A stretch of DNA of 64,000 nucleotides from assembly GCF_900142735.1 (NCBI RefSeq), contig NZ_FRBY01000002.1, forward strand, positions 372,001 through 436,000. The letters are read 5' to 3'. The stretch's first letter is position 1, and each line of letters begins with the position of its first letter. Below the pieces are notes generated by a model. That model saw only the letters and a list, made by a program, of their open reading frames with translations, did no database searches and was not told the origin of the DNA. Position numbers and translations under genes: made by a program. This document shows positions 1-64,000 of the stretch, piece by piece. Origin of the DNA: Flavobacterium saccharophilum (lineage in GTDB: Bacteria; Bacteroidota; Bacteroidia; Flavobacteriales; Flavobacteriaceae).

Positions 1-126
1 TGTAATAAAATTTAAGAAAATCGTTTTTAATAAATTCGGCATCAAGACTTTTGGTTTCATTCTTTATTTTTAAATTATCTAAAAAAATAGCATTTTCTAC
101 TTGTATAAAACATTCTATTTTGCTTT

Positions 127-137
127 TACCCTACTTA
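127..137 (-). promoter_or_regulatory. possible ECF recognition motif (TAGGGTA)
   Basis: The minus strand reads TAAGTAGGGTA here, just upstream of the sigma gene. The same TAGGGTA core stands on the plus strand at 701-706 before fecR and at 4257-4262 after the receptor gene. A repeated GC-containing core at one ECF locus in AT-rich DNA suggests a recognition element, but this copy points away from the sigma gene, so it may be chance. Confidence 0.2.
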
Positions 138-181
138 AAGCAAAAACAAATACATTTACAGCGTACAAATCGAAAATCCAA

Positions 182-697
182 ATGCCAAATAAAAACCAAT
201 CTAATACTTGTGATGAAATACTATTTTCATCTTTTTTTAAAAGTCAGATAAAAGCACTTCGAAATTTTCTTTTCTATAAATTTGGCAACATGGATCAGGC
301 AGAAGATTTAGCACAGGAAGCATTTGTCAAGCTCTGGCAAAACTGTTCTTCTGTACCACTGGAAAAAGCGAAATCATATATTTATACTATTGCAAACAAT
401 AGTAGTCTCAATGAAGTGGCACACCAAAAAGTGGTTCTGAAATATGAAAAAAACTTTACTGGTCTGGATAAAACAAATGAAAATCCCGAATATCTTCTGG
501 AAGAAAAACAATTTCAGGCCAAACTATTGAAAGCTATTGAAAATTTAAACGAAAAGCAGCGTGTTGCTTTTTTGATGCATCGTATTGATGGAAAGAAATA
601 CAGCGAAATTGCCTTAGCGCTAAACATTAGTGTAAAGGCAGTCGAAAAACGCATTCATTTGGCTTTGTTAAGCCTGCGTAAAGAAATTGATTTATAA
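182..697 (+). CDS. ECF-type RNA polymerase sigma-70 factor
   Basis: A 171-residue extracytoplasmic-function sigma factor. Region 2 is visible near the N-terminus (MDQAEDLAQEAFVKLWQN, the core-binding and -10 recognition helix) and region 4 near the C-terminus (NEKQRVAFLMHRIDG then YSEIALALNISVKAVEKRI, a helix-turn-helix for the -35 element). I start at the ATG at 182: an in-frame TTG at 101 would add 27 residues with no sigma character. It is followed 50 bp later by a FecR anti-sigma factor and then a TonB-dependent receptor, the standard Bacteroidota arrangement in which outer-membrane signalling releases the sigma factor to transcribe the uptake genes. The substrate (siderophore, haem or glycan) cannot be told from sequence. 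Confidence 0.9.
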   Translation: MPNKNQSNTCDEILFSSFFKSQIKALRNFLFYKFGNMDQAEDLAQEAFVKLWQNCSSVPLEKAKSYIYTIANNSSLNEVAHQKVVLKYEKNFTGLDKTNENPEYLLEEKQFQAKLLKAIENLNEKQRVAFLMHRIDGKKYSEIALALNISVKAVEKRIHLALLSLRKEIDL

Positions 698-708
698 AAG
701 TAGGGTAA
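697..708 (+). promoter_or_regulatory. possible ECF-type promoter element before fecR
   Basis: AAAGTAGGGTAA lies immediately after the sigma stop codon and about 40 bases before the fecR start, a suitable distance for a -35-like element. It shares TAGGGTAA with a site at 4257-4263. I infer autoregulation by the upstream ECF sigma factor; no consensus from elsewhere was applied. Confidence 0.3.
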
Positions 709-746
709 ATTTAGTTCCACTTGTTTTAATATATAATACTAGTACA

Positions 747-1646
747 ATGAAAAAAGATCGATTATTAGCAAAATGGCTCAACGATGATTTATCTCCGGAT
801 GAATTAGCTGCATTTGAAGCAAGTCCTGATTTCGAAAAATACCAAAAGATAAAAAATTATACAGCTCATTTAGAGGTGGGTGATTTGGATGAAAACGCAA
901 TGTTGTCTAGTATTCTGAGTCAGAAAAAAACAGCTCCAAAAGTAGTTCCGCTACACAAAAGATGGATGTTTAGAGCTGCGGCGATATTTGTTTTAGCTCT
1001 TGGAATTACCTTTGCACTAAAATTTTTAGTACCACAAACTGAAACAGCCAATTATGGAGAAAAAACAACTTTTTTACTTCCTGATCATTCTGAAGTGGTA
1101 TTAAATTCAGGTTCTGAAATAAACTATAAAAAATGGAACTGGGACAATAACAGACATCTCGAACTAAAAGGCGAAGCTTATTTTAAGGTAGCCAAAGGCA
1201 GACGATTTGAAGTGCATACTAACCTCGGAAAAGTATCTGTCTTGGGAACTCAATTTAACGTTAAAGTCCGAAAAAACAGATTTGATGTAGTATGTTACGA
1301 AGGACGTGTAAAAGTAAATTATGCCAACACACAATTACTATTAACTCACGGACAAAGTGTTAGTTTCGAAAACGGAAAACAAACTAACATAAAAATACGT
1401 TCACTGAAACCAGAGTGGACAGAAAATCAAATATGCTTTTATAAAGAAGATATCAAAAGCTTATTAGACGAAGTTGAAAGGCAATACAATATTAAAATCG
1501 AATTAAACACAAAAGACACAACCTCGTTATTTACAGGAAAATTACCCTCTAAAAACCTGGATATTGCCTTGAAGATTATTAGTACAACCTATCATTTGGA
1601 GGCCAAAAAAGTCTCGAAAAATAAAATAATTTTTGACGAAAAATAA
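747..1646 (+). CDS. FecR family anti-sigma factor
   Basis: A 299-residue single-pass inner-membrane protein. A cytoplasmic N-terminal anti-sigma part (about residues 1-70) precedes one membrane segment (WMFRAAAIFVLALGITFALK, about 73-92), then a periplasmic FecR domain with the hallmark stretch LELKGEAYFKVA and the later VLGTQFNV block, and a C-terminal DUF4974-like domain ending in the DIALKIISTTYHLE region. The ATG at 747 is chosen over an in-frame start at 687 because the latter adds 20 residues overlapping the sigma gene. It relays a signal from the STN domain of the downstream receptor to the sigma factor. Its stop codon directly abuts the receptor start (TAAATG), so the two genes are translationally linked. 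Confidence 0.92.
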   Translation: MKKDRLLAKWLNDDLSPDELAAFEASPDFEKYQKIKNYTAHLEVGDLDENAMLSSILSQKKTAPKVVPLHKRWMFRAAAIFVLALGITFALKFLVPQTETANYGEKTTFLLPDHSEVVLNSGSEINYKKWNWDNNRHLELKGEAYFKVAKGRRFEVHTNLGKVSVLGTQFNVKVRKNRFDVVCYEGRVKVNYANTQLLLTHGQSVSFENGKQTNIKIRSLKPEWTENQICFYKEDIKSLLDEVERQYNIKIELNTKDTTSLFTGKLPSKNLDIALKIISTTYHLEAKKVSKNKIIFDEK

Positions 1647-4181
1647 ATGTTGCTCCCCAAACAATTTCATTTTTTGTTTTTTACATTTTTCCTTGTCCTG
1701 AACCTTTCTGCTCAGGACAAAGGAAAACGTATGCCTTTTAAAAAAATCATAATTGACATTGAACAGCAACATCATGTTATTTTTAATTACACAGAGGATA
1801 ATATTGAAGGACTTGAATTGACTCCGCCAAAAAAATCTCTCTCGTTAGATCAAAAGCTGCACTATCTGGCAAAAAACACTACTTTATCTTTTGAAAACAT
1901 AGGCAACAAATTCATTAATATTTATAAAAAGGACATTGAATCCAAAATGATTTGCGGATACATTTTTTCCGACTCGGATAAAAAACCTATTGAAAACGCA
2001 AATATTAGTTTACCTAACAAAAATCAGATTACAACAGATTCAAACGGTTATTTTGAATGTAAACAAGAGGATGCAACTCTGTTTTTGATTAGTCATGTTG
2101 GATTCATATCTAAGAAAATTGTTCCTAATAATTCGGACTCAAAAGACTGTCTCAGAATACTATTAGAGCCTGAAATTACAGAACTTCAGGAAATTAAAAC
2201 CAATGCCATTTTAGCATCAGGGATTTCAAAAAACAAAGATGGGTCATTTGAAATTAAACCCAAGAAATTTGGTATTCTTCCGGGACTTATAGAACCCGAT
2301 GCTTTACAGACCATGCAGCAAATTCCAGGGGTAAATAGTATAGACGAAAGTGTATCAAGTATCAATGTACGCGGCGGTACACATGATCAGAATTTATTTT
2401 TATGGAATGGAATACGAATGTTTCAAACAGGGCACTTTTTTGGATTAATATCGGTCTTTAATCCCAATTTGGCGCATACTATTTCTATTTATAAAAATGG
2501 AAGTTCTGCCTTTTTTGGGGAAAGTGTTTCCAGTGTCGTAGCCATTTCTTCTACTCCGGAATCGACAGAAAAAAATTCTTTTAGTGCGGGAATAAACATG
2601 ATTAATGCTGATATTTACGGAAAGTACAATCTTTCAAAAAAGAGTTACATCGAAATTTCTGCACGTAAATCGATTACTGATTTTGTTGAAACACCTACGT
2701 ATAAAGAATATTTCAATAAAGTATTTCAAAACACTACCATTACCGATTTTTCAAAAAACCAAAATGTCAATTATCACAGTGATAAAAAATTTGGCTTCTA
2801 CGATGCAACACTAAAATATGCTCAAAAAATTGGAAGCAAAGACCAGGTAATCCTGGATTTAATTACCATCAAAGATAACCTCGAGGTCTTTCAAAGTGCA
2901 ACTGTAAACAACATAAACAGATCTGAGAATAATATTTTACGCCAGCAAAATTACGGTGGAAACCTTTTATGGAAACGAAACTGGAACAACTTCAATACCA
3001 CTAAAATCAATGTTTATAACTCTTCTTATGAACTTTTGGCCGATCAAAAAACAACCAATGCCAATCAAATCGTCATTCAGGAAAATACAGTCAATAATAA
3101 TGGAATCAATTTAGAAAATAATCATACGATTAACTCCAAAATCAGTTTTAACGATGGTTATCAATATAACGAAATGGGAGTTACGAATTTAGAGCAGGTC
3201 ACTAATCCTGATTTTTATCGTAAAGTTAAAGACGTGCTGAGAACACATGCGGTAATTTTGGAAGGAAAATACAATGACACACTTTCAAGAATCTATTTTA
3301 AAGCCGGAACCCGAATTAATTATATTGAAAAATTTAAAAAATATATTGCAGAACCGCGAATGCAGTTTAGTTACGGTATCAATAAAAGTCTAAATATAGA
3401 ACTGCTTGGCGAGTTGAAAAGCCAAAATTTGCAGCAAATTATTGATTTGCAAAAAGATTATTTCGGTATTGAAAAAAGGCGCTGGATTATCTCAAACAAT
3501 ACTACAATCCCAACTCAAAAAAGCAAACAATTATCTTTGAATTTATTTTACAAAAAGAATGACTGGCTGCTGGATATCGAGAATTTTTATAAAAAAGTAA
3601 ATGATATTACAACTTCCAGTCAGGGTTTTCAGAATCAGTTAGAGTTTGTTCGAATGACCGGTGATTATGAAGTTTGGGGAACTGAGATGTTAATTCAAAA
3701 AAAAATGAATCACTTTTTGACTTGGTTAAGTTATACTTATAACCATAATAATTATCATTTTTCTAATTATGAATACCCAATTTTCCCTAACAATTTTGAG
3801 GTAATGCACACTGTATCGTGGGCAGGAATTTATGAGAAAAACAATTTCAAAATTGCCTTAGGAACAAAATGGTCTTCTGGCAGACCAAAAACCTCTCTCA
3901 ATAGTTCTCAGATTGATTCTTCAGATCCCGTACTGGACTACAGCAAACCGAACAATATCAATCTGCATATTTTTTCGCAGGTTAATATTTCCTCTACTTA
4001 CAAGTGGGAAACTGCAAAGGGAATTCAGTATAAACTAGGAGTTTCGATTTTAAATATCCTAAACAGGAAAAATGAAATCAGCGAATATTACAGAGTAAGT
4101 TCTTTAACAAATTCTATAGAAGAAGTTGAAACATTCGCACTGCAAAGAACTCCTAACGTGAGCTTTAGAGTTTCACTTTAA
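1647..4181 (+). CDS. TonB-dependent outer-membrane receptor with STN signalling domain
   Basis: An 844-residue receptor. After a signal peptide (cleavage probably after LNLSAQ) comes a secretin/TonB short N-terminal (STN) domain, about residues 30-90, the part that contacts FecR. A CarboxypepD_reg-like beta-sandwich follows (about 97-170, GYIFSDSDKKPIENANI), then a plug domain (about 190-310) with the typical QQIPGVNSIDESVSSINVRG stretch, and a beta-barrel to the C-terminal strand ending PNVSFRVSL. It transports a ligand using TonB energy and passes its binding state to the anti-sigma factor. The barrel is small for a SusC and no SusD-like gene follows, so I favour an iron-chelate or similar small-ligand receptor over a glycan one; the ligand is not deducible. 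Confidence 0.9.
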   Translation: MLLPKQFHFLFFTFFLVLNLSAQDKGKRMPFKKIIIDIEQQHHVIFNYTEDNIEGLELTPPKKSLSLDQKLHYLAKNTTLSFENIGNKFINIYKKDIESKMICGYIFSDSDKKPIENANISLPNKNQITTDSNGYFECKQEDATLFLISHVGFISKKIVPNNSDSKDCLRILLEPEITELQEIKTNAILASGISKNKDGSFEIKPKKFGILPGLIEPDALQTMQQIPGVNSIDESVSSINVRGGTHDQNLFLWNGIRMFQTGHFFGLISVFNPNLAHTISIYKNGSSAFFGESVSSVVAISSTPESTEKNSFSAGINMINADIYGKYNLSKKSYIEISARKSITDFVETPTYKEYFNKVFQNTTITDFSKNQNVNYHSDKKFGFYDATLKYAQKIGSKDQVILDLITIKDNLEVFQSATVNNINRSENNILRQQNYGGNLLWKRNWNNFNTTKINVYNSSYELLADQKTTNANQIVIQENTVNNNGINLENNHTINSKISFNDGYQYNEMGVTNLEQVTNPDFYRKVKDVLRTHAVILEGKYNDTLSRIYFKAGTRINYIEKFKKYIAEPRMQFSYGINKSLNIELLGELKSQNLQQIIDLQKDYFGIEKRRWIISNNTTIPTQKSKQLSLNLFYKKNDWLLDIENFYKKVNDITTSSQGFQNQLEFVRMTGDYEVWGTEMLIQKKMNHFLTWLSYTYNHNNYHFSNYEYPIFPNNFEVMHTVSWAGIYEKNNFKIALGTKWSSGRPKTSLNSSQIDSSDPVLDYSKPNNINLHIFSQVNISSTYKWETAKGIQYKLGVSILNILNRKNEISEYYRVSSLTNSIEEVETFALQRTPNVSFRVSL

Positions 4182-4508
4182 ACCATTTTCTACAAAGTCT
4201 GTAAAAGATTCTTGTCACATTTTTTATTTTTTTTATAAAAACATCAATTCTTTGGTAGGGTAATCTACATCAAGGCTGTTTTACTATTGAATCCTATCAA
4301 AAGAAAACATGACCTCTTTAAAAAATTTAATACTAACCCATCGCAGCTATTTTTTTGATGACAGTTCGTAACCTAAACTATAAGATTACGCAACGAAATG
4401 CTTATTAAAAAAAGCATGAACCATTGACAAACATGACTTCTAACAAAATACTTTATAGAACCAGTAAAGTGTTTTTTCTTTTTCAACATTAATTTAATTA
4501 AAAAAACC
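4182..4508 (+). other. 327-bp intergenic region with TAGGGTAA motif
   Basis: No convincing gene. It holds GGTAGGGTAATCTAC at 4254-4268, whose GTAG/CTAC ends are inverted and whose TAGGGTAA matches the element before fecR. A 20-codon ORF from ATG 4309 is seen but unsupported. The region may carry the promoter of the lipoprotein gene at 4509, about 240 bases downstream of the motif. Confidence 0.3.
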
Positions 4509-5411
4509 ATGAAATTACAACAACTTAAATTCGCTTTAATTGCCCTAGGTACAACTTTCTTTCTTAGCTGTAGCAGCGATAGCGGTAGTGATGATCCTAC
4601 TCCTACAACACCGGAAGTAAAAACAGAAGTTAAACTTTCTACAAGTGCAACATTAGGATCTTATCTGACAGACAAAAGTGGAAGATCTTTGTATTTCTTC
4701 TCAACAGATGCAAAAGGACAATCCTCTTGTACAGGAGGATGTGAAGCCTTATGGCCGCCTTTTTATGTAGACAATTTAACTGCTGATAAGCTAGGTGCTG
4801 GTTTAACATTTTCAGATTTTGGAACTATCACTACAGCATCTTCTAAAAAACAGCTAACCTATAAAGGCTGGCCTTTGTATTACTATGCGCCGGTTTCCGG
4901 AACTGATCCTTACGGCAATGCAGGTACAAATACAATAGAAAAACCGGGTGAAATAACCGGTGACGGATTTGGTGGTGTATGGTTTATTGCAAAACCAGAT
5001 TATTCTATCATGATCGTAAGAAGTCAGCTTGTGGGTCATGATGGTAAAAACTACAAATCAGACTACACTGTTGGAGATGGTTTAACTACCTATTTTACAG
5101 ACGCAAAAGGTTTGACATTATATACTTTCGTAAATGACAATTACAAAGTAAACAATTTTACAGCAGCAGATTTTTCAAACAATGCTATTTGGCCCATATA
5201 TGAAACAGATAAAATTGTTGTTCCTTCTATTCTTGACAAATCTAAATTTAGTGTTATTACAGTATCTGGCAAATCTCAATTAGTCTACAATGGCTGGCCT
5301 TTATATTATTTTGGGCAAGATGCAAAAATAATGGGCGCAAATAAAGGAATTAGTTTCCCTAGCCCGGGAGTTTGGCCTGTACCGGTAAAAGACATACCTC
5401 TTGCGATATAA
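4509..5411 (+). CDS. secreted-repeat lipoprotein (PF03640 family)
   Basis: A 300-residue lipoprotein. The signal peptide ends in a lipobox (FFLSC, lipidated Cys21) followed by a Ser/Asp-rich and Thr/Pro-rich tether. The body contains two copies of the family's secreted repeat: one starting LGSYLTDKSGRSLYFFSTDA with a CxxxC pair (SCTGGC), the other starting YFTDAKGLTLYTFVNDN. Each copy is closed by a near-identical block: LTYKGWPLYYYAP and LVYNGWPLYYFGQ. The family is widespread in envelope and redox-associated clusters, but no enzymatic role is established that I know of. It stands alone, about 140 bp before an envelope operon on the same strand. Family call is firm, role unknown. Confidence 0.82.
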   Translation: MKLQQLKFALIALGTTFFLSCSSDSGSDDPTPTTPEVKTEVKLSTSATLGSYLTDKSGRSLYFFSTDAKGQSSCTGGCEALWPPFYVDNLTADKLGAGLTFSDFGTITTASSKKQLTYKGWPLYYYAPVSGTDPYGNAGTNTIEKPGEITGDGFGGVWFIAKPDYSIMIVRSQLVGHDGKNYKSDYTVGDGLTTYFTDAKGLTLYTFVNDNYKVNNFTAADFSNNAIWPIYETDKIVVPSILDKSKFSVITVSGKSQLVYNGWPLYYFGQDAKIMGANKGISFPSPGVWPVPVKDIPLAI

Positions 5412-5552
5412 ACTGCTAACCATTAGTAGAAATTCATGTAATTCCTTTTAAATCTATTTCAAATTAGTTCAATTTCTATTGGACTAATTTGAAATAATAA
5501 AAAGGATGAAAAACTGCCCTACTGTAGTATAATTTAAAATCCTAAAATTAAC

Positions 5553-5948
5553 ATGACTAAAACGAGAATAAAGATTCTGATATTCTTATTAGTGATAAGT
5601 TTTGGCCCTTACTATATCTATCAAAATGTTTTATATAAAGATGCCAGAGACATCAATAATGAAAAATCAACACTTACCATTAGTGCCCAAAATCTAGAAA
5701 AAGAATATGCTGCAAATCCATCTCAGGCCGACGCTAAATACTTAAATAAAACAATTGAAGTTCAAGGAATCGTTTCAGAAGTTACTGATTCTACTATGGT
5801 TGTAGACAAAAAAGTTTTTTGCAAGATGAACGGAGAAGTAAAAAAGACTTTGATAAACAAACAAATCAATATAAAAGGAAGATGTATTGGTTATGATGAT
5901 TTGTTCGAACTAGTAAAATTTGATCAATGCAGTATTCAACAAAATTAA
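5553..5948 (+). CDS. OB-fold (tRNA_anti-like) envelope protein
   Basis: A 131-residue protein with an N-terminal membrane or signal segment (about residues 6-26, ending YYIYQNVLY) and a small domain typical of the tRNA_anti-like OB-fold family: KYLNKTIEVQGIVSEVTDST, a cysteine-containing core (VFCKM) and INIKGRCIGYDDLFELVKFD. In Bacteroidota such proteins are exported or membrane anchored and are not expected to bind tRNA. It is the first gene of a tight operon with a DUF5777 barrel (2-bp gap), a cytochrome and YceI. I infer a role in the envelope module rather than nucleic acid binding. Confidence 0.72.
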   Translation: MTKTRIKILIFLLVISFGPYYIYQNVLYKDARDINNEKSTLTISAQNLEKEYAANPSQADAKYLNKTIEVQGIVSEVTDSTMVVDKKVFCKMNGEVKKTLINKQINIKGRCIGYDDLFELVKFDQCSIQQN

Positions 5949-5950
5949 AT

Positions 5951-6796
5951 ATGAAAAAAAAAATATTCATAATAGCCAGTTTCCTAATCTGTTTCTACAG
6001 TAACGCTCAAGATGATCTTCTTTCTGACCTGGATTCCACTCAGGTCGTTGACAAAAGTGTCACAGCTACCTTTAAAGCCTTGCAGATTATAACCTTACAA
6101 TCTACAAAACTAGCTGCCAAGAAAGAATTCTATATGGTAATATCGCATCGATTTGGGTCCGTAAAAGGAGGTATTTCCGAGTTTTTTGGTTTTGATGACG
6201 CCACGACAAAAATTGGTGGAATCTATGGTGTAACCGATTGGCTTTCCGTTAGTGCATCGCATCATACGCTGCTTAAAATGAATGAAGCATCAGCCAAATT
6301 TAGACTTGTAAGACAAAGTGAAACCTTCCCTTTTGATATTGTTGGTTACAGTACTATCGATTTTAATAGCGGATTAAAAGAAGAAGATTATCCAAAAATT
6401 GAATTTTCTGACCGTTTGAGTTATATACACCAAATTTTGATTTCAAGAAAATTCTCTGACAGACTTTCTTTAGAATTAGTTCCTTCCTTCATCCATAAAA
6501 ACTTATACAATCCTGAAATAGAAAACGATAACCAATTCACTTTAGGAGCTGGTGGACGATTAAAATTAACTAAAAGACTTTCTCTTAATTTAGAATATGG
6601 TCAGAATTTTAACAAACCAGACTTTTACAACAACCCCTTATCTGTAGGACTTGACATAGAAACCGGCGGTCACGTTTTTCAATTGCTTTTTACAAACTCG
6701 CAATCAATGACTGAAAGCGGTTACTTAACAAGTGCTGCCGGCGATTGGGGAAAAGGCGATTTTTTCTTTGGGTTTAATTTATATAGAGTTTTTTAA
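5951..6796 (+). CDS. DUF5777-family beta-barrel protein
   Basis: A 281-residue exported protein. The ATG at 5951 gives a clean signal peptide ending CFYSNAQ; an in-frame TTG-type start at 5927 lies within the upstream gene and is rejected. The mature part alternates short beta segments (VISHRFGSVKGG, IYGVTDWLSVSAS, RLSLNLEYGQNF) and ends GDFFFGFNLYRVF, the aromatic C-terminal strand of outer-membrane barrels. The block GGHVFQLLFTNSQSMTESG is a family signature. It sits between an OB-fold protein and a small cytochrome c, which recur with DUF5777 in Bacteroidota; the transported or bound molecule is unknown. Confidence 0.78.
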   Translation: MKKKIFIIASFLICFYSNAQDDLLSDLDSTQVVDKSVTATFKALQIITLQSTKLAAKKEFYMVISHRFGSVKGGISEFFGFDDATTKIGGIYGVTDWLSVSASHHTLLKMNEASAKFRLVRQSETFPFDIVGYSTIDFNSGLKEEDYPKIEFSDRLSYIHQILISRKFSDRLSLELVPSFIHKNLYNPEIENDNQFTLGAGGRLKLTKRLSLNLEYGQNFNKPDFYNNPLSVGLDIETGGHVFQLLFTNSQSMTESGYLTSAAGDWGKGDFFFGFNLYRVF

Positions 6797-6807
6797 AAGT
6801 ACAAAAT

Positions 6808-7158
6808 ATGAAAAAATACATTTATTTATCAGGCCTTATCCTGTCACTATGTGCTTGTGAATCGAATACGTATGAAAGTCTGCAGGAACCAACTGTTATA
6901 GTTGAAAAAGTTACTTACACGGCAAATGTCAAATCTATTATTGATCAAAATTGCATTGGCTGTCATTCTTCAGGGGGATCACTTATTCCGTTAGAAACTT
7001 ATGATGAGGTAAAAAATGCCGTGTCTACTACAAATTTATTAGATCGGATTCAGCGACAAAACGGAATGCCGGGACTAATGCCAAAAGCAGGAAGAATGCC
7101 GCAGGATAAAATAAACACCATCCTGCAATGGAACACAGATGGATTATTGGAAAATTAA
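6808..7158 (+). CDS. small c-type cytochrome lipoprotein
   Basis: A 116-residue lipoprotein. Its lipobox is LSLCAC (Cys17 or the neighbouring cysteine lipidated), and one haem c site is present, CIGCH at residues 49-53 preceded by VKSIIDQN. The methionine-rich GMPGLMPKAGRMP in the C-terminal half can supply the distal haem ligand. The size and spacing fit the planctomycete-type or Paracoccus-like single-haem domain found in many Bacteroidota lipoproteins. It is 11 bp after the barrel gene and 13 bp before the yceI start, which indicates co-transcription. The electron partner is not evident in the window. Confidence 0.85.
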   Translation: MKKYIYLSGLILSLCACESNTYESLQEPTVIVEKVTYTANVKSIIDQNCIGCHSSGGSLIPLETYDEVKNAVSTTNLLDRIQRQNGMPGLMPKAGRMPQDKINTILQWNTDGLLEN

Positions 7159-7171
7159 ATCAACAGTAAAA

Positions 7172-7714
7172 ATGAAAAAACTAATTGTGCTCCTACTTTT
7201 GTTTGTTGGAACAGTAAATGTTTCGGCTCAAAAATATATGACAAAAACCGGAAGCTTAAAATTTGAAGCTTCTGTGGATTCTTTTGAAGAAATTGCCGCA
7301 GAAAATAAAAACACTTCTGCCATTTTAGAATCTGCAACGGGAGAAATTGCAGTTCTGACGCTTGTAAAAGGATTTCGGTTCAAAATTGCCTTAATGGAAG
7401 AACACTTTAATGAAAATTATATCGAATCAGATAAATTTCCTAAAGCAACATTTAAAGGTAAAGTAGAAGATTTTGATGTAGCAAAACTTTCGTCAGCCTC
7501 AGGCATGTTTAAGATTTCCGGAGATTTAACCCTCCATGGAAAAACAAAAAAAGTAACAACAAATGCTAAAATTTCAAAATCGGGTGATAAGATTACGATA
7601 ACAGGAAATTTTGAGGCAAAACCGGAAGATTTTGATATTGAAATCCCTAAGCTGGTTAGCAAAAAAGTGGCTGACAAAGTAAAGATCACTTTCAATTTAC
7701 TACTTACTAAATAG
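7172..7714 (+). CDS. YceI family periplasmic protein
   Basis: A 180-residue secreted lipocalin-like protein. The ATG at 7172 gives a signal peptide ending TVNVSAQ; the longer in-frame version from 7139 overlaps the cytochrome gene and disrupts the signal peptide. Family hallmarks are the FPKATFKGKVEDF block, GDLTLHGKTKKV, and the C-terminal KVKITFNL strand. YceI proteins bind polyisoprenoid or other lipids and often accompany cytochromes, which fits its place as the last gene of the OB-fold/DUF5777/cytochrome operon. A promoter for the next locus starts about 40 bp after its stop. Confidence 0.9.
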   Translation: MKKLIVLLLLFVGTVNVSAQKYMTKTGSLKFEASVDSFEEIAAENKNTSAILESATGEIAVLTLVKGFRFKIALMEEHFNENYIESDKFPKATFKGKVEDFDVAKLSSASGMFKISGDLTLHGKTKKVTTNAKISKSGDKITITGNFEAKPEDFDIEIPKLVSKKVADKVKITFNLLLTK

Positions 7715-7756
7715 AAGACATATTAAAAATGTAATCTATTCTCTTTTTTGTTTTCA

Positions 7757-7788
7757 TTGTTAAAGCTGACTAAAAATCAATATATTTG
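7757..7788 (+). promoter_or_regulatory. Bacteroidota-type promoter of the ilvN leader
   Basis: TTG at 7757-7759, a 21-base spacer and TATATTTG at 7781-7788 match the TTG/TAnnTTTG pattern. Transcription would start near 7795, about 10 bases before the first leader peptide. Confidence 0.65.
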
Positions 7789-7805
7789 CCTCTCATAAAA
7801 AGAAA

Positions 7806-7865
7806 ATGAAAAACAATAGTAACATCTCTATTATTATTAGTGCAGCCATTATTAGATGTCTGTAG
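7806..7865 (+). CDS. isoleucine-rich attenuator leader peptide 1
   Basis: A 19-codon ORF, ATG to TAG, encoding a peptide with six isoleucines: one at position 7, three in a row at 9-11 and a pair at 15-16. It contains no valine and one leucine. It is followed at once by GAGAGGTG (about 7865-7872), which can pair with the 5' arm of the terminator at 7902-7933. A ribosome stalled on the isoleucine codons would leave this segment free to form an antiterminator; one reaching the stop codon would cover it. This is classical transcription attenuation responding to charged tRNA-Ile. Confidence 0.82.
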   Translation: MKNNSNISIIISAAIIRCL

Positions 7866-7901
7866 AGAGGTGTTGTATAAATATATTTGAAGATATAATT
7901 T

Positions 7902-7933
7902 AAAAAGACCTCCCTTAATCAGGAGGTCTTTTT
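7902..7933 (+). terminator. attenuator terminator 1
   Basis: A perfect 12-bp stem (AAAAAGACCTCC with GGAGGTCTTTTT) around an 8-base loop ending in a T run. Its 5' arm is complementary at six of seven positions to GAGAGGT just after the leader 1 stop codon, giving a competing antiterminator. Confidence 0.88.
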
Positions 7934-7947
7934 GATTTTAACCCCTT

Positions 7948-8004
7948 ATGAAAAACATAGCAACTAACATTATTATCGCAATTATTATTATTCGTATCAC
8001 ATGA
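7948..8004 (+). CDS. isoleucine-rich attenuator leader peptide 2
   Basis: An 18-codon ORF, ATG to TGA, encoding nine isoleucines: position 4, three at 8-10, four in a row at 12-15, and 17. No leucine or valine is present. It begins 15 bases after terminator 1, so it is only transcribed if the first attenuator is read through. GAGTCAGG at 8006-8013, two bases after its stop codon, can pair with the CCTTTCTC arm of terminator 2. It has the same layout as the first unit but a different sequence outside the common start MKN. Confidence 0.82.
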   Translation: MKNIATNIIIAIIIIRIT

Positions 8005-8031
8005 CGAGTCAGGATTCTATTGCACAATGAT

Positions 8032-8070
8032 AAAAACCTTTCTCTATCAAAACGAGAAAGGTTTTTTTTT
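8032..8070 (+). terminator. attenuator terminator 2
   Basis: A 13-bp stem (AAAAACCTTTCTC with GAGAAAGGTTTTT) with a nine-base loop and a long T run. It lies 43 bases before the ilvN start and ends the second attenuator. Confidence 0.88.
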
Positions 8071-8112
8071 GAAAAAAAATAAATCAAATAATTAATAAAT
8101 ATTCACAAAGAA

Positions 8113-8658
8113 ATGGCCATGAAAAACCAATACACCTTTACCATTTATGCCGAAAATCAAGTACAATTGTTCCAAAAAATCACGTTAATCTTTTCGAGGA
8201 AAAAAATTAATATAGAAAGCTTCAATTTTTCTTCTTGTGAAGTCGATCCAATATCTCGCTTCACCATCTTAATTACAGAAACTTATGAAATCGTTCAAAA
8301 TTTAGTGCCTCAAATTGAAAAAATAATTGAAGTTTATAAATGTTTTTGCAATACCAATGAAGAAATTGTCTGGAAGCAGATTGCTCTTTTCAAAGTGCCA
8401 ACAGCCACTATATACGAAGAAAACTTAAATTCTTTTCTAAAAAAACCCAATATCACAGCTGTTTCCATCGAAAGAAATTACACTGTTTTTCAGGCTACTG
8501 GAAACGAAGAAGAAATCAATGACTTAGTTATCAAATTGTCTGATTTTAATCTTATTGAATTTGCAAAAAGTCCCAGAATTGCACTCATAAAAAAGAGTGA
8601 GGGTTTTGCCAGGGAAATATCAGCTAGGGAAAGAGATAAAGAGGAACATTTTATATAA
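8113..8658 (+). CDS. ilvN: acetolactate synthase small (regulatory) subunit
   Basis: A 181-residue protein with an N-terminal ACT domain (YTFTIYAENQVQLFQKITLI, then the RKKINIESFNF strand and SRFTILI) followed by the C-terminal half of small subunits (EIVWKQIALFKV, ending PRIALIKKSEGFA). The small subunit activates the catalytic IlvB subunit and confers feedback inhibition by branched-chain amino acids. It is usually encoded beside ilvB, ilvD and ilvC; here it stands alone, with unrelated genes on both sides. The product is intact in length. Control by two successive isoleucine attenuators suggests that the amount of regulatory subunit is tuned to isoleucine supply. ATG 8119 is an alternative start two codons downstream. 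Confidence 0.85.
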   Translation: MAMKNQYTFTIYAENQVQLFQKITLIFSRKKINIESFNFSSCEVDPISRFTILITETYEIVQNLVPQIEKIIEVYKCFCNTNEEIVWKQIALFKVPTATIYEENLNSFLKKPNITAVSIERNYTVFQATGNEEEINDLVIKLSDFNLIEFAKSPRIALIKKSEGFAREISARERDKEEHFI

Positions 8659-8810
8659 CATCATGGAAAAACTTAAATTATTTTTCTACTATTTTCTGCT
8701 GTCAAAATTCCTCAGAAAGTTTAAATTGTTATATTTACTTTTTTAGCTGACAAAATATAGTGTTCGAATATTAGTTTTATACTATTGTCAATTAATTTTT
8801 AGAAGTCAAA

Positions 8811-9548
8811 ATGGAAAAACATATAGAAACGGTAGCCTCGTTACCTCTGGAAAATACTCCAACTACATACCCTCAAATAAAAAAAGCCGATTTATTACCC
8901 CATCCGGAATCTCGCTTAGATTCTATGGAAATGAAGGAAACACCGCTTAGCGATTCCACTATTCCTTATAGAGATTTAACGAGCGTTACCAGTAAAAAAG
9001 AAAGTATTTCCCGACTTATTGCGAAACTTGATGTAGAAAATAGTATCAGGTATCAGCGAACTGTAGAAGATACCTATTGCAATGTTTATTCTTACGATTA
9101 TTGTTACTTCTCGAGAGTATATCTTCCTACAGTTTGGTGGACGGAAGAATCTCTTAAAAAAATGGCGCAAGGACAAGAGGTTGAAGCTGTTTTTGAGCAA
9201 ACCGTAGACAGAATTTATTCCAGTGCCATAACCGATTGGTTTGCTGAATGGGGACCCAATTTTGGCTGGGAGAAAATGGATACTGCCGATGAAATTCAAA
9301 AGAAAGTAAATGAAAATGGCGGTATTGGAATAATTTGTGCCAAAAGAAGAGAAAAAGGACTTTCGGGACATATCGTTCCCGTAGTTCCGGAAACTGATCA
9401 ACATAAGGCTTATCGTGAAAACGGCGTGGTAGTTTATCCCTTGCAATCTCAAGCAGGAAAACTGAATTATAATTATTTTTCGGAAGTAAGAAAAGACTGG
9501 TGGAATGATGAATTATATTCCTCTTTTGTGTTTTACTATCATGAATAA
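8811..9548 (+). CDS. predicted Cys/His amidase or peptidase-like protein
   Basis: A 245-residue protein with no signal peptide. About the first 80 residues are charged and proline-containing and look disordered. A compact domain follows with YCNVYSYDYC (Cys at about 89), YLPTVWW, a WFAEWGPNFGW block, GGIGIICAKR and GLSGHIVPVVPE. A Cys in a YCNVY context and a later His in a GHI(V/A) strand is the pattern of NlpC/P60-, CHAP- or papain-like amidases, in which Cys and His form the catalytic pair. I infer such a fold, acting on a peptide or amide bond; a substrate is not visible. Without a signal peptide it would be cytoplasmic or exported by another route. It is flanked by ilvN and by a predicted amidoligase. 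Confidence 0.5.
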   Translation: MEKHIETVASLPLENTPTTYPQIKKADLLPHPESRLDSMEMKETPLSDSTIPYRDLTSVTSKKESISRLIAKLDVENSIRYQRTVEDTYCNVYSYDYCYFSRVYLPTVWWTEESLKKMAQGQEVEAVFEQTVDRIYSSAITDWFAEWGPNFGWEKMDTADEIQKKVNENGGIGIICAKRREKGLSGHIVPVVPETDQHKAYRENGVVVYPLQSQAGKLNYNYFSEVRKDWWNDELYSSFVFYYHE

Positions 9549-9979
9549 ATTAAGCCTACAAACCTCCTACTCAAACATTCAAAAAAATAATTGATTTTCA
9601 GCGTGTTAACCACTTGGAAATGACATAATAAAAAACTACTTTTGCAACTTGGAAAAAACAGGAATAGCTAAAAAGTACAGTTAGGCTATTCATCTGCTTA
9701 AATTATTGATATAAAAGTAATTAATGGTTATTAGCATTTTATAAGCCCCTTTATAAAATCTTACTTTTTTATCAGTCATTCAGTTGATACAAGTGCAAAA
9801 TTCCTAAAACTAAAATACATTTCTAAAATTCTAAAAGTCGAATAAACTTTTTTAATGGAGGCAACAATTTATGCGATCCGTTAAAGATTCTTTGTCTCCG
9901 GTTTTGACGAATTAGAGCTGTATCTCTAAATAAAAACAACTTTAAAGTAGTATCAACCATAAAAAGAAAATTAGTATAA
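9549..9979 (+). other. 431-bp intergenic region with a promoter
   Basis: No clear gene. A promoter candidate is listed separately at 9614-9644. A 14-codon ORF from ATG 9871 follows a GGAGG-like stretch but has no other support. The remaining sequence is featureless to me, giving the next gene a leader of more than 300 bases. Confidence 0.4.
9614..9644 (+). promoter_or_regulatory. candidate Bacteroidota promoter
   Basis: TTG at 9614-9616, a 20-base spacer and TACTTTTG at 9637-9644 fit the TTG/TAnnTTTG pattern. It lies 336 bases before the gene at 9980. Confidence 0.5.
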
Positions 9980-11521
9980 ATGAAAGACAATCAGACAAAA
10001 AAATATTATTGGGGAATTGGATTAGAAAACGAAACCTATATGCAATTTGAGGAATCCTTAATAGTTTCTGGTGCGTTTATACAAGAGAAAATTGGTTTTG
10101 AAAAATACAGTATTGACTACAGAAAATGCTACAAACCGGAAAGTCTGGCTCCTGTTTTGCAAAAAGCTTTTAATTCCGAAGAAAGTTATAAAGTGAGCCG
10201 AATGATGAATAGTCATTCGCTTGAAAAACTGGATATTAATTATCAGCACAAAACCTTATCCCCAATAAAGCCATTTGTGGATACCGAAAATGGTGAGGTG
10301 GCTGCAGAACCAATTGAGAATCCTGAGTATTTAGGAAAATCAATTATGGAAATTTTCCTTGAAGATCAGCCGTACAATATTCAGAGTATGATTACTCAAA
10401 GAAACAAAACAATGGGATCAGTACATTTTGATGGTGATTCTATAGAATTTGTTACCAAATATTTTGAAAACAGAACAATTGCTGAGTCTTGCAAAGAACT
10501 AAAAGCAACCAAAAAGTTATTCTTAGATAAAATCAATGAATCGTCTGTTTTGAATGGAAAATTAAACTTTCCGGATTACAACAACGGACTTAATATGTTC
10601 ATGACCAATCAGGAAAACCTGGTTTTGTTCAATAACGGAACGTATCACTTTCATATTACTTTACCGTCATTGACTGAAGACAGCCGAATTGTCGACTATA
10701 CTGATTTTGAAAAAACACACGCCAATGCGATTTATTTATTGCAGTGGTTTGAGCCTTTTTTCATAGCAACTCTTGGAAGTCCTGATATTATGGGCGTAAT
10801 AAGCGATAAATACAGTCTGGATAAAAAGTTTACTTTAGGTTCGATGCGAAATGCAATGTCGCGTTACATTGGCGTTGGAACGTACAACAAAGCAATGCCA
10901 AAAGGTAAAATTCTAACTTACAACGTAGATAATTTTAGAGAACTACTGAAATTTGAAAAGGAAGAAAACATTTGGTGGCGCGATCAGATTGAAACTGAAA
11001 TGGAATACGAAATGCTTTCAGAAGTTGGTCTTGATTTTAATCAGGAAAAAATGTATCAAAGCGGTTTCGAATTCAGAAGTTTTGACGAGTTTCCTGCAGA
11101 ATATCTAAATGATGTACTTTTCTCAATTATTTTAATTTGTGAGCATTCACTTAACCTTCCTGATGTTCAGTGGGGTCATGACAGTAAAGCTTGGAACAAC
11201 CTTGTTTTTAAAACGCTGAAAATGGGTTATGCAACTGAAATTAATGAAGAAGAAAAAAACGAAGTTTTAAATTTACTTCAGCTATTAAATCCTTCAGATG
11301 AAAATTATAATACTTTAAAATCTGAATTTGATGCGATTGTATTATTAGACGAATTCTTCTTTAAAATTCTGGCTGTTTTACATGATAAATACAAAGACAA
11401 CAATATTTGTCTTGATGCGATGTATGGGCAAAAAACAAGTTCTCCACCAAAATGGAATAACTTTAATAAATACCAAACAGAGCGCCATTTACAGCAAATT
11501 GGGAATTTCTCTGATAATTAA
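9980..11521 (+). CDS. predicted amidoligase-like protein (glutamine synthetase/GCS fold)
   Basis: A 513-residue cytoplasmic protein that I do not recognise as a named enzyme. Motifs suggest the COOH-NH2 ligase superfamily: GIGLENETY near residue 12 resembles the G-x-E-x-E start strand; GTYHFHITLP near 220 resembles the metal-binding HxH strand; ANAIYLLQWFEPFFIATLGS and SMRNAMSRYIGVGTYN resemble the following helix and arginine-containing block. Members use ATP to join a carboxylate to an amine, as glutamate-cysteine ligase and the amidoligases do. The C-terminal 150 residues are mostly helical and match nothing I know. A bidirectional terminator closes the gene. Alternative: a novel family unrelated to amidoligases. 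Confidence 0.45.
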   Translation: MKDNQTKKYYWGIGLENETYMQFEESLIVSGAFIQEKIGFEKYSIDYRKCYKPESLAPVLQKAFNSEESYKVSRMMNSHSLEKLDINYQHKTLSPIKPFVDTENGEVAAEPIENPEYLGKSIMEIFLEDQPYNIQSMITQRNKTMGSVHFDGDSIEFVTKYFENRTIAESCKELKATKKLFLDKINESSVLNGKLNFPDYNNGLNMFMTNQENLVLFNNGTYHFHITLPSLTEDSRIVDYTDFEKTHANAIYLLQWFEPFFIATLGSPDIMGVISDKYSLDKKFTLGSMRNAMSRYIGVGTYNKAMPKGKILTYNVDNFRELLKFEKEENIWWRDQIETEMEYEMLSEVGLDFNQEKMYQSGFEFRSFDEFPAEYLNDVLFSIILICEHSLNLPDVQWGHDSKAWNNLVFKTLKMGYATEINEEEKNEVLNLLQLLNPSDENYNTLKSEFDAIVLLDEFFFKILAVLHDKYKDNNICLDAMYGQKTSSPPKWNNFNKYQTERHLQQIGNFSDN

Positions 11522-11542
11522 AAATCAACTTATATAAAAATA

Positions 11543-11577
11543 AAAAAAGCCCAAACTTTTTTAGTTTGGGCTTTTTT
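11543..11577. terminator. bidirectional terminator between convergent genes
   Basis: A perfect 15-bp stem (AAAAAAGCCCAAACT with its complement) around a five-base loop, with T runs on both strands. It serves the plus-strand gene at 9980-11521 and the minus-strand gene at 11605-13614. Confidence 0.9.
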
Positions 11578-11604
11578 AGTCTTACAAGTTCTGTAATTTT
11601 ATGC

Positions 11605-13614
11605 TTAATTGCCTAAAACAGCTTTCAATGAAATATATTTATCCAGGCTTTTAAAATCGTGTCCTTTTCCTTTCATCGATTTAATAAAAGACGGTGTTGC
11701 ACCAACTGCTTTTGCTCCCACTACATCTTCAAGATTTAAATTATTAAAACCAAGATCTTTGTATTGCAGTATTAATTCAGGAGTTACATTTAGTGACTTC
11801 AAAGCAAATAAATCATCTGTTGTGATGTTTTTATAACCTGCTTTTTCAAAACTATTTATGTATTCTGGTGTTACATTTAATGATTTCAAAGCCATCAAAT
11901 CATGGTTAGAAAGATCGTTATATCCTATTTTTTTATAGGAGTCAATAAAGGCCTGATCAATACCCAATGATTTAAATGCAATAACGTCGTCCTCTTTATC
12001 TTCTTCGTCATCTGCATCTTTGTTATTCTTTTTCGAATTAGTCGAACTGTGGAAATCCTTAATATATTTTGCATCTATCCCCTGAGATTTTAATGCAATA
12101 ATGTTACCCGGACTAAGGTCTTTGTAACCTGATTTACGAATTTCTTCAATGTAAGCCTTGTCTATTCCTAACGATTTAAAAGGAACCAAATCATCTAAAT
12201 CAATATCAGGAATTACTTGTTTGATTGACGTAATATAAGCTTCATTTACATCTAATGCTGCAAGGGGAATAAGCTCATCTTTGTCCAGATTGTTATATCC
12301 CTTTTTCTTAAGCATTTGCACATAAGATTGTTTAACGTTGATCATAAAGAAAACCATAAAATCTTCATCGTCTTCAAGATCAATTCCTTCTTTACTCATT
12401 GCTGTACGATACTCTTTGTTTGCCGTAAATTTATAGGTTCCCATTCCACTATTACCTTCAAATTTACCAGTAAAAGTCATTGTTCCAGCTTCGCGTGTCA
12501 AGGTAAAAGTGCCTTGTTTGTCTTTCGGAAGGTCTTTAAATTCATTCAATTGAAAAGTACTATTAGAATTGTTCTCGTCGCTTTTAAATTGAATATGTAC
12601 GGTTTCGCCTTTGATTGTAGCAAACCAACTTCCTTCAGTTTCCATTCCGCCCTGAATGTTCGACTGTTTTTCTTCTTTTTCCTTAGAAGCAAGAGTTTGA
12701 CTTTGCGCTGCCGGTTGATTAAAAAGGCAGGCAAACAGCACCATAATTGGCACGAGGAAAAAATATTTCCAGGTGGTGTGCACGTTTGATTTTTTTGAGT
12801 TCATCATGATGATTCGTTTTTTTAATAATGATTGATTATAATTAGTTGTAAGACTCAAAGGGAATTGTGGTGCCGCTACTTTTAGCAGACTAAACTGGTA
12901 ACTTTCTTTTTCAACCACATCTTGCTGCAGCATTTGATCATCTGTCAGGAATTCAAGATTGATTTCTAACGTTTTTCTCCATTGCCATGCAAAAGGATTA
13001 AACCACTGGAATATAAGAACGATCTCAGCTAACAGAAGATCAATGGTGTGTTTTTGCTCAATGTGAATTTTTTCATGAAGCAAAATCTGATTGTAGGTTT
13101 CCCATTCATATTTCTCCGGATTAATAAAAATATTATTAGCAAAAGAACAAGGTGCTTTATCACCTGTTATTTCGACAATACGAAATTTTCCATCCTGAAT
13201 AACTGATGTTGAATAGGCTCTGTAAAGCAATATGATGGCCTGCATCAAAAAGTTAAGTGCAAAGACAATCACACCAAACCAATACAAATAAACCAACACC
13301 CGAGTAACTGATTCAACATTGATTACTTGTTGCGTTTCTTCAATAAGAGTTGGCTGTACAGGCTGCTCTTTTATTGCTGGAGTTATATTGGCCTTAACCG
13401 AAGTTTTTGCTACTACAACAGGCTTTTCTACCGCAATTTTTCTAAAGGATAATTGCTGAGGAACCGGAACTAATGGTAAAATAAAAGCCAATGCCATGCA
13501 GGAAAGCAAAACAAACCGGTTTAAATGAAAGAAAGTTTCTTTTTGCAAAAGCAGTTTGTAAAATACCAAACAGGCCGTAAGAATAAGCGCTGAATATAAA
13601 ATATAAGGTATCAT
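11605..13614 (-). CDS. BlaR1-like M56 membrane metallopeptidase with C-terminal repeats
   Basis: A 669-residue sensor-peptidase. The N-terminal part has several membrane segments (about residues 3-22, 34-50, 105-130) and a zinc-protease site HEKIH at 180-184 with the later FQWFNPFAWQWRK block of the M56 family; a further membrane segment lies near 285 (FFLVPIMVLFACLF). In place of the penicillin-binding sensor of staphylococcal BlaR1, the C-terminal 250 residues carry about six degenerate repeats of the type DLxALKSLNVTPEYIxxFxKxGY. In the BlaR1/MecR1 paradigm the peptidase is activated by a ligand and causes loss of the repressor. It overlaps the blaI-like gene by four bases (ATGA), so they are translated together. 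The ligand is unknown and need not be a beta-lactam. Confidence 0.85.
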   Translation of the reverse strand: MIPYILYSALILTACLVFYKLLLQKETFFHLNRFVLLSCMALAFILPLVPVPQQLSFRKIAVEKPVVVAKTSVKANITPAIKEQPVQPTLIEETQQVINVESVTRVLVYLYWFGVIVFALNFLMQAIILLYRAYSTSVIQDGKFRIVEITGDKAPCSFANNIFINPEKYEWETYNQILLHEKIHIEQKHTIDLLLAEIVLIFQWFNPFAWQWRKTLEINLEFLTDDQMLQQDVVEKESYQFSLLKVAAPQFPLSLTTNYNQSLLKKRIIMMNSKKSNVHTTWKYFFLVPIMVLFACLFNQPAAQSQTLASKEKEEKQSNIQGGMETEGSWFATIKGETVHIQFKSDENNSNSTFQLNEFKDLPKDKQGTFTLTREAGTMTFTGKFEGNSGMGTYKFTANKEYRTAMSKEGIDLEDDEDFMVFFMINVKQSYVQMLKKKGYNNLDKDELIPLAALDVNEAYITSIKQVIPDIDLDDLVPFKSLGIDKAYIEEIRKSGYKDLSPGNIIALKSQGIDAKYIKDFHSSTNSKKNNKDADDEEDKEDDVIAFKSLGIDQAFIDSYKKIGYNDLSNHDLMALKSLNVTPEYINSFEKAGYKNITTDDLFALKSLNVTPELILQYKDLGFNNLNLEDVVGAKAVGATPSFIKSMKGKGHDFKSLDKYISLKAVLGN

Positions 13615-13973
13615 ATCTTTTCTTTTTTAATGAGGTGTACGATTTCATCTAATTCTGTTTCGGTAAGTTTTTGCTCTTTGGCAAAAAACGCGAGCATTCG
13701 CGGATAAGAATTATCAAAATATTGACTAACAATATCCTTCAGCGCAAATTGTTGGTATTCTTCCCTACTAATCACCGGAAAAAAACAATGCATATTTCCA
13801 GCCGTTTCATGATTTAGAAAACCTTTCTCTTCTAATATTTTCACAATTGTCGCCACACTATTATAATGCGGTTTCGGATCTGGTAACAATGGAATAATAT
13901 CTCGTATGAAGGCTTTGTTCAAATCCCAAAACACCTGCATGATCTGTTCTTCTCGTTTCGCTAGTTTTATCAT
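13611..13973 (-). CDS. BlaI/MecI family transcriptional repressor
   Basis: A 120-residue winged-helix repressor. The N-terminus REEQIMQVFWDLNKAFIRDI and PHYNSVATIVKILEEKGFL are the typical wHTH of the family (L/I-x-K-L-x-x-K-G-x at the recognition helix), and the C-terminal half forms the dimerisation helices (MLAFFAKEQKLTETELDEIV). It sits upstream of the M56 peptidase with a four-base overlap. Three evenly spaced palindromes lie 25 to 80 bases upstream of its start codon and are the expected operator, so the pair is probably autorepressed. Confidence 0.9.
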   Translation of the reverse strand: MIKLAKREEQIMQVFWDLNKAFIRDIIPLLPDPKPHYNSVATIVKILEEKGFLNHETAGNMHCFFPVISREEYQQFALKDIVSQYFDNSYPRMLAFFAKEQKLTETELDEIVHLIKKEKI

Positions 13974-13997
13974 GGTTAAAAATTTTGATGCAAGATA

Positions 13998-14015
13998 CTA
14001 CTAATTAATTAGTAG
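13998..14015. promoter_or_regulatory. BlaI-type operator palindrome 1
   Basis: CTACTAATTAATTAGTAG is a perfect 18-bp palindrome 25 bases upstream of the repressor start codon. It is the longest of three related sites with ACTAA/TTAGT half-sites. Confidence 0.75.
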
Positions 14016-14019
14016 ACAA

Positions 14020-14033
14020 ACTAATTTGTTAGT
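14020..14033. promoter_or_regulatory. BlaI-type operator palindrome 2
   Basis: ACTAATTTGTTAGT has the same ACTAA and TTAGT half-sites as its neighbours. Its centre is exactly 20 bp from that of site 1. Confidence 0.7.
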
Positions 14034-14039
14034 AATTTA

Positions 14040-14053
14040 ACTAATACATTAGT
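14040..14053. promoter_or_regulatory. BlaI-type operator palindrome 3
   Basis: ACTAATACATTAGT, a perfect palindrome, is centred 20 bp from site 2. Three sites two helical turns apart would place dimers on one face of the DNA. Confidence 0.7.
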
Positions 14054-14276
14054 AATAAAAGCAGATTTGCAGTATAAAACACACTTCATTCTACTGATTT
14101 ACAACAACATAAACAGAGCATAATTTTCTTTTTATTTTAACCGAAATGCCAATCTTGAAAAATTAAACTTCTATTATATAAAAGAACATAACCTCAAAAT
14201 TGTTTATTTTTATATTTCCTTACTTTTAAAAATCATTTAACCTGCCGAATTCCTAATTAATTTAAACCCATAAATT

Positions 14277-15326
14277 ATGAGCGACATTGCACGAAGATTT
14301 CCAGAGAATCCCCTTTTGATGCCGAAAGATTTGCAGGCAAGCAGCGAAGAATTACAAATTATCAGTCTTTTAAATCCTGGTGTTTTTGTTTTCGAAGGAA
14401 AAACCTGGCTGTTAGTAAGGGTTGCAGAAAGTATTGCACAAAAAGAAGGTGTTATCTTTTTTCCTGTGGTAAACGCTTTAGGCAAAATTGAAATTATCGA
14501 AATACCGCTTAATGATCCTGATTTGGTTGCCAGTGATCCCAGAGTCATTCAATATAAAGGACTCGATTATTTAACTACACTCTCTCATCTTCGCCTGTTG
14601 TGCAGCGATGATGGGGTTCATTTTTATACTCCTGAGGGGTTTAATTCTCTTGTGGGTTCTGGAATTTTGGAGCAATTTGGTATTGAAGACGCACGTGTAA
14701 GTTATCTTGAAGATACTTTTTATATAACCTATACAGCCGTTTCATCCAATGGTGTTGGTGTTGGATTGCGTACCACCAAAGACTGGAAAAATTTTGAAAC
14801 GAAAGGCATGATATTTCCTCCACATAATAAGGATGTCGCGATTTTTGAAGAAAAAATAAACGGTAAATTTTATGCTTTACATCGGCCATCAAGTCCACAG
14901 ATTGGTGGGAATTATATCTGGCTGGCTGAATCTCCAGATGGAGTACATTGGGGAAATCATCAATTCCTTCTGGGTACACGTATGGGACTTTGGGACAGCG
15001 CCCGAGTTGGTGCAGGAGCAGCGCCCATTAAAACAGATAAAGGCTGGCTCGAAATCTACCACGGCGCAAATGCAGAACATCAATATTGTCTCGGAGCCTT
15101 TTTAATGGATCTTGATGATCCTTCTAAAGTCATTGCGCGTACAACAGAACCTATCATGAGTCCGCTAGAGAATTACGAACTAAGTGGCTTTTTTGGCTAT
15201 GTAGTTTTTACAAATGGGCATGTTGTTGAAGGGGATAAAATTACGATGTATTACGGAGCGGCAGATGAGTTTGTTTGCGGGGCTCATTTTTCAATTAACG
15301 AAATTTTAGCAGCTTTAGAAATATAA
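14277..15326 (+). CDS. glycoside hydrolase family 130 (mannoside phosphorylase-like)
   Basis: A 349-residue cytoplasmic five-bladed beta-propeller enzyme. The start RRFPENPLLMPKDL, the NPGVFVFEGKTWLLVRV strand and FGIEDAR (Asp138, in the position of the family's catalytic acid), ending with GWLEIYHGA and EYCLGAFLMDLDDPSKV-like strands, are GH130 signatures. Members phosphorolyse or hydrolyse beta-mannosides. No transporter or SusCD pair is near, so a role on an internal glycan or on imported disaccharides is open. A second, longer GH130 gene lies at 21517 in the same stretch. Preceded by the divergent BlaI promoter region; it may share it, but I see no clear promoter. Confidence 0.85.
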   Translation: MSDIARRFPENPLLMPKDLQASSEELQIISLLNPGVFVFEGKTWLLVRVAESIAQKEGVIFFPVVNALGKIEIIEIPLNDPDLVASDPRVIQYKGLDYLTTLSHLRLLCSDDGVHFYTPEGFNSLVGSGILEQFGIEDARVSYLEDTFYITYTAVSSNGVGVGLRTTKDWKNFETKGMIFPPHNKDVAIFEEKINGKFYALHRPSSPQIGGNYIWLAESPDGVHWGNHQFLLGTRMGLWDSARVGAGAAPIKTDKGWLEIYHGANAEHQYCLGAFLMDLDDPSKVIARTTEPIMSPLENYELSGFFGYVVFTNGHVVEGDKITMYYGAADEFVCGAHFSINEILAALEI

Positions 15327-15418
15327 ATTTTAGCTCACGAATTTTATAACTTCTGAATTTAATTATGTAAGTATTCTTCATTAGTATTTGTCAATTTTGA
15401 TACAAACAAAATACTAAG

Positions 15419-16075
15419 ATGAAAGACTTTTTACGTAACAACGGTTTATGTATCTGCTTTTTAGCGCTTTTCATAGCGACATTAATTGGTCAGATATTTT
15501 TCGGATTCGAAGAACACAATAAGGAACTTATCGACGAAGGAAGTGCTGCAATTAATCTTTCTGCTTATTTCATTTCGGGTCATTTTATCGAATCCACTTT
15601 TGAAAATTGGGAAAGCGAATTTCTTCAAATGGCCTTGTTTGTGGTGTGTACTATTTTTTTAATGCAGAAAGGCTCATCAGAATCCAAAGATCTCGATAAA
15701 GAGGAAGAAGTTGACAGAGAGCCTTCTCCTACCCGAAAAGATGCTCCATGGCCTGTAAAAAAAGGCGGATGGGTACTTATCCTTTATAAACATTCCCTCA
15801 CTATTGCGCTATTATTGCTATTCATAATTTCTTTCATACTTCATTTTTATGGAAGTTTAAAAGATGAAAATGAGAAATTAAGCTTAAAAGGTCTGCCTTT
15901 AGAATCTGTCTCAGATTATATGGTAGATTCCCGATTTTGGTTTGAATCCTTTCAAAACTGGCAAAGCGAATTTCTCTCGGTTTTTGCCATTATACTCCTA
16001 TCCGTTTATTTAAGGCAAATGGGATCTCCACAATCAAAACCTGTTGATGCACCGAATATGGAAACAGGTGAATAG
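15419..16075 (+). CDS. DUF6766 family membrane protein
   Basis: A 218-residue integral membrane protein made of two similar halves, each with two hydrophobic segments. The halves share a pattern: FISGHFIESTFENWESEFLQ in the first and MVDSRFWFESFQNWQSEFLS in the second, each followed by a hydrophobic helix. A charged loop separates them around residues 95-120. Function unknown. Members of this family are often found near catalase genes in stress loci, which fits the katE gene 183 bp downstream. Confidence 0.65.
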   Translation: MKDFLRNNGLCICFLALFIATLIGQIFFGFEEHNKELIDEGSAAINLSAYFISGHFIESTFENWESEFLQMALFVVCTIFLMQKGSSESKDLDKEEEVDREPSPTRKDAPWPVKKGGWVLILYKHSLTIALLLLFIISFILHFYGSLKDENEKLSLKGLPLESVSDYMVDSRFWFESFQNWQSEFLSVFAIILLSVYLRQMGSPQSKPVDAPNMETGE

Positions 16076-16258
16076 CAAGTAATTAAATAATATTTAAATT
16101 TCATGGTAATTGTACAACCTAATAAAATAATCTTATAAGCGGTTGGCGAATACATAAAGTAAATTTGGAAACCGAATATCAAAAAACACACAAATCATTG
16201 ATATTCTGCTATTAAACCATTCAAAACTTCAAAAAAAACAAATCAAAATTTACAGTTT

Positions 16259-18400
16259 ATGAAAAATTTACAAGACGAAAAACAGCGTGATTTACTGCAA
16301 AATAAATCAGACGGAACTAATAAGTTTCTGACAACCGATCAGGGTGTTCGCATTAATGACGATAATAATTCGCTGAAAGCTGGCGAAAGAGGACCTTCTC
16401 TACTCGAAGACTTTATTTTAAGAGAAAAAATTACCCATTTTGATCACGAAAGAATTCCGGAAAGAATCGTACATGCACGCGGATCAGGGGCTCATGGCTT
16501 TTTTGAAGTTACCAATCCGATACCAGAATTAACAAAAGCCGGATTTTTGAAAGAAGCCGGACTAAAAACACCTGTTTTTGTTCGATTCTCGACTGTTGCA
16601 GGTTTTAGAGGTTCAACCGATCTCGCCCGTGACGTAAGAGGATTTGCCGTTAAATTTTATACGCAGGAAGGAATATATGATTTGGTAGGAAATAATGTTC
16701 CTGTCTTTTTTATTCAGGATGCCTCCAAATTTCCGGATTTGATTCACGCCGTAAAACCGGAACCACACAATGAAATTCCGCAAGCTGCTTCTGCACACGA
16801 TACGTTTTGGGACTTTATTTCACTAATGCCGGAATCCATGCATATGATTATGTGGGCGATGTCAGACCGTGCTATTCCGAGAAGTTATCGAATGATGGAA
16901 GGCTTTGGAGTCCATACTTTCAGATTAATTAACGAAGCTAATGAATCTGTTTTTGTGAAATTTCACTGGAAACCTAAATTAGGAACGCATGCTGTAGTTT
17001 GGGATGAAGCCTTAAAAATATCAGGTAAAAATCCTGATTTCCACAGACAGGATTTATGGGAAGCTATTGATATGGGAAATTTTCCTGAATGGGAATTGGG
17101 TGTACAAATCATTCCACAAGCAGACGAGCATAAATACGAATTTGATTTACTGGATCCAACTAAAATTGTTCCGGAAGAACTTGTGCCAGTTAAAATAATT
17201 GGAAGAATGGTATTGAACAAAAACCCAGACAACTTCTTTGCAGAAACAGAACAGGTTGCTTTTCACCCGGGGCATGTTGTACCGGGAATTGATTTTACTA
17301 ATGATCCATTGCTTCAGGGAAGATTATTCTCTTATACGGATACACAGTTATCAAGATTAGGAAGTCCAAACTTTCATGAAATCCCGATTAACAGAAGTGT
17401 TGCTCCGGTTCACAACAACCAGCGTGACGGACATATGCGTCAGGAAATCAATAAAGGTCGCGTAAGTTATCATCCGAATTCGCTTGGCGGAGGATGTCCT
17501 TTTCAGGCAAAAATTGAAGAGGGTGGATTTTCAAGTTTTAATGAACGTGTAGATGCTCATAAAGTGCGAGAAAGAAGCGAAAGTTTTGCAGATCATTTTG
17601 GTCAGGCAAAATTATTCTTCAACAGTCAGACTCCAACAGAAAAAAGCCATATTGTAAAAGCGCTTCGTTTTGAACTAGGTAAAGTAGAAACAGCAGCGAT
17701 CAGAGTAAGAATGCTTGGACTTTTATCTCAGGTAGACATGCAACTTGCCGAAAAAGTAGCTGAAGGATTAGGCACTTCAGTACCGCCAATTCTTGAAACT
17801 CCAATAAATAAAGGTGTTTCTCCAGAAAATGAAATGGGAAATCAGGAACCACGTTCTATTGAATCCTCTGTAAAATCTTCAGATGCGCTTTCAATGATCA
17901 AAAACCCAACAAATACACCGACAATAGCTTCAAGAAAAGTCGCTATACTTTGTGCCGATGGTGTTTCTGCCGCTTCGGTGATGAACATGAAGAATATATT
18001 ATTAAAAGAAGATGCCAAAGGATTTGTAATTGCAAAAAATCTTGGATCTGTTGTTACAGACGAAGGTGGTGCAATTCCGGTTGATTTTAGTTTACTGACG
18101 ACATCATCAGTACTATTTGACGCTGTTTATATTCCACATAGCGAAGGCCTAAATGATTTGGCGAAAAATGACGATGTACTTGAGTTTTTAAACGATGCTT
18201 ACAAACACTGCAAAGTTATTGGTGCCGATGGTCAGGCAATTGGAGTTCTAAGTGAAACGCCATTTGCTTCAAAACTTAATAATGATGACTCAGGCATTAT
18301 TTTGTACAGCGATCCTGCCACCGAAACATTTGCACTCGATTTCATCAATGCTATGGCCAGCCATCGTATTTGGGAACGTGAAGAAAATTTATACAACTAA
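16259..18400 (+). CDS. katE: large-subunit (clade 2) catalase, HPII type
   Basis: A 713-residue haem catalase that disproportionates hydrogen peroxide. The catalytic His72 lies in RIVHARGSGAHG, Asn145 in GNNVPVFFIQD, and the haem-ligating tyrosine in RLFSYTDTQLSRLGSPNF. The HAKVRERSESFADHF-like end of the core is followed by a linker and, from about residue 560, the flavodoxin/class I amidotransferase-like domain of large catalases (KVAILCADGVSAASV). Length is close to the usual 700-750. It forms a likely operon with the YciE-like gene 18 bp downstream. TAAATTTG at 16160-16167 could be its -7 element, though no well-spaced TTG is present. Confidence 0.95.
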   Translation: MKNLQDEKQRDLLQNKSDGTNKFLTTDQGVRINDDNNSLKAGERGPSLLEDFILREKITHFDHERIPERIVHARGSGAHGFFEVTNPIPELTKAGFLKEAGLKTPVFVRFSTVAGFRGSTDLARDVRGFAVKFYTQEGIYDLVGNNVPVFFIQDASKFPDLIHAVKPEPHNEIPQAASAHDTFWDFISLMPESMHMIMWAMSDRAIPRSYRMMEGFGVHTFRLINEANESVFVKFHWKPKLGTHAVVWDEALKISGKNPDFHRQDLWEAIDMGNFPEWELGVQIIPQADEHKYEFDLLDPTKIVPEELVPVKIIGRMVLNKNPDNFFAETEQVAFHPGHVVPGIDFTNDPLLQGRLFSYTDTQLSRLGSPNFHEIPINRSVAPVHNNQRDGHMRQEINKGRVSYHPNSLGGGCPFQAKIEEGGFSSFNERVDAHKVRERSESFADHFGQAKLFFNSQTPTEKSHIVKALRFELGKVETAAIRVRMLGLLSQVDMQLAEKVAEGLGTSVPPILETPINKGVSPENEMGNQEPRSIESSVKSSDALSMIKNPTNTPTIASRKVAILCADGVSAASVMNMKNILLKEDAKGFVIAKNLGSVVTDEGGAIPVDFSLLTTSSVLFDAVYIPHSEGLNDLAKNDDVLEFLNDAYKHCKVIGADGQAIGVLSETPFASKLNNDDSGIILYSDPATETFALDFINAMASHRIWEREENLYN

Positions 18401-18418
18401 CATTAAAAAATAAATCAT

Positions 18419-18991
18419 ATGAAAAATTCAGATAAACCTACACCGGATAAAGCTGCCGTGAATAAAAACGGTAAACATAATATTGTATCGCCTTCTGCTG
18501 ATGCGGCTTCAGAGTTAAAAGACTTCTTTATAGACAGTCTAAAAGATATTTATTGGGCAGAAAATGCACTTGTTACTGCTTTGCCTAAAATGGCTTCAAA
18601 TGCCACATCTCCTGCACTTACGAGTGCCATTTTAGAACATCTTTCTGTAACCGAAAACCAGGTAAAAAGACTAGAAAAGGTTTTTGAACTCCTTGGAGAA
18701 AGTGCAGAAGGAAAAAAATGCGAAGCTATGGCCGGATTATTAAAAGAAGGCGACAGTATTCTGCAGGAAACGGTTCCGGGAGCTGTGAGAGATGCCGGTA
18801 TTATTGCGGCCTCACAAAAAATTGAACATTATGAAATTGCAACTTACGGTACTTTGAGTGCCTTTGCAAAAACACTTGGCGAGAATGACGTCGCAAAATT
18901 GTTAACGCAAACTTTGGCCGAAGAAAAAGAAGCCGATTGTGTGCTTAATGATGTTGCATTAAATACAGTAAATATGGTTGCAGCTGAATAG
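18419..18991 (+). CDS. YciE/DUF892 ferritin-like protein
   Basis: A 190-residue four-helix protein. After a charged N-terminal tail (about 30 residues) comes the family start LKDFFIDSLKDIYWAENALV and acidic/His positions along the helices (ILEHLSVTENQVKRLEKVFE, KIEHYEIATYGTLSAFA, LAEEKEADCVLNDV). The YciE family binds two metals in a ferritin-like bundle and is tied to stress responses. Placement 18 bp after katE suggests joint expression against oxidative stress. A strong terminator follows at 19026-19054. Confidence 0.9.
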   Translation: MKNSDKPTPDKAAVNKNGKHNIVSPSADAASELKDFFIDSLKDIYWAENALVTALPKMASNATSPALTSAILEHLSVTENQVKRLEKVFELLGESAEGKKCEAMAGLLKEGDSILQETVPGAVRDAGIIAASQKIEHYEIATYGTLSAFAKTLGENDVAKLLTQTLAEEKEADCVLNDVALNTVNMVAAE

Positions 18992-19025
18992 CGGCATACT
19001 TTATTACTTATTTTCATTTTACTAA

Positions 19026-19054
19026 AAAACATCTGCATTAATTGCAGATGTTTT
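19026..19054 (+). terminator. terminator after the catalase operon
   Basis: A 12-bp stem AAAACATCTGCA/TGCAGATGTTTT with a five-base loop, ending in T residues, 35 bases after the stop codon of the YciE-like gene. Confidence 0.85.
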
Positions 19055-19243
19055 GTTATTAGAAGCTTTTTCTGAAAAACATGGGCCTAAATTCCATCAT
19101 TTAAAACAATGATTACATTATAATTCAATGCTTTACAAATAATTCTACGTATATTTATAATATTCCTTTGTGTAAATGAAGACTAAATACAAAAGGAAAA
19201 ATGGCCTGGAAAAAAGTGATTTATAACTTTCAAAAGAAACCAA

Positions 19244-20317
19244 ATGCAGAAAATTTTATTAGCTATAATCTTGACTCTATGCTGCTCCTTAGCATGGACG
19301 CAAACAAAATCAACTGATAGTACTGCCACAACTGTCAAACCCAAAAAGAATATCGATTTTAATGTAATGCCTTACATCAGTTACAATAGAAATCTTGAAT
19401 TTATGTTTGGTGCTATTCCCATGATGATGTACAAAATAAATCCAGCCGACACCATTTCTCCTAAAAATTTATCAGGAGTCTCAGCCATTTACACTACCAA
19501 TAAATCGTATTTTCTGGCTTTATTCAACAAGTTTTATTTTAAAGAAGATACTTGGCGTGCAACATTATTCTTTCTGACCGGAAATCAAAATTCACAATTT
19601 TATATGGATGATTTAGACGCACCTGATTTTTACGATTACGGCACCAAAACAACAGTTGTCAATTTTAGTGTTCAGCGTAAAGTGGTAAAATCATTATACG
19701 CCGGAATTGGGTATTCGTATGCGCATTATGATACTACGTACGAAGACAATGTACAACCCGCTTCAAAAACACATACAAATGGCCTACAGGCGATCGTAAT
19801 GTATGATACCCGTGATGCAGTTTATTATCCTACTAAAGGTGAAAAAGCAAGGATACGATGGGTTACTTTTCCGGAATGGTTTGGAAATGATGTCACAGCT
19901 AATAAAATTCTGTCCGAATACAATAAATATTTCCCAATGCGTAATGGAACCGATGTTTTGGCTGCCCGTTTTTCAGGTAAATTCGGATTAGGTGATATTG
20001 CTTTTGAACAACAGGTTACCATTGGCGGAGAAGATATTAGAGGGTATTCTGAAGGAAAATATCGCGGTGATGGGCTAATGGCGATACAAAGCGAATATCG
20101 ATACAATTTTAGTAAAAAAATGGGCGTTGTTGGATTTGCAGGTCTTGCCACCATTTATGGTTCCGATACAGCCGATTTCAACTGGAAAGTCTATCCGGGC
20201 GCCGGCGTGGGATATCGCTACAAAGCCTTTAAAACCGAAAAATTCAATGTAGGATTAGATGCTGCGGTTGGAAAAGACGATTGGGGAATTTATTTCAGAA
20301 TTGGAGAAGCTTTTTAA
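19244..20317 (+). CDS. BamA/TamA (Omp85) family outer-membrane protein
   Basis: A 357-residue protein with a signal peptide (ending SLAWTQ) followed directly by a surface-antigen type beta-barrel; POTRA domains are absent. The conserved Omp85 loop motif appears as GGEDIRGYSEGKYRGDG, and the last strand ends DDWGIYFRIGEAF. Omp85 members insert or secrete proteins through the outer membrane, and short POTRA-less versions are common in Bacteroidota and of unknown substrate. It is monocistronic, with its own gap on each side. Confidence 0.8.
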   Translation: MQKILLAIILTLCCSLAWTQTKSTDSTATTVKPKKNIDFNVMPYISYNRNLEFMFGAIPMMMYKINPADTISPKNLSGVSAIYTTNKSYFLALFNKFYFKEDTWRATLFFLTGNQNSQFYMDDLDAPDFYDYGTKTTVVNFSVQRKVVKSLYAGIGYSYAHYDTTYEDNVQPASKTHTNGLQAIVMYDTRDAVYYPTKGEKARIRWVTFPEWFGNDVTANKILSEYNKYFPMRNGTDVLAARFSGKFGLGDIAFEQQVTIGGEDIRGYSEGKYRGDGLMAIQSEYRYNFSKKMGVVGFAGLATIYGSDTADFNWKVYPGAGVGYRYKAFKTEKFNVGLDAAVGKDDWGIYFRIGEAF

Positions 20318-20461
20318 AAAAGGCAACAGCTGTTAATTAATATATAAAAGCGCACACTTTTTGATAATCAATTCGTCATAAAGACAATAAATAGTTTAAT
20401 TAAATGTTTAGGTTAATAGGTTAAATCTAATATTAACTTGTATATAAAATAGTAAAAAAAT

Positions 20462-21058
20462 ATGAAAAAGATTTTGTTTTTAGTTATGATGATTGGTATT
20501 TCGCTGCATGGGTTTGCACAAGATGAGCTCAATAAAAAGCAGCAGTCAATCCCACCTAAAAATTCAGAAAATAAAGAAGTGATTCCGCCAACAGAAGCTC
20601 CACCAAAAGATGAGCCACTACCTCTTTCAAAAGAGCCGATTGTTTTAAAAATAAATCCGGATGAACTTTTCAATAATAATATTCTTTATAAAAGAGAAGC
20701 CAACGTTGAAGGCATTTTTTACAGAAGAAATGAATATTTAGGTGGTTTTGTAACGAAATCTTTTACATCTACAATTCGTTACAGAGATGCTGCTTTTGTT
20801 GACGGCGATAAGATCAAAGTATATCTGAATGATAAGGTTATTGAACCGGAAGTAGTTCTTGACGGAAGTTATAAAGGTTTCAAAATAAATCTAGTTAAAG
20901 GTATCAACAAAATTGATTTTGAAGCATTGAATGAAGGTTCTGCTTCACCAAATACAGCTGAATTTCAGGTTTATGATGATAAGGGCGAAGTAATAGAATC
21001 CAGCCAATGGAATGTTGGTAAGGGTTACAAAGCAGTTATCATCTTGTATAAAGAGTAA
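20462..21058 (+). CDS. secreted protein of unknown function
   Basis: A 198-residue exported protein. A signal peptide ends GISLHGFAQ; a low-complexity Pro/Glu/Lys stretch spans about residues 25-60 (IPPTEAPPKDEPLP), and the rest looks like a beta-sandwich (GGFVTKSFTSTIRYRD, DGDKIKVYLNDKVIEPEV, FKINLVKGINKIDFEALNEG). The latter phrases recall structural or adhesive beta domains, but no family is recognised. A terminator follows at 21097. Confidence 0.65.
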   Translation: MKKILFLVMMIGISLHGFAQDELNKKQQSIPPKNSENKEVIPPTEAPPKDEPLPLSKEPIVLKINPDELFNNNILYKREANVEGIFYRRNEYLGGFVTKSFTSTIRYRDAAFVDGDKIKVYLNDKVIEPEVVLDGSYKGFKINLVKGINKIDFEALNEGSASPNTAEFQVYDDKGEVIESSQWNVGKGYKAVIILYKE

Positions 21059-21516
21059 ACTTAAAAGGTTTTATTATTCGTTCAAAATTATTAATGGGGA
21101 CAAAATGAAAAAATCATTTGTCCCTTTTTTTATATTCCAAACGTTCTTTCTTTTCTACTTAAAAACAATCTTCAAAATATATCTACTGTAAATCAAATAT
21201 TTATACAGATAATTTTATTCTTTTTTGTAAATTTGAAATACCCCTTTATTAAAATCAGGCTTTATAAATTGATTGTTTCAGAAAACTAAAGTTTGTAAAG
21301 TGAAAGACTATGTATGGAGTTTTAATAAAATTTTAAGGTTTTTTCGTTAGCAAAATCACTAACTTGTATAGAGCTTTTAATACAAGTTACGCTTGTTTTA
21401 AAATAGATATCATTCTTAATTCTATAAAAAAAAGAAACATAAAGTAAAATAACTGAAGTCATTTTATTCTTGAGGATAAAATTGCACTGACTTTTATCTA
21501 ACAAAAAAATAAAAAT
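21059..21516 (+). other. 458-bp intergenic region
   Basis: It holds a terminator at 21097-21131 and a possible -7 element TAAATTTG at 21228-21235 that lacks a well-placed TTG. I see no gene; the remainder is AT-rich. Confidence 0.4.
21097..21131 (+). terminator. terminator
   Basis: GGGACAAAATGA pairs with TCATTTGTCCC (one bulged A), followed by a seven-base T run, 38 bases after the gene at 20462-21058. Confidence 0.85.
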
Positions 21517-22986
21517 ATGCGAGTACCCATCATTAGAAAAAACATAGTATTTACACCAGATTCGAAAAGAGTTGTTGCCCGATATTTTATGAATGGCGAT
21601 GAAAGAACCCAACAAATGGTGATGCGGATAATGATGCTGGATGAAAAACAGGTTTTGCAAACTTTAGAACAGACACTTCGGGAATTTGCCCGACGCCATC
21701 GGAATATTTCAAGCATATTTTTAAAACATTGCGAGAAAATCAGACCTATAATCGAAGGAATGCAGGTAGATTACGAAGCTATTTCCCTGGATCGAAAGAT
21801 GCTGATAGGCTCTTACTGTACAATGGAATATGCGATTGAATCTGCTGCCATTTTTAATCCTTCCATCATTGAAGATTTTGACCAGACAGGCTTAGAAATG
21901 GGCGAAAAACGTGTCATTCTTTCTTTTAGAGCGACCGGTGAAGGTCATATTTCTTCGATTGTTTTTAGAAGAGCAATTCTGGATCGAAACAACAACCTTC
22001 AGGTAATGAAGATTGGGCATCATATTGACAAGGCCGAAATCGAACACAAAACTTTGTACAACAAAGAACGATTCTTAATGAAATTGTCTGAGATGCATAC
22101 GCAAGATAAATACATCACACAAGTCATGCAGGAATTGCCGGATGAATTTGAATATGCCATCTTAAAAAGCCTGGTAAAAACGAGTTTAAGCGACCCATCT
22201 ATCAGTCAGGAAAGAAGAACCGCACTCGAAGAAATTATCTGGCTGGCCAATTCTTTTTATGATTTGTCTTTCCAACATGATTCTGACATCACAGAACGTG
22301 TTATTTTTCCCATATCCGAGTCGGAAAGCCGTGGTATAGAAGATGCCCGTTTTGTTCGTTTTGATGATGATCATGATGATTCGCATCGCGTATTGGCCAC
22401 TTACACAGCCTATAATGGTCATGCCATATTACCGAAACTTATTTCTACTGAAGATTTTTATACATTTAGGGTAATGCCTTTGCATGGTGTGGGTGCTCAG
22501 AATAAAAATCTGGCCTTATTTCCGAGAAAAATAAAAGGAAAATATGCGATGCTTTCCCGAATTGATGGCGTTAACAACTACATCATGTATTCAGACAGGG
22601 TTACCCAATGGAATACTCCTATCCTACTTCAGGAACCACGTTTTGCCTGGGAGTTTACCCAAATTGGAAATTGTGGATCACCATTATGGACAACAGAAGG
22701 ATGGCTTGTCATTACCCATGGCGTGGGTACAATGCGCCGTTATTGCATTGGAGCTTCCTTATTTGATCTTGATGATCCATCAAAAGAAATTGGAAGACTA
22801 AAAGAACCTTTACTTTCCCCTCTGGAAGACGAACGTGAAGGTTATGTTCCGAATGTTGTTTATTCCTGTGGTGCTATTATTCACAATAACAGCCTGATCT
22901 TGCCTTACGCTGTTTCTGATTATTCTTCTACTTATGCAGTTGTAGATTTAGTCGAATTATTAACGGCTTTAAAGAGTAGTAAATAA
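21517..22986 (+). CDS. glycoside hydrolase family 130 protein, long form
   Basis: A 489-residue protein. The first 180 residues are an extra helical extension (QQMVMRIMMLDEKQVLQTLE, LREFARRHRNISSIFLKHCE) and a strand region (AAIFNPSIIEDFDQTG, ILSFRATGEGHISSI). The GH130 propeller follows, with SRGIEDARFVRF (Asp276 in the catalytic-acid position), NLALFPRKIKGKYAMLSRID, and GWLVITHGVGTMRRYCIGAS. The longer form belongs to a GH130 subgroup with unknown specificity. It is a second GH130 in 8 kb and ends in a terminator; no glycan transporter is nearby. Confidence 0.82.
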   Translation: MRVPIIRKNIVFTPDSKRVVARYFMNGDERTQQMVMRIMMLDEKQVLQTLEQTLREFARRHRNISSIFLKHCEKIRPIIEGMQVDYEAISLDRKMLIGSYCTMEYAIESAAIFNPSIIEDFDQTGLEMGEKRVILSFRATGEGHISSIVFRRAILDRNNNLQVMKIGHHIDKAEIEHKTLYNKERFLMKLSEMHTQDKYITQVMQELPDEFEYAILKSLVKTSLSDPSISQERRTALEEIIWLANSFYDLSFQHDSDITERVIFPISESESRGIEDARFVRFDDDHDDSHRVLATYTAYNGHAILPKLISTEDFYTFRVMPLHGVGAQNKNLALFPRKIKGKYAMLSRIDGVNNYIMYSDRVTQWNTPILLQEPRFAWEFTQIGNCGSPLWTTEGWLVITHGVGTMRRYCIGASLFDLDDPSKEIGRLKEPLLSPLEDEREGYVPNVVYSCGAIIHNNSLILPYAVSDYSSTYAVVDLVELLTALKSSK

Positions 22987-23014
22987 GATTTCAAACTGAA
23001 ATAATTTTATAAAA

Positions 23015-23054
23015 ACAAAATCCCATTTCGTTATGAAATGGGATTTTTGTTTTA
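23015..23054. terminator. bidirectional terminator between convergent genes
   Basis: A 12-bp stem AAATCCCATTTC/GAAATGGGATTT with a five-base loop and A/T-rich flanks on both sides, between the GH130 gene and the minus-strand AI-2E gene. Confidence 0.85.
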
Positions 23055-23071
23055 TAAATAAGAAATCAGCT

Positions 23072-24172
23072 TTATTCAATCGTAGCTTCCGGCTCAATAA
23101 TTACGGTTTTTGGTTCAGCATAAGGATGATCATCCAGCCACGCAATAAACAGTTTATAACCGATTGAAAATACGATCGGACCAACAAACAACCCAATAAA
23201 TCCCGACATTATAAAACCGCCAATAACGCCTAAAAAAATAACCAACATCGGTACCAAAGCCCCTTTACCCAATAAAAGTGGTTTCAGAACATTATCTGAA
23301 AGTCCGCTTATGATGAAAAAGATAGTCCATCCAATTGCGTAACCAGAATCTCCTGTTGAGAAAAGATATATTATAACTCCGATATTAATAATAATCGGCC
23401 CAATCTGTAAAATAGAAAATACCAGACAAATCAAGGTCAATATTCCAGCATACGGAATATCAGCTAAAAACAATCCAAATGCCTGAATAATGGTTTGAAT
23501 AACAGCAACCCCCAAAATTCCTTTCACCACCTGAAAAATAGTAGAACTTGAAATGGTCATAATTTCATCTGCTTCGTTTCCGGCAATCTTTTTTAGAAAT
23601 TTATAAACCATAGTTTTAGCCCCTGGCGAGACCAATAAAACCCCGGCAATAATGACCGAAAGGATAAACTGTAAAAATGCCATTCCGGAGCTCACTATAC
23701 TACCCATAATTTTTGTCGAGAATTCCTTAATCTGATCCTGATACTTAACAACACTCTGTTCTAAATCTGTTGACGCTGAATGCAAAAACTCGTAAAGAGG
23801 TTTGCCAACTATAGGCCATTCTTTAATCGACGGTTTTGGCGGACTAACCTTAAGAGTTCCGGCCTCAAACTCGGTTTTCAATTCTAAAAAATTGGATGTT
23901 GCTGCTTTTAATGCATACACTACTGGTACTAACATTACGGCTATAATAGTGATTGTTATGATTACCGCAGCCAACGTTTTTCGTCCCTTTAATATTCTTT
24001 GCAGAAAATTAAATAAAGGATAAAATGCTACAGCTAATATTGCGGCCCAGAGGATTGGCATAAAAAAAGGCATTAGCAATGTGAGACAAAATCCAACAAC
24101 CAGGAAGATAAAAAATAGCTGCAAAATAGTGTCAAAGAGTTCTTTTCGTTTATTCACATTCGAATTTTCCAT
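23072..24172 (-). CDS. AI-2E family transporter
   Basis: A 366-residue polytopic membrane protein (about eight helices). Family features are the N-terminal pair of helices (FFIFLVVGFCLTLLMPFFMP, AAILAVAFYPL), a soluble segment with KEWPIVGKPLYEFLHS, then FLQFILSVIIAGVLL and the C-terminal VIGGFIMSGFIGLFVGPIV block. Members export the AI-2 signal, exchange Na+/H+ or have other roles; the name does not prove quorum signalling. It is the last of five minus-strand genes starting with a TolC-like protein, spaced 44 bp after the channel gene. Confidence 0.88.
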   Translation of the reverse strand: MENSNVNKRKELFDTILQLFFIFLVVGFCLTLLMPFFMPILWAAILAVAFYPLFNFLQRILKGRKTLAAVIITITIIAVMLVPVVYALKAATSNFLELKTEFEAGTLKVSPPKPSIKEWPIVGKPLYEFLHSASTDLEQSVVKYQDQIKEFSTKIMGSIVSSGMAFLQFILSVIIAGVLLVSPGAKTMVYKFLKKIAGNEADEIMTISSSTIFQVVKGILGVAVIQTIIQAFGLFLADIPYAGILTLICLVFSILQIGPIIINIGVIIYLFSTGDSGYAIGWTIFFIISGLSDNVLKPLLLGKGALVPMLVIFLGVIGGFIMSGFIGLFVGPIVFSIGYKLFIAWLDDHPYAEPKTVIIEPEATIE

Positions 24173-24216
24173 TTTATTTTGTTTTTAGATAATAATTGGT
24201 TTTACATGTTTGTTTA

Positions 24217-24903
24217 TTATTTTTTTAAAGAAAAGTTGGCATCTGAAACCAATCTTCCTATTAAGATTACCGGATACAAAACGCCTGTCAGCACCTCAAT
24301 CTGAACGAGGGAGCGCGCAAAAGGATGAATGGGGACAATTTCGCCATAACCCGTCGAGGTCATGGTGATATAACTGAAATACATAAAATTAGCCTGTTCA
24401 CTGCTGCTATCAAATGGAGAAACAGCCATCTGAAAAGAACCTTCGATGTGTTTAAAAACAAATAAATACACCGTACACCATAGATTTACCAACAGCATGT
24501 AAACGACTATCGAACCAATAATACGATATTGTGTTACTGGCCCAGGTTCTAATACTTTGATTAAAACCAATCCAATTAGAAGCAACATTAAAGCAACCGA
24601 CAAAAAGAGGTCGGCAAATACAACAATAAGGTTGGTCTGAAAAAAATCGATCCATTGTACCATTAAAAACAGGAATGGAATAATTGAAATAAGAAGAGCT
24701 TGCTTTTTATCTTTTGCCAATGAAATAATTCCTGCCATAATAAATAACATCCAAAAAATATTGATAAATACCATGAAACGAGAATAGCTTCCAAATAAGG
24801 GAACCACAATAAATTGCATGATACAAAGCAGTAAAAACATGACGCTAAGTCCTTTTTCCCGAGTCCATAAACGATATAAAAAACGATCATTTTTTAGTTC
24901 CAT
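24217..24903 (-). CDS. two-helix-pore potassium channel family protein
   Basis: A 228-residue ion channel protein. I use ATG at 24903; a start at 24951 would overlap upstream gene sequence and add 16 residues without character. Four N-terminal membrane segments (about residues 15-130) are followed by a pore helix and selectivity filter TMTSTGYGEIVPIHP, then a last helix ending in VSDANFSLKK. The TxGYG sequence is the K+ selectivity signature. No regulatory RCK or cyclic-nucleotide domain is present. It lies 52 bp downstream of the efflux pump genes and is probably co-transcribed. Confidence 0.85.
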   Translation of the reverse strand: MELKNDRFLYRLWTREKGLSVMFLLLCIMQFIVVPLFGSYSRFMVFINIFWMLFIMAGIISLAKDKKQALLISIIPFLFLMVQWIDFFQTNLIVVFADLFLSVALMLLLIGLVLIKVLEPGPVTQYRIIGSIVVYMLLVNLWCTVYLFVFKHIEGSFQMAVSPFDSSSEQANFMYFSYITMTSTGYGEIVPIHPFARSLVQIEVLTGVLYPVILIGRLVSDANFSLKK

Positions 24904-24955
24904 AATTCTTGATTGTAAATTAAATAAGTGGCTAAACTGGATTTTATGCAATACT

Positions 24956-26524
24956 TTAAATTGGTATGGGCTCTGCTTCTACTTTTCCAATCGGCCTGCG
25001 CCAAAGTTTAAAGAGTAGAATGATAAAAATGGGCAAAAAACAAATCGCCGACATAACCAGATAAATATCTTTATACGCCAGTAACATAGCCGTCTGAGCC
25101 GTTTGATTAGAAAGGCTTTTCTCCGCTTTTTTCTGTGCCTCAGCATCTGATAATCCCATGAATACAAAGTTTCTTTTGGAACTGGCTAATTGATTTTCTG
25201 CCTGTTTATTTGTCGCTGTCAATTGTTGACTAAGTCCCGTTTTGTGCTGTATATTCATATTTGAAATAAAAGTTCCTAAAATAGCGCCTCCTAAAAGTGA
25301 TGCAAAAACGGCCTGAGCAATAATTCCGCTCATCATACGCGAAGTGCTTAATTTTGGAGGAACTCCTTCTGAGATATAAAGCAAGGATACCGGAAAAAGA
25401 AACCCCATTCCGAGTCCTTTAAAAATCAGTGGCAGAAAGAAATCGGACGAATCTATTCCTGGATAAAATCTTAAATACAGCATAACATGATACAATCCAT
25501 AACAAGCGAAACCAATAATCCAGATAGTTGCCAAATAAATTCGTTTGTATAGAAGATAGGTTGACAACGGAATCGAAATACACAACCCAAGCAGTAAAGC
25601 AAGATGTGTCTGAGCTCCCAAAACCGAATCAAAACCCAAAATATTAGTCATATATCCCGTTACAACACTGCCTGTTCCGTTCATAATTCCAATATAAAAC
25701 ATCAAAAAAGCACCAATCACTACATTTTTATACCGATAAACATCCGGATCAATTATAGGATTTTCCGTAAAACGGGTATGCAAAAGATAAACTCCGAATA
25801 TTAGAAACAAAAGAGCCGCTGCTAATCCTACTTTCGGATCATCAAACCAATTTCGAGTTTGTCCTTCGGCACATAAAAAGAGAATGACCATTAAAAAGAG
25901 AATCATGATGATCCACCCTCGCCAGTCAAACTGAAATACTGCTTTCATAGGCGCCACATCGGCTTTATAAAAATACCAAGCTAACAGAATACAGACTAAA
26001 AAATTGACATTAAGAAAATAAACGCTAAAAGTCCAGTTGTGCAAACTGGTAAAATGAGCCCCAATATATTGATACAAATGCTGACTTCCTTTTTGAATAA
26101 ACTGAAGAATACCATACAACAACGCCATATTAAAAACAGGATTGTATTTTAATAAAATCGGCACCATCGAAGCAAATATTCCAATAACGGAAACAATAGC
26201 CATAAGAGCACGACACAAGGTAAACCAACCGATTGTAGGTGCAAATAAAGAGGCCGTATTGAAAAGCAGCGATAAAAAACTTACCGATAAAATCATGGTG
26301 CGAACGCGAATCTGTTTACCCAATTTCAATCCCAAAGGCATAAAAGCCAACATACTAAAAATGGGAATATAGACAGAATACGTAAAAACTGTAGTTGAAG
26401 CCCCAAAATGCCCCAGAATTTGCGAATTGTCATAAGTCGTAACATTTAGTCCATTAAAAAAAGGAATCGTAAGGATGTATAATCCTATAAGTGTAAAAAC
26501 GCTTCCTTTTTTTCCTGCGATCAT
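24956..26524 (-). CDS. MFS efflux transporter, EmrB/QacA (DHA2) type
   Basis: A 522-residue proton-driven exporter with about 14 membrane helices. The loop-2/3 motif appears as LGLKLGKQIRVRT and the DHA2 mid-region GLGMGFLFPVSLLYIS and the SRMMSGIIAQAVFASLLGG block are visible; a long C-terminal loop of about 60 residues (GLSQQLTATNKQAENQLASS) precedes the last helix, as in EmrB. It follows the HlyD-type gene by 3 bp. With it and TolC it would form a tripartite pump expelling hydrophobic drugs or uncouplers. Confidence 0.88.
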   Translation of the reverse strand: MIAGKKGSVFTLIGLYILTIPFFNGLNVTTYDNSQILGHFGASTTVFTYSVYIPIFSMLAFMPLGLKLGKQIRVRTMILSVSFLSLLFNTASLFAPTIGWFTLCRALMAIVSVIGIFASMVPILLKYNPVFNMALLYGILQFIQKGSQHLYQYIGAHFTSLHNWTFSVYFLNVNFLVCILLAWYFYKADVAPMKAVFQFDWRGWIIMILFLMVILFLCAEGQTRNWFDDPKVGLAAALLFLIFGVYLLHTRFTENPIIDPDVYRYKNVVIGAFLMFYIGIMNGTGSVVTGYMTNILGFDSVLGAQTHLALLLGLCISIPLSTYLLYKRIYLATIWIIGFACYGLYHVMLYLRFYPGIDSSDFFLPLIFKGLGMGFLFPVSLLYISEGVPPKLSTSRMMSGIIAQAVFASLLGGAILGTFISNMNIQHKTGLSQQLTATNKQAENQLASSKRNFVFMGLSDAEAQKKAEKSLSNQTAQTAMLLAYKDIYLVMSAICFLPIFIILLFKLWRRPIGKVEAEPIPI

Positions 26525-26527
26525 GTT

Positions 26528-27592
26528 TTACTTTTTTACTTCGACAGTTACATTCATACCGGGTTTTACTTCGGCTAAATCTTTGGCCGCAGCTTCAAAT
26601 TCAATTTTAACTGGAATTCGCTGTGTGATTTTCACAAAATTCCCTGTTGAATTATCAGGTTCAACCATTGAGAATTTCGCTCCTGTGGCCGGCGAAAAAC
26701 CTAGTACTTTTCCTTTAAATTCTTTTCCGTCCAATGCATCAATGGTAATGGTAACCTGTTGCCCTTGTTTTATTTTTTCGATTTGAGTTTCTTTAAAATT
26801 GGCCGATATCCATAGCTTTTGGTTCAGTACGATCGTGGCTATTGTTTGATTGGCGTTGATTAATTCTCCAATCGAAAGATTGCGCTCTCCAACATAACCA
26901 TCAGATGGGGCTATTATGCTGGTATATGATAATTGCAACTTTGCTGCATCAAGATCTGCTTTTTTTCTGGCGACTGTTGCTCGCGCTGCTTCCAGATTGA
27001 TATTGCTCTGTTTGGTTACAGAACCGCTGGCTTCCAGTCCTTTCCGACTCGCTTTTACATAGGCTTCCTCCGATTTCAGTTTCGAAATAACCTGATCATA
27101 CTGGTTACGCGTCACAGCCGAATCGGCATACATATTTTTGAAGCGCTGATAATCTTTTTGTGCTTTTTCAAGACTTGCCAAATCTCCAGCCAACTTTTCC
27201 TGTCCCGAAGCCTGATTGGATGCTGAGGTCGTAATGGTCTGCACTAAGGAATGCAGGTTTCCTTCGGCTATAGCCAAATCAGCTTCGGCCTGCTTTACTT
27301 TTATACTATATTCTGAATCATCCAAAATCACCAAAGTATCACCTTTATGAACATACTGATTGGCTTCAAACCTGATTTCCTGAATATGACCGGTTGCTCT
27401 TGCTGCAACACTGTTGATATAAGCCTCAACCTGAGCGTTATTAGTGGTTTCATAATTACTGAAATCAAAAAACAAGCTTAAAATCCATAAAGCTCCGGCA
27501 ATTAAAAAAACAAAAGATAAAACCGTTAAAACCTTATTTCGCCTTTTATCCTTTTTCTGAATTGCTTCATTTGGTACATTTTCTTCGCTCAT
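26528..27592 (-). CDS. HlyD/EmrA family membrane-fusion protein
   Basis: A 354-residue periplasmic adaptor with one N-terminal membrane anchor (VLTVLSFVFLIAGALWILSL), a split biotinyl-lipoyl domain (GHIQEIRFEANQYVHKGDTL early, IIAPSDGYVGERNLSIGELI late), and between them a long coiled-coil hairpin (about residues 80-195). A C-terminal beta-barrel ends VKPGMNVTVEVKK. It links the inner-membrane MFS pump to TolC. Gaps to its neighbours are 11 and 3 bp. Confidence 0.9.
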   Translation of the reverse strand: MSEENVPNEAIQKKDKRRNKVLTVLSFVFLIAGALWILSLFFDFSNYETTNNAQVEAYINSVAARATGHIQEIRFEANQYVHKGDTLVILDDSEYSIKVKQAEADLAIAEGNLHSLVQTITTSASNQASGQEKLAGDLASLEKAQKDYQRFKNMYADSAVTRNQYDQVISKLKSEEAYVKASRKGLEASGSVTKQSNINLEAARATVARKKADLDAAKLQLSYTSIIAPSDGYVGERNLSIGELINANQTIATIVLNQKLWISANFKETQIEKIKQGQQVTITIDALDGKEFKGKVLGFSPATGAKFSMVEPDNSTGNFVKITQRIPVKIEFEAAAKDLAEVKPGMNVTVEVKK

Positions 27593-27603
27593 GATGTCTT
27601 ATC

Positions 27604-28944
27604 TTAAAGTTTACCCATGGCATATTGCAGGGAATAATATTGAATAATTAAATCTAAATTGGCGTTAACCAATTCAATTCGGGAGTTATTTAATTGTAAT
27701 TCAGCATCTACGATTTCGCTGATTAAGGCAAAATCGTTATCATATCTGCTTTTTACAATCTTATAATTGCTCATGGAGAGCTCCACATCTTTTTTAAAGG
27801 TTTTGATATTCTCTTTACTTTCGACATAACGTACATAAGCATTTTTTACCTCAGTACCAATTTGATCTTTCGTAACAGCCAAAGCAATATTACTCTTATC
27901 AATCTCCAATTTATCGCCTGATATTCTGTGCTTTAAAGTATAAAAACTCGACACATCCCAACTTAAAGAAAGGCCGGCAGCCCAATAATTAAGTATATTG
28001 ACATAAGTTGGCCATTGTGCCGGATATTCTGTATTCAGAATAAGATTAGCGTTGATATTGGGCAGGAAGCCACTTTTAGTTAAACTCAAAGAGGATTCAG
28101 AAAGCTGAATACCTATTTCAGCTCTTTTTAATTCTTCCCGGTTTTGAAAGGCTTCTTTTAAACTTTGCTGAAGATCTAAATTTTCTGTGGGAATCATGCT
28201 TTCTGTAACTTCAGGCTTTAAAATGGTATTCGTTGGAAAACCAATTAAAATATCCAGATAATTACTGATCAATTCGATTGTATTGGTACTTCTAAAAACT
28301 GAAACCTTAAAGTTAGATTGTTGTAATTCGGTTCTTAAAAGATCACTTTTTAAATTCTGCCCGTTATTAACACGTGATTTTAACTGACTGATACGAAGGT
28401 CGGTATTGATAATATTTTGTTTGGTTACCTCAATTTGGCGGTATAATTTTTCAAGGGTAAAATATTGTTCTGTAATCGCATTTTTAACGTCGGCTTCCGT
28501 CATTTTAACAACGGATTCCTGCATTTGGCTCAGCAATTTTTGCTGTTCGATTCGGTTATTAATGGAACCTCCACTGTAAATAGGAACGGCAGATACGACA
28601 TTGGCAAATCCCATATGATTCAAATAATCTACTGTAATGTTGTTTTCATAGAACCCTTCGTATAATTTAGGATCTCCTATATAGGTATATCCGGCGCTTA
28701 ACCCGATACGGGGCATTTTAGCAATTTTAGCCTGATCTACATTTTCATTGGCAATAGCCAGATTGGCGTTGGCAATTTTAAGTTGTTTGTTGTTCTGAAT
28801 ACCAAGTAAGATGGCTTCCTCCAGCTTGATTTTTTTTGCCGTAGGGAGACTATCTTGCTGGGCAAAACTTAAGTTGTGGGAACAAAAGACCAAAACAAAA
28901 AGTACATATTTTAAAGCTGAATTTTTTAAATGCCAATAATTCAT
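27604..28944 (-). CDS. TolC family outer-membrane efflux protein
   Basis: A 446-residue outer-membrane channel with a signal peptide ending HNLSFAQ. The OEP repeat pattern is seen twice: IKLEEAILLGIQNNKQLKIA in the first half and QSLKEAFQNREELKRAEIGI in the second, each starting a helical barrel arm. It provides the exit duct for the tripartite pump and is the first gene of the minus-strand operon. Its upstream region (28945-29166) has a possible minus-strand -7 element near 29068-29075 (CAAAAGTA on plus), without a clear partner. Confidence 0.9.
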   Translation of the reverse strand: MNYWHLKNSALKYVLFVLVFCSHNLSFAQQDSLPTAKKIKLEEAILLGIQNNKQLKIANANLAIANENVDQAKIAKMPRIGLSAGYTYIGDPKLYEGFYENNITVDYLNHMGFANVVSAVPIYSGGSINNRIEQQKLLSQMQESVVKMTEADVKNAITEQYFTLEKLYRQIEVTKQNIINTDLRISQLKSRVNNGQNLKSDLLRTELQQSNFKVSVFRSTNTIELISNYLDILIGFPTNTILKPEVTESMIPTENLDLQQSLKEAFQNREELKRAEIGIQLSESSLSLTKSGFLPNINANLILNTEYPAQWPTYVNILNYWAAGLSLSWDVSSFYTLKHRISGDKLEIDKSNIALAVTKDQIGTEVKNAYVRYVESKENIKTFKKDVELSMSNYKIVKSRYDNDFALISEIVDAELQLNNSRIELVNANLDLIIQYYSLQYAMGKL

Positions 28945-29166
28945 TCGATTTAATTCGTTTAATTTTTTGATATGAGACCGGTAACAGCAAATAGTTCATT
29001 TTAAACAACTTCAATAAGGGATTTGGGCGGGGCAATAAATTCAATTATAAGGTAACTAACTCTCTATCAAAAGTATCGATTTATTTTTAAAATTAAAATA
29101 TTATGTTAAAATTATCTTTGAATTATCCGATTAATTGTTAAAATAAAGAAACTTTAAAATTTAGAT

Positions 29167-30204
29167 TTACAATAAAATTCCGTTTTGCGCTTTAATAGAT
29201 TTTGGAATATCTTCTTCTTTCAGCATGTGTTTCAAATCAATTTCGATGGTGCGGCAAATAGAAAGCATCGGAATATCGTTTGGTAGACCTCCAAAGGGAT
29301 TTTCAGAATAATCACCAACAAGTTCCATTAGAAGGAAAATCCAGGAAACAATACTTACGACCGGAATAAACAACCAGACATTATAATGACCCATTTGATC
29401 AAACTGGGCAATTAACCCAAATGGTAATAAAAAAATAAAGATCCAGACAAATAAATTACTTGCATAAGCATATAAACGGGGTAACGGAAAATTTTTAATT
29501 CGCTCTGCCTTACCCTGTTCATCATATAAATTATTTAAAAGGGTTTGCAATTGCACATGGTAAAAATCGTTTATAATGTCATCTTTTCTAAGCTGCATTA
29601 AATCTTGCGATTGCAAATCAATAATATGCGTAGCCATGTTCCTGAATCGCTTCAGATCAGCATATTCCTCAGAATTAAGATATTTTTCCATCATCTCTTT
29701 CGTAAAATCATCTTCAAGAGTATCACCAGCCACTTTTTCTATTGATCTTCGGCTCCTTTTGGCAATATGAGTCCCAAGTGTAATATGTTCCCAGGATGTG
29801 GGTATTGATAATTGGGCACGAAAAGCATACACATAAGCAATATTTCTGTAAATGAGTTTTTTGGTTATGGCAGCAATTTCTTCCTCGGTAAATTTTTCAG
29901 ACGAAAGGTGATTTTTAATATAACCTCTCGTAGTAACACCCCACATACGGCTAATATTAAGGATCGTTCCCCATATTTTTCTGGCTTCCCAGATTCGCTC
30001 ATACGATTGGTTGTTTTTAAAACCAATGTAAAAAGATACCGCAGTACCAATGATCCCGATACTAACCCACGGAATTGCAATCCATTTTAGATGAAGGAAT
30101 TCGTATGAAAATAAAACCAGAAACGACCATACAATAATCCATAATAAATAACCTCCGCTAAATTTCACTAATGCACTAAAGCTGAAACTATTATTTACAA
30201 ACAT
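29167..30204 (-). CDS. bestrophin family channel protein
   Basis: A 345-residue membrane protein of the bestrophin/RFP-TM family. Signature segments are IGIIGTAVSFYIGFKNNQSY (about residues 52-71) with the following YERIWEARKIWG, RNIAYVYAFRAQL, and the C-terminal LLMELVGDYSENPFGGLPND block with the conserved ENPFG. Bacterial homologues are ion channels. It stands alone, 222 bp upstream of the TolC operon. Confidence 0.9.
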   Translation of the reverse strand: MFVNNSFSFSALVKFSGGYLLWIIVWSFLVLFSYEFLHLKWIAIPWVSIGIIGTAVSFYIGFKNNQSYERIWEARKIWGTILNISRMWGVTTRGYIKNHLSSEKFTEEEIAAITKKLIYRNIAYVYAFRAQLSIPTSWEHITLGTHIAKRSRRSIEKVAGDTLEDDFTKEMMEKYLNSEEYADLKRFRNMATHIIDLQSQDLMQLRKDDIINDFYHVQLQTLLNNLYDEQGKAERIKNFPLPRLYAYASNLFVWIFIFLLPFGLIAQFDQMGHYNVWLFIPVVSIVSWIFLLMELVGDYSENPFGGLPNDIPMLSICRTIEIDLKHMLKEEDIPKSIKAQNGILL

Positions 30205-30388
30205 AATTATCTGATTTTATAAGCCTTATAAAGATAAAAATTAGCGTAATACAAATATCATTTTAAGTATAAAAAGTGGTATTTAACCGTTAAAATTATT
30301 TATCCGAAACTTAAAACCTTGACATTATATAAAATCATATATGAAATTATGTAACTTTAACTGACTCTTTTCTTGGTATTTTTAGAAT

Positions 30389-30772
30389 ATGAACTATCAA
30401 CGTATTTTGATAATAGATGATGATCCTGAAGATATTGATATATTTTCAGAAGCCGTTAATTCATTTAAGGAAAATATCACTATTACAGCGGCTACAGATG
30501 CTTCTGTGGCTCTGGAAGACCTCAAAAAAGCAACACAATTACCGGATATTATTTTTCTTGATTTGCAAATGCCGCGTTTAACGGGAAAAGATTTTTTGCA
30601 AAAAATAAAAGAAGATGACCATTTACAAAATATACCTATTATCGTTTTATCCGGCCAGTCAGATCTAATCATAAAAGATACTTATCAAAAAATTGGTGCC
30701 AGTAATTTTATTTGCAAACCAAATAGTTACAAAGAATTAATTCAAATACTTCACGAAATACTTTATTCGTAA
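30389..30772 (+). CDS. single-domain response regulator
   Basis: A 127-residue REC-only protein. Acidic pocket residues are in ILIIDDDPED, the phospho-acceptor is Asp58 (IIFLDLQMPR), and the switch residues are in VLSGQS and FICKPNS. There is no output domain and no adjacent kinase, so it probably acts as a phosphate shuttle or adaptor for distant kinases. The inverted repeat at 30796-30818 follows the stop codon. Confidence 0.9.
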   Translation: MNYQRILIIDDDPEDIDIFSEAVNSFKENITITAATDASVALEDLKKATQLPDIIFLDLQMPRLTGKDFLQKIKEDDHLQNIPIIVLSGQSDLIIKDTYQKIGASNFICKPNSYKELIQILHEILYS

Positions 30773-30795
30773 ATTAAACCTTTTTCACATACCCT

Positions 30796-30818
30796 AATCT
30801 TAAGACTGAATTAAGATT
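30796..30818 (+). terminator. possible terminator after the response regulator
   Basis: AATCTTAA and TTAAGATT are an 8-bp inverted repeat separated by seven bases, followed by TGATTTTCTTTT. Confidence 0.4.
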
Positions 30819-30839
30819 GATTTTCTTTTCCAAATAAAA

Positions 30840-30869
30840 TTGTCTTACTAATATTTATTTTTACATTTG
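30840..30869 (+). promoter_or_regulatory. Bacteroidota-type promoter of the ankyrin operon
   Basis: TTG at 30840-30842, a 19-base spacer and TACATTTG at 30862-30869. It lies about 100 bases before the gene at 30967. Confidence 0.6.
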
Positions 30870-30966
30870 CCTTATTTTTATTTATTCTAAATAGATTACT
30901 TTAAAAGTACTTTTAGAAGAAATAAAAGTATGACCAAACTCTTTATAAAATTGTAAAATTCTAAAT

Positions 30967-32448
30967 ATGAAAAAGAAACTTTTCATTTCAATTGCATTAG
31001 TTGCTGCTCTATTTTCTAATGCACAGCAAAAGAATACGTTATTAGAAGCAAGCTTTTGGAAAACTACTCCAAATGTAGAAACTGTAAAAGCCGAAATAGC
31101 AAAAGGAAACAATCCGTCTCAATCCAATCCAAATGCATTTGATGTTGTTGTGCTTGCCATTAATAATGACGCACCTAATGAAACAGTTAAATTTTTATTA
31201 GACCAGTCAGGTAACCCTGTTACTAAATCAACTCACGATAATCGTATTTACCTGCATTGGGCCGCTTACAGAGGAAATACCGAATTAGTAGAATATCTTA
31301 TCACCAAAGGTTCAGATATAAACAATGAAGACAGCCACGGTGCGACGCCGGCGGATTTTGCAGCCATGAACGGACAAACTAACCCTGCTTTATATGAAGC
31401 TTTTTTTAAAGCAGGATTAAATCCGAAGAAAAAATATAAAGATGGAGCAAACTTATTACTTCTTGTTATTCCGTTCGATAAAAATCTAGCTGCAGCCGAA
31501 TATTTTACTACAAAAGGAATGTCTCTTAAAGATGTAGATAACGACGGAAATACCGCTTTTAATTATGCTGCAAGAGTTGGAAACATTGATTTATTAAAGA
31601 AAATAGCAGCAAAAGGAGTTACATATAATGACAATGCGTTATTTTTTGCTGCTCAGGGAAGCCGAAGAGAAACTACTTCATTAGAAGCTTATAAATATTT
31701 GACAGAAGAATTAAAACTAAACCCTGCAGCCGTAAACAAATCAGGAGAAAATATATTGCATTTACTGGCTGGCAAACCCAATCAAAAAGAAATCATCAGT
31801 TACTTTCTTGCAAAAGGCGCAGATGCTAATAAAGTAAATAAAGACGGAAACACCCCTTTTATGCTTGCAGCTGGAGCCAGAGAAAATGGTGCATTGGAAT
31901 TGTTGCTTCCAACCGCGAAAAACATCAATTTAAAAAATATAAAAGGAGAATCAGCTTTGACATTAGCTGTAAAATCAGGAACACCTGACAATGTTGCTCT
32001 TCTTTTAAACAAAGGTGCTGATGTAAATGTTACCGATAAAGATGGTAATAATCTGGGCGTATACCTAATTCAATCATACCGTCCTGAATCAAAAGGGCAA
32101 GATCCTTTTGAAGCAAAAATAAAATTGCTACAAGACAAAGGATTAAATCTTGCTGCTCCTCAAAAAGATGGTAACACTTTGTATCATTTAGCAGTTGTAA
32201 AAAGTGATTTCACCTTGTTAAAAAAATTAGCCCCTTTAAATATTGATGTCAATGCCAAAAACAAAGACAGTATGACGGCTTTACATAAAGCTGCCATGAT
32301 TTCTAAAAACGATGAAATCCTGAAATACCTGATTTCTATTGGAGCCAAAAAAGACATTAAAACCGAATTTGACGAAAGCGCCTACGCTCTTGCCAAAGAA
32401 AACGAGTCATTAACCAAACAAAACATATCAGTCGAATTTTTAAAATAA
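30967..32448 (+). CDS. exported ankyrin-repeat protein
   Basis: A 493-residue protein with a signal peptide ending ALFSNAQ. At least eight ankyrin repeats follow, e.g. IYLHWAAYRGNTELVEYLIT, NTAFNYAARVGNIDLLKKIA, ESALTLAVKSGTPDNVALLL and MTALHKAAMISKNDEILKYL. Ankyrin repeats mediate protein binding; being exported, it probably acts in the periplasm or on the surface. It begins a plus-strand series with a DUF2271 protein (62 bp later), a PepSY-reductase and ApbE, so I infer a scaffold or partner role in that redox system. Confidence 0.88.
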   Translation: MKKKLFISIALVAALFSNAQQKNTLLEASFWKTTPNVETVKAEIAKGNNPSQSNPNAFDVVVLAINNDAPNETVKFLLDQSGNPVTKSTHDNRIYLHWAAYRGNTELVEYLITKGSDINNEDSHGATPADFAAMNGQTNPALYEAFFKAGLNPKKKYKDGANLLLLVIPFDKNLAAAEYFTTKGMSLKDVDNDGNTAFNYAARVGNIDLLKKIAAKGVTYNDNALFFAAQGSRRETTSLEAYKYLTEELKLNPAAVNKSGENILHLLAGKPNQKEIISYFLAKGADANKVNKDGNTPFMLAAGARENGALELLLPTAKNINLKNIKGESALTLAVKSGTPDNVALLLNKGADVNVTDKDGNNLGVYLIQSYRPESKGQDPFEAKIKLLQDKGLNLAAPQKDGNTLYHLAVVKSDFTLLKKLAPLNIDVNAKNKDSMTALHKAAMISKNDEILKYLISIGAKKDIKTEFDESAYALAKENESLTKQNISVEFLK

Positions 32449-32510
32449 ACAATCTTTTGAAATTCCAAATTTCAAATTCCAAATTCTAAATTTTATAAAA
32501 AATACAATAC

Positions 32511-32990
32511 ATGAAATCAATTCTTAAAGTAGCTTTTACAGCTGCGTTAATTTGCCTTGTCTCTTTCCAGTCTGTTGCACAAAGCAAATACAAATGTATG
32601 CTTCAAATGAACAATTATATGGGAGAAGGTGCTTATATCGTAGTTTCACTTATTAACCCAAAAGGAGAATACGAAAAAACGCTTTATGTAATGGGTGATG
32701 ACAAAAAATGGTACACATCCTTAAAAGAATGGAATAAATTTCAGACTAAGAAACATGACGATATCAGCGCTATCAGCGGGGCATCGGTAACGGGTGGTGA
32801 CCGTAGTATCACTACTTTTGAAATTGAAGATTCTAAATTGAATAAAGGATATAAATTACGTTTTGAATCGGCTGTTGAAGATCAAAAATACTATGTAACG
32901 GATGCTGAAGTTGTGCTTACAACTGCAGGTCTTGCTGATAAAACAGAAGGTAAAGGTTATATTAAATACGTAAGATTAAACAAAATTTAA
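32511..32990 (+). CDS. DUF2271 family periplasmic protein
   Basis: A 159-residue exported protein with a signal peptide ending FQSVAQ. The body is the DUF2271 beta domain: YKCMLQMNNYMGEGAYIVVS, KWYTSLKEW and the C-terminal RFESAVEDQKYYVTDAEVVL. The stretch DDISAISGASVTGGD resembles the S/T-G-A-T/S site at which ApbE links FMN to Rnf/Nqr subunits (usual form DxxSGAT), though the usual Asp is displaced. An apbE gene lies two genes downstream. I infer a flavinylated electron carrier, moderately sure. Confidence 0.8.
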   Translation: MKSILKVAFTAALICLVSFQSVAQSKYKCMLQMNNYMGEGAYIVVSLINPKGEYEKTLYVMGDDKKWYTSLKEWNKFQTKKHDDISAISGASVTGGDRSITTFEIEDSKLNKGYKLRFESAVEDQKYYVTDAEVVLTTAGLADKTEGKGYIKYVRLNKI

Positions 32991-33002
32991 CAATAGAAAT
33001 CT

Positions 33003-33037
33003 AAGCTTTGTCAAAGTTTTGAACTTTGACAAAGCTT
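33003..33037. repeat. perfect 16-bp inverted repeat
   Basis: AAGCTTTGTCAAAGTT and its exact complement flank a TTG loop between the DUF2271 and PepSY genes. A short T-containing stretch follows (ACTTACTTTTT), so it may act as a weak terminator or a processing hairpin. Confidence 0.7.
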
Positions 33038-33061
33038 ACTTACTTTTTAGCATAATACTTC

Positions 33062-35248
33062 ATGACTCTTTCCTTTTGGCGTTCCTCTCACCTGACTTTG
33101 GCTTTGGTTTCTTCTTTATTTTTGATCTTGGCATCGGTAACGGGTATTATCCTGGCAGTTGATGCTGTACAGGAAAAAACACTTCCGTACAAAGTCGAAA
33201 ATTTTGATACAATAACTTTAGGAGAGACGCTTCCTGTACTAAAAAAGAATTATTCTGAAATGACCGAATTAACTGTTGATTACAATCAGTTTGTAACACT
33301 GCAGGCCATCGATCAGGATGGGAATGACATCAACGCTTATGTTGATGTCAAAACAGGAAAAAAAATAGGAACTCCGGTAAAGAAAAGTGAATTTATTCAA
33401 TGGATTACGAGTTTTCATCGTTCTCTGTTTCTACATGAAGCCGGTCGTTTTTTTGTGGGTGTTATTTCTTTTTTATTATTCCTGATCGCGATTTCCGGAT
33501 TTGTTTTGGTTTTGAAAAGACAAAAAGGAATCCGCAATTTCTTTTCGAAAGTGATCAAAGAATATTTTGCTCAATATTACCATGTAATTTTAGGGCGATT
33601 GGCTTTAATTCCGATTCTGATTATTGCACTTACAGGAACGTATTTATCACTGGAAAGGTTTAACTTTTTCATGGATAAAAAAGAGCAAAGACAAAAAACA
33701 GAAAGCATTGCTGCTGCCAAAAAAGCTACGAAAGTCAATGTTTTCAAGACTATATTTTTATCGGATGTAAAGAAAATCGAATTTCCTTTTACGGATGATC
33801 CTGAAGAATATTATATCATTGAATTAAAAGACCGCGAAATTGAAGTAAATCAAATTACGGGCGAAGTAATTAGCGAAAAAAGATCGCCATTAACGGCTCA
33901 ATTTGCTGCTTTGAGTTTAGACCTTCATACCGGAAGAATTAACGCGATCTGGGCTTTAGTTCTGGCTCTTGCATCTGCCAACATTCTCTTTTTTATCTAT
34001 TCTGGTTTTGCCATGACCTTGAAAAGAAGATCAAGCCGAATCAAGAATAAGTTCAAAGCCAGCGAAAGCAAATACATTTTATTGGCAGGCTCCGAAAACG
34101 GAAGTTCACTTAGATTTGCCAATGCGATTCAGAAACAATTGAATGCCGCTGGTGAAAAAGCTTTTTTAACCGAATTGAATAGCTACACGATTTTCCCAAA
34201 AGCAGAACATATCATCGTGTTCTCTTCCACACACGGATTGGGCGACGCGCCATCCAACGGAAGAAAATTTATTTCCCTTTTACAAAAACACAAGCAAGAA
34301 CAAAAAATCAATTTTTCTGTGGTTGGATTTGGTTCAACGGCTTATCCTGATTTTTGTGGTTTTGCGCGTGAAATTGATGAACTTTTAGAAGAACAAAACT
34401 GGGCGGAACGTTTTCTGGATCTACAGACTGTCAATGATAAATCGGCTGTGGAGTTTGTGGAGTGGATTAAATTATGGAGTGCCAAAACCGGAATTCTATT
34501 GTCTACAACGCCTTCTTTATACAATCACGCTCCGAAAGGTTTGCAGAAATTAATGGTTTTAGATAAAACCGCTATTTCTGAGACAGAACATACTTTTATC
34601 CTTACGCTTAGAGCTAATATGAGAGCCAAATTTACTTCTGGTGATTTACTGGCTATCTATCCTGCCAATGACACCAGAGAGCGCCTCTACTCTATCGGAA
34701 ATCATTCCGGCAACATTCAGTTGGTTGTCAAACTACATCCAAACGGATTGGGTTCCGGCTTTTTGAATGAGTTAAAACCCGGTAAGGTCATCAAAGCAAG
34801 AATCATCAATAATCATGCTTTTCATTTACCAAAGAAAGCTTCAAAAGTGGCATTTATCTCCAACGGAACCGGAATTGCGCCTTTCCTTGGAATGATCGAA
34901 CAAAACAAGAAAAAAACCGAAACACATTTATACGCGGGCTTTAGAATGGAAACGGAAACGGTTTCAGGTTATAAAGAATTTGCATCCCAAATGATGCAGA
35001 AACAACATTTGCAAAGCTTCCATTTGGCCTTATCTCGTGAAGAAAATCATTATTATGTAATGGATTTGATCCAGCGTGATGCTGACTTTTTTCTAGATTT
35101 ATTAGAAAATAATGGCGTAATCATGATTTGTGGTTCCTTGGCGATGCAAAAAGATGTCGAATCGACGCTTGATGCTTTATTAGTGAAGAAAAATAAACAA
35201 CTAAGCGATTATAAAAACAAGGGTCAATTATTGACGGATTGTTATTAA
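33062..35248 (+). CDS. PepSY-TM / flavodoxin / FAD-NAD(P) reductase fusion
   Basis: A 728-residue inner-membrane oxidoreductase. The N-terminal third is a PepSY_TM module with four membrane helices (about residues 10-33, 133-152, 180-200, 300-322) and periplasmic PepSY-like stretches. A flavodoxin-like domain follows (ILLAGSENGSSLRFANAI, FSSTHGLGDAPSNG, about 340-480), then a ferredoxin-reductase domain with RLYSIGN for FAD, FISNGTGIAPFLGM and MICGSLAMQKDV for NAD(P). It can carry electrons from NAD(P)H through FAD and FMN across the membrane. Neighbours DUF2271 and ApbE suggest the outer acceptor is a flavinylated protein. Confidence 0.85.
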   Translation: MTLSFWRSSHLTLALVSSLFLILASVTGIILAVDAVQEKTLPYKVENFDTITLGETLPVLKKNYSEMTELTVDYNQFVTLQAIDQDGNDINAYVDVKTGKKIGTPVKKSEFIQWITSFHRSLFLHEAGRFFVGVISFLLFLIAISGFVLVLKRQKGIRNFFSKVIKEYFAQYYHVILGRLALIPILIIALTGTYLSLERFNFFMDKKEQRQKTESIAAAKKATKVNVFKTIFLSDVKKIEFPFTDDPEEYYIIELKDREIEVNQITGEVISEKRSPLTAQFAALSLDLHTGRINAIWALVLALASANILFFIYSGFAMTLKRRSSRIKNKFKASESKYILLAGSENGSSLRFANAIQKQLNAAGEKAFLTELNSYTIFPKAEHIIVFSSTHGLGDAPSNGRKFISLLQKHKQEQKINFSVVGFGSTAYPDFCGFAREIDELLEEQNWAERFLDLQTVNDKSAVEFVEWIKLWSAKTGILLSTTPSLYNHAPKGLQKLMVLDKTAISETEHTFILTLRANMRAKFTSGDLLAIYPANDTRERLYSIGNHSGNIQLVVKLHPNGLGSGFLNELKPGKVIKARIINNHAFHLPKKASKVAFISNGTGIAPFLGMIEQNKKKTETHLYAGFRMETETVSGYKEFASQMMQKQHLQSFHLALSREENHYYVMDLIQRDADFFLDLLENNGVIMICGSLAMQKDVESTLDALLVKKNKQLSDYKNKGQLLTDCY

Positions 35249-35280
35249 ATTTAAACCCATAATAAACGTGTCTAAAAATT

Positions 35281-35421
35281 TAAACACATAGAAACATAGC
35301 TTTTTGGACCGCTTAAAAAAGGCATTTCATTTGTCTGAAAACACAAAGACCTATGTGTGAGAAACTAGTTTCTTTCCATATTCTTCTTTCACACATAAAA
35401 CCTATGTTTTCTATGTGTTAA
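35281..35421. repeat. long palindromic intergenic repeat, copy 1
   Basis: About 140 bp starting TAAACACATAGAAACATAG and ending with the near complement CTATGTTTTCTATGTGTTA, so the whole element can fold on itself. An internal hairpin GAAACTAGTTTC is shared with a second copy at 36503-36640. The two copies lie on either side of the apbE gene and share most of their sequence. Confidence 0.8.
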
Positions 35422-35442
35422 AAATTAAACATAACTACTACT

Positions 35443-36459
35443 ATGCAGTCTAAATACAATTCATTTTTCAATTCCTTGTTATTCCTTTTTGTACTGGTTT
35501 GCGGTTTCAATGCTGAAGCCCAAACGTTGCGAAAAAGAACAACAATGCTTATGGGAGGCCGATTTGATATTTCGATTGTAGCAAACGATTCTCTGACAGC
35601 AGAAAAATCCATTGATGAAATTATTGCCGAAATCACCAGAATTGAAAACCTGATTTCAGACTGGAAATCTACTTCACAGGTTTCAGAAGTCAATCAGAAT
35701 GCGGGAATTCGTCCTGTAAAAGTCGATAAAGAAGTTTTTGAACTCACACAAAGAGCGCTGCATTTTTCTGAAATTACAAACGGAGCTTTCGATATCAGTT
35801 TTGCGGCCATGGATCGCATCTGGAAATTTGATGGTTCGATGACCGAAATGCCTTCGGCGGAAGCCATAAAAAAATCAGTAGAGAAAGTCGGTTACAAAAA
35901 CATCATTTTAAACAGCACCCAATCGACCATTTTCCTGAAATTAAAAGGAATGAAAATTGGATTTGGTGCTTTGGGCGAAGGATATGCCACCAATAAATGC
36001 AAAGATATAATGCTTTCAAAAGGCATAAAAGCCGGAATTGTAAACGCTACCGGAGATATGACCGTTTGGGGAAAACAACCGAATGGCAAAGACTGGAACA
36101 TCGGAATGACAAATCCTTTTGATACTGATAAACTTTTTGCCGTTGTTCCGCTGCACGATGGCGCTGTCACAACTTCCGGGAGTTACGAGAAATTTGTGGT
36201 TTTAGATGGGAAACGATATTCTCATATTATCAATCCTGCGACCGGTTACCCTTCGACCGGACTTTGCAGCGTTTCTGTTTTTGGTCCAAATGCCGAAACG
36301 GCCAACGGATTCAGCACTTCTATAATGGTTTTAGGAAAAGAAGCCGGAATCAAACTTATTAATCAATATCCTGAATACCGCTGGATTATGATTACAGATA
36401 AAGGGAAAATTATTAAATCGAAGAATTTTAATAAGACGAAGTTTCATTTAAAAAACTAG
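35443..36459 (+). CDS. apbE: FAD:protein FMN transferase
   Basis: A 338-residue periplasmic enzyme that moves FMN from FAD to a Thr or Ser of target proteins. Signal peptide ends CGFNAEAQ. Family motifs are MLMGGRFDISI, GAFDISFAAMDRIWKFDG, KIGFGALGEGYATNKC (usual D-x-G-G-x-x-K-G position), NATGDMTVWG, VTTSGSYEKF and YSHIINPATGYPS, with the acidic and Thr residues for Mg and FAD in the last part. Its likely target is the DUF2271 protein or the PepSY partner in the same cluster. The gene is bracketed by two copies of a long palindromic repeat, which separates it from the PepSY gene by 194 bp. Confidence 0.93.
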   Translation: MQSKYNSFFNSLLFLFVLVCGFNAEAQTLRKRTTMLMGGRFDISIVANDSLTAEKSIDEIIAEITRIENLISDWKSTSQVSEVNQNAGIRPVKVDKEVFELTQRALHFSEITNGAFDISFAAMDRIWKFDGSMTEMPSAEAIKKSVEKVGYKNIILNSTQSTIFLKLKGMKIGFGALGEGYATNKCKDIMLSKGIKAGIVNATGDMTVWGKQPNGKDWNIGMTNPFDTDKLFAVVPLHDGAVTTSGSYEKFVVLDGKRYSHIINPATGYPSTGLCSVSVFGPNAETANGFSTSIMVLGKEAGIKLINQYPEYRWIMITDKGKIIKSKNFNKTKFHLKN

Positions 36460-36502
36460 GTTCTTTTTAATTATGCTTTGTGTGAAAGAAATGCGCTTAA
36501 GT

Positions 36503-36640
36503 TTAAACACATAGAAACATAGCTTTTGAAACCGCTTAAAAAGGCATTTCATTTACCTAAAAACACATAGCTATGTGTGAGAAACTAGTTTCTTTCCATT
36601 ACCTTCTTTTGAGACACAAAAACTATGTTTCTATGTGTTT
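36503..36640. repeat. long palindromic intergenic repeat, copy 2
   Basis: It starts TTAAACACATAGAAACATAG and ends AACTATGTTTCTATGTGTTT. It shares the core ACCGCTTAAAAAGGCATTTC-like stretch and GAGAAACTAGTTTCTTTCC with copy 1 at 35281-35421, in the same orientation. Confidence 0.8.
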
Positions 36641-36755
36641 AATTTTTTTCTCACGCAGATTTAGCACATTCGGCAGATTTTTAATTTTTAATTCTAAATT
36701 TTTAATTCCTTAAACAGCAACTTTTCATACTTTTATCAAAACATCCTGATCTAAT

Positions 36756-37634
36756 ATGACAACAGATATTTTAGAAGTAAATGATTTTATTGTTTTAATT
36801 GAGCAGTCTTACGCGACAAAAACCGTAGTGGAAAAATGCGAAATTGATGGCGATTCCATTGGTTTTGCTTTCTATGGTTCTGGCAATGTCGAACTGGAAA
36901 TCAGACATAACAATCAAACCAAATATCTGACGAATACTACCGGTTTAGCGATTTGCTTCTTCGGAAATCAGAAAGTGGAATTTGCCCATAAAATTGAGCC
37001 GGACAAACCTCTTCAATCCATCAGTATCTTTGCCAAACTGAAATACATTAACTCGTTGCCTAAGGCTGAAAAGGAAATCTTCGAAAACCATCTTTCGGAT
37101 TTAATGAACCCAAAAGAACATTTTGTAAAAGGACCAGCATTTTATATGACGCTGGATATGCAACAGGCTGTTCAGAAAATCTTCAATACGTCTTACACCG
37201 GCACTACCCGACTGTTATTTTTAAAAAGTCAGGTCAACGAACTTTTGGCTCATTTTTTTGCTTTGTTGACCACAGACAAAAAAGCAGATTTATCAGAATA
37301 CGACAAAAACAAATTATTTCATGCCAAGGAAATTGTAACCACACATTATTCGAAACCTCCATCGATTACTGAATTATCCAAAATGGTGGGACTCAACAGC
37401 AATAAACTGAAAAAGAATTTTAAAGAGTTATTCGGGATTCCGGTTTTTAAATACATTCAGGAAGAAAGGCTGCATAAAGCGTATGAATTACTCCGCGACA
37501 GCGAAAAAACCGTACAGGAATCGGCTTGGGAAGTGGGTTATGAAAGTTTAAGTTCGTTCTCGAATGCTTTTTATACTAAATTTGGCACACGACCGAATGA
37601 AGTCAAACAACAATTCTTTTCAAACAAATCTTAA
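36756..37634 (+). CDS. AraC family transcriptional regulator
   Basis: A 292-residue regulator. The N-terminal part is a sensing domain of mixed strands (about residues 1-160); the C-terminal 95 residues carry the double helix-turn-helix of the AraC family: PSITELSKMVGLNSNKLKKN and TVQESAWEVGYESLSSFSNA followed by FYTKFGTRPNEVK. It lies 72 bp before the NmrA-like gene on the same strand and probably controls it. No effector is deducible. Confidence 0.9.
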   Translation: MTTDILEVNDFIVLIEQSYATKTVVEKCEIDGDSIGFAFYGSGNVELEIRHNNQTKYLTNTTGLAICFFGNQKVEFAHKIEPDKPLQSISIFAKLKYINSLPKAEKEIFENHLSDLMNPKEHFVKGPAFYMTLDMQQAVQKIFNTSYTGTTRLLFLKSQVNELLAHFFALLTTDKKADLSEYDKNKLFHAKEIVTTHYSKPPSITELSKMVGLNSNKLKKNFKELFGIPVFKYIQEERLHKAYELLRDSEKTVQESAWEVGYESLSSFSNAFYTKFGTRPNEVKQQFFSNKS

Positions 37635-37706
37635 TTCTTTTCCGACAAATGATTTCGTTCTAATCAACCCAATTTTGTATCAGTTAATCACTTAAAACGA
37701 ATTGAT

Positions 37707-38549
37707 ATGAAAACTACAAAAATTTTAGTCTTGGGAGCCAACGGGAAAACAGGACGCAGAGTATTGGAAAGATTAGAAAATAATACTGATGTTGAAGTTC
37801 GCGCAGGTTCACGATCTGCCGCCATTCCGTTTGATTGGGAAAAACCCGAAACCTGGCAAGCAGCACTTCAGGATATAGATGTCATTTATATTAGTTATCA
37901 GCCTGATTTAGCCATTCCATCCGCAACAACCGCTATCCAGCTTTTTAGTGGCCTAGCTACGCAAATGGGCGTTGAAAAAATGGTTTTACTTTCCGGTAGA
38001 GGTGAAAAAGAAGCGCAAGTTTGTGAAGAAATAGTAAAAACCAATGCCAAAAAATGGACAATCGTACGAGCAAGCTGGTTCAACCAAAACTTTAGCGAAA
38101 GCTTCTTTCTGGAGCCAATACTAGCAGGTTACGTTGCATTACCAAGAGCAGAAGCATTAGAACCTTTTACAGATGCTGATGATATTGCAGATGTAATAAC
38201 AGCTTCTCTTTTGGAAGACAAACACAACGGGCAAACCTACGAACTTACCGGCCCAGGATTGTTAACTTTCAAGGAAGTTATTGCCGAAATTGCAAAAGCT
38301 ACCAATCGAGAAATAACTTTTCAATCTCTAACTTTAGAAGAATATATCCAGATGTTGAGAGAATATCAGGTTCCGGAAGATCATATTTGGCTGGTAAATT
38401 ATTTATTTGAACAGGTTTTAGATGGCCGAAATTCATCCATTACCACGGATATCGAAAAGGTTTTGGGCAGAAAAGCCAAAGATTTCTCTGCTTATGCTTT
38501 AGAAACCGCTAAAACCGGGGTTTGGAATCAGACTGTATCTCAAAATTAA
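37707..38549 (+). CDS. NmrA-like NAD(P)-binding reductase
   Basis: A 280-residue atypical short-chain dehydrogenase with the dinucleotide-binding loop GANGKTGRRV near the N-terminus, then IDVIYISYQPDLA, MVLLSGRGEK, WTIVRASWFNQNFSE and TYELTGPGLLTFKEV. It lacks the classical Tyr-x-x-x-Lys pair, as in NmrA and QorB-type proteins, so it may sense NAD(P)(H) or reduce quinones. It lies between an AraC regulator and a small membrane protein whose ATG begins 5 bp after its stop. Confidence 0.88.
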   Translation: MKTTKILVLGANGKTGRRVLERLENNTDVEVRAGSRSAAIPFDWEKPETWQAALQDIDVIYISYQPDLAIPSATTAIQLFSGLATQMGVEKMVLLSGRGEKEAQVCEEIVKTNAKKWTIVRASWFNQNFSESFFLEPILAGYVALPRAEALEPFTDADDIADVITASLLEDKHNGQTYELTGPGLLTFKEVIAEIAKATNREITFQSLTLEEYIQMLREYQVPEDHIWLVNYLFEQVLDGRNSSITTDIEKVLGRKAKDFSAYALETAKTGVWNQTVSQN

Positions 38550-38554
38550 ATTGA

Positions 38555-38938
38555 ATGATTTATCTGAGAGGAATAGTATCAGGTTTATTTGTTTGGAGTT
38601 GCGTGAGCTTATCTTTCTATGTTTTGGGAAATATTCCAATAATTAAAGATTCCTTTCTCATACAAGCTTTAATTGTCATGATTTGCATTTCATTATATGC
38701 TTTTCTGGCGGCTCAATTTTATTATAAAAAAGAATACCAAACGAATGGAATTAAGCTTGGAATTCTAATGTCCGGAACAGCTTTATTATTGGATGTTTTG
38801 ATCACAGTTCCTTTTGTTGAAATTCCAAATGGCAGAAGTTATCAAAGTTTCTTCAGCAGTCCCGTTTTATGGATTTTAGTTTTTACCACTGTTTGTACGG
38901 TTTATTTTTATTGGAACAAGAACATCAAAGGGCATTAA
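38555..38938 (+). CDS. small four-helix membrane protein (DUF5367-like)
   Basis: A 127-residue integral membrane protein with four hydrophobic segments (about residues 8-27, 35-54, 70-88, 105-121), the first with GIVSGLFVWSCVSLSFYVLG and a central FVEIPNGRSYQSFFSSP loop. The length and pattern fit the DUF5367 family. Function unknown. It is co-transcribed with the NmrA-like reductase (gap 5 bp) and is followed by a terminator. Confidence 0.65.
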   Translation: MIYLRGIVSGLFVWSCVSLSFYVLGNIPIIKDSFLIQALIVMICISLYAFLAAQFYYKKEYQTNGIKLGILMSGTALLLDVLITVPFVEIPNGRSYQSFFSSPVLWILVFTTVCTVYFYWNKNIKGH

Positions 38939-38978
38939 AAAATACGTCAGATCTCATAGAGTAAATTCCCAATCAATA

Positions 38979-39005
38979 AAAAAGCTCCTATATCAGGAGC
39001 TTTTT
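38979..39005. terminator. bidirectional terminator
   Basis: AAAAAGCTCCT/AGGAGCTTTTT with a five-base loop, between the convergent plus-strand DUF5367-like gene and the minus-strand phytochrome gene. Confidence 0.88.
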
Positions 39006-39012
39006 ACGTTTT

Positions 39013-41286
39013 TTATGTCAATACAGTATTAAGATGATCGCACGGAAAATAAATGGTTATTACGGTGCCTTCCCCAGGTTTTCCGATGGCACGAATTGTA
39101 CCTCCAAAAGCCTGCATGATTTTTTTACATAATGCCAAACCTATTCCCGCACCTGTATATTGTTCCTGATTATGCAATCTTGTAAATATTTTAAAAATCG
39201 ATGCTGCATATTCTTGTTCAAAACCAATTCCGTTGTCAGCAAAAGAAATCCAATGACAAAAAATGGTATCCGAAAGCTGGTAAGGTTCCGGCTCTTTCGA
39301 GGCTGTAACTGTAATAACCGACCCACGTTCCTTATCAGCATATTTTATTGAATTTTGAAGTATATTCGAAAATAACTGTTTCGTTAAAAAATCAATACCA
39401 TGAATTTCAGGCAAAGTTTCATACTCGATTACCGTACCAGTTTCAGTAATAACTTCTTTCATTTCGTCAAGAGTTTCCACCATAATTGCATTAAGATCCA
39501 CTTTTTGCAGTGCCTCTTTGGTGTATCTTATACGGGTGTATTTTAAAATATCCTGTAATAATATCTGCATTCTGTTTGCTGAGTTTGACACGCGCTGTAA
39601 CGATTCAAAAATAGCCTGTGGCGATACCTTATCAATTTCAGAAAGCATTTTAGAAATAATAAGCTGAATTTTTCGCAAAGGCTCCTGCAAATCGTGCGTA
39701 CTGATCCAGTTGATATTTTCCAGTTCAGCGTTGGTTTCTTTCAATACATTGCTTTGCTTACGGTATTTTTCTTCTTCCTCACTCAGCATCAATAAAATAA
39801 TCTCTTTGTGAAGAACATGAGCATAACTTGCCGCAGTATATATTTCGGGCTGCAACCAAACACTGCTTTGATTTTTAACAATCTGTTTCCAAATATTGAA
39901 AGAATTTCTTGGATGCAGGCCTTTGCTGTCTTTTATAATGGCTTTTTCCGGATCTCCTGCCCAGTTGATTTCGGATAATGTTTCGGGCCTGTACCAAATA
40001 ATGCTGTTACCGCCACCGAGAGAATGGTAAATTATTCCAGCTGCATCAGCCGTCGTTTCCAGTTCCGGAACATAGTCGATCAATCTATTCGTGTTAAAGG
40101 TATCTTCTTTGGCAATTGCTTTAATTTGAACGCTGATGCTATTAATCTGATGATCTGAAGGCGTTATACCATGTTTGTATATGGTACCGCCGACACAAAT
40201 TGAAACCCCTGCTGCATTACAGAGATTTAATAATTCAGGATCACTGATAATAGTAGCGAATGATTCCGGATTTAAAGGCAAATCTAAGCCTGTCAAATGT
40301 TCGAGTGCAAGTGCTGTTTTTTGCGCGATCAGATATTCGTCTGTCGATTGGCGCAAATCAATCTGGGAGCTGATAAATTCTCCTTGAAGTTTTGCTGCAA
40401 GGCAGGTTTCTGGCGAAATATTTTTAGCAGAATAGTGATGGCAGGCGATTAGTCCCCATAAACGTCCATGGTGAATAAGGGAAATGGTAAGCGTTGCTCC
40501 CACTCCCATATTTTGCAGATATTCCACATGAATGGGCGAAGTGCTTCTTAAAATCGAAAGACTTAAATCCAGATTTTTATTTGCCACATCATCAACAGTA
40601 AAAATCGGAACGGGTTCGTAACCGAGGTCAACAATCAAACGAAGCTGGTTTTTGAGGTACAATTCTCTTGCCTGAGCCGGAATATCAGTGTGTGGATAAT
40701 GAAGGCCTAAAAAACGTTCTAAATCATCACGGCAATCTTCGGCATAAACCTCTCCATTATAATCTTTGTCAAAACGATAAATCATAACACGATCGTAACC
40801 TGTAACTTCGCGCGTTCTTTTCGCCACAAGCGCACATAATTCCTGCAGCGTTTTTGTGGTGTTCATGCTGGTAATAAAATGTATCGTCTGAGAATACAAT
40901 TCAGCAATCTGTTCCCGGCTTTCAAAATACGGTTCGGCTTCTAAAATATAAATATCATGACTTTTATGAATGCTCAGCTTAAAAGATTTTTGCAAAAGAT
41001 CAATTTCTAAAGGAAAAATCAACTGGGTTTCATCGTCATTTATATAAGTGGTAATTTCTTCCTGCGCTTTAAGTCCAAAAATGGCGCTGAAATCTTTTCC
41101 AATTACATCTTGATACACTGCATCAATATAATTAGCAATATTGGCAGAACAAAAATCAATTGTCCAATTTAGAGTAAGTCCTAGCAAAAAACCATGAGGC
41201 TGAATACTACCCGGAATATGTATTGGTTCATGTTCGCAGTTCGTTAACGTGACAATGTCGCGATTAACAATATCTTTAATTTTCAT
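39013..41286 (-). CDS. bphP: bacteriophytochrome histidine kinase
   Basis: A 757-residue red/far-red photoreceptor kinase. The N-terminal PAS-like domain carries Cys17 in TLTNCEHEPIHIPGSIQPHG, the biliverdin attachment site. The GAF domain shows YRFDKDYNGEVYAED and the chromophore-contacting PHTDIPAQAR, the PHY tongue shows the HPRNSFNIW (PRxSF) motif. A HisKA helix with the phosphorylated His in STHDLQEPLRKI and a HATPase domain (NSIKYADKERG, DNGIGF, GAGIGLALCKKI) end the protein. The HO gene that makes its chromophore overlaps its start by 11 bases. No response regulator lies beside it. Confidence 0.95.
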   Translation of the reverse strand: MKIKDIVNRDIVTLTNCEHEPIHIPGSIQPHGFLLGLTLNWTIDFCSANIANYIDAVYQDVIGKDFSAIFGLKAQEEITTYINDDETQLIFPLEIDLLQKSFKLSIHKSHDIYILEAEPYFESREQIAELYSQTIHFITSMNTTKTLQELCALVAKRTREVTGYDRVMIYRFDKDYNGEVYAEDCRDDLERFLGLHYPHTDIPAQARELYLKNQLRLIVDLGYEPVPIFTVDDVANKNLDLSLSILRSTSPIHVEYLQNMGVGATLTISLIHHGRLWGLIACHHYSAKNISPETCLAAKLQGEFISSQIDLRQSTDEYLIAQKTALALEHLTGLDLPLNPESFATIISDPELLNLCNAAGVSICVGGTIYKHGITPSDHQINSISVQIKAIAKEDTFNTNRLIDYVPELETTADAAGIIYHSLGGGNSIIWYRPETLSEINWAGDPEKAIIKDSKGLHPRNSFNIWKQIVKNQSSVWLQPEIYTAASYAHVLHKEIILLMLSEEEEKYRKQSNVLKETNAELENINWISTHDLQEPLRKIQLIISKMLSEIDKVSPQAIFESLQRVSNSANRMQILLQDILKYTRIRYTKEALQKVDLNAIMVETLDEMKEVITETGTVIEYETLPEIHGIDFLTKQLFSNILQNSIKYADKERGSVITVTASKEPEPYQLSDTIFCHWISFADNGIGFEQEYAASIFKIFTRLHNQEQYTGAGIGLALCKKIMQAFGGTIRAIGKPGEGTVITIYFPCDHLNTVLT

Positions 41287-41884
41287 TTTTTATAAGAAGA
41301 AAATGGTTATAGATGCAGTCAAAAGCATAAGTCGCACCTTCAATAATGGCAGCTTTACAATTGAATTGTTCTTCGTAATCGGTTAAGAAGTTCAGAAACA
41401 ATTTCCATTGACTTCCGGTTTTATTGCCATATCCTGTAAAATAAGCAACTCCATTTCCCTGATCAAGTCCGTCAATCGTCTCTAGATTTTTTAAAATAAA
41501 TCGGCCACCAAGAGTCGAACCTTCGACAACATATAAGATGCCAAGCGCAAACGGAATCGAAATATTCTCTGTATGGAAAACGGGAGTTGGAGAATTTGTT
41601 TTAAAGCGAAGAAAATTGAGATCCTGCTCAATTAAATGTTTTTTTGTTCTCTCTTTTACATCTATTTTAAGGTCAGCAAGTAATGGAAAAATTTTTTCCT
41701 CTACGTCATAATGAACATCATACATCAACCGTAAATAGTGTGCATAATCATTCATTTTCATGTCTGGTGATACAATACAGGAAGAAATGGGTAAGCTCTC
41801 AAGCTTTTTATGCGAAACTGCTGTTTCCGTTTTTAATGTATTCAAAAAATCTAATGCGAGTGAAGAATTCAAATCTGGATTCAT
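41276..41884 (-). CDS. biliverdin-producing heme oxygenase
   Basis: A 202-residue haem oxygenase converting haem to biliverdin, CO and iron. The proximal haem ligand is His25 in TETAVSHKKLES, and the distal helix carries the glycine-rich pattern IPFALGILYVVEGSTLGGRF. I use ATG 41884; a start at 41917 is also in frame. It is translated just upstream of and overlapping the phytochrome gene, so the two form the standard pair in which biliverdin supply and apophytochrome are made together. Confidence 0.9.
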   Translation of the reverse strand: MNPDLNSSLALDFLNTLKTETAVSHKKLESLPISSCIVSPDMKMNDYAHYLRLMYDVHYDVEEKIFPLLADLKIDVKERTKKHLIEQDLNFLRFKTNSPTPVFHTENISIPFALGILYVVEGSTLGGRFILKNLETIDGLDQGNGVAYFTGYGNKTGSQWKLFLNFLTDYEEQFNCKAAIIEGATYAFDCIYNHFLLIKNEN

Positions 41885-42035
41885 TTTTATTTGTATAATT
41901 TTTCCTGGAAAATACAAAGATACTATTTTGATACAAGTTTTCGCGCCTTTTATAAGAAAGGAAGTAAGACAGAGAATTGTAGATTGTAGATTCTATTTTC
42001 TATTTTCTGTCCTTACATTCTAAATTTCACGACTT

Positions 42036-42275
42036 CTATCCCTTCCGTATAAGATAAATCAATATTTCATCTTCTAATTCTTTTGACAAATTATCACATT
42101 CCAGTTTATGCTGAAAATGCTTTTCGAATTTTTTCTTAAACTTATCGGCTTTCAGCCTGGTCTTACAATAGTCATCACAAATCATTTTAAACTTGTCGTC
42201 AACTAAATATAAAATCTTAAGTGATTCAATATAATCAACGAATTTGGCATTATATAACTCTTTAGGAACAGCCAT
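42036..42275 (-). CDS. small hypothetical protein
   Basis: A 79-residue soluble, lysine-rich protein (VPKELYNAKFVDYIESLKIL, KADKFKKKFEKHFQHKLECD), predicted helical. I do not recognise it. It is plausible by composition and by lying alone on the minus strand behind the haem oxygenase gene, but the function is unknown. Confidence 0.5.
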   Translation of the reverse strand: MAVPKELYNAKFVDYIESLKILYLVDDKFKMICDDYCKTRLKADKFKKKFEKHFQHKLECDNLSKELEDEILIYLIRKG

Positions 42276-42623
42276 ACGATCTAATTTTTTAAATTGTTGA
42301 ATTTAAGACTCCAAAAACACCCTGATAAAAACAGAAATCAAATTCTCACGAAATTAAGAACAGTATAAAGTTATGTCGGAATAGAATTAAAAAAAACAAA
42401 TTGTAAGTTAAGTCTGTTTCATATTATAAATTGAAACCTCAAATTTAGAATAGAAGTAAAATGCAACCCTTTTTGTAGATATACATCTACAAAATCACTA
42501 GCTTTGTTAGACACAAACAGAATATAACTACCTAACAATAATGCAATTAAAAACAAAAAAAGTGTAAACTTATATTTTTGTTCCGTTTTAGATTTGTAAC
42601 TATTAATTTTTAAAAGCAAGGAG
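42276..42623. other. 348-bp region without a convincing gene
   Basis: It holds a possible -7 element TATTTTTG at 42573-42580, about 43 bases before the small ORF at 42624. Otherwise I see nothing; a minus-strand 66-codon ORF here starts with TTG and is not supported. Confidence 0.35.
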
Positions 42624-42764
42624 ATGAATATTTCAAATCAGAAAAACAATGTTGAAAACAGTTCCAGAACATCTGCTAAAAAAACTAAAATGATGTCAAC
42701 TTCAGCCAGAAGTAATGAGAAGTCCAGCATTGAGACGAGGAAATCAGTTTTGATGAATAAATAA
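42624..42764 (+). CDS. very small Ser/Thr/Lys-rich protein
   Basis: A 46-codon ORF, MNISNQKNNVENSSRTSAKK at its start, with no acidic core and many basic residues. It is directly followed, 25 bp later, by an acidic small gene on the same strand, and is preceded by AAGGAG close to its ATG. Coding status is inferred from context only. Confidence 0.4.
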   Translation: MNISNQKNNVENSSRTSAKKTKMMSTSARSNEKSSIETRKSVLMNK

Positions 42765-42789
42765 TTAATACCCATAAAACCTTTAGATT

Positions 42790-43017
42790 ATGCCAAGAGA
42801 AATCAACGAAGATTTCGGTCTGGACGATCGCAATTTTCACCCCGAAGAACAGTTAATCCATTCTGTCAGTAAAAAAAAGAGAAACAAAAGATTAAAACAG
42901 GAGTTAGAAACCGAACTCGACAAAGATCCTGATGATGTTCTTGATGACGCTTTAGATGACGATCTTAAAAATTTTTCAGATGAAGATTTCGATAAAAAAG
43001 ACAAATCTGATTCGTGA
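42790..43017 (+). CDS. small acidic protein
   Basis: A 75-residue, highly charged protein: a basic middle (SKKKRNKRLKQE) and a strongly acidic C-terminal half (DPDDVLDDALDDDLKNFSDE). It looks intrinsically disordered. No family is recognised. It follows a small basic ORF by 25 bp, and a terminator follows at 43062-43091. Confidence 0.55.
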   Translation: MPREINEDFGLDDRNFHPEEQLIHSVSKKKRNKRLKQELETELDKDPDDVLDDALDDDLKNFSDEDFDKKDKSDS

Positions 43018-43061
43018 ATATAATCTTAGTCGCAATAACTTAATTTGAAATTTATTTCATG

Positions 43062-43091
43062 AAGAAGCTCAATTCAATAATTGAGCTTCTT
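43062..43091 (+). terminator. terminator
   Basis: AAGAAGCTCAA/TTGAGCTTCTT with an eight-base spacer, followed by TTATTTTT, about 45 bases after the small acidic gene. Confidence 0.8.
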
Positions 43092-43233
43092 TATTTTTAA
43101 TCCTTTAAAGGCGATTCCAAAATAAAGCTATTTCAGAAACAAGCTCAGTTAAAAACAAGTTTATATTTATATTATAAAAATCTAATTATCATACAATTAT
43201 TAATCATTTACTAAAGAATTAAATTAAGTTATT

Positions 43234-43839
43234 TTGAAATTACCATTATCCTATTATCTGCATCAGGATGTCCTTTTTCTGGCCAAAGATTTGCTCGGAA
43301 AAGTGCTATTCACTCAAATCGAAGGCCAAATAACAGCAGGTATTATCGTAGAAACTGAAGCTTACTTTGGCGAAATTGACAAGGCCTCTCATGCCTATGG
43401 CGGCCGACGCACTAACCGAACCGAAATCATGTACAGCGAAGGCGGCGTCTCCTATGTATATTTATGTTATGGCATTCATCACTTATTCAATATCGTAACT
43501 TCCGTTAAAAATGAACCACATGCGGTGCTCATACGGGCTATTGAGCCGCTAATTGGCACAGAAACAATGGAATTACGACGTAATATGCCGATCACTAAAA
43601 GTGCTATTTCATCAGGTCCCGGTTCTGCGGCTAAAGCTTTAGGAATTGACAAGACTTTTAATCAAAAAGATTTAGGTGGAGAAGAAATCTGGGTAGAAGA
43701 TCACGGCATCCGATATGCAGAAAATGACATCATCGCTTCACCAAGAGTTGGTGTTACATACGCGCAGGAAGACGCCTTTTTACCTTGGAGATTTTTCATA
43801 AAAGGCAACAAATATGTCAGCAAACCCAATAAGGTCTAA
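43234..43839 (+). CDS. DNA-3-methyladenine glycosylase (AAG/MPG family)
   Basis: A 201-residue monofunctional base-excision glycosylase removing alkylated purines. The active-site stretch IIVETEAYFGEIDKASHAYG carries the catalytic Glu and DNA-contacting residues; GVSYVYLCYGIHHLFNIVT, AVLIRAIEPL and GPGSAAKALGID are further signatures. It starts with TTG at 43234, since an in-frame stop lies nine bases upstream and no ATG fits. It is monocistronic. Confidence 0.92.
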   Translation: MKLPLSYYLHQDVLFLAKDLLGKVLFTQIEGQITAGIIVETEAYFGEIDKASHAYGGRRTNRTEIMYSEGGVSYVYLCYGIHHLFNIVTSVKNEPHAVLIRAIEPLIGTETMELRRNMPITKSAISSGPGSAAKALGIDKTFNQKDLGGEEIWVEDHGIRYAENDIIASPRVGVTYAQEDAFLPWRFFIKGNKYVSKPNKV

Positions 43840-44249
43840 ACGAAAAACTATATTAAAGAAAAAATTTAACAATAAACCACTAATAACAAGAATAACAAAT
43901 ACTTAATAAGTTACTATTGATTTTACTTATAGCAGAAATTGCCCGCAGATTGAACGGATTTAACAGGTTTACACAGATTATTTTTTTGATAAGTTTTGCC
44001 ACAGACCGATTAAATGGATTATCTATGCGGTGAAAAATAGCCACGAATTCACGAATTATTTTGCAAAATTAAACAAATACTAAGCCATAATTAATCTGCA
44101 AAATCTGTCTAATCTGCGAGAGAATAAAATTATGCGCAATCATTCGTGAATTCGTGGCTATCTTTTTTTTAAGCATTTCACCCAAATCCGCATAAATCCG
44201 TATCATCCGCGTACCCTATCACAAATAAATCATAAAAAATTTGCATAAC
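43840..44249. other. 410-bp intergenic region rich in palindromic repeats
   Basis: No gene seen. It contains short mirrored phrases such as CGCAGATTGAACGGATTTAA, TCTGCAAAATCTGTCTAATC and AATCCGCATAAATCCG, and a separate 19-bp inverted repeat at 44038-44160. Confidence 0.5.
44038..44160. repeat. 19-bp perfect inverted repeat around a palindromic loop
   Basis: TAGCCACGAATTCACGAAT at 44038-44056 is exactly complementary to 44142-44160. The arms are 85 bases apart and enclose further short inverted phrases. Confidence 0.75.
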
Positions 44250-44271
44250 TGACCAATCGGTCATATATTTG
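44240..44271 (+). promoter_or_regulatory. promoter of the tetR gene with overlapping operator
   Basis: TTTG at 44240-44243, a 20-base spacer and TATATTTG at 44264-44271 make a good Bacteroidota promoter. The palindrome TGACCAATCGGTCA (44250-44263) fills the spacer and ends directly before the -7 element, so a bound repressor would block it. Confidence 0.75.
44250..44263. promoter_or_regulatory. TetR operator, site 1
   Basis: TGACCAATCGGTCA has TGACC/GGTCA half-sites; site 2 (TGACCTATCGGTCA) lies at 44900-44913. Confidence 0.75.
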
Positions 44272-44292
44272 CAGAGTAAAATAAAAGCTATC

Positions 44293-44880
44293 ATGGCAAA
44301 AGGAGAAGAAACCAGACAATTCATCATCGATAAAGCAGCACCCATCTTTAACACAAAAGGGATCGCAGCAACCTCTATGAGCGATATTATGGAAGCAACC
44401 AAATTGTCTAAAGGCAGCATGTACGTTCATTTTGAAAACAAAGAAGTTCTGGCCTGCGCTGCTGTAGATCACAATATGAAAGTATTAGGCGATAAACTGA
44501 TGGCAAAAATCAGCCAAAGCAAAACAGCCAAAGAAGAACTATTCACGTATATTGATTTTTTCAGCAATGCGGTAAACCCACCCCTAACCGGAGGTTGTCC
44601 GTTATTGAATTTCGGAACAGAAGCCGATGACACCAACCCTGTTGTAAAAGAAAAAATCAATCAGGGAATAAAATACAATCAGCAGTTATTAGAAAACAGC
44701 ATCAAAAAAGGCATCGCCAACGGTGAATTTAAACCAGACTGGAACGCCGGAGATTTCGCAACCGTAATTTTCGCCATGATGGAAGGCGGTCATCTAATTT
44801 CAAGAATGTCAGGCAATAACGATAAGATGCAAATCATCGTCAAAACCCTCAAAAAAAACATAGAGGAAAACACTCTCTAA
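44293..44880 (+). CDS. TetR family transcriptional regulator
   Basis: A 195-residue repressor. The start at ATG 44293 is chosen because a TTG at 44269 falls inside the promoter -7 element. The N-terminal helix-turn-helix is GIAATSMSDIMEATKLSKGS followed by MYVHFENKE; the C-terminal part is all-helical ligand/dimer domain with the LTGGCPLLNFGTEADDTNP segment of the TetR_C subgroup. Palindromes matching each other flank the gene on both sides, indicating control of itself and of the SDR gene behind it. Confidence 0.92.
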   Translation: MAKGEETRQFIIDKAAPIFNTKGIAATSMSDIMEATKLSKGSMYVHFENKEVLACAAVDHNMKVLGDKLMAKISQSKTAKEELFTYIDFFSNAVNPPLTGGCPLLNFGTEADDTNPVVKEKINQGIKYNQQLLENSIKKGIANGEFKPDWNAGDFATVIFAMMEGGHLISRMSGNNDKMQIIVKTLKKNIEENTL

Positions 44881-44899
44881 TTTTTTTTTATTCAAAAAA

Positions 44900-44913
44900 T
44901 GACCTATCGGTCA
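44900..44913. promoter_or_regulatory. TetR operator, site 2
   Basis: TGACCTATCGGTCA, 20 bp after the tetR stop codon, differs from site 1 by one base outside the half-sites. It is about 225 bp before the SDR gene. Confidence 0.7.
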
Positions 44914-45040
44914 CTTTTTAAAAAAGGTTCAAAGGTTCAAAGGAGCAAAGTTACAAAGGGGCAAAGATCAATAGCTACCAAGGAAGCATAAACAGTTACA
45001 CGATTAAACAATACACAGTTAAACAAATAAACGATTAAAC

Positions 45041-45118
45041 AATTCACCATTTACAATTCACCATTTACAATTCACCATTTACAATTCACCATTTACAATT
45101 CACCATTTACAATTCACA
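45041..45118. repeat. 14-bp tandem repeat (five full copies)
   Basis: The unit AATTCACCATTTAC is repeated five times without change from 45041 to 45110 and starts a sixth copy (AATTCAC). It lies in the 5' leader between TetR operator 2 and the SDR start. Copy number may vary among strains. Confidence 0.9.
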
Positions 45119-45138
45119 ATTAACAATTAACAATTATC

Positions 45139-45948
45139 ATGAAAACAATCTTAATTTCAGGAGCATCAAAAGGATTCGGAAGAGCCTGGGCAGAAGCATT
45201 TTTAGCAAAAGGATACAAGGTAGCTGCAACAGCAAGAAATATTGATACCTTAGCCGACTTAAAAGCGCAATACGGAGAAGCCATTTTACCTCTTAAACTA
45301 GACGTAAACAATCGCGCAGAATCTTTAGCAGTAGTAGAAAAAGTACAGCAACATTTCGGGGCTATTGATATCCTGATCAACAATGCCGGTTATGCTTTAA
45401 ACGGTGCGGTAGAAGAAGCTTCAGAACAAGAAGCAAGAGCACAATTCGAAACCAATTTCTTTGGAACATTATGGTTAACACAAGCTGTTTTACCCATAAT
45501 GAGAAAACAACAAAGCGGTCATATCATTCAGGTTTCTTCTATTTTGGGAATCACCACTTTACCTAATTTAGGCCTTTACAATGCCTCTAAATTTGCGGTT
45601 GAAGGTCTTACTGAAACCTTATCTCAGGAAGTAAAACAATTCGGAATCAACGTTACTTTGGTGGAACCAAACGGTTATTTCACAGACATCTGGGGTAACA
45701 CATTCAACAGCAAACCCATCGACGCTTACGACGGTCTTAAAAAAGCCATTGCAGAAGGACATGATCCTGACACTTTCGGACAAACAAGCGCTACAGTTCC
45801 GGCCATCATCAAATTAGTCGAAGCCGAAAACCCTCCTCTACGCCTATTCCTAGGAAAAGTAGCTTTACCATTCGCCAAACATGCCTACGAACAAAAACTA
45901 GCCACCTGGGAAGAATGGAATGACGTTTCAGTAGCAGCACACGGTTAA
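45139..45948 (+). CDS. short-chain dehydrogenase/reductase
   Basis: A 269-residue classical SDR. NAD(P)-binding SGASKGFGRAWAEAF (TGxxxGxG type), the NNAGYAL motif, the catalytic Ser in QVSSILGI and Tyr-x-x-x-Lys in YNASKFA are all present. Substrate is unknown; the neighbouring TetR with two operators suggests induction by a small molecule. It is followed by a terminator at about 45979. Confidence 0.92.
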   Translation: MKTILISGASKGFGRAWAEAFLAKGYKVAATARNIDTLADLKAQYGEAILPLKLDVNNRAESLAVVEKVQQHFGAIDILINNAGYALNGAVEEASEQEARAQFETNFFGTLWLTQAVLPIMRKQQSGHIIQVSSILGITTLPNLGLYNASKFAVEGLTETLSQEVKQFGINVTLVEPNGYFTDIWGNTFNSKPIDAYDGLKKAIAEGHDPDTFGQTSATVPAIIKLVEAENPPLRLFLGKVALPFAKHAYEQKLATWEEWNDVSVAAHG

Positions 45949-45978
45949 TCTATATTCTGATTTTTTTAAGTTGATTGA

Positions 45979-46018
45979 ACGAGATTGTTTCTTTTTTAGG
46001 AAATGGTCTCGTTTTTTT
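45979..46018 (+). terminator. terminator with a shared sequence
   Basis: ACGAGA (45979) pairs with TCTCGT (46012) and a T run follows. Very similar to the terminator at 51369 (same ACGAGA, GTTTC, AG, AA, GGTCTCGT pattern), suggesting a copied terminator. Confidence 0.65.
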
Positions 46019-46111
46019 GGTTCTTGTTTGTTTTGTTTCAGGTTTCAAGTTTCAGGTTCATAAAAAAGCGACCTATTAGATCGCTTCTGTTATATTATTA
46101 TGATGACAAAT

Positions 46112-46279
46112 TTAAATAGGTAAGGCTTTTAAATTTTCAAGGGTCTTTTTAGCAAGTTCAATTTTTTCTGTGAATAAATTTCGGCCATTTATCTCTTCGG
46201 CAACTTTAGAAATCTTTTCCTTAGTCGCAGTAGACATCGAAATGATTTTTGTTGTTTTCACAATCTTCTCTTTTTTCAT
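46112..46279 (-). CDS. small protein, partner of the DUF6934-like gene
   Basis: A 55-residue lysine/glutamate-rich, helix-forming protein (starts MKKEKIVKTTKIISMSTATK, contains KEKISKVAEEINGR). It lies 41 bp downstream of the DUF6934-like gene on the same strand. Its size and placement suggest a co-expressed partner; I infer coding by context only. Known function: none. Confidence 0.45.
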   Translation of the reverse strand: MKKEKIVKTTKIISMSTATKEKISKVAEEINGRNLFTEKIELAKKTLENLKALPI

Positions 46280-46320
46280 AATCCTTATATTTAATTGATT
46301 ATTATTACAAAATTATCTAT

Positions 46321-46869
46321 TTACTTTTTATAAACCAATACAGCAATGTATTTATTTTTAGGCACATATCGAACAAAAGTTTTTTTGGCCTCATCAAATC
46401 CAAAAAATATATATTCTTTTGAAAGCTCTTCAAAGTGTTTGTTAACAAAATAGGTATACGTTCTTATTCTTCTGTCTTTATTTTTACAAATGTCAGTACA
46501 CTTCTTAGAACAGGAACTTCTACATTCTTCTTCAAATAAATGGGAGCTGTCACTACCCTGAATATAAATAGGAAATCCCGGATTGTCCTTAAAAAATTTA
46601 GGAACTGTATTTAACACCGTATTAAACACGGTTCTCATGTCTCCATTATTAGTGTTTTCATTATCAGATATACTTTTACTTTCAAAGTCATAATCACCAA
46701 AACCTAAATTATATAACTTTTGACCGCTCTTAGTCTCAAAACCCAAATACTGAACAGCCTTAATAACCTTCCTTTGCCCTGCGCTCTCAAAAAGATATTG
46801 AACAATAGCATTTTCTACTGACAAGCTCGTTTCATAAATATCAATTTCCTTCAAATCTTTTTTTTGCAA
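46321..46869 (-). CDS. DUF6934-like protein
   Basis: A 182-residue protein with motifs I associate with DUF6934: YNLGFGDYDFESKSISDNEN, NNGDMRTVFNTVLNTVPKFF and FPIYIQGSDSSHLF. A cysteine-rich insert near the middle (EECRSSCSKKCTDICKNKD) could bind metal and is unusual. It starts with TTG at 46869, an uncertain call. It is not membrane bound and has no signal peptide. Function unknown; the family often sits with a very small partner gene, which fits the ORF downstream. Confidence 0.55.
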   Translation of the reverse strand: MQKKDLKEIDIYETSLSVENAIVQYLFESAGQRKVIKAVQYLGFETKSGQKLYNLGFGDYDFESKSISDNENTNNGDMRTVFNTVLNTVPKFFKDNPGFPIYIQGSDSSHLFEEECRSSCSKKCTDICKNKDRRIRTYTYFVNKHFEELSKEYIFFGFDEAKKTFVRYVPKNKYIAVLVYKK

Positions 46870-47414
46870 TACTATAAATATTTTCTTATATTTAGTAAAA
46901 ATATTCTTGTTTTTTCAAGTTTCAAGTTTAGGTCCCAGTTTTTAGTCCCAGTCGCAGTTCACACTGAAAACTGAGACTGCGACTGAAGACTCATTTTCCT
47001 ATATTAGATTATTTCTTAAAATAGATTATTTCTTAAACCGGTTATAAATCAAAGTTTAATTTTGCCTCTTGCCTCTTTCTTGTATTTTCTATATTCTCTT
47101 TTCCATTTTCCATTTTCTATATTCTATTTTCTATATTCTATTTTTTATATTCTTGCATCTTGTATCTTGTATCTTGCTTCTAACATCTCAAAATTAACAT
47201 TACATCTTCCCCCTAAAACCTTACATAATCCCCACCTCAAACCCTATCCATAATCTCAAAAATTTAACTCCATTTCCAATTTAAAAGCAATCAAAACCCT
47301 TATTTTCCCGTAATTCTTGACATTTTCTTTAAACAGCTGTTAAATTTTCAATAAAAACCAATCGCTAATTCTGTAAGAAACCGTATATTTGAGTAAACAG
47401 TATATTTAAATAAA
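46870..47414. other. 545-bp intergenic region
   Basis: No gene seen. It contains a mirrored CAGTCGCAGTTCACACTG and CTGAGACTGCGACTG pair (about 46948-46984) and a long run of CTATATTCTATTTT-like low-complexity repeats (47085-47180). A -7 element TATATTTG at 47384-47391 lies 24 bases before the kaiC start, without a clear TTG partner. Confidence 0.4.
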
Positions 47415-49085
47415 GTGCAGAAAAAAACAAAAACACCAAGTTTTATATTCCCCAAAACTCCAACCGGAGTAGACGGACTGGACGAGATTACGAATGGAGG
47501 ATTCCCAAAAGGGCGCCCTACTTTAATCTGCGGAGGTGCTGGCTGTGGGAAAACATTAATGTCAATGCAATTCCTGATTAAAGGAATCACCGATCATAAC
47601 GAAACCGGGGTCTTCATGTCTTTTGAAGAACCGTCGGACGATCTTACCTTAAATGTCAAATCATTAGGTTTCGACATTGAAAAACTAAAAAAAGACAAAA
47701 AACTGGTAGTCGATCACGTGCGCGTAGAGCGATCAGAAATTGAAGAAGCAGGCGAATACGATCTCGATGGTTTATTCATCAGATTAGGATACGCTATCGA
47801 TTCGGTAAAAGCAACAAGAGTAGTATTAGATACCATAGAATCCTTATTTGCAGGACTGGACAATCAGGCGATCCTGAGAGCCGAACTGCGACGTTTATTT
47901 CATTGGCTTAAAGCCAAAGGCGTAACCGCAATCATAACCGGAGAACGCGGCGAAGCAACCCTTACCCGTCAGGGATTGGAAGAATACGTATCAGACTGCG
48001 TTATCGTACTCGATCATCGTGTAATCGAACAGGTTTCGACGAGAAGACTCCGTATTGTAAAATACAGAGGTTCTACACACGGAACCAACGAATATCCGTT
48101 TCTAATTGACGAAGAAGGAATTTCAGTATTGCCTATTACGTCTCTAAAACTCGATAACGAAGTCAGTTCTGATGTTGTTTCGACAGGAGTTCCGGGCTTA
48201 AACGATATGTTTCATGGCGGTGGTTTTTTCCGCGGCAGCAATATCCTGGTTTCAGGAACAGCCGGAACAGCAAAAACAACCGTAGCCTGCTATTTTGCCA
48301 ATGAACAATGCGAAAAGAACGAAAAAACGATCTATTTCGCCTTCGAAGAATCGCCACAGCAATTGGTGCGTAATATGAGATCGATTGGTATTGATCTTCA
48401 AAAACACATTAAAAAAGGAATTTTGCAGATCCATTCTTCGCGTCCTTCATTGAACGGACTAGAATTGCATTTGCTTACGCTTAGAAAACTAATTAAAGAG
48501 TTTGAGCCCACTACCATCATTATTGATCCTATCAGTAATTTGATCACCGTAGGAAGCGAACACGAAGTACGTTCGATGCTGGTTAGGCTTATTGATATGC
48601 TGAAAGCACACAATATAACCGCTCTTTTTACGTCTTTAAATAAACAAACCGACAATTTCAGACCCGATTTGGCTGAAGAATCCGTATCGTCATTAGTCGA
48701 TACCTGGATTACCGTGCGTGATATGGAAGGCATTGGCGAAAGAAACCGCGGGATCTTTATTATCAAAGCGAGAGGCATGGGACATTCCAATCAGGTTAGG
48801 GAATTTGTCATTAACAGTAAAGGAATTGAATTGCTGGACGTAGAACTAGGTCCAAACGGAATCCTGACCGGTACAGCAAGACAAACGCAAAAATTCAAAA
48901 AAACAATATCAGATATTAAGCTTCAGAACGAAATTAGTCGTAAAGACAGAGAAATTGAGCGTAAACGCAGAGTTCTCGAAGCGAATATAGAAGCACTTAG
49001 AAACGAATTCGAATCGGCACAGGAAGAATTAAGCTCCCTGAAAGCCACAGAAGAATTACAGGCATCATTTTCTAAGAAAAAATAA
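47415..49085 (+). CDS. kaiC: KaiC-type ATPase/kinase
   Basis: A 556-residue protein with two tandem KaiC (RecA-like) domains. Domain 1: Walker A GGAGCGKT (40-47), catalytic Glu pair in MSFEEPSDD. Domain 2: Walker A GTAGTAKT (281-288) and FAFEESPQQ. At the position of the phosphorylated Ser431-Thr432 of cyanobacterial KaiC, two serines stand (SVSSLVDTW, Ser425-Ser426), so autophosphorylation is possible. A C-terminal coiled coil (about 495-550) may bind partners. GTG start. Two kaiB genes, a kinase and a regulator follow. No KaiA is present, so this probably acts as a signalling switch rather than a clock. Confidence 0.93.
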
Positions 49086-49092
49086 CAACAAG

Positions 49093-49389
49093 ATGAAAAA
49101 AGAAGTCGTAGCCGAATGGCAGTTACTGCTCTATATAGCAGGTCAAACGCCAAAATCGATCAAGGCGCTTGAAAATATAAAAAAGTACGCAGAAGAACAC
49201 CTGGCCGGGAAATACAGCATCGAGATTATCGATTTGCTGAAGAATCCCCAATTGGCCGAAGGTGATCAGATTTTGGCGGTACCAACCTTAGTCAGAAAAT
49301 TTCCCGAACCTATTCGCAAGATCATTGGCGATCTTTCGAATGAGGAAAGAGTACTTGTAGGGCTTAATATTAAACCCTTAAATACTTAA
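49093..49389 (+). CDS. kaiB: KaiB-like protein 1
   Basis: A 98-residue thioredoxin-like fold protein. It matches KaiB along its length: [60 protein letters not shown]. The CxxC of thioredoxins is absent, as in KaiB. KaiB binds the first ring of KaiC. It starts 7 bp after kaiC and is followed 4 bp later by a second kaiB. Confidence 0.92.
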
Positions 49390-49393
49390 AAAA

Positions 49394-49693
49394 ATGGATA
49401 ATTCAGCTGATGGGACAAGTACAACCAAACATAAGTTCATGCTTTTTGTTTCGGGTATGTCTGTTAAATCAGGACATGCTATCGAAAATTTACGCAAAAT
49501 ATGCGACAAACATCTCCGCGAAAACTATGAACTGGAAATCATAGATATTAGCCGGGATACTGAACAGGCCGTCATACATCAAATTGTAGCGATCCCAACT
49601 TTAATAAAAATACAGCCCGCTCCACGGCGAATCATTTTAGGCGATTTGTCAGACAAGGAAAAGGTATTGAGAATACTTAATTTAAGTGAATAG
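49394..49693 (+). CDS. KaiB-like protein 2
   Basis: A 99-residue KaiB paralogue. Conserved parts are FVSGMSVKSGHAIENLRKIC, LEIIDISRDTEQA, VAIPTLIKIQPAPRRIILGD. It diverges from KaiB 1 in the middle and around the EQAVIHQIVAI turn, where KaiB 1 reads [10 protein letters not shown] specialised partner for KaiC or for the kinase that follows by 3 bp is likely. Confidence 0.88.
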   Translation: MDNSADGTSTTKHKFMLFVSGMSVKSGHAIENLRKICDKHLRENYELEIIDISRDTEQAVIHQIVAIPTLIKIQPAPRRIILGDLSDKEKVLRILNLSE

Positions 49694-49696
49694 AAT

Positions 49697-50956
49697 TTGA
49701 TAGTAAACGATAAAAATATTGACTCCTTATTGGCAGAAATTGAATCGTTAAAGCAACAGCTTTACGAATCAAACAGTATCATTGATGCCATAAAAGAAGG
49801 AGATGTTGATGCCCTTGTGGTCAACACCAACGGAACACCGCAGCTGTACTCACTGGAAACAGCCGATTATACGTATAGACTCCTGATCGAGAAATTCAGA
49901 CAGGGCGCACTAAGTATCGCCAAAAATGGCCTGATCTTATATTGCAACGATTATTTTGCAAAACTGGTCAATACGCCCTCAGAAAAAATCATTGGGAATT
50001 ACCTTCAGGAATTTTTCGACAACCCTTCGCAATTTGCCACGCTTATCGAAGGCTTAAAATTGGGGCTTGGCACGCACGAAATCCTTTTTAAAAGTGATGG
50101 CGGCTCCCCTACTACATTTCCGGCCTATATTTCCCTCACCGATCTCGAACCTTCAGTAGATGCGATCGGAATCGTAGTGATCGATTTAACCGAGAAGAAA
50201 AAACACGAAGAAGCGTTGATCCAACATCAGGCAGAACTCGAAGGAAAAATCAACGAATTGAACCGAATCAACAGCAGTCTCGAAGAATTCATTCACGTGA
50301 TCTCGCACGATTTAAAAGAACCGCTTCGGAAAATTGTCATGCACAACGGCAAAATTGACGGCACCTATCTGACCGAAATCGATGCCAAGTCCATGAACAT
50401 CATCAAATTCTCGGTGTTGCGTCTCAATTCACTCGTAGACGATCTGGTGCAATATTCGTCGCATACCAAACAGGAAGAACGTGGCGAAGTCAATCTGGCG
50501 GCCGTTATTACAGAAGTAATCGAAGATCTCGAAGTCATTATCACCGATAAAAATGCGAAGATCAAAACCGGAAATCTGCCCGTTATAAAAGCGTCAAGAG
50601 TGCAAATGCGCCAGCTTTTCGCCAACCTGATTTCGAACGCTATTAAATACAGCAAAGCAAACGTCCCTCCTGTTATACAAATATTGGAAACTAATGCAAC
50701 AGACGTTGAAGTTCCGCAACAAAACAGTAAATTTGTCAAGATTCAGATCAAAGACAACGGAATTGGAATGGAATCAAGCCATTTGCTTAAAATTTTCACG
50801 ATCTTTCAGCGCCTGCATGCCCGAAACGAATATTCCGGAAACGGTATAGGCCTGGCGATCTGTAAAAGGATTATGGAAAACCATTCCGGAAACATCACTG
50901 TCGAAAGTACGCTGAACGAAGGAACAACGTTTAATCTTTACTTTCCAATTGTATAA
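49697..50956 (+). CDS. PAS-domain sensor histidine kinase
   Basis: A 419-residue cytoplasmic kinase. The first 50 residues form a coiled coil (LLAEIESLKQQLYE), a PAS domain follows (about 55-170, GALSIAKNGLILYCNDYFA), then a HisKA helix with the phosphorylated His in ISHDLKEPLRKI and a HATPase domain (NLISNAIKYSKAN, DNGIGM, GNGIGLAICKRI). No membrane segments. It starts with TTG 3 bp after kaiB 2, overlapping the operon tightly, and directly precedes its presumed response regulator. It resembles SasA-like roles: reading out KaiC-KaiB state. Confidence 0.88.
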   Translation: MIVNDKNIDSLLAEIESLKQQLYESNSIIDAIKEGDVDALVVNTNGTPQLYSLETADYTYRLLIEKFRQGALSIAKNGLILYCNDYFAKLVNTPSEKIIGNYLQEFFDNPSQFATLIEGLKLGLGTHEILFKSDGGSPTTFPAYISLTDLEPSVDAIGIVVIDLTEKKKHEEALIQHQAELEGKINELNRINSSLEEFIHVISHDLKEPLRKIVMHNGKIDGTYLTEIDAKSMNIIKFSVLRLNSLVDDLVQYSSHTKQEERGEVNLAAVITEVIEDLEVIITDKNAKIKTGNLPVIKASRVQMRQLFANLISNAIKYSKANVPPVIQILETNATDVEVPQQNSKFVKIQIKDNGIGMESSHLLKIFTIFQRLHARNEYSGNGIGLAICKRIMENHSGNITVESTLNEGTTFNLYFPIV

Positions 50957-50957
50957 A

Positions 50958-51359
50958 ATGCCGCAAAAAAACCTTCATATCATAATTGCCGAAGACGACG
51001 AAGACGATGCCGATGTAATCTCTGAAATCTTCAACAACAACCCCAGTTTTGCGAAAGTGAGCCTCGTAGCCAATGGCGAAGAACTGCTCCATTTCCTAAA
51101 AAATGCGGCAAACGCAAACCCGGACGTAATCCTGACCGATATTAACATGCCCATACTCAACGGCATCGAAGCCCTGCAGGAAATTTTAAACCACAACGAC
51201 CTCAAAAACATTCCCTGCTTTGTCTATTCCACGAGCATAAACCCTTCTTACAAACAAAAATGCGATGTACTGGGCGTAAAAGGCTATCTCATTAAGCCCT
51301 ACTCCTACGAGGCTTTCGCCGAAATCCCGAAGACGATTTTAAGTAGTATTGAAGAATAA
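50958..51359 (+). CDS. response regulator, REC-only
   Basis: A 133-residue receiver domain with acidic pocket IIAEDDEDDA, phospho-acceptor Asp61 in ILTDINMPIL, and KPYSYEAF after the lysine switch. ATG 50958 begins one base after the kinase stop; a TTG at 50949 is also in frame. No DNA-binding domain. As the last gene of the operon, it probably relays the kinase signal. Confidence 0.9.
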   Translation: MPQKNLHIIIAEDDEDDADVISEIFNNNPSFAKVSLVANGEELLHFLKNAANANPDVILTDINMPILNGIEALQEILNHNDLKNIPCFVYSTSINPSYKQKCDVLGVKGYLIKPYSYEAFAEIPKTILSSIEE

Positions 51360-51368
51360 AAATATAAA

Positions 51369-51403
51369 ACGAGATGTTTCTTTTAGAGAAGGTCTCGTTT
51401 TTT
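51369..51403 (+). terminator. terminator after the kai operon
   Basis: ACGAGA (51369) pairs with TCTCGT (51398) with a T run behind it; similar to that at 45979-46018. Confidence 0.7.
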
Positions 51404-51446
51404 ATTAGGAGCTGTTTCCCGCTGTTCCTTCCAATCTTTTGTTCCT

Positions 51447-51462
51447 CCCGATAGCTATCGGG
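51447..51462. repeat. 16-bp perfect palindrome
   Basis: CCCGATAGCTATCGGG, followed by GGCC-containing DNA in an otherwise AT-rich gap between the kai operon and the hsd genes. Repeated C/G-rich phrases (CCCATCGGGGCTAGGGG) follow at about 51484-51503. Confidence 0.7.
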
Positions 51463-51591
51463 GCCGGCACAAAAGGATTTTCCCTCCCATCGGGGCTAGG
51501 GGACTTGGTTTTATTAGAAGATATATTTTAATTACACGTTTAAGAATCAAACTAAATTAAAAATCAGTTATTCGGAAATTCCGAACAAGTG

Positions 51592-54471
51592 CTAAGCCAT
51601 CATTCCTTTTACATAAACCTCTACAAATTCCTTCATTTTAGCAATAATTCGATCTCCAATTACTCTTGCTTGAAGAATACTTGGTCTATTATCTAAACAT
51701 TGAAAAACTTCGTCTTTTATTGGTTCTCGACCACTATAGATGTAAGCATCTATTAAAGCTTTGAATTGTGCTTTATCTAAATGTTCTTCTTCGCATAGTT
51801 TGCCTAATGCTAAAACTTTTTGATCTTGCCAGAATTTTTCAAATTCATCTTCGATTGAATCACCTTCTTTTATATGAGGCATATTCTCATCAATGAATTT
51901 CTGAATTAGCTCTCTTTTACTTCTTAATTGAATATCACCACCCAATAAATCGATAATAACTTTTCTTTGAGCAGCCGCTGTACTAGGAGTTTTAGCTCCT
52001 TTCAATTGCGCTAGTAATTTCAAAATGTAAGCAACATTGATTTGATCCCTATGAATCAATTCTAATTCAAAATCGATATCATCTAATATTGAAGATTTTT
52101 GTTTTTGATTGTCTTGTTTTACTTTTTCGTACAAGTCCAGATATTTGCTTTTATAATCTTCAAATTCCTGCTCATCAATCAGTAAATCTTCCCAATCAAA
52201 ATCGGCATAAGATTGCAACACGTTCATGGCTCGCATTAATTTTCTGAAAGCTTGCACAAATTGTGCTTCATCTTCTTCGCTTTCTAAATCATCTACACTT
52301 TGATAATTCGGTGTTATTTCTCTCAATAATTTTAGAGCTTCATCAAACTTCTCTGCTATCTTTTCATAATCAGGCATGGTAACAACTTCTATTGCTTCTT
52401 TATTCGAAAATAAAGTAATGGCGTCATCTGTTGCCTTTTTAAGATTTCTGAAGGACAAAATATTTCCCTGCGACTTCTGTTCCCCTAAAATTCTATTTGT
52501 TCTTGAGTAAGCTTGTATTAAGCCATGTTGTTTTAGGTTTTTATCTACATATAGTGTATTTACTTTTTTGGCATCAAATCCAGTAAGCATCATATTTACA
52601 ACAATTACAATGTCTAAGCGATCTTGCTCATTATTGAAGTTTTCTTTTTCACGATTTTTCAATCGTTTACTTATATTTTGGAAATATTTTTCGAATGATG
52701 AACTGTCTTTGTTTGTAAAACTGGTACCGTACATTGCATTATAATGTCCAATATACTTTTCTAATTTATCTCTGGTGTGACTAGATTGATAAGGAGTTCT
52801 TGGTTCTGCCAAAACATCAAAATCTACTTCATCAGATGGAAGAAAATCTTGCGCTTCGTCTGAATCTTCATTAGTGCCATATGTGAAAATAGTTGCAATA
52901 CGCAGATCATGTTCTCCGGCTTCTTTCTTTTGCTGAAAAAGATCGTAGTATTGAATTACATTATCAATACTACTTACAGCTAAAAGTGCTGAATAATCTC
53001 TGCTAAAAGTTTTTTGATTGTGATAAGCAATAATATAATCAACAATTTTATTGATTCTTTTCTCCGAATCTAAAACTTCTTGCTTATCTATATCTTCAAC
53101 TTCTATATCAATAAAAGTATTGCTCTTGTTTTTGTATTTACCAATATATTCAATTCCAAAACGCAATACATTTTGATCTCTAATTGCATCGGTGATCACA
53201 TATTTATGCAGACAGTTGCCAAACAAATCTTTAGTGGTTCGTTTTCCTAAATCATTTTTAGAAGCGTTTTCTGCAAATATGGGTGTTCCTGTAAAACCAA
53301 TTAACTGACTTTTTTCAAAGAATTTTGTAATACGTTCATGCGTTTCTCCAAATTGAGAACGGTGACATTCATCAAAAATAAAAACGATTTTCTTATGTCT
53401 CAAAGGTTCAATATTTCCTTTGAAACGTTCTGAAACTGCATTGTTTAATTTCTGAATAGTAGTTAATACCAATTTTGTATTATCCGTCAACTGTCTGATA
53501 AGAGATTGTGTGTTATCAGTAACATCAACACTGTCTTTTTTGAAAGCATTGAACTCGTTCATAGTTTGGTAATCCAAATCTTTTCTATCGACTACAAAAA
53601 CAACTTTATAAACGTCTGGCAATTCCATCAAAATTTGACTTGCCTTGAAAGAAGTTAATGTTTTTCCAGAGCCAGTTGTATGCCAAATGTAAGCATTGTC
53701 ACTAGAGTTTTTAACCTGATGTATAATAGCTTCTGTTGCGAAATATTGATAAGGACGCAACACCATCATTACTTTGTGAGTTTCGTTAATTACGATATAA
53801 TGCGCTATCATTTTACCCAAATGAACAGGATTCAGAAAGGCAGTAGTAAAAGCGGTTAATTCCGTGATATTTTTATTATTGACATCTGCCCAAAAGAACG
53901 TTTGCTTAACAGATTGCAATTTGTTATTTGCCAAATATTTGGTATTAACACCATTGCTTATCACAAACAATTGCACATATTGAAACAATCCATGATTGCT
54001 CCAAAAGGAATGCATTTGGTAACGATTGATTTGATTGAAAGCTTCTTTGATTTCTATTCCCGAACGTTTCAATTCTATTTGCACTAAAGGCAAACCGTTG
54101 ACTAATAAAGTTACATCAAAACGATTTTTATAACTTCCTTCTAAACTGATTTGATTGGTAACCTGATATAAATTTTGAGTAGAATCTTCTGTGTTAAAAA
54201 AACGAACATAAAACGAAGTGCCATCTTCTTTAGTCAATTGAAAATAATCACGAAGTGTTTTGGCTTTTTCAAAAACATTTCCTTTGGCTAAATGATTTAA
54301 AATTGCATCAAATTCTTTGGCACTAAAATTAGTTTCATTAAAAACTTCTAATTGCTTTTTTAAATTAGAAACCAAAGCGTCTCCATCTACAATTTTTACA
54401 GATGAATATTGTAAACCAATCAATTGCTTGATTAAGTTGTTTTCTAAGACGGCTTCGGATTGATGGCTCAT
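51592..54471 (-). CDS. hsdR: type I restriction enzyme subunit R
   Basis: A 959-residue motor/nuclease. The N-terminal PD-(D/E)XK nuclease core shows RFDVTLLVNGLPLVQIELK (Asp and ELK). The helicase follows with Walker A WHTTGSGKTLTSFK, the DEAD-box variant DECH (IVFIFDECHRSQFGETH), GFTGTP and the later motif MLTGFDAKKVNTLYVD and RTNRI. The C-terminal 200 residues are the helical HsdM-binding region. Together with HsdM and HsdS it cleaves unmodified DNA at a distance from its site. It is the last gene of the operon, separated from hsdS by two accessory genes. Confidence 0.95.
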   Translation of the reverse strand: MSHQSEAVLENNLIKQLIGLQYSSVKIVDGDALVSNLKKQLEVFNETNFSAKEFDAILNHLAKGNVFEKAKTLRDYFQLTKEDGTSFYVRFFNTEDSTQNLYQVTNQISLEGSYKNRFDVTLLVNGLPLVQIELKRSGIEIKEAFNQINRYQMHSFWSNHGLFQYVQLFVISNGVNTKYLANNKLQSVKQTFFWADVNNKNITELTAFTTAFLNPVHLGKMIAHYIVINETHKVMMVLRPYQYFATEAIIHQVKNSSDNAYIWHTTGSGKTLTSFKASQILMELPDVYKVVFVVDRKDLDYQTMNEFNAFKKDSVDVTDNTQSLIRQLTDNTKLVLTTIQKLNNAVSERFKGNIEPLRHKKIVFIFDECHRSQFGETHERITKFFEKSQLIGFTGTPIFAENASKNDLGKRTTKDLFGNCLHKYVITDAIRDQNVLRFGIEYIGKYKNKSNTFIDIEVEDIDKQEVLDSEKRINKIVDYIIAYHNQKTFSRDYSALLAVSSIDNVIQYYDLFQQKKEAGEHDLRIATIFTYGTNEDSDEAQDFLPSDEVDFDVLAEPRTPYQSSHTRDKLEKYIGHYNAMYGTSFTNKDSSSFEKYFQNISKRLKNREKENFNNEQDRLDIVIVVNMMLTGFDAKKVNTLYVDKNLKQHGLIQAYSRTNRILGEQKSQGNILSFRNLKKATDDAITLFSNKEAIEVVTMPDYEKIAEKFDEALKLLREITPNYQSVDDLESEEDEAQFVQAFRKLMRAMNVLQSYADFDWEDLLIDEQEFEDYKSKYLDLYEKVKQDNQKQKSSILDDIDFELELIHRDQINVAYILKLLAQLKGAKTPSTAAAQRKVIIDLLGGDIQLRSKRELIQKFIDENMPHIKEGDSIEDEFEKFWQDQKVLALGKLCEEEHLDKAQFKALIDAYIYSGREPIKDEVFQCLDNRPSILQARVIGDRIIAKMKEFVEVYVKGMMA

Positions 54472-54493
54472 ACTTTATTATTTAATTTTCATC

Positions 54494-55171
54494 TTAAAAA
54501 ATTTGTCCTTCATTAAATTTAAAAATTTCAATCACTTTTTTTAATTTTTCTTCCTTTACACAAAAATTATAAACTCTTTCCCAGGAAAGAAAATGAATGT
54601 CAAAATCTGTTTTACGACCGAAATTTTCAATATCTTCTTCACTAGCAGGGATAAGTCCGATATAAAACGCTTTTTTACAATCAATTACAAATTTAACAGC
54701 TTGGAGCACGACTTCATTCCTTCCTATTTTTCTATTCTCTTTATACCTTGGTTCTTCTATGCCATTATTAAAGTCCTTTAAAGCACAATTGTCAAATAAT
54801 AATTTTTTCAAATGAAGCTGAAAAAATAAATTAGATGAAGACCCCGTGTATTTTTCTTCCCTTTCAAATTTTTCAAACTGTCTTTCTAAGTACCATTTTT
54901 TACTTTGAGAAGTCTTTACTTTACCTTCTATAAATAAAACTTTTTTGTCTTTTGGATCTTCATATTCAATAATTATAACCAAATCAGAATCGCCAAAACG
55001 AGAAAACGATTGTTCTAGCAGAATTGTGTAATCAGTAATTATTTTTTCTGATTCTTCAATTTCAGGTATGTTAATTAATTTTATAAATTCACGCATTAAC
55101 TGCTTATCCTCGCCAATAGAGAATATCAAAGAATTAATTATGCCACGTTCTGAATAGCCTAGAATTTTCAT
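54494..55171 (-). CDS. putative PD-(D/E)XK-type protein in the hsd operon
   Basis: A 225-residue protein that I do not recognise. A nuclease-like core can be read: SRFGDSDLVIIIEY (Asp61, Asp63) followed 19 residues on by FIEGKVK (Glu82-Gly-Lys84), then a helix (KKWYLERQFEKFE). That is the D...ExK arrangement of the PD-(D/E)XK superfamily. The rest is helical (QLHLKKLLFDN, FVIDCKKAFYIGLIP). It lies 29 bp after the coiled-coil gene and 22 bp before hsdR. It may be an accessory or regulating nuclease of the system, or an inactive relative. Confidence 0.45.
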   Translation of the reverse strand: MKILGYSERGIINSLIFSIGEDKQLMREFIKLINIPEIEESEKIITDYTILLEQSFSRFGDSDLVIIIEYEDPKDKKVLFIEGKVKTSQSKKWYLERQFEKFEREEKYTGSSSNLFFQLHLKKLLFDNCALKDFNNGIEEPRYKENRKIGRNEVVLQAVKFVIDCKKAFYIGLIPASEEDIENFGRKTDFDIHFLSWERVYNFCVKEEKLKKVIEIFKFNEGQIF

Positions 55172-55199
55172 ATTTTATTCTTTTTACATACCGAAATTA

Positions 55200-55802
55200 T
55201 TAATCCTCGTATTTAATCATTGCCTGACAATATACAAAATGAAAAGAGTCTTTATTTGAGACTGACACGCCACCTTGAAGTTTGTATCCTTTTTCTAAAT
55301 AATAGATGACGCTCTTTTCAAAATCAGTGCGAAAAATTTCAAAATCCAGATTTTGATTATTTTCTAAAATTGCACTTTCTTCAATTTTTAGCTTCTGTAT
55401 TTCACTTTTTGCTTCAGCAATTTTTTTAGCAATAGCTACGATGTTTCTTTGATGGTTTTTAATTTTTTCAGAGAATTCTGCTTTATAGCCATCCTCTAAA
55501 TTACGTGAATATTCTAGGGGATGCGAATTATTGTATTTTGCTTTATAAAATAAAATTTCGTCCATAGTTACTTTATAAGTTGAAAAATCTTCAACTGTTT
55601 GCAAAAGAGTATCAACGTATTTAATTTCTTCTTCAAGAAGTATTTTTTTGTTTTCCTGGATTACAATTTCATCTTCAATATTTTTTATAGTTAAAGCTAA
55701 CTTTAGACCATTTCCCTTGTTTGGTTGGGAATAATATTGGTTTTCTTCATAATTAGCTTTCCTAACTTCTACAACTATATAATCTATAATTTTTCTATTC
55801 AT
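55200..55802 (-). CDS. coiled-coil protein with DUF1737-like ends
   Basis: A 200-residue protein directly behind hsdS (2-bp gap). The N-terminus IIDYIVVEVRK and the C-terminus YYLEKGYKLQGGVSVSNKDS with YCQAMIKYED resemble the two halves of the small DUF1737 domain. Between them lies about 130 residues of coiled coil (KNIEDEIVIQENKKILLEEE, KIAEAKSEIQKLKIEESAIL). I infer a DUF1737-like fold opened by a long coiled-coil insertion. Function is unknown; it may bridge restriction subunits. Not part of classical type I systems. Confidence 0.45.
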   Translation of the reverse strand: MNRKIIDYIVVEVRKANYEENQYYSQPNKGNGLKLALTIKNIEDEIVIQENKKILLEEEIKYVDTLLQTVEDFSTYKVTMDEILFYKAKYNNSHPLEYSRNLEDGYKAEFSEKIKNHQRNIVAIAKKIAEAKSEIQKLKIEESAILENNQNLDFEIFRTDFEKSVIYYLEKGYKLQGGVSVSNKDSFHFVYCQAMIKYED

Positions 55803-55804
55803 AA

Positions 55805-57049
55805 TTATACAAACATTTGCTGTAACAAACCTTTTTTAAATGTTTGTGTTTGGGTAATTTGTTTATTGGTACTTTCTATTTTTGTATCGATACCTGATAA
55901 AAAATTTGCTATTTTTTGTTGTTCTTGAAATGAAGGTATAGTTAATGAAATATTCAAAAAATCATTTACCCCAATGTTCAATAACCCGTGATTTCTTGCA
56001 CCCTCTTGGGCTACCTTTTCGATTTCTTTATTATGAAGTCCAAATTCAAAATATTGCTCCATATAATTTAATGAGACCATATTATTAAAGCAAAAACATA
56101 TATATAAAGTTGAAACAACACCTTTTTCATATTTTTTTAGTCTTTTAATAGCTCCCATTGGATATCCATTGGAGTAACTTTTATTATAAGCAAAATCATT
56201 TTTTTCTAGAAGATAATATTTTGTAACATCTTTTGCTGAAACAGATTTATTGAAATATTCTAATTGACTAACTAATCCAAGTTGAGCCGATATCGTTAAA
56301 ACATTAAGATTATTTTCTTTATTTTTTCTAACAACTCTATTTGCAACTTCCCCCAACTTCTTCTCCTCCCAATCCGGATAATCCTCCCCATTGTCATCTT
56401 TAAACCGCAATTTACCAGAGAACAATTTTTGCATTACGCCCTTTTTGTATTTTTCTAATAATTCTTTTTTGCGAGAAAGTTGCTGTATTTTTTCATCCAC
56501 TGCACTTAAAAAAGAGGCTATTTTTTGTTGTTCTGGGAGGCTCGGTATAATAATTGGCAATGTTTTAATATCACCTATCGTAAAACCTTTAATAGAAGTT
56601 CCTTGAGAAAAATTAACTAAAATTTGTTTCTTAGCTATTAAAAAATAACCAACAAAATAGCTGTTACATTTATTTGGAATGAAATTACAAAAATCTTGAC
56701 TTGTACATAATTCAATTTTATTAATTGCTAATTTTCCAACCCCAACTCTTGAAACTAATAATATACTATTAGCTGGAATAATTTTAGTTGCACTTTCTTT
56801 GACAGCATCTTCATTAAGAAATCGATGGATATTAATTTCATGAAGATTTCCATCATAGATATCAGAACTAGAAATCCAAGGAATATTACCTTTCCAATGT
56901 TTTTCGTTTGTAGTACTTGGAGTTCCTCCACCTTTAAATTCGCCTAAACTACCAAATTTTTTTAATGCAAATTCATTATTAAATTCCTTAAACCTCAATT
57001 TCGGAACTAATTTTTTTTTCTTCTCGCTATGTAAAGTTACTGTACTCAT
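55805..57049 (-). CDS. hsdS: type I restriction specificity subunit
   Basis: A 414-residue protein with two target-recognition domains. TRD1 begins FGSLGEFKGGGTPSTTNEKH and ends LPEQQKIASFLSAVDEKIQQ; TRD2 begins KLGEVANRVVRKN and ends FQEQQKIANFLSGIDTKIES. The two conserved helical spacers (PEQQKIASFL and QEQQKIANFL) define the ordering and the spacing of the bipartite DNA site. The start codon overlaps the hsdM stop by one base. Confidence 0.93.
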   Translation of the reverse strand: MSTVTLHSEKKKKLVPKLRFKEFNNEFALKKFGSLGEFKGGGTPSTTNEKHWKGNIPWISSSDIYDGNLHEINIHRFLNEDAVKESATKIIPANSILLVSRVGVGKLAINKIELCTSQDFCNFIPNKCNSYFVGYFLIAKKQILVNFSQGTSIKGFTIGDIKTLPIIIPSLPEQQKIASFLSAVDEKIQQLSRKKELLEKYKKGVMQKLFSGKLRFKDDNGEDYPDWEEKKLGEVANRVVRKNKENNLNVLTISAQLGLVSQLEYFNKSVSAKDVTKYYLLEKNDFAYNKSYSNGYPMGAIKRLKKYEKGVVSTLYICFCFNNMVSLNYMEQYFEFGLHNKEIEKVAQEGARNHGLLNIGVNDFLNISLTIPSFQEQQKIANFLSGIDTKIESTNKQITQTQTFKKGLLQQMFV

Positions 57050-58611
57050 TAAAATGGTCTTTCAATTCCTAATTCCTCACAAAAATCAGCAATAGTAGTA
57101 TCTGTAGCTTTACCAAAAATTGCTAATTCTCTTAATTCATCCGTTATTACTTTTAAATCTATAGTATTTTCTTCTTCAAAAGTATCTACATAACGAGGAA
57201 TATTCAGATTGTAATCTTGAGACACAATAAATTGCGTCTGTACGAGATGGCTATATTTTTCTTCTGTTGAGCGATTTTTGTATGTGTCAATGATTTTGCC
57301 AATATCCTCTGTACGCAATACATTTTGTGTTTTTACCTTTTCGAAATGCTGGCTGGCATCAATAAACAAAATGTCATTTGGATTTTCTCTTCTTTTCTTC
57401 AAAACTAAAATACAAGTCGGAATACTTGTACCGTAAAAAATATTGGCTGGCAAACCAATTACGGCATCCAGATAATTTTTATCTTTTATCAAATATTCAC
57501 GTATGTGTCCTTCGGCACCGCCACGAAATAAAACACCGTGAGGCAGGACAACTGCCATTGTTCCGTTATCGTCTAATTGGTGCACCATGTGTTGTACAAA
57601 AGCAAAATCGGCTTTACTGCTTGGAGCTAATTTACCGTAAGCAGAAAAACGTTCGTCATTCATAAACAAAGGACTTGCGCTCCAATTTGCAGAAAATGGA
57701 GGATTTGCAACAATAGCTTCAAAACGCATATCGTAATGTTGGGGGCGTTCTAAGGTATCTTCGTTTTTAATATCAAAACGTTTGTAATGTACATCGTGCA
57801 TAATCATGTTCATACGACATAAGTTATAAGTTGTAGGATTCATTTCCTGTCCGAAAAAAGCATTAACCGTTTTTACTTCTTTGGCAACACGTAATAATAA
57901 GGATCCAGAACCACAAGTTGGGTCATAAACACTTTTAAGTTTGTCTTTACCAACCGTTACCAATTGTGCCAAAATACTACTTACTTGTTGTGGCGTATAA
58001 AATTCACCTGCTTTTTTTCCCGCACCACTAGCAAATTTTCCAATTAAATATTCGTAGGCATCTCCCAAAACATCACTATCGACATTTTCTAAATCAAAAT
58101 CAATTTCATCCAAATGCACAAGTACTTTGACAATCAATTCATTTTTATCTGATTCAGATTTTCCTAATTTATGAGAAGTTAAATCCAAGTCGGAAAATAA
58201 ATTTCCAAAATCTTCTTCACTTTCAGTGCCCATTGTACTTTGCTCAATGTGCGTCAATACTTTGGCTAAATCTCCTAAAATAAAATTATTTTTTCCGCCT
58301 GCATTTCCTCTTCTCGCCAATTCAGAAAATAATTCAGATGGTTCTAAGAAAAAACCAAGTTTATCAATCGCTAATGATTTTAATTCCTGCATTAATAAAG
58401 CTTCGTCTGAATGTCCTTCAACTTCCTGAAAAGTCAAACCATCTGGCTTCAGGATTTCGTTGGCATACAGATCCATTTTTGTACTCAAATACTTGTAGAA
58501 AATAAAACCTAATATGTAATCTCTGAAATCATCAGCATCCATTTTCCCACGAAGGGTGTTAGCGATATTCCAGAGTTGTTGTTCTAATTTTTGTTTTTGT
58601 TCGGCTGCCAT
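57049..58611 (-). CDS. hsdM: type I restriction modification methyltransferase subunit
   Basis: A 520-residue N6-adenine methyltransferase. The HsdM N-terminal helical domain (WNIANTLRGKMDADDFRDYI) is followed by the catalytic domain with S-adenosylmethionine motif YDPTCGSGSLLLR and NPPF motif VANPPFSANW. First gene of the operon hsdM-hsdS-two accessory genes-hsdR. It methylates the host's recognition sites. Confidence 0.95.
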   Translation of the reverse strand: MAAEQKQKLEQQLWNIANTLRGKMDADDFRDYILGFIFYKYLSTKMDLYANEILKPDGLTFQEVEGHSDEALLMQELKSLAIDKLGFFLEPSELFSELARRGNAGGKNNFILGDLAKVLTHIEQSTMGTESEEDFGNLFSDLDLTSHKLGKSESDKNELIVKVLVHLDEIDFDLENVDSDVLGDAYEYLIGKFASGAGKKAGEFYTPQQVSSILAQLVTVGKDKLKSVYDPTCGSGSLLLRVAKEVKTVNAFFGQEMNPTTYNLCRMNMIMHDVHYKRFDIKNEDTLERPQHYDMRFEAIVANPPFSANWSASPLFMNDERFSAYGKLAPSSKADFAFVQHMVHQLDDNGTMAVVLPHGVLFRGGAEGHIREYLIKDKNYLDAVIGLPANIFYGTSIPTCILVLKKRRENPNDILFIDASQHFEKVKTQNVLRTEDIGKIIDTYKNRSTEEKYSHLVQTQFIVSQDYNLNIPRYVDTFEEENTIDLKVITDELRELAIFGKATDTTIADFCEELGIERPF

Positions 58612-58778
58612 TAAGCAATTATTGTTTTGAATTTATTATGAGTGCTAAAGTATTGAATATATATGGAAGGGTAAAGAGGAAAGCAATAAAGTACTTTAAA
58701 AAATATTTTTCATCTTCCAATTTGAAATAATTAATTTAATACTCCATTATCCAATAAAATAATATCTTTAAAATCCAT

Positions 58779-59039
58779 TTACTGCTCATTTTTATTTCTG
58801 TAATAGGAAATTATAGCATCACATATTTTACTTATTGAAAAAGCACTAGCGACAAGTTTAAAACATTTCGCTGCACGGTAAGCTCTTTCCGCGGGTAAAC
58901 ACGCAAACAAAACAATCAAAAAACATACTAAACAAGACATTATTATTAAATTATTCATCACATCTATATTTTTATTAGAATTCATTTTCTCACTTAAGTT
59001 TACAAATTGAAGAATCATTTTTTTAATATGGTGTGACAT
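58779..59039 (-). CDS. possible small membrane protein
   Basis: An 86-residue ORF with one hydrophobic segment (NNLIIMSCLVCFLIVLFACL) and charged ends. I use ATG 59039 (TTG 59042 just upstream is also in frame). No family is recognised. It lies 167 bp before hsdM on the same strand and has no marked promoter, so coding status is uncertain. Confidence 0.35.
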   Translation of the reverse strand: MSHHIKKMILQFVNLSEKMNSNKNIDVMNNLIIMSCLVCFLIVLFACLPAERAYRAAKCFKLVASAFSISKICDAIISYYRNKNEQ

Positions 59040-59355
59040 CAAATTATCACATTTATTAAATTAAAATTCATCGCAATTCGTTTTGCGAAGATATTTGTGT
59101 GACATGAAAAAAAATAGGACACATAAAAACATAAAAAAAAGAATTATAAAACTTTAATAATCAATATATTGAGATTTTATTTGAATTTTAAAGAATTAAA
59201 AATCCAACAATAATAAGATTTTCAAGAGGACAAATCCGGCAAATTTTTTTTTGTCCTCTTTATTGAAATATATAATGATAGATAAAAAGCTTCACAAATA
59301 ATATAACAAGAAGAGACAGTAATATACTGTCTCTTCTTTTTTGAACTTAAATTCA
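59040..59355. other. 316-bp region with two hairpins
   Basis: No gene seen. An inverted repeat AAGAGGACAAA/TTTGTCCTCTT lies at 59224-59260 and a 14-bp perfect stem at 59308-59338, listed separately. Confidence 0.5.
59308..59341. terminator. hairpin behind the small proline-rich gene
   Basis: AAGAAGAGACAGTA and its exact complement flank a three-base loop. On the plus strand a T run follows; on the minus strand the tail is CTTGTTATATT. It lies 15 bases after the minus-strand gene at 59356-59496. Confidence 0.75.
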
Positions 59356-59496
59356 TTAATCCTTTGGCTTATGGATATGAGGTTTGAGATCAGGATGTTT
59401 TTCCCGCTTTTCTGGTGTAACTCGTCTTCTTTCATCTGGAGTTCCATCTGGTTTATTTGGTTTCGGTCCTGGCTTAATAGCTTCAATTGTTCCCAT
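59356..59496 (-). CDS. small Pro/Lys-rich protein
   Basis: A 46-codon minus-strand ORF, beginning MGTIEAIKPGPKPNKPDGTP and rich in Pro, Lys, Arg and His (ERRRVTPEKREKHPD). It ends 15 bases before a strong hairpin. The hairpin and the biased composition suggest a real gene. Likely disordered, nucleic-acid-binding or cell-surface; function unknown. Confidence 0.5.
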   Translation of the reverse strand: MGTIEAIKPGPKPNKPDGTPDERRRVTPEKREKHPDLKPHIHKPKD

Positions 59497-59838
59497 AATA
59501 TTTATTTTATTTATTAATTAAGATTGAGTGACTATCACTTATCTTAAACCAAATAACCTGAATAAATTCAAATTTAATTTATGGAAAACCATAAATAAAA
59601 AAAAATATGTTCCTGCTCGCATCGATACTAAGTGGTTTCATAACTAGTTTTTATTTTTAGTTTAGATAAACCCGTATAAGTACGCATTGCTTTGTATTTA
59701 ATAATTGGTACTCTTGTTATAAATTAATTTAAGGAATTATGGTTTTCCGTAAGGAGTTTAACTTTTAAATTCTAAAATTTGTTTGATGTTGAAAATCATA
59801 AGATTTTCATTTTTGTTTTAAATTAAAATAAAATACAG
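59497..59838. other. 342-bp intergenic region
   Basis: A divergent gap between the small gene and the DUF262 gene. I find no TAnnTTTG element with a good TTG partner on either strand; nothing else seen. Confidence 0.4.
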
Positions 59839-61887
59839 TTGAAAGATACATTTCTATTAAAAGAAATTGCAGATTGGCAATTAGATTCTGAAACGTCAAT
59901 AGTAGAATTACCCTCTGTTCAAAGAGGTTTTGTTTGGAAACCAAAACAAATAGAGGATTTATGGGATTCTATCTTGAGAGGATATCCTATAGGTTCTTTT
60001 TTGTTTTCAAAAACTAGCAGCAAACTACATTTGATGGATGGCCAACAAAGAGCAACATCCATATTTTTAGGACATTTTAATCCTTACAATGCAAATGATG
60101 CTACCAAAGCGTGGGCTATAAAAGGAGAATTACCAATTGTTTGGTTAGATATTAAACCTGAGATAAAACCAGAGACAAGTAAATATTTATTCCGTTTAAC
60201 AACGCGTTCGCATCCTTGGGGCTATCAGGCAAATAATAATGACAAAAAGTTAACCGTATCAGAAAGACGAAAAGCTTTAGACTTATTTAAACTACATCAC
60301 GATAATAAAGGAGGTTATACCTCATTTAAGAACACAACGACATTTCCGTTTGATGCTTCATATCCTATACCATTAGCTTTTATTATTGAATCAAAAGATA
60401 GTGATGAGCTAATAGTAAAACTAGAAGAACATTTACCTGATTACTTTTCTACCTTAAGAGGTGGTTTTGCAGACAAAAATGAATTTGTTAATCTACTTAA
60501 GACAGAATTAAAACAAGAACTGTACGATATTTTTGATAGTGTAAAGAAACTTGGCAAGCTACAAATCAAATCAAATATCATTGAAGATCGGGTTTTACAG
60601 GAAGAAAACGAAACTGAAAACCCTACTCTATTTGTTAGAATAAATTCATCAGGAACGACCTTAAATGGGGATGATCTAATCTATTCTATTTACAAAGCAA
60701 TTTTTCCAGATGCCAAGAAGTTAATGGAAAACATTGGTTTAGATTTTATTACGCCTACACAAGTACTTTCATTAGCTTCTCGTATAGTAGCTTCTGATCT
60801 AAGCCAAAATACCTATGTTAAGAAAATTAATGTAAGAGATTTTCAGCGTAGGATAAAAAATGATGAATTTAAAGAAGGCTTGAAAAATCAAATTCAAACG
60901 CAAGAATTAAAATTGTTATTTGCACAAGCAATAAAAATTTTATCCTGTGAAGATAACTCGTTATTTGACGGTAAAGTCCCACCAGTCATTATTAAACAGT
61001 TTATTAAAAGAAATCAAGATTTATTTTTGTTCTTTGTTTATTGGCTACGAATCAATAAAATAGAATTAACCGACCAGATTAAACTTAAAATGGCAGGTAA
61101 ATTATTCTCATTTGCTTGGTTTGATTTTGCTGATATTCCACGCTTGTGGAATAAAAAAATTGATACTAAACAATTCTGGGAAGAACCTTTGAATGAATTA
61201 TTCTGGTGGGATGATAACTACGGCATCCACTTTTTGATTCAACCTGATTTATTAAGAAAATATTATTTACAACCAAAAGTAGAAAATAGGTTTATCAGTG
61301 AAGATAAAGATAGATGGGGTCTTTTGGAGGAAGGAGTTGGTACCGAAATAATAAAGTATTACAATAATGTCAAAGCACAAAATTATGATTTCCCAACAGC
61401 AAATGAATACTTCTATAAATTCATCGGCAGAATTCAACACAACAGACAACTAATTTTATTGGCACAAAGAGAATACATTAATACCTCTTTTGGAGATTAC
61501 AATCAAATGGATGATATGGATGACACTAATGTTCCTTGGGATTGGGATCACATATATCCAAGCGAATGGGTTTATCGCAAAGAGTATTGTAATAGAAGTA
61601 TTAGAGATTGGAATAATTCAAACGGAAATTTCCGAGCTATGTCACTTGAGCAAAACAGAAGTGAAAGTAATACAGCTTCTCCTAAAGAACGACTTTCTCT
61701 CGCTGAAATAAGAAAATACTCATTTATAAATGAAGATTGGCAGTATTGGCAAAATTTAGAGAAAAGAATTTGGGATGATAAAGTAGAAAATCATTTTCGA
61801 GCAATAACTTCTAGAATGATAAATATTTATGGGAAATTTTGGGATGATTTTAAAATAGATGAATTAATAAACATAAATACTCCTTAA
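59839..61887 (+). CDS. DUF262/HNH protein, GmrSD-type restriction factor
   Basis: A 682-residue protein. The N-terminal DUF262 domain carries PSVQRGFVWKPKQIEDLWDS and DGQQR (67-71), the nucleotide-hydrolysis signature of the GmrS/ParB-like fold. The C-terminal DUF1524-like HNH region shows DWDHIYP (Asp570-His571) and NSNGNFRAMSLEQNRSES. Type IV systems of this kind cut modified phage DNA using nucleotide hydrolysis. It starts with TTG at 59839. It lies beside a type I system, so it is part of a defence island; a small membrane gene follows 21 bp later. Confidence 0.85.
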   Translation: MKDTFLLKEIADWQLDSETSIVELPSVQRGFVWKPKQIEDLWDSILRGYPIGSFLFSKTSSKLHLMDGQQRATSIFLGHFNPYNANDATKAWAIKGELPIVWLDIKPEIKPETSKYLFRLTTRSHPWGYQANNNDKKLTVSERRKALDLFKLHHDNKGGYTSFKNTTTFPFDASYPIPLAFIIESKDSDELIVKLEEHLPDYFSTLRGGFADKNEFVNLLKTELKQELYDIFDSVKKLGKLQIKSNIIEDRVLQEENETENPTLFVRINSSGTTLNGDDLIYSIYKAIFPDAKKLMENIGLDFITPTQVLSLASRIVASDLSQNTYVKKINVRDFQRRIKNDEFKEGLKNQIQTQELKLLFAQAIKILSCEDNSLFDGKVPPVIIKQFIKRNQDLFLFFVYWLRINKIELTDQIKLKMAGKLFSFAWFDFADIPRLWNKKIDTKQFWEEPLNELFWWDDNYGIHFLIQPDLLRKYYLQPKVENRFISEDKDRWGLLEEGVGTEIIKYYNNVKAQNYDFPTANEYFYKFIGRIQHNRQLILLAQREYINTSFGDYNQMDDMDDTNVPWDWDHIYPSEWVYRKEYCNRSIRDWNNSNGNFRAMSLEQNRSESNTASPKERLSLAEIRKYSFINEDWQYWQNLEKRIWDDKVENHFRAITSRMINIYGKFWDDFKIDELININTP

Positions 61888-61908
61888 CAATTACATATTT
61901 AATTAAGC

Positions 61909-62571
61909 ATGAAAAGCAAAATAATCCAACTGCGTACTTTCCTAAAACGAAACAAAATATTTTTTGAAGTTTTAGCAGCAACTGCATTAACCATAACAAG
62001 TATTTTTGTCTCTTTTAAAGCAAATAACATATCCAAGAGACAAATGGAAATTATGGAATTGGAAAATACTCCAAGAATAGAAATTCAGAGAACACAATTA
62101 TTTACCGATTCAACAAAAACTTATCAAGTAACTAAATGGCTAGTTTTTAATAATAATAGTAAGATATCAAATTTTGAAATTGAGAAAGAGATTTCCTATC
62201 TTAATATAGCTAAAAAAAACAGAGAAGAAATAAGCATTCCTGTAATAGAATATCTGAATCCCTCAGGTAAATTAAGTGGACAAAACGAAGGTTTAATATA
62301 TGAATTTGATAACATTAATAGTTTTCATGACGAGTTTGTAACTAGCCAAAAACTTTTAGAATACGGGGCTGTTGATGTAAAAAGTTTTATTGAAATATCA
62401 TATCATGATGTTTTGGGAAGAAAAGAAATAAAGTATTTTCAAATATTACCGTTAATTCAAGAAATTTCAAAAACTGATTGGGATTTGACATATGAAGATT
62501 GGAGTAATAAAAGCAATAATGCTATATATCTAAAATATATTGAAAAGAACATTAAGCAAATAAAAAAATAA
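61909..62571 (+). CDS. membrane-anchored protein of unknown function
   Basis: A 220-residue protein with one N-terminal membrane segment (FFEVLAATALTITSIFVSFKA) followed by a soluble domain of mixed strands (TYQVTKWLVFNNNSKI, FIEISYHDVLGRKEIKYFQI). No family is recognised. It is 21 bp downstream of the DUF262 gene and is probably co-expressed; a partner in the same defence module is possible. Confidence 0.6.
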   Translation: MKSKIIQLRTFLKRNKIFFEVLAATALTITSIFVSFKANNISKRQMEIMELENTPRIEIQRTQLFTDSTKTYQVTKWLVFNNNSKISNFEIEKEISYLNIAKKNREEISIPVIEYLNPSGKLSGQNEGLIYEFDNINSFHDEFVTSQKLLEYGAVDVKSFIEISYHDVLGRKEIKYFQILPLIQEISKTDWDLTYEDWSNKSNNAIYLKYIEKNIKQIKK

Positions 62572-62618
62572 AAATTCGGATAACTTAAAAGTCTTTTCTG
62601 ACTTTGCAAAATTTCTAT

Positions 62619-62670
62619 AAAACCTTAAAGGCTAGTACTCCAAAAGTACCGCTTTTAGGGTTTTCTTTTT
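62619..62670 (+). terminator. terminator
   Basis: AAAACCTTAAAGGC pairs with GCTTTTAGGGTTTT (with G-U pairs), around an inner GTAC/GTAC pairing, followed by TTTTCTTTTT. It ends the DUF262 operon. Confidence 0.75.
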
Positions 62671-62807
62671 TACCTCTCTCTTACTGATATTATCATTCTA
62701 TTAATTTTAAAAAACCTTTTACTACCACTTTAATAACTTTTCCTAGCAATCTCTTAGAAATACCAAGCCATATATTTACGAATCGATCTAATCAAAACAG
62801 TACAATC

Positions 62808-64000
62808 ATGAGTAAATTTTCCGAGCAGGTACACGTTTCTATCAGCAGTTTTTCGCAAAACGTTATTTATTACGATTTGCAGCTTTCTCAAAAAATGGCA
62901 GAGCATCATTATTTTTCTTTTATGTGGCAGTACACCGCCAAAGCCGTAATCGAACCCACTGATCAGGCGGCTGCTTTAAGCAAACATATTGGCGCAGAAG
63001 TTATTTTTACGTTTAAAGTCAACGGCATCCAATTAATGTCCAAAGGAATCATAAACGGCGTTGAATCGGTTGACCGCCACGGAAGTCCGGCCGGAATATT
63101 GGTTTCGGGAATCAGCCACACCGTTGTCATTGATGACATGAAAAAATCAAGAATCTTTATGGAAAAGAACCTTCAGGATATTGCACTGGAAATCTTTTCA
63201 GAAGAAAGTTCCGGAGAGTTTTATCAGCGTGAAGCCATTTTGCTCACTTACACCAAACCCTTCAAATACAAACCCCAATACAACGAAACCAGTTTTGAAT
63301 TCCTAAAACGATTAGCAACACGTTACGGACAATGGTTTTACTTCGACGGCATGCGCATGCAATTCGGGCAAACGAAAACCAGCAAAGTAAAACTCATTAA
63401 CGGTTCTTCGCTTCATCAATTTAAGATTCAGGCACAGTTGGTTTCGCATAAAACTTCTTTTGGCGGATACGACGCCAACAACGCATCAAACATCAAAAAC
63501 GCCTCTGAAAAAAGCACCAGCGGAAGTCAGGATCGTTTTGCAAAATCGGTTGGTTTCAATCAGGGATCAATCGCACGTCAGGGTTTAAGCAATGGCGCGT
63601 ATACCAACAACGCCCAAAACAAAGACGAAATCGACGAAATGGTCAAACTGCAAACCGCAGGCAGAGATGCCAACAGTATTTTTTACAGCGGTACCTCCTA
63701 TTTACCAATCGGTCTCGGACAAGTTTTCACCATCCAAAACAAAACCGTAGAACACGAATTAATAGCCATCGAAATAACCCACCACTCCGAAGTAAACGGA
63801 AACTACAGCTGCGAATTCAAAGCCATTCCCGCCGATGTCGCCGCACCACATTACACAGACGTAACCTCTTTCGCCACCGCCGACAGCCAGTCCGCCTTGG
63901 TAAAAGACAACAACGACCCCGAAGGCATGGGCCGCATCAAAGTCGATTTCTATTGGCCCGGCTGGGGAAATACGAGTGAATGGATGCGCGTAGTACAACC
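62808..64000 (+). CDS. VgrG-like tip protein of a type VI secretion system (partial)
   Basis: 397 codons seen, running past the end of the window. The start is ATG 62808. The N-terminal half is a gp27-like domain (VIFTFKVNGIQLMSKGIING, VSGISHTVVID, FEFLKRLATRYGQWFYF); the C-terminal part enters the gp5-like OB-fold (DNNDPEGMGRIKVDFYWPG). It forms the spike of the Bacteroidota type VI secretion system. It is the only T6SS gene visible; further genes should follow downstream. Confidence 0.88.
   Translation, partial: MSKFSEQVHVSISSFSQNVIYYDLQLSQKMAEHHYFSFMWQYTAKAVIEPTDQAAALSKHIGAEVIFTFKVNGIQLMSKGIINGVESVDRHGSPAGILVSGISHTVVIDDMKKSRIFMEKNLQDIALEIFSEESSGEFYQREAILLTYTKPFKYKPQYNETSFEFLKRLATRYGQWFYFDGMRMQFGQTKTSKVKLINGSSLHQFKIQAQLVSHKTSFGGYDANNASNIKNASEKSTSGSQDRFAKSVGFNQGSIARQGLSNGAYTNNAQNKDEIDEMVKLQTAGRDANSIFYSGTSYLPIGLGQVFTIQNKTVEHELIAIEITHHSEVNGNYSCEFKAIPADVAAPHYTDVTSFATADSQSALVKDNNDPEGMGRIKVDFYWPGWGNTSEWMRVVQ

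Follow-up and report, generated by a model that had tools for sequence, protein, structure and literature searches.

The 64,000 nt stretch of Flavobacterium saccharophilum DNA analysed here (the window) contains an ilvN gene preceded by two isoleucine-rich leaders in series, each with a terminator, all on the plus strand. As read from the sequence, the region opens with a Bacteroidota-type TAnnTTTG promoter box, TATATTTG, at 7781–7788 (the consensus as in the excerpts of PMC9723704), with a possible TTG upstream of the box at 7757–7759. Leader ORF 1 (7806–7865; MKNNSNISIIISAAIIRCL and a stop, 19 codons, 6 Ile), read directly and aligned in our alignment A1, contains segment 1 of unit 1 (AACATCTC, 7821–7828), which pairs with segment 2 (GAGGTGTT, 7867–7874); the latter lies right after the leader 1 stop and has either segment 1 or segment 3 as its partner. 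Segments 3 and 4 make up terminator 1 (about 7902–7933), recognized by direct reading and by folding, and leader ORF 2 (7948–8004; MKNIATNIIIAIIIIRIT and a stop, 18 codons, 9 Ile; read directly, aligned in A2) begins 14 nt after it, the terminator 1 T run, or a later short T run, ending 8–14 nt before the ATG of leader 2. In unit 2, segment 1 (TTCGTA, 7991–7996) pairs across the leader 2 stop with ACGAG of segment 2 (GACGAGTCAGGATT, 8003–8016, placed by alignment and a masking test), and segments 3 and 4 form terminator 2 (about 8032–8070, again from direct reading and folding). The gene itself, an acetolactate synthase (AHAS) small-subunit homologue by Pfam, TIGR00119 and fold, lies without ilvB at 8113–8658, with homologues suggesting a start at 8119. 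Pfam gave no ilv-type match for any of six neighbouring ORFs, and two ORFs downstream of ilvN (8811–9548, 245 aa; 9980–11521, 513 aa) have no Pfam or NCBIfam match. Unit 1 also contains a second TAnnTTTG box (7882–7889), which precedes terminator 1 and lies 58 nt ahead of leader 2.

ORFs of this composition are rare in the window, where only three of 345 ATG ORFs of 14–26 codons on both strands have at least six Ile codons, and two of these three are the leaders. When 7757–8112 was shuffled with dinucleotide content preserved, two such ORFs were obtained in 0/5000 shuffles and at least one in 96/5000, and both units fold better than their own shuffles (z −4.5 for unit 1, z −4.1 for unit 2); chance ORFs and terminators were ruled out on these grounds. 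A T-box or riboswitch was likewise rejected, since an Rfam search of 6500–9500 returned only seven weak, unrelated matches with E values up to 1, none of them over the gathering score and none to a T-box covariance model.

A search of 398 Flavobacterium genomes with the window ilvN as query gave 64 places in 61 genomes at E values up to 1e-36, and these were examined together with nine named relatives and one family locus (L016), making 74 loci; the closest named relative of the window gene is that of F. aquidurense DSM 18293 (79 % identity). At 33 of the 74 loci ilvB lies upstream, and the 620 nt that precede ilvN contain no Ile leader. The other 41 are without ilvB, and two serial Ile leaders are present at every one of them (41/41); 37 are places from the genus sample, in 34 genomes. 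Three (L045, L048 and L070) are repeats of L006, L007 and L009 and do not enter A1 or A2, so that 38 distinct loci were aligned. A search for ilv and leu proteins over at least 1190 bases downstream found ilvA directly behind ilvN at three of the 41 (L061, L075 and L079) and none of the genes sought at the remaining 38, so the description ‘lone’ was corrected for the set as a whole. The leaders of the 41 loci have 5–10 Ile within 16–25 codons, a later in-frame ATG having been taken as the start for leader 1 of L074, L086 and L092 and for leader 2 of L105. Their Ile codons are ATT (460), ATC (163) and ATA (11) out of 634, with ATA at 11/591 in the 38 distinct loci; in eight ORFs of the window ATA makes up 47/218. 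A TAnnTTTG box is found at all 41 loci, ending 15–20 nt before the ATG of leader 1 (background 31/852 stretches of 75 nt), and an upstream TTG within the tested span at only 13. The box inside unit 1 was seen in the window and L046 only (2/41), and a second promoter directly before ilvN was discarded as a candidate, a scan for the TAnnTTTG consensus having found no box in the 75 nt upstream of the ilvN match at any of the 41 loci. At L006 (2695–2837) and L046 (2206–2347) leader 1 is without the stop of the window's leader 1 and extends through segment 2 (24 aa); such extension occurs at five of the 38 distinct loci, the others being L089, L099 and L102.

Covariation was tested in the 38 distinct loci with two kinds of control, 500 shuffles and slid versions of each helix, the slid controls being important because related rows can exceed shuffles without structure. 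In unit 1, helices 1:2 (AACAUC with GAUGUU) and 3:4 together are paired in 92.9 % of cells, with five pairs showing changes on both sides and a covariation score reached by 0/500 shuffles; the 1:2 helix alone is paired in 87.8 % of cells with three such pairs, and the terminator 1 helix is 97.3 % paired in 38 sequences with two. The same two helices of unit 2 are paired in 93.9 % of cells, 21 of which have both-side changes, and here too no shuffle of the 500 reached the score; among 36 distinct rows, four have A-U instead of G-C at one pair of the 1:2 helix (91.7 % paired) and 16 have G-C instead of A-U at a pair of terminator 2, and the terminator helices of both units are about 97 % paired in the 38 loci. 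The antiterminator pairing (2:3) of unit 1 is present in 86.0 % of cells and its score was reached by 2/500 shuffles, its both-side changes being confined to the apical helix, with no covariation found in the basal helix across the 38 loci. That of unit 2 is 94.2 % paired without covariation, since 500/500 shuffles reach its score and some slid versions exceed it; GAU/AUC-like partners lying one alignment column apart in L074 and L084–L086 were not counted for this helix, and the row group L074/L084–L086/L092 pairs poorly in 1:2 of unit 1. Slid versions pair in at most 65 % of cells for all helices, and the scores for 1:2 plus 3:4 of either unit and for 2:3 of unit 1 exceed every slid version. 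For unit 1 the slid controls are beaten in covariation score and in the proportion of paired cells, but not in the raw number of cells changed on both sides (11 against up to 13 for 1:2 plus 3:4, and 10 against up to 11 for 2:3).

The relation between leader occupancy and pairing was examined by a partition function in which segment 1 was masked and segment 4 was not yet made. Masking raised the predicted 2:3 pairing in unit 1 of 37 of the 38 loci and in unit 2 of all 38. Unit 1 of the window is a weak case: at equilibrium without ribosome or segment 4, 2:3 has a probability of 0.68 and 1:2 of 0.01, masking brings 2:3 to 0.69, and the full RNA folds into 1:2 plus the terminator. As 2:3 is already favoured there without a ribosome, termination by default would require a ribosome near the stop codon or a particular order of folding. 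The earlier note had named a segment in each unit (GAGAGGTG and GAGTCAGG) as able to pair with the 5′ arm of its terminator, and the masked-leader prediction does show these pairings, though masking leaves unit 1 of the window almost unchanged. In both units a run of Ile codons within an ORF, followed by an intrinsic terminator, precedes the gene, and both-side changes together with masking point to mutually exclusive 1:2 and 2:3 pairing tied to occupancy of the leader, the contribution of 2:3 in unit 2 being one of conservation. Two complete isoleucine attenuators in series behind a promoter had been claimed, with leader codon conservation and folding of both units as checks, and comparison among relatives bears this out in the predicted anatomy, in its conservation at every ilvB-less locus and in the covariation of 1:2 and 3:4.

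Serial units are not confined to ilvN without ilvB. A covariance model, R1, built from unit 2 matched at E values up to 0.01 in at least 194 of the 398 genus genomes, most of the matches being weak, and we examined 49 loci besides the window (L117–L166 without L155; 38 fetched places and 11 further loci) that were chosen by their match to the model. Two or more leader–terminator units are present at 36 of these 49, a count that is conditional on the model match; among the remaining 13, no leader with a terminator was found in L164–L166, and the stretches of L164 and L165 contain no ilv gene. Two units precede all 14 further ilvN–ilvA loci found with R1 and both ilvBN–ilvA operons (L118 and L126). 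Before two ilvE–ilvD–ilvB operons the series is triple (L131:1360–1897 in genome G340 and L142:467–860 in genome G157), one Ile/Val leader ORF coming first and two near-identical Ile leader ORFs after it, all three with terminators; an Ile/Val leader combined with one or two Ile leaders is found at L131, L142, L148 and L151. In the ilvE-type operons two units are 91–97 % identical at seven of the eight loci compared, and units therefore seem to duplicate repeatedly. On the minus strand of L130 (stretch 5400–7800), an Ile/Val leader with a terminator lies about 1 kb upstream and is followed by an ORF of about 263 aa, a double Ile leader and an ilvE operon. Outside the family R1 gave weak matches in five genomes, with E values of 1e-7 to 6e-5.

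We propose that the leader of the window ilvN comprises two ribosome-mediated isoleucine attenuators, placed serially on one transcript. With charged tRNA-Ile plentiful, the ribosome would complete each leader, segment 2 would lie under the ribosome or in the helix with segment 1, and the terminator would form; with charged tRNA-Ile scarce, the ribosome would stall in the Ile run and mask segment 1, segment 2 would pair with the terminator's 5′ arm, and RNA polymerase would continue. With a separate leader and terminator in each unit, transcription of ilvN would need readthrough twice, which would multiply the leak down and steepen the response (an AND gate for one signal); such logic or steeper dose response follows if both terminators act independently on one transcript. 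That serial attenuation works in this manner we regard as quite probable, stalling, readthrough and AND behaviour all being inferred from sequence comparison, and the double attenuator probably keeps ilvN tightly off until isoleucine is short, its expression then rising steeply and in response to isoleucine starvation specifically. The occurrence of both units at all 41 loci, with Ile runs and both-side pair changes in each, argues against the idea that only one unit is regulatory and the other a decaying duplicate kept by chance, as does the difference between units 1 and 2 of the orphan loci (median identity 66 %, compared with 57 % for letter shuffles), so that neither resembles a fresh duplicate. 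We think a single working unit improbable, while recognizing that unit duplication is frequent in the ilvE-type operons, that L006 (F. aquidurense, the same as L045) and L046 are without the leader 1 stop found in the window, that leader 2 of L006 has six Ile codons against nine, and that masking scarcely alters the predicted fold of window unit 1. It is also conceivable, though unlikely, that the two leaders divide the sensing instead of forming an AND gate, by answering different ranges of isoleucine charging or by one of them responding in addition to translation initiation or another cue. The placing of segment 1, which falls within the leader in unit 1 and spans the stop in unit 2, would suit such a division, as would the promoter-like box inside unit 1 of the window and L046 and the four loci at which Ile/Val and Ile leaders are combined; the almost exclusive use of ATT and ATC in both orphan leaders speaks against it, since the same tRNA is then probably read.

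The serial attenuation that we favour would control a gene which is not the only ilvN of its genome. A Pfam search with ACT_AHAS_ss found three, namely that of the window, one in a leuA–leuB–ilvD–ilvB–ilvN–ilvC operon and one on contig 6, and a single ilvB was found. The earlier note's ‘lone’ ilvN thus holds in that there is no ilvB at the locus, but not for the genome, where the ilvDBNC operon includes a cognate ilvN and another ilvN stands without ilvB; a full ilv operon containing its own ilvN, which the note had said would weaken the orphan point, is present as leuAB–ilvDBNC. The window orphan as sole small subunit of the genome was dismissed, a cognate ilvN adjoining ilvB and a further ilvB-less ilvN being present. 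The contig 6 gene is again preceded by two Ile leaders, each with a terminator (L003:1157–1411); it is 50 % identical to the window ilvN and falls in another part of the orphan clade, and so is not a recent copy of it. Upstream of ilvD in the operon lies one mixed Ile/Val leader ORF, MQISIIITSVVVVNVIFTSASGMV, with one terminator (L004:11009–11290, minus strand), and ilvA on contig 12, encoding threonine deaminase, follows just one unit, which is of the unit 1 type (MKNLNNIIISISIIAIQQ and a terminator; L116:2358–2482). This second double-attenuated ilvN, the single units before ilvA and the ilvD operon, and the serial units before other ilv operons of the family go beyond what the earlier note described.

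The window IlvN has ACT_AHAS_ss and ALS_ss_C domains over their cut-offs (PF22629, 37.2 against 27; PF10369, 41.2 against 23.2) and scores 68.6 with TIGR00119 (cut-off 56.9) and 80.5 with NF008864, below the 119 of that model. Its AF2 model, made with an alignment of 33 orphans, has a pLDDT of 84.5, and the best PDB matches are AHAS small subunits with TM values of 0.5–0.6. In a tree of 93 proteins, built by a quick method with eight of 28 canonical proteins of the family and with long-branch and composition warnings for L134 and L135, comparison places 38 orphans and 10 ilvN–ilvA forms in one clade (SH-aLRT 100) inside the operon-type Flavobacterium ilvN. The existence of ilvBN–ilvA operons with a double leader makes loss of ilvB from such an operon a likely history of the orphans. 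Orphans other than that of the window are 44–79 % identical to it, and the cognate ilvN is 96–100 % identical to that of the window genome across the 34 orphan-carrying genomes (96–99 % in the other 33). All 34 have ilvB, with 12 further, weaker ilvB homologues (26–39 % identity) in 11 of them. The orphans are under purifying selection (dN/dS 0.10–0.24 in 12 of 13 pairs and 0.49 in one pair with a dS of 0.027), weaker than that in the five operon ilvN pairs compared.

The predicted effector site is altered in the orphans. Its residues were placed by alignment to E. coli IlvH (2f1f), where the conserved Asn and Gly presumably correspond to N11 and G14, with a role in valine sensitivity; the same Gly we take to be G20 of Corynebacterium glutamicum IlvN. 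Both residues are kept in 0/48 orphans as against 64/65 other proteins, a count that leaves out L087 and, as the same genes as other rows, L118, L126, L127, L132 and L133; four of the 14 ilvN–ilvA loci (L136, L137, L138 and L141) are outside both this count and the tree. The Gly taken alone is kept in 26 of the 48 and replaced in 22, the window orphan being among the latter with Asn kept and Gln instead of Gly. Asp at the N11 position is also known in feedback-regulated actinobacterial subunits, and for this reason effector may still be bound by those orphans that combine this Asp with the Gly (18 of 48). At L117, L119–L125, L134 and L135, ilvA is immediately preceded by a short (144–147 aa) and very diverged ilvN form that itself follows a double Ile attenuator; all 10 of these extracted forms have Lys at the conserved Asn position, their branch in the tree is 2.08, and L119, the one tested, is below the TIGR00119 cut-off. 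These short forms may no longer act on AHAS.

Our working hypothesis for the window protein is that, during isoleucine starvation, this AHAS small-subunit paralogue with an altered Ile/Val site would associate with the single IlvB of the cell alongside the cognate IlvN, and that IlvB with the orphan IlvN would give an AHAS less inhibited by isoleucine and valine. Tuning of a distant IlvB by the orphan had been suggested in the earlier note and is plausible with one ilvB in the genome; but IlvB adjoins its own IlvN, so that the orphan must act next to the cognate subunit, and the effector-site changes suggest relief from feedback over simple tuning. Binding to and activation of IlvB by the orphan is the most likely role from what its sequence implies, and we would give about an even chance to its being a feedback-desensitized AHAS subunit. 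A function away from AHAS, in the regulation of threonine deaminase (IlvA) or in some other role of the ACT domain, is brought to mind by the relatives that have a double attenuator and ilvA immediately behind them (14 loci and three more) and by the short, diverged ilvN–ilvA forms with L119 below the family cut-off; yet the window orphan retains both AHAS small-subunit domains, the fold and a TIGR00119 score over the cut-off, and ilvB is present in 34/34 orphan genomes tested, which makes such a function rather unlikely for it. Less AHAS activity would cut isoleucine synthesis too, and the ilvN–ilvA gene pairs argue for a raised isoleucine output, so we find it hard to credit, despite the orphan being encoded without an extra IlvB and having an altered effector site, that the protein is a brake which displaces the cognate IlvN, lowers AHAS activity and balances isoleucine and valine flux during isoleucine starvation.

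Attenuation as found in textbooks has one leader and one terminator, and the enteric ilvGMEDA and ilvBN operons have classic leader-peptide attenuators. A leader-peptide attenuator is also described for Corynebacterium ilvBNC in the excerpts of PMC8709942. These systems share with the present one a leader peptide rich in branched-chain amino acid codons and transcription attenuation before AHAS genes, but they have one leader, whereas here two serial units (elsewhere three), rich in isoleucine only, precede a small-subunit gene that is not accompanied by the gene of the catalytic subunit. Salmonella mgtCBR, the only tandem leader-peptide case met in the literature searched, has, like the region described here, two short ORFs in one leader that both act on transcription; it responds to two signals, ATP and proline, each of which can stimulate, is without two intrinsic terminators by that paper's own contrast, and is presented there as a singular case of tandem attenuators that serve different signals (PMC3641672, as excerpted). 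In the window, by contrast, one amino acid would be sensed twice, with a terminator per unit, both leaders being, on their sequence, rich in isoleucine with ATT and ATC codons. Tandem T-boxes and riboswitches are serial transcription-attenuation units too (PMC7583486, with metE as an example in PMC3641672; both as excerpted), and tandem T-boxes likewise sense tRNA charging in series; there the RNA senses tRNA or metabolite directly, whereas here translation of the leader ORF is the predicted sensor. Within the same genus, structured 5′ regions and clues to leader peptides before amino-acid operons are reported for F. psychrophilum without detail, and leader-peptide attenuation is proposed for them as it is here; serial units are not mentioned in section 19 of that paper and ‘ilv’ occurs 0 times in its main text (PMC9723704, as excerpted). 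The substitutions G20D/I21D/I22F in C. glutamicum IlvN relieve feedback inhibition by branched-chain amino acids (PMC8709942, as excerpted), and a glycine of the regulatory subunit is among the changes both there and in the orphans; the former is an engineered mutant and the latter are natural paralogues with the glycine replaced in 22/48. Among the matches listed in the open-licence literature, as excerpted, there was no report of serial leader-peptide attenuators for the same amino acid or of an orphan ilvN in Flavobacterium, and the same excerpts yielded no case of a regulatory subunit exchanged under starvation for a spare, effector-site-altered one that has no catalytic partner.

New RNA families of Bacteroidota could be built from the covariance models, the window region having no Rfam match over the gathering score. 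Natural series of one, two and three near-modular units, placed on the same pathway in related genomes, provide a ready test of what cascaded attenuators do to dose response, leak and noise, and the orphan subunit points to a regulatory strategy in which starvation would change the regulatory subunit of an important enzyme through expression of a spare, effector-site-altered one. We suggest tentatively, and with slightly less conviction than for the desensitized subunit itself, that serial attenuation by the same signal may be a general and repeatedly evolved device of the Flavobacteriaceae, in which one to three units stand before ilvA, ilvN, ilvN–ilvA, ilvBN–ilvA or ilvE-led operons and the number of units would set the leak and how steeply expression responds to tRNA-Ile charging; the most specialized product of this device would be a feedback-proof AHAS subunit, induced by isoleucine starvation, that re-tunes one shared IlvB.
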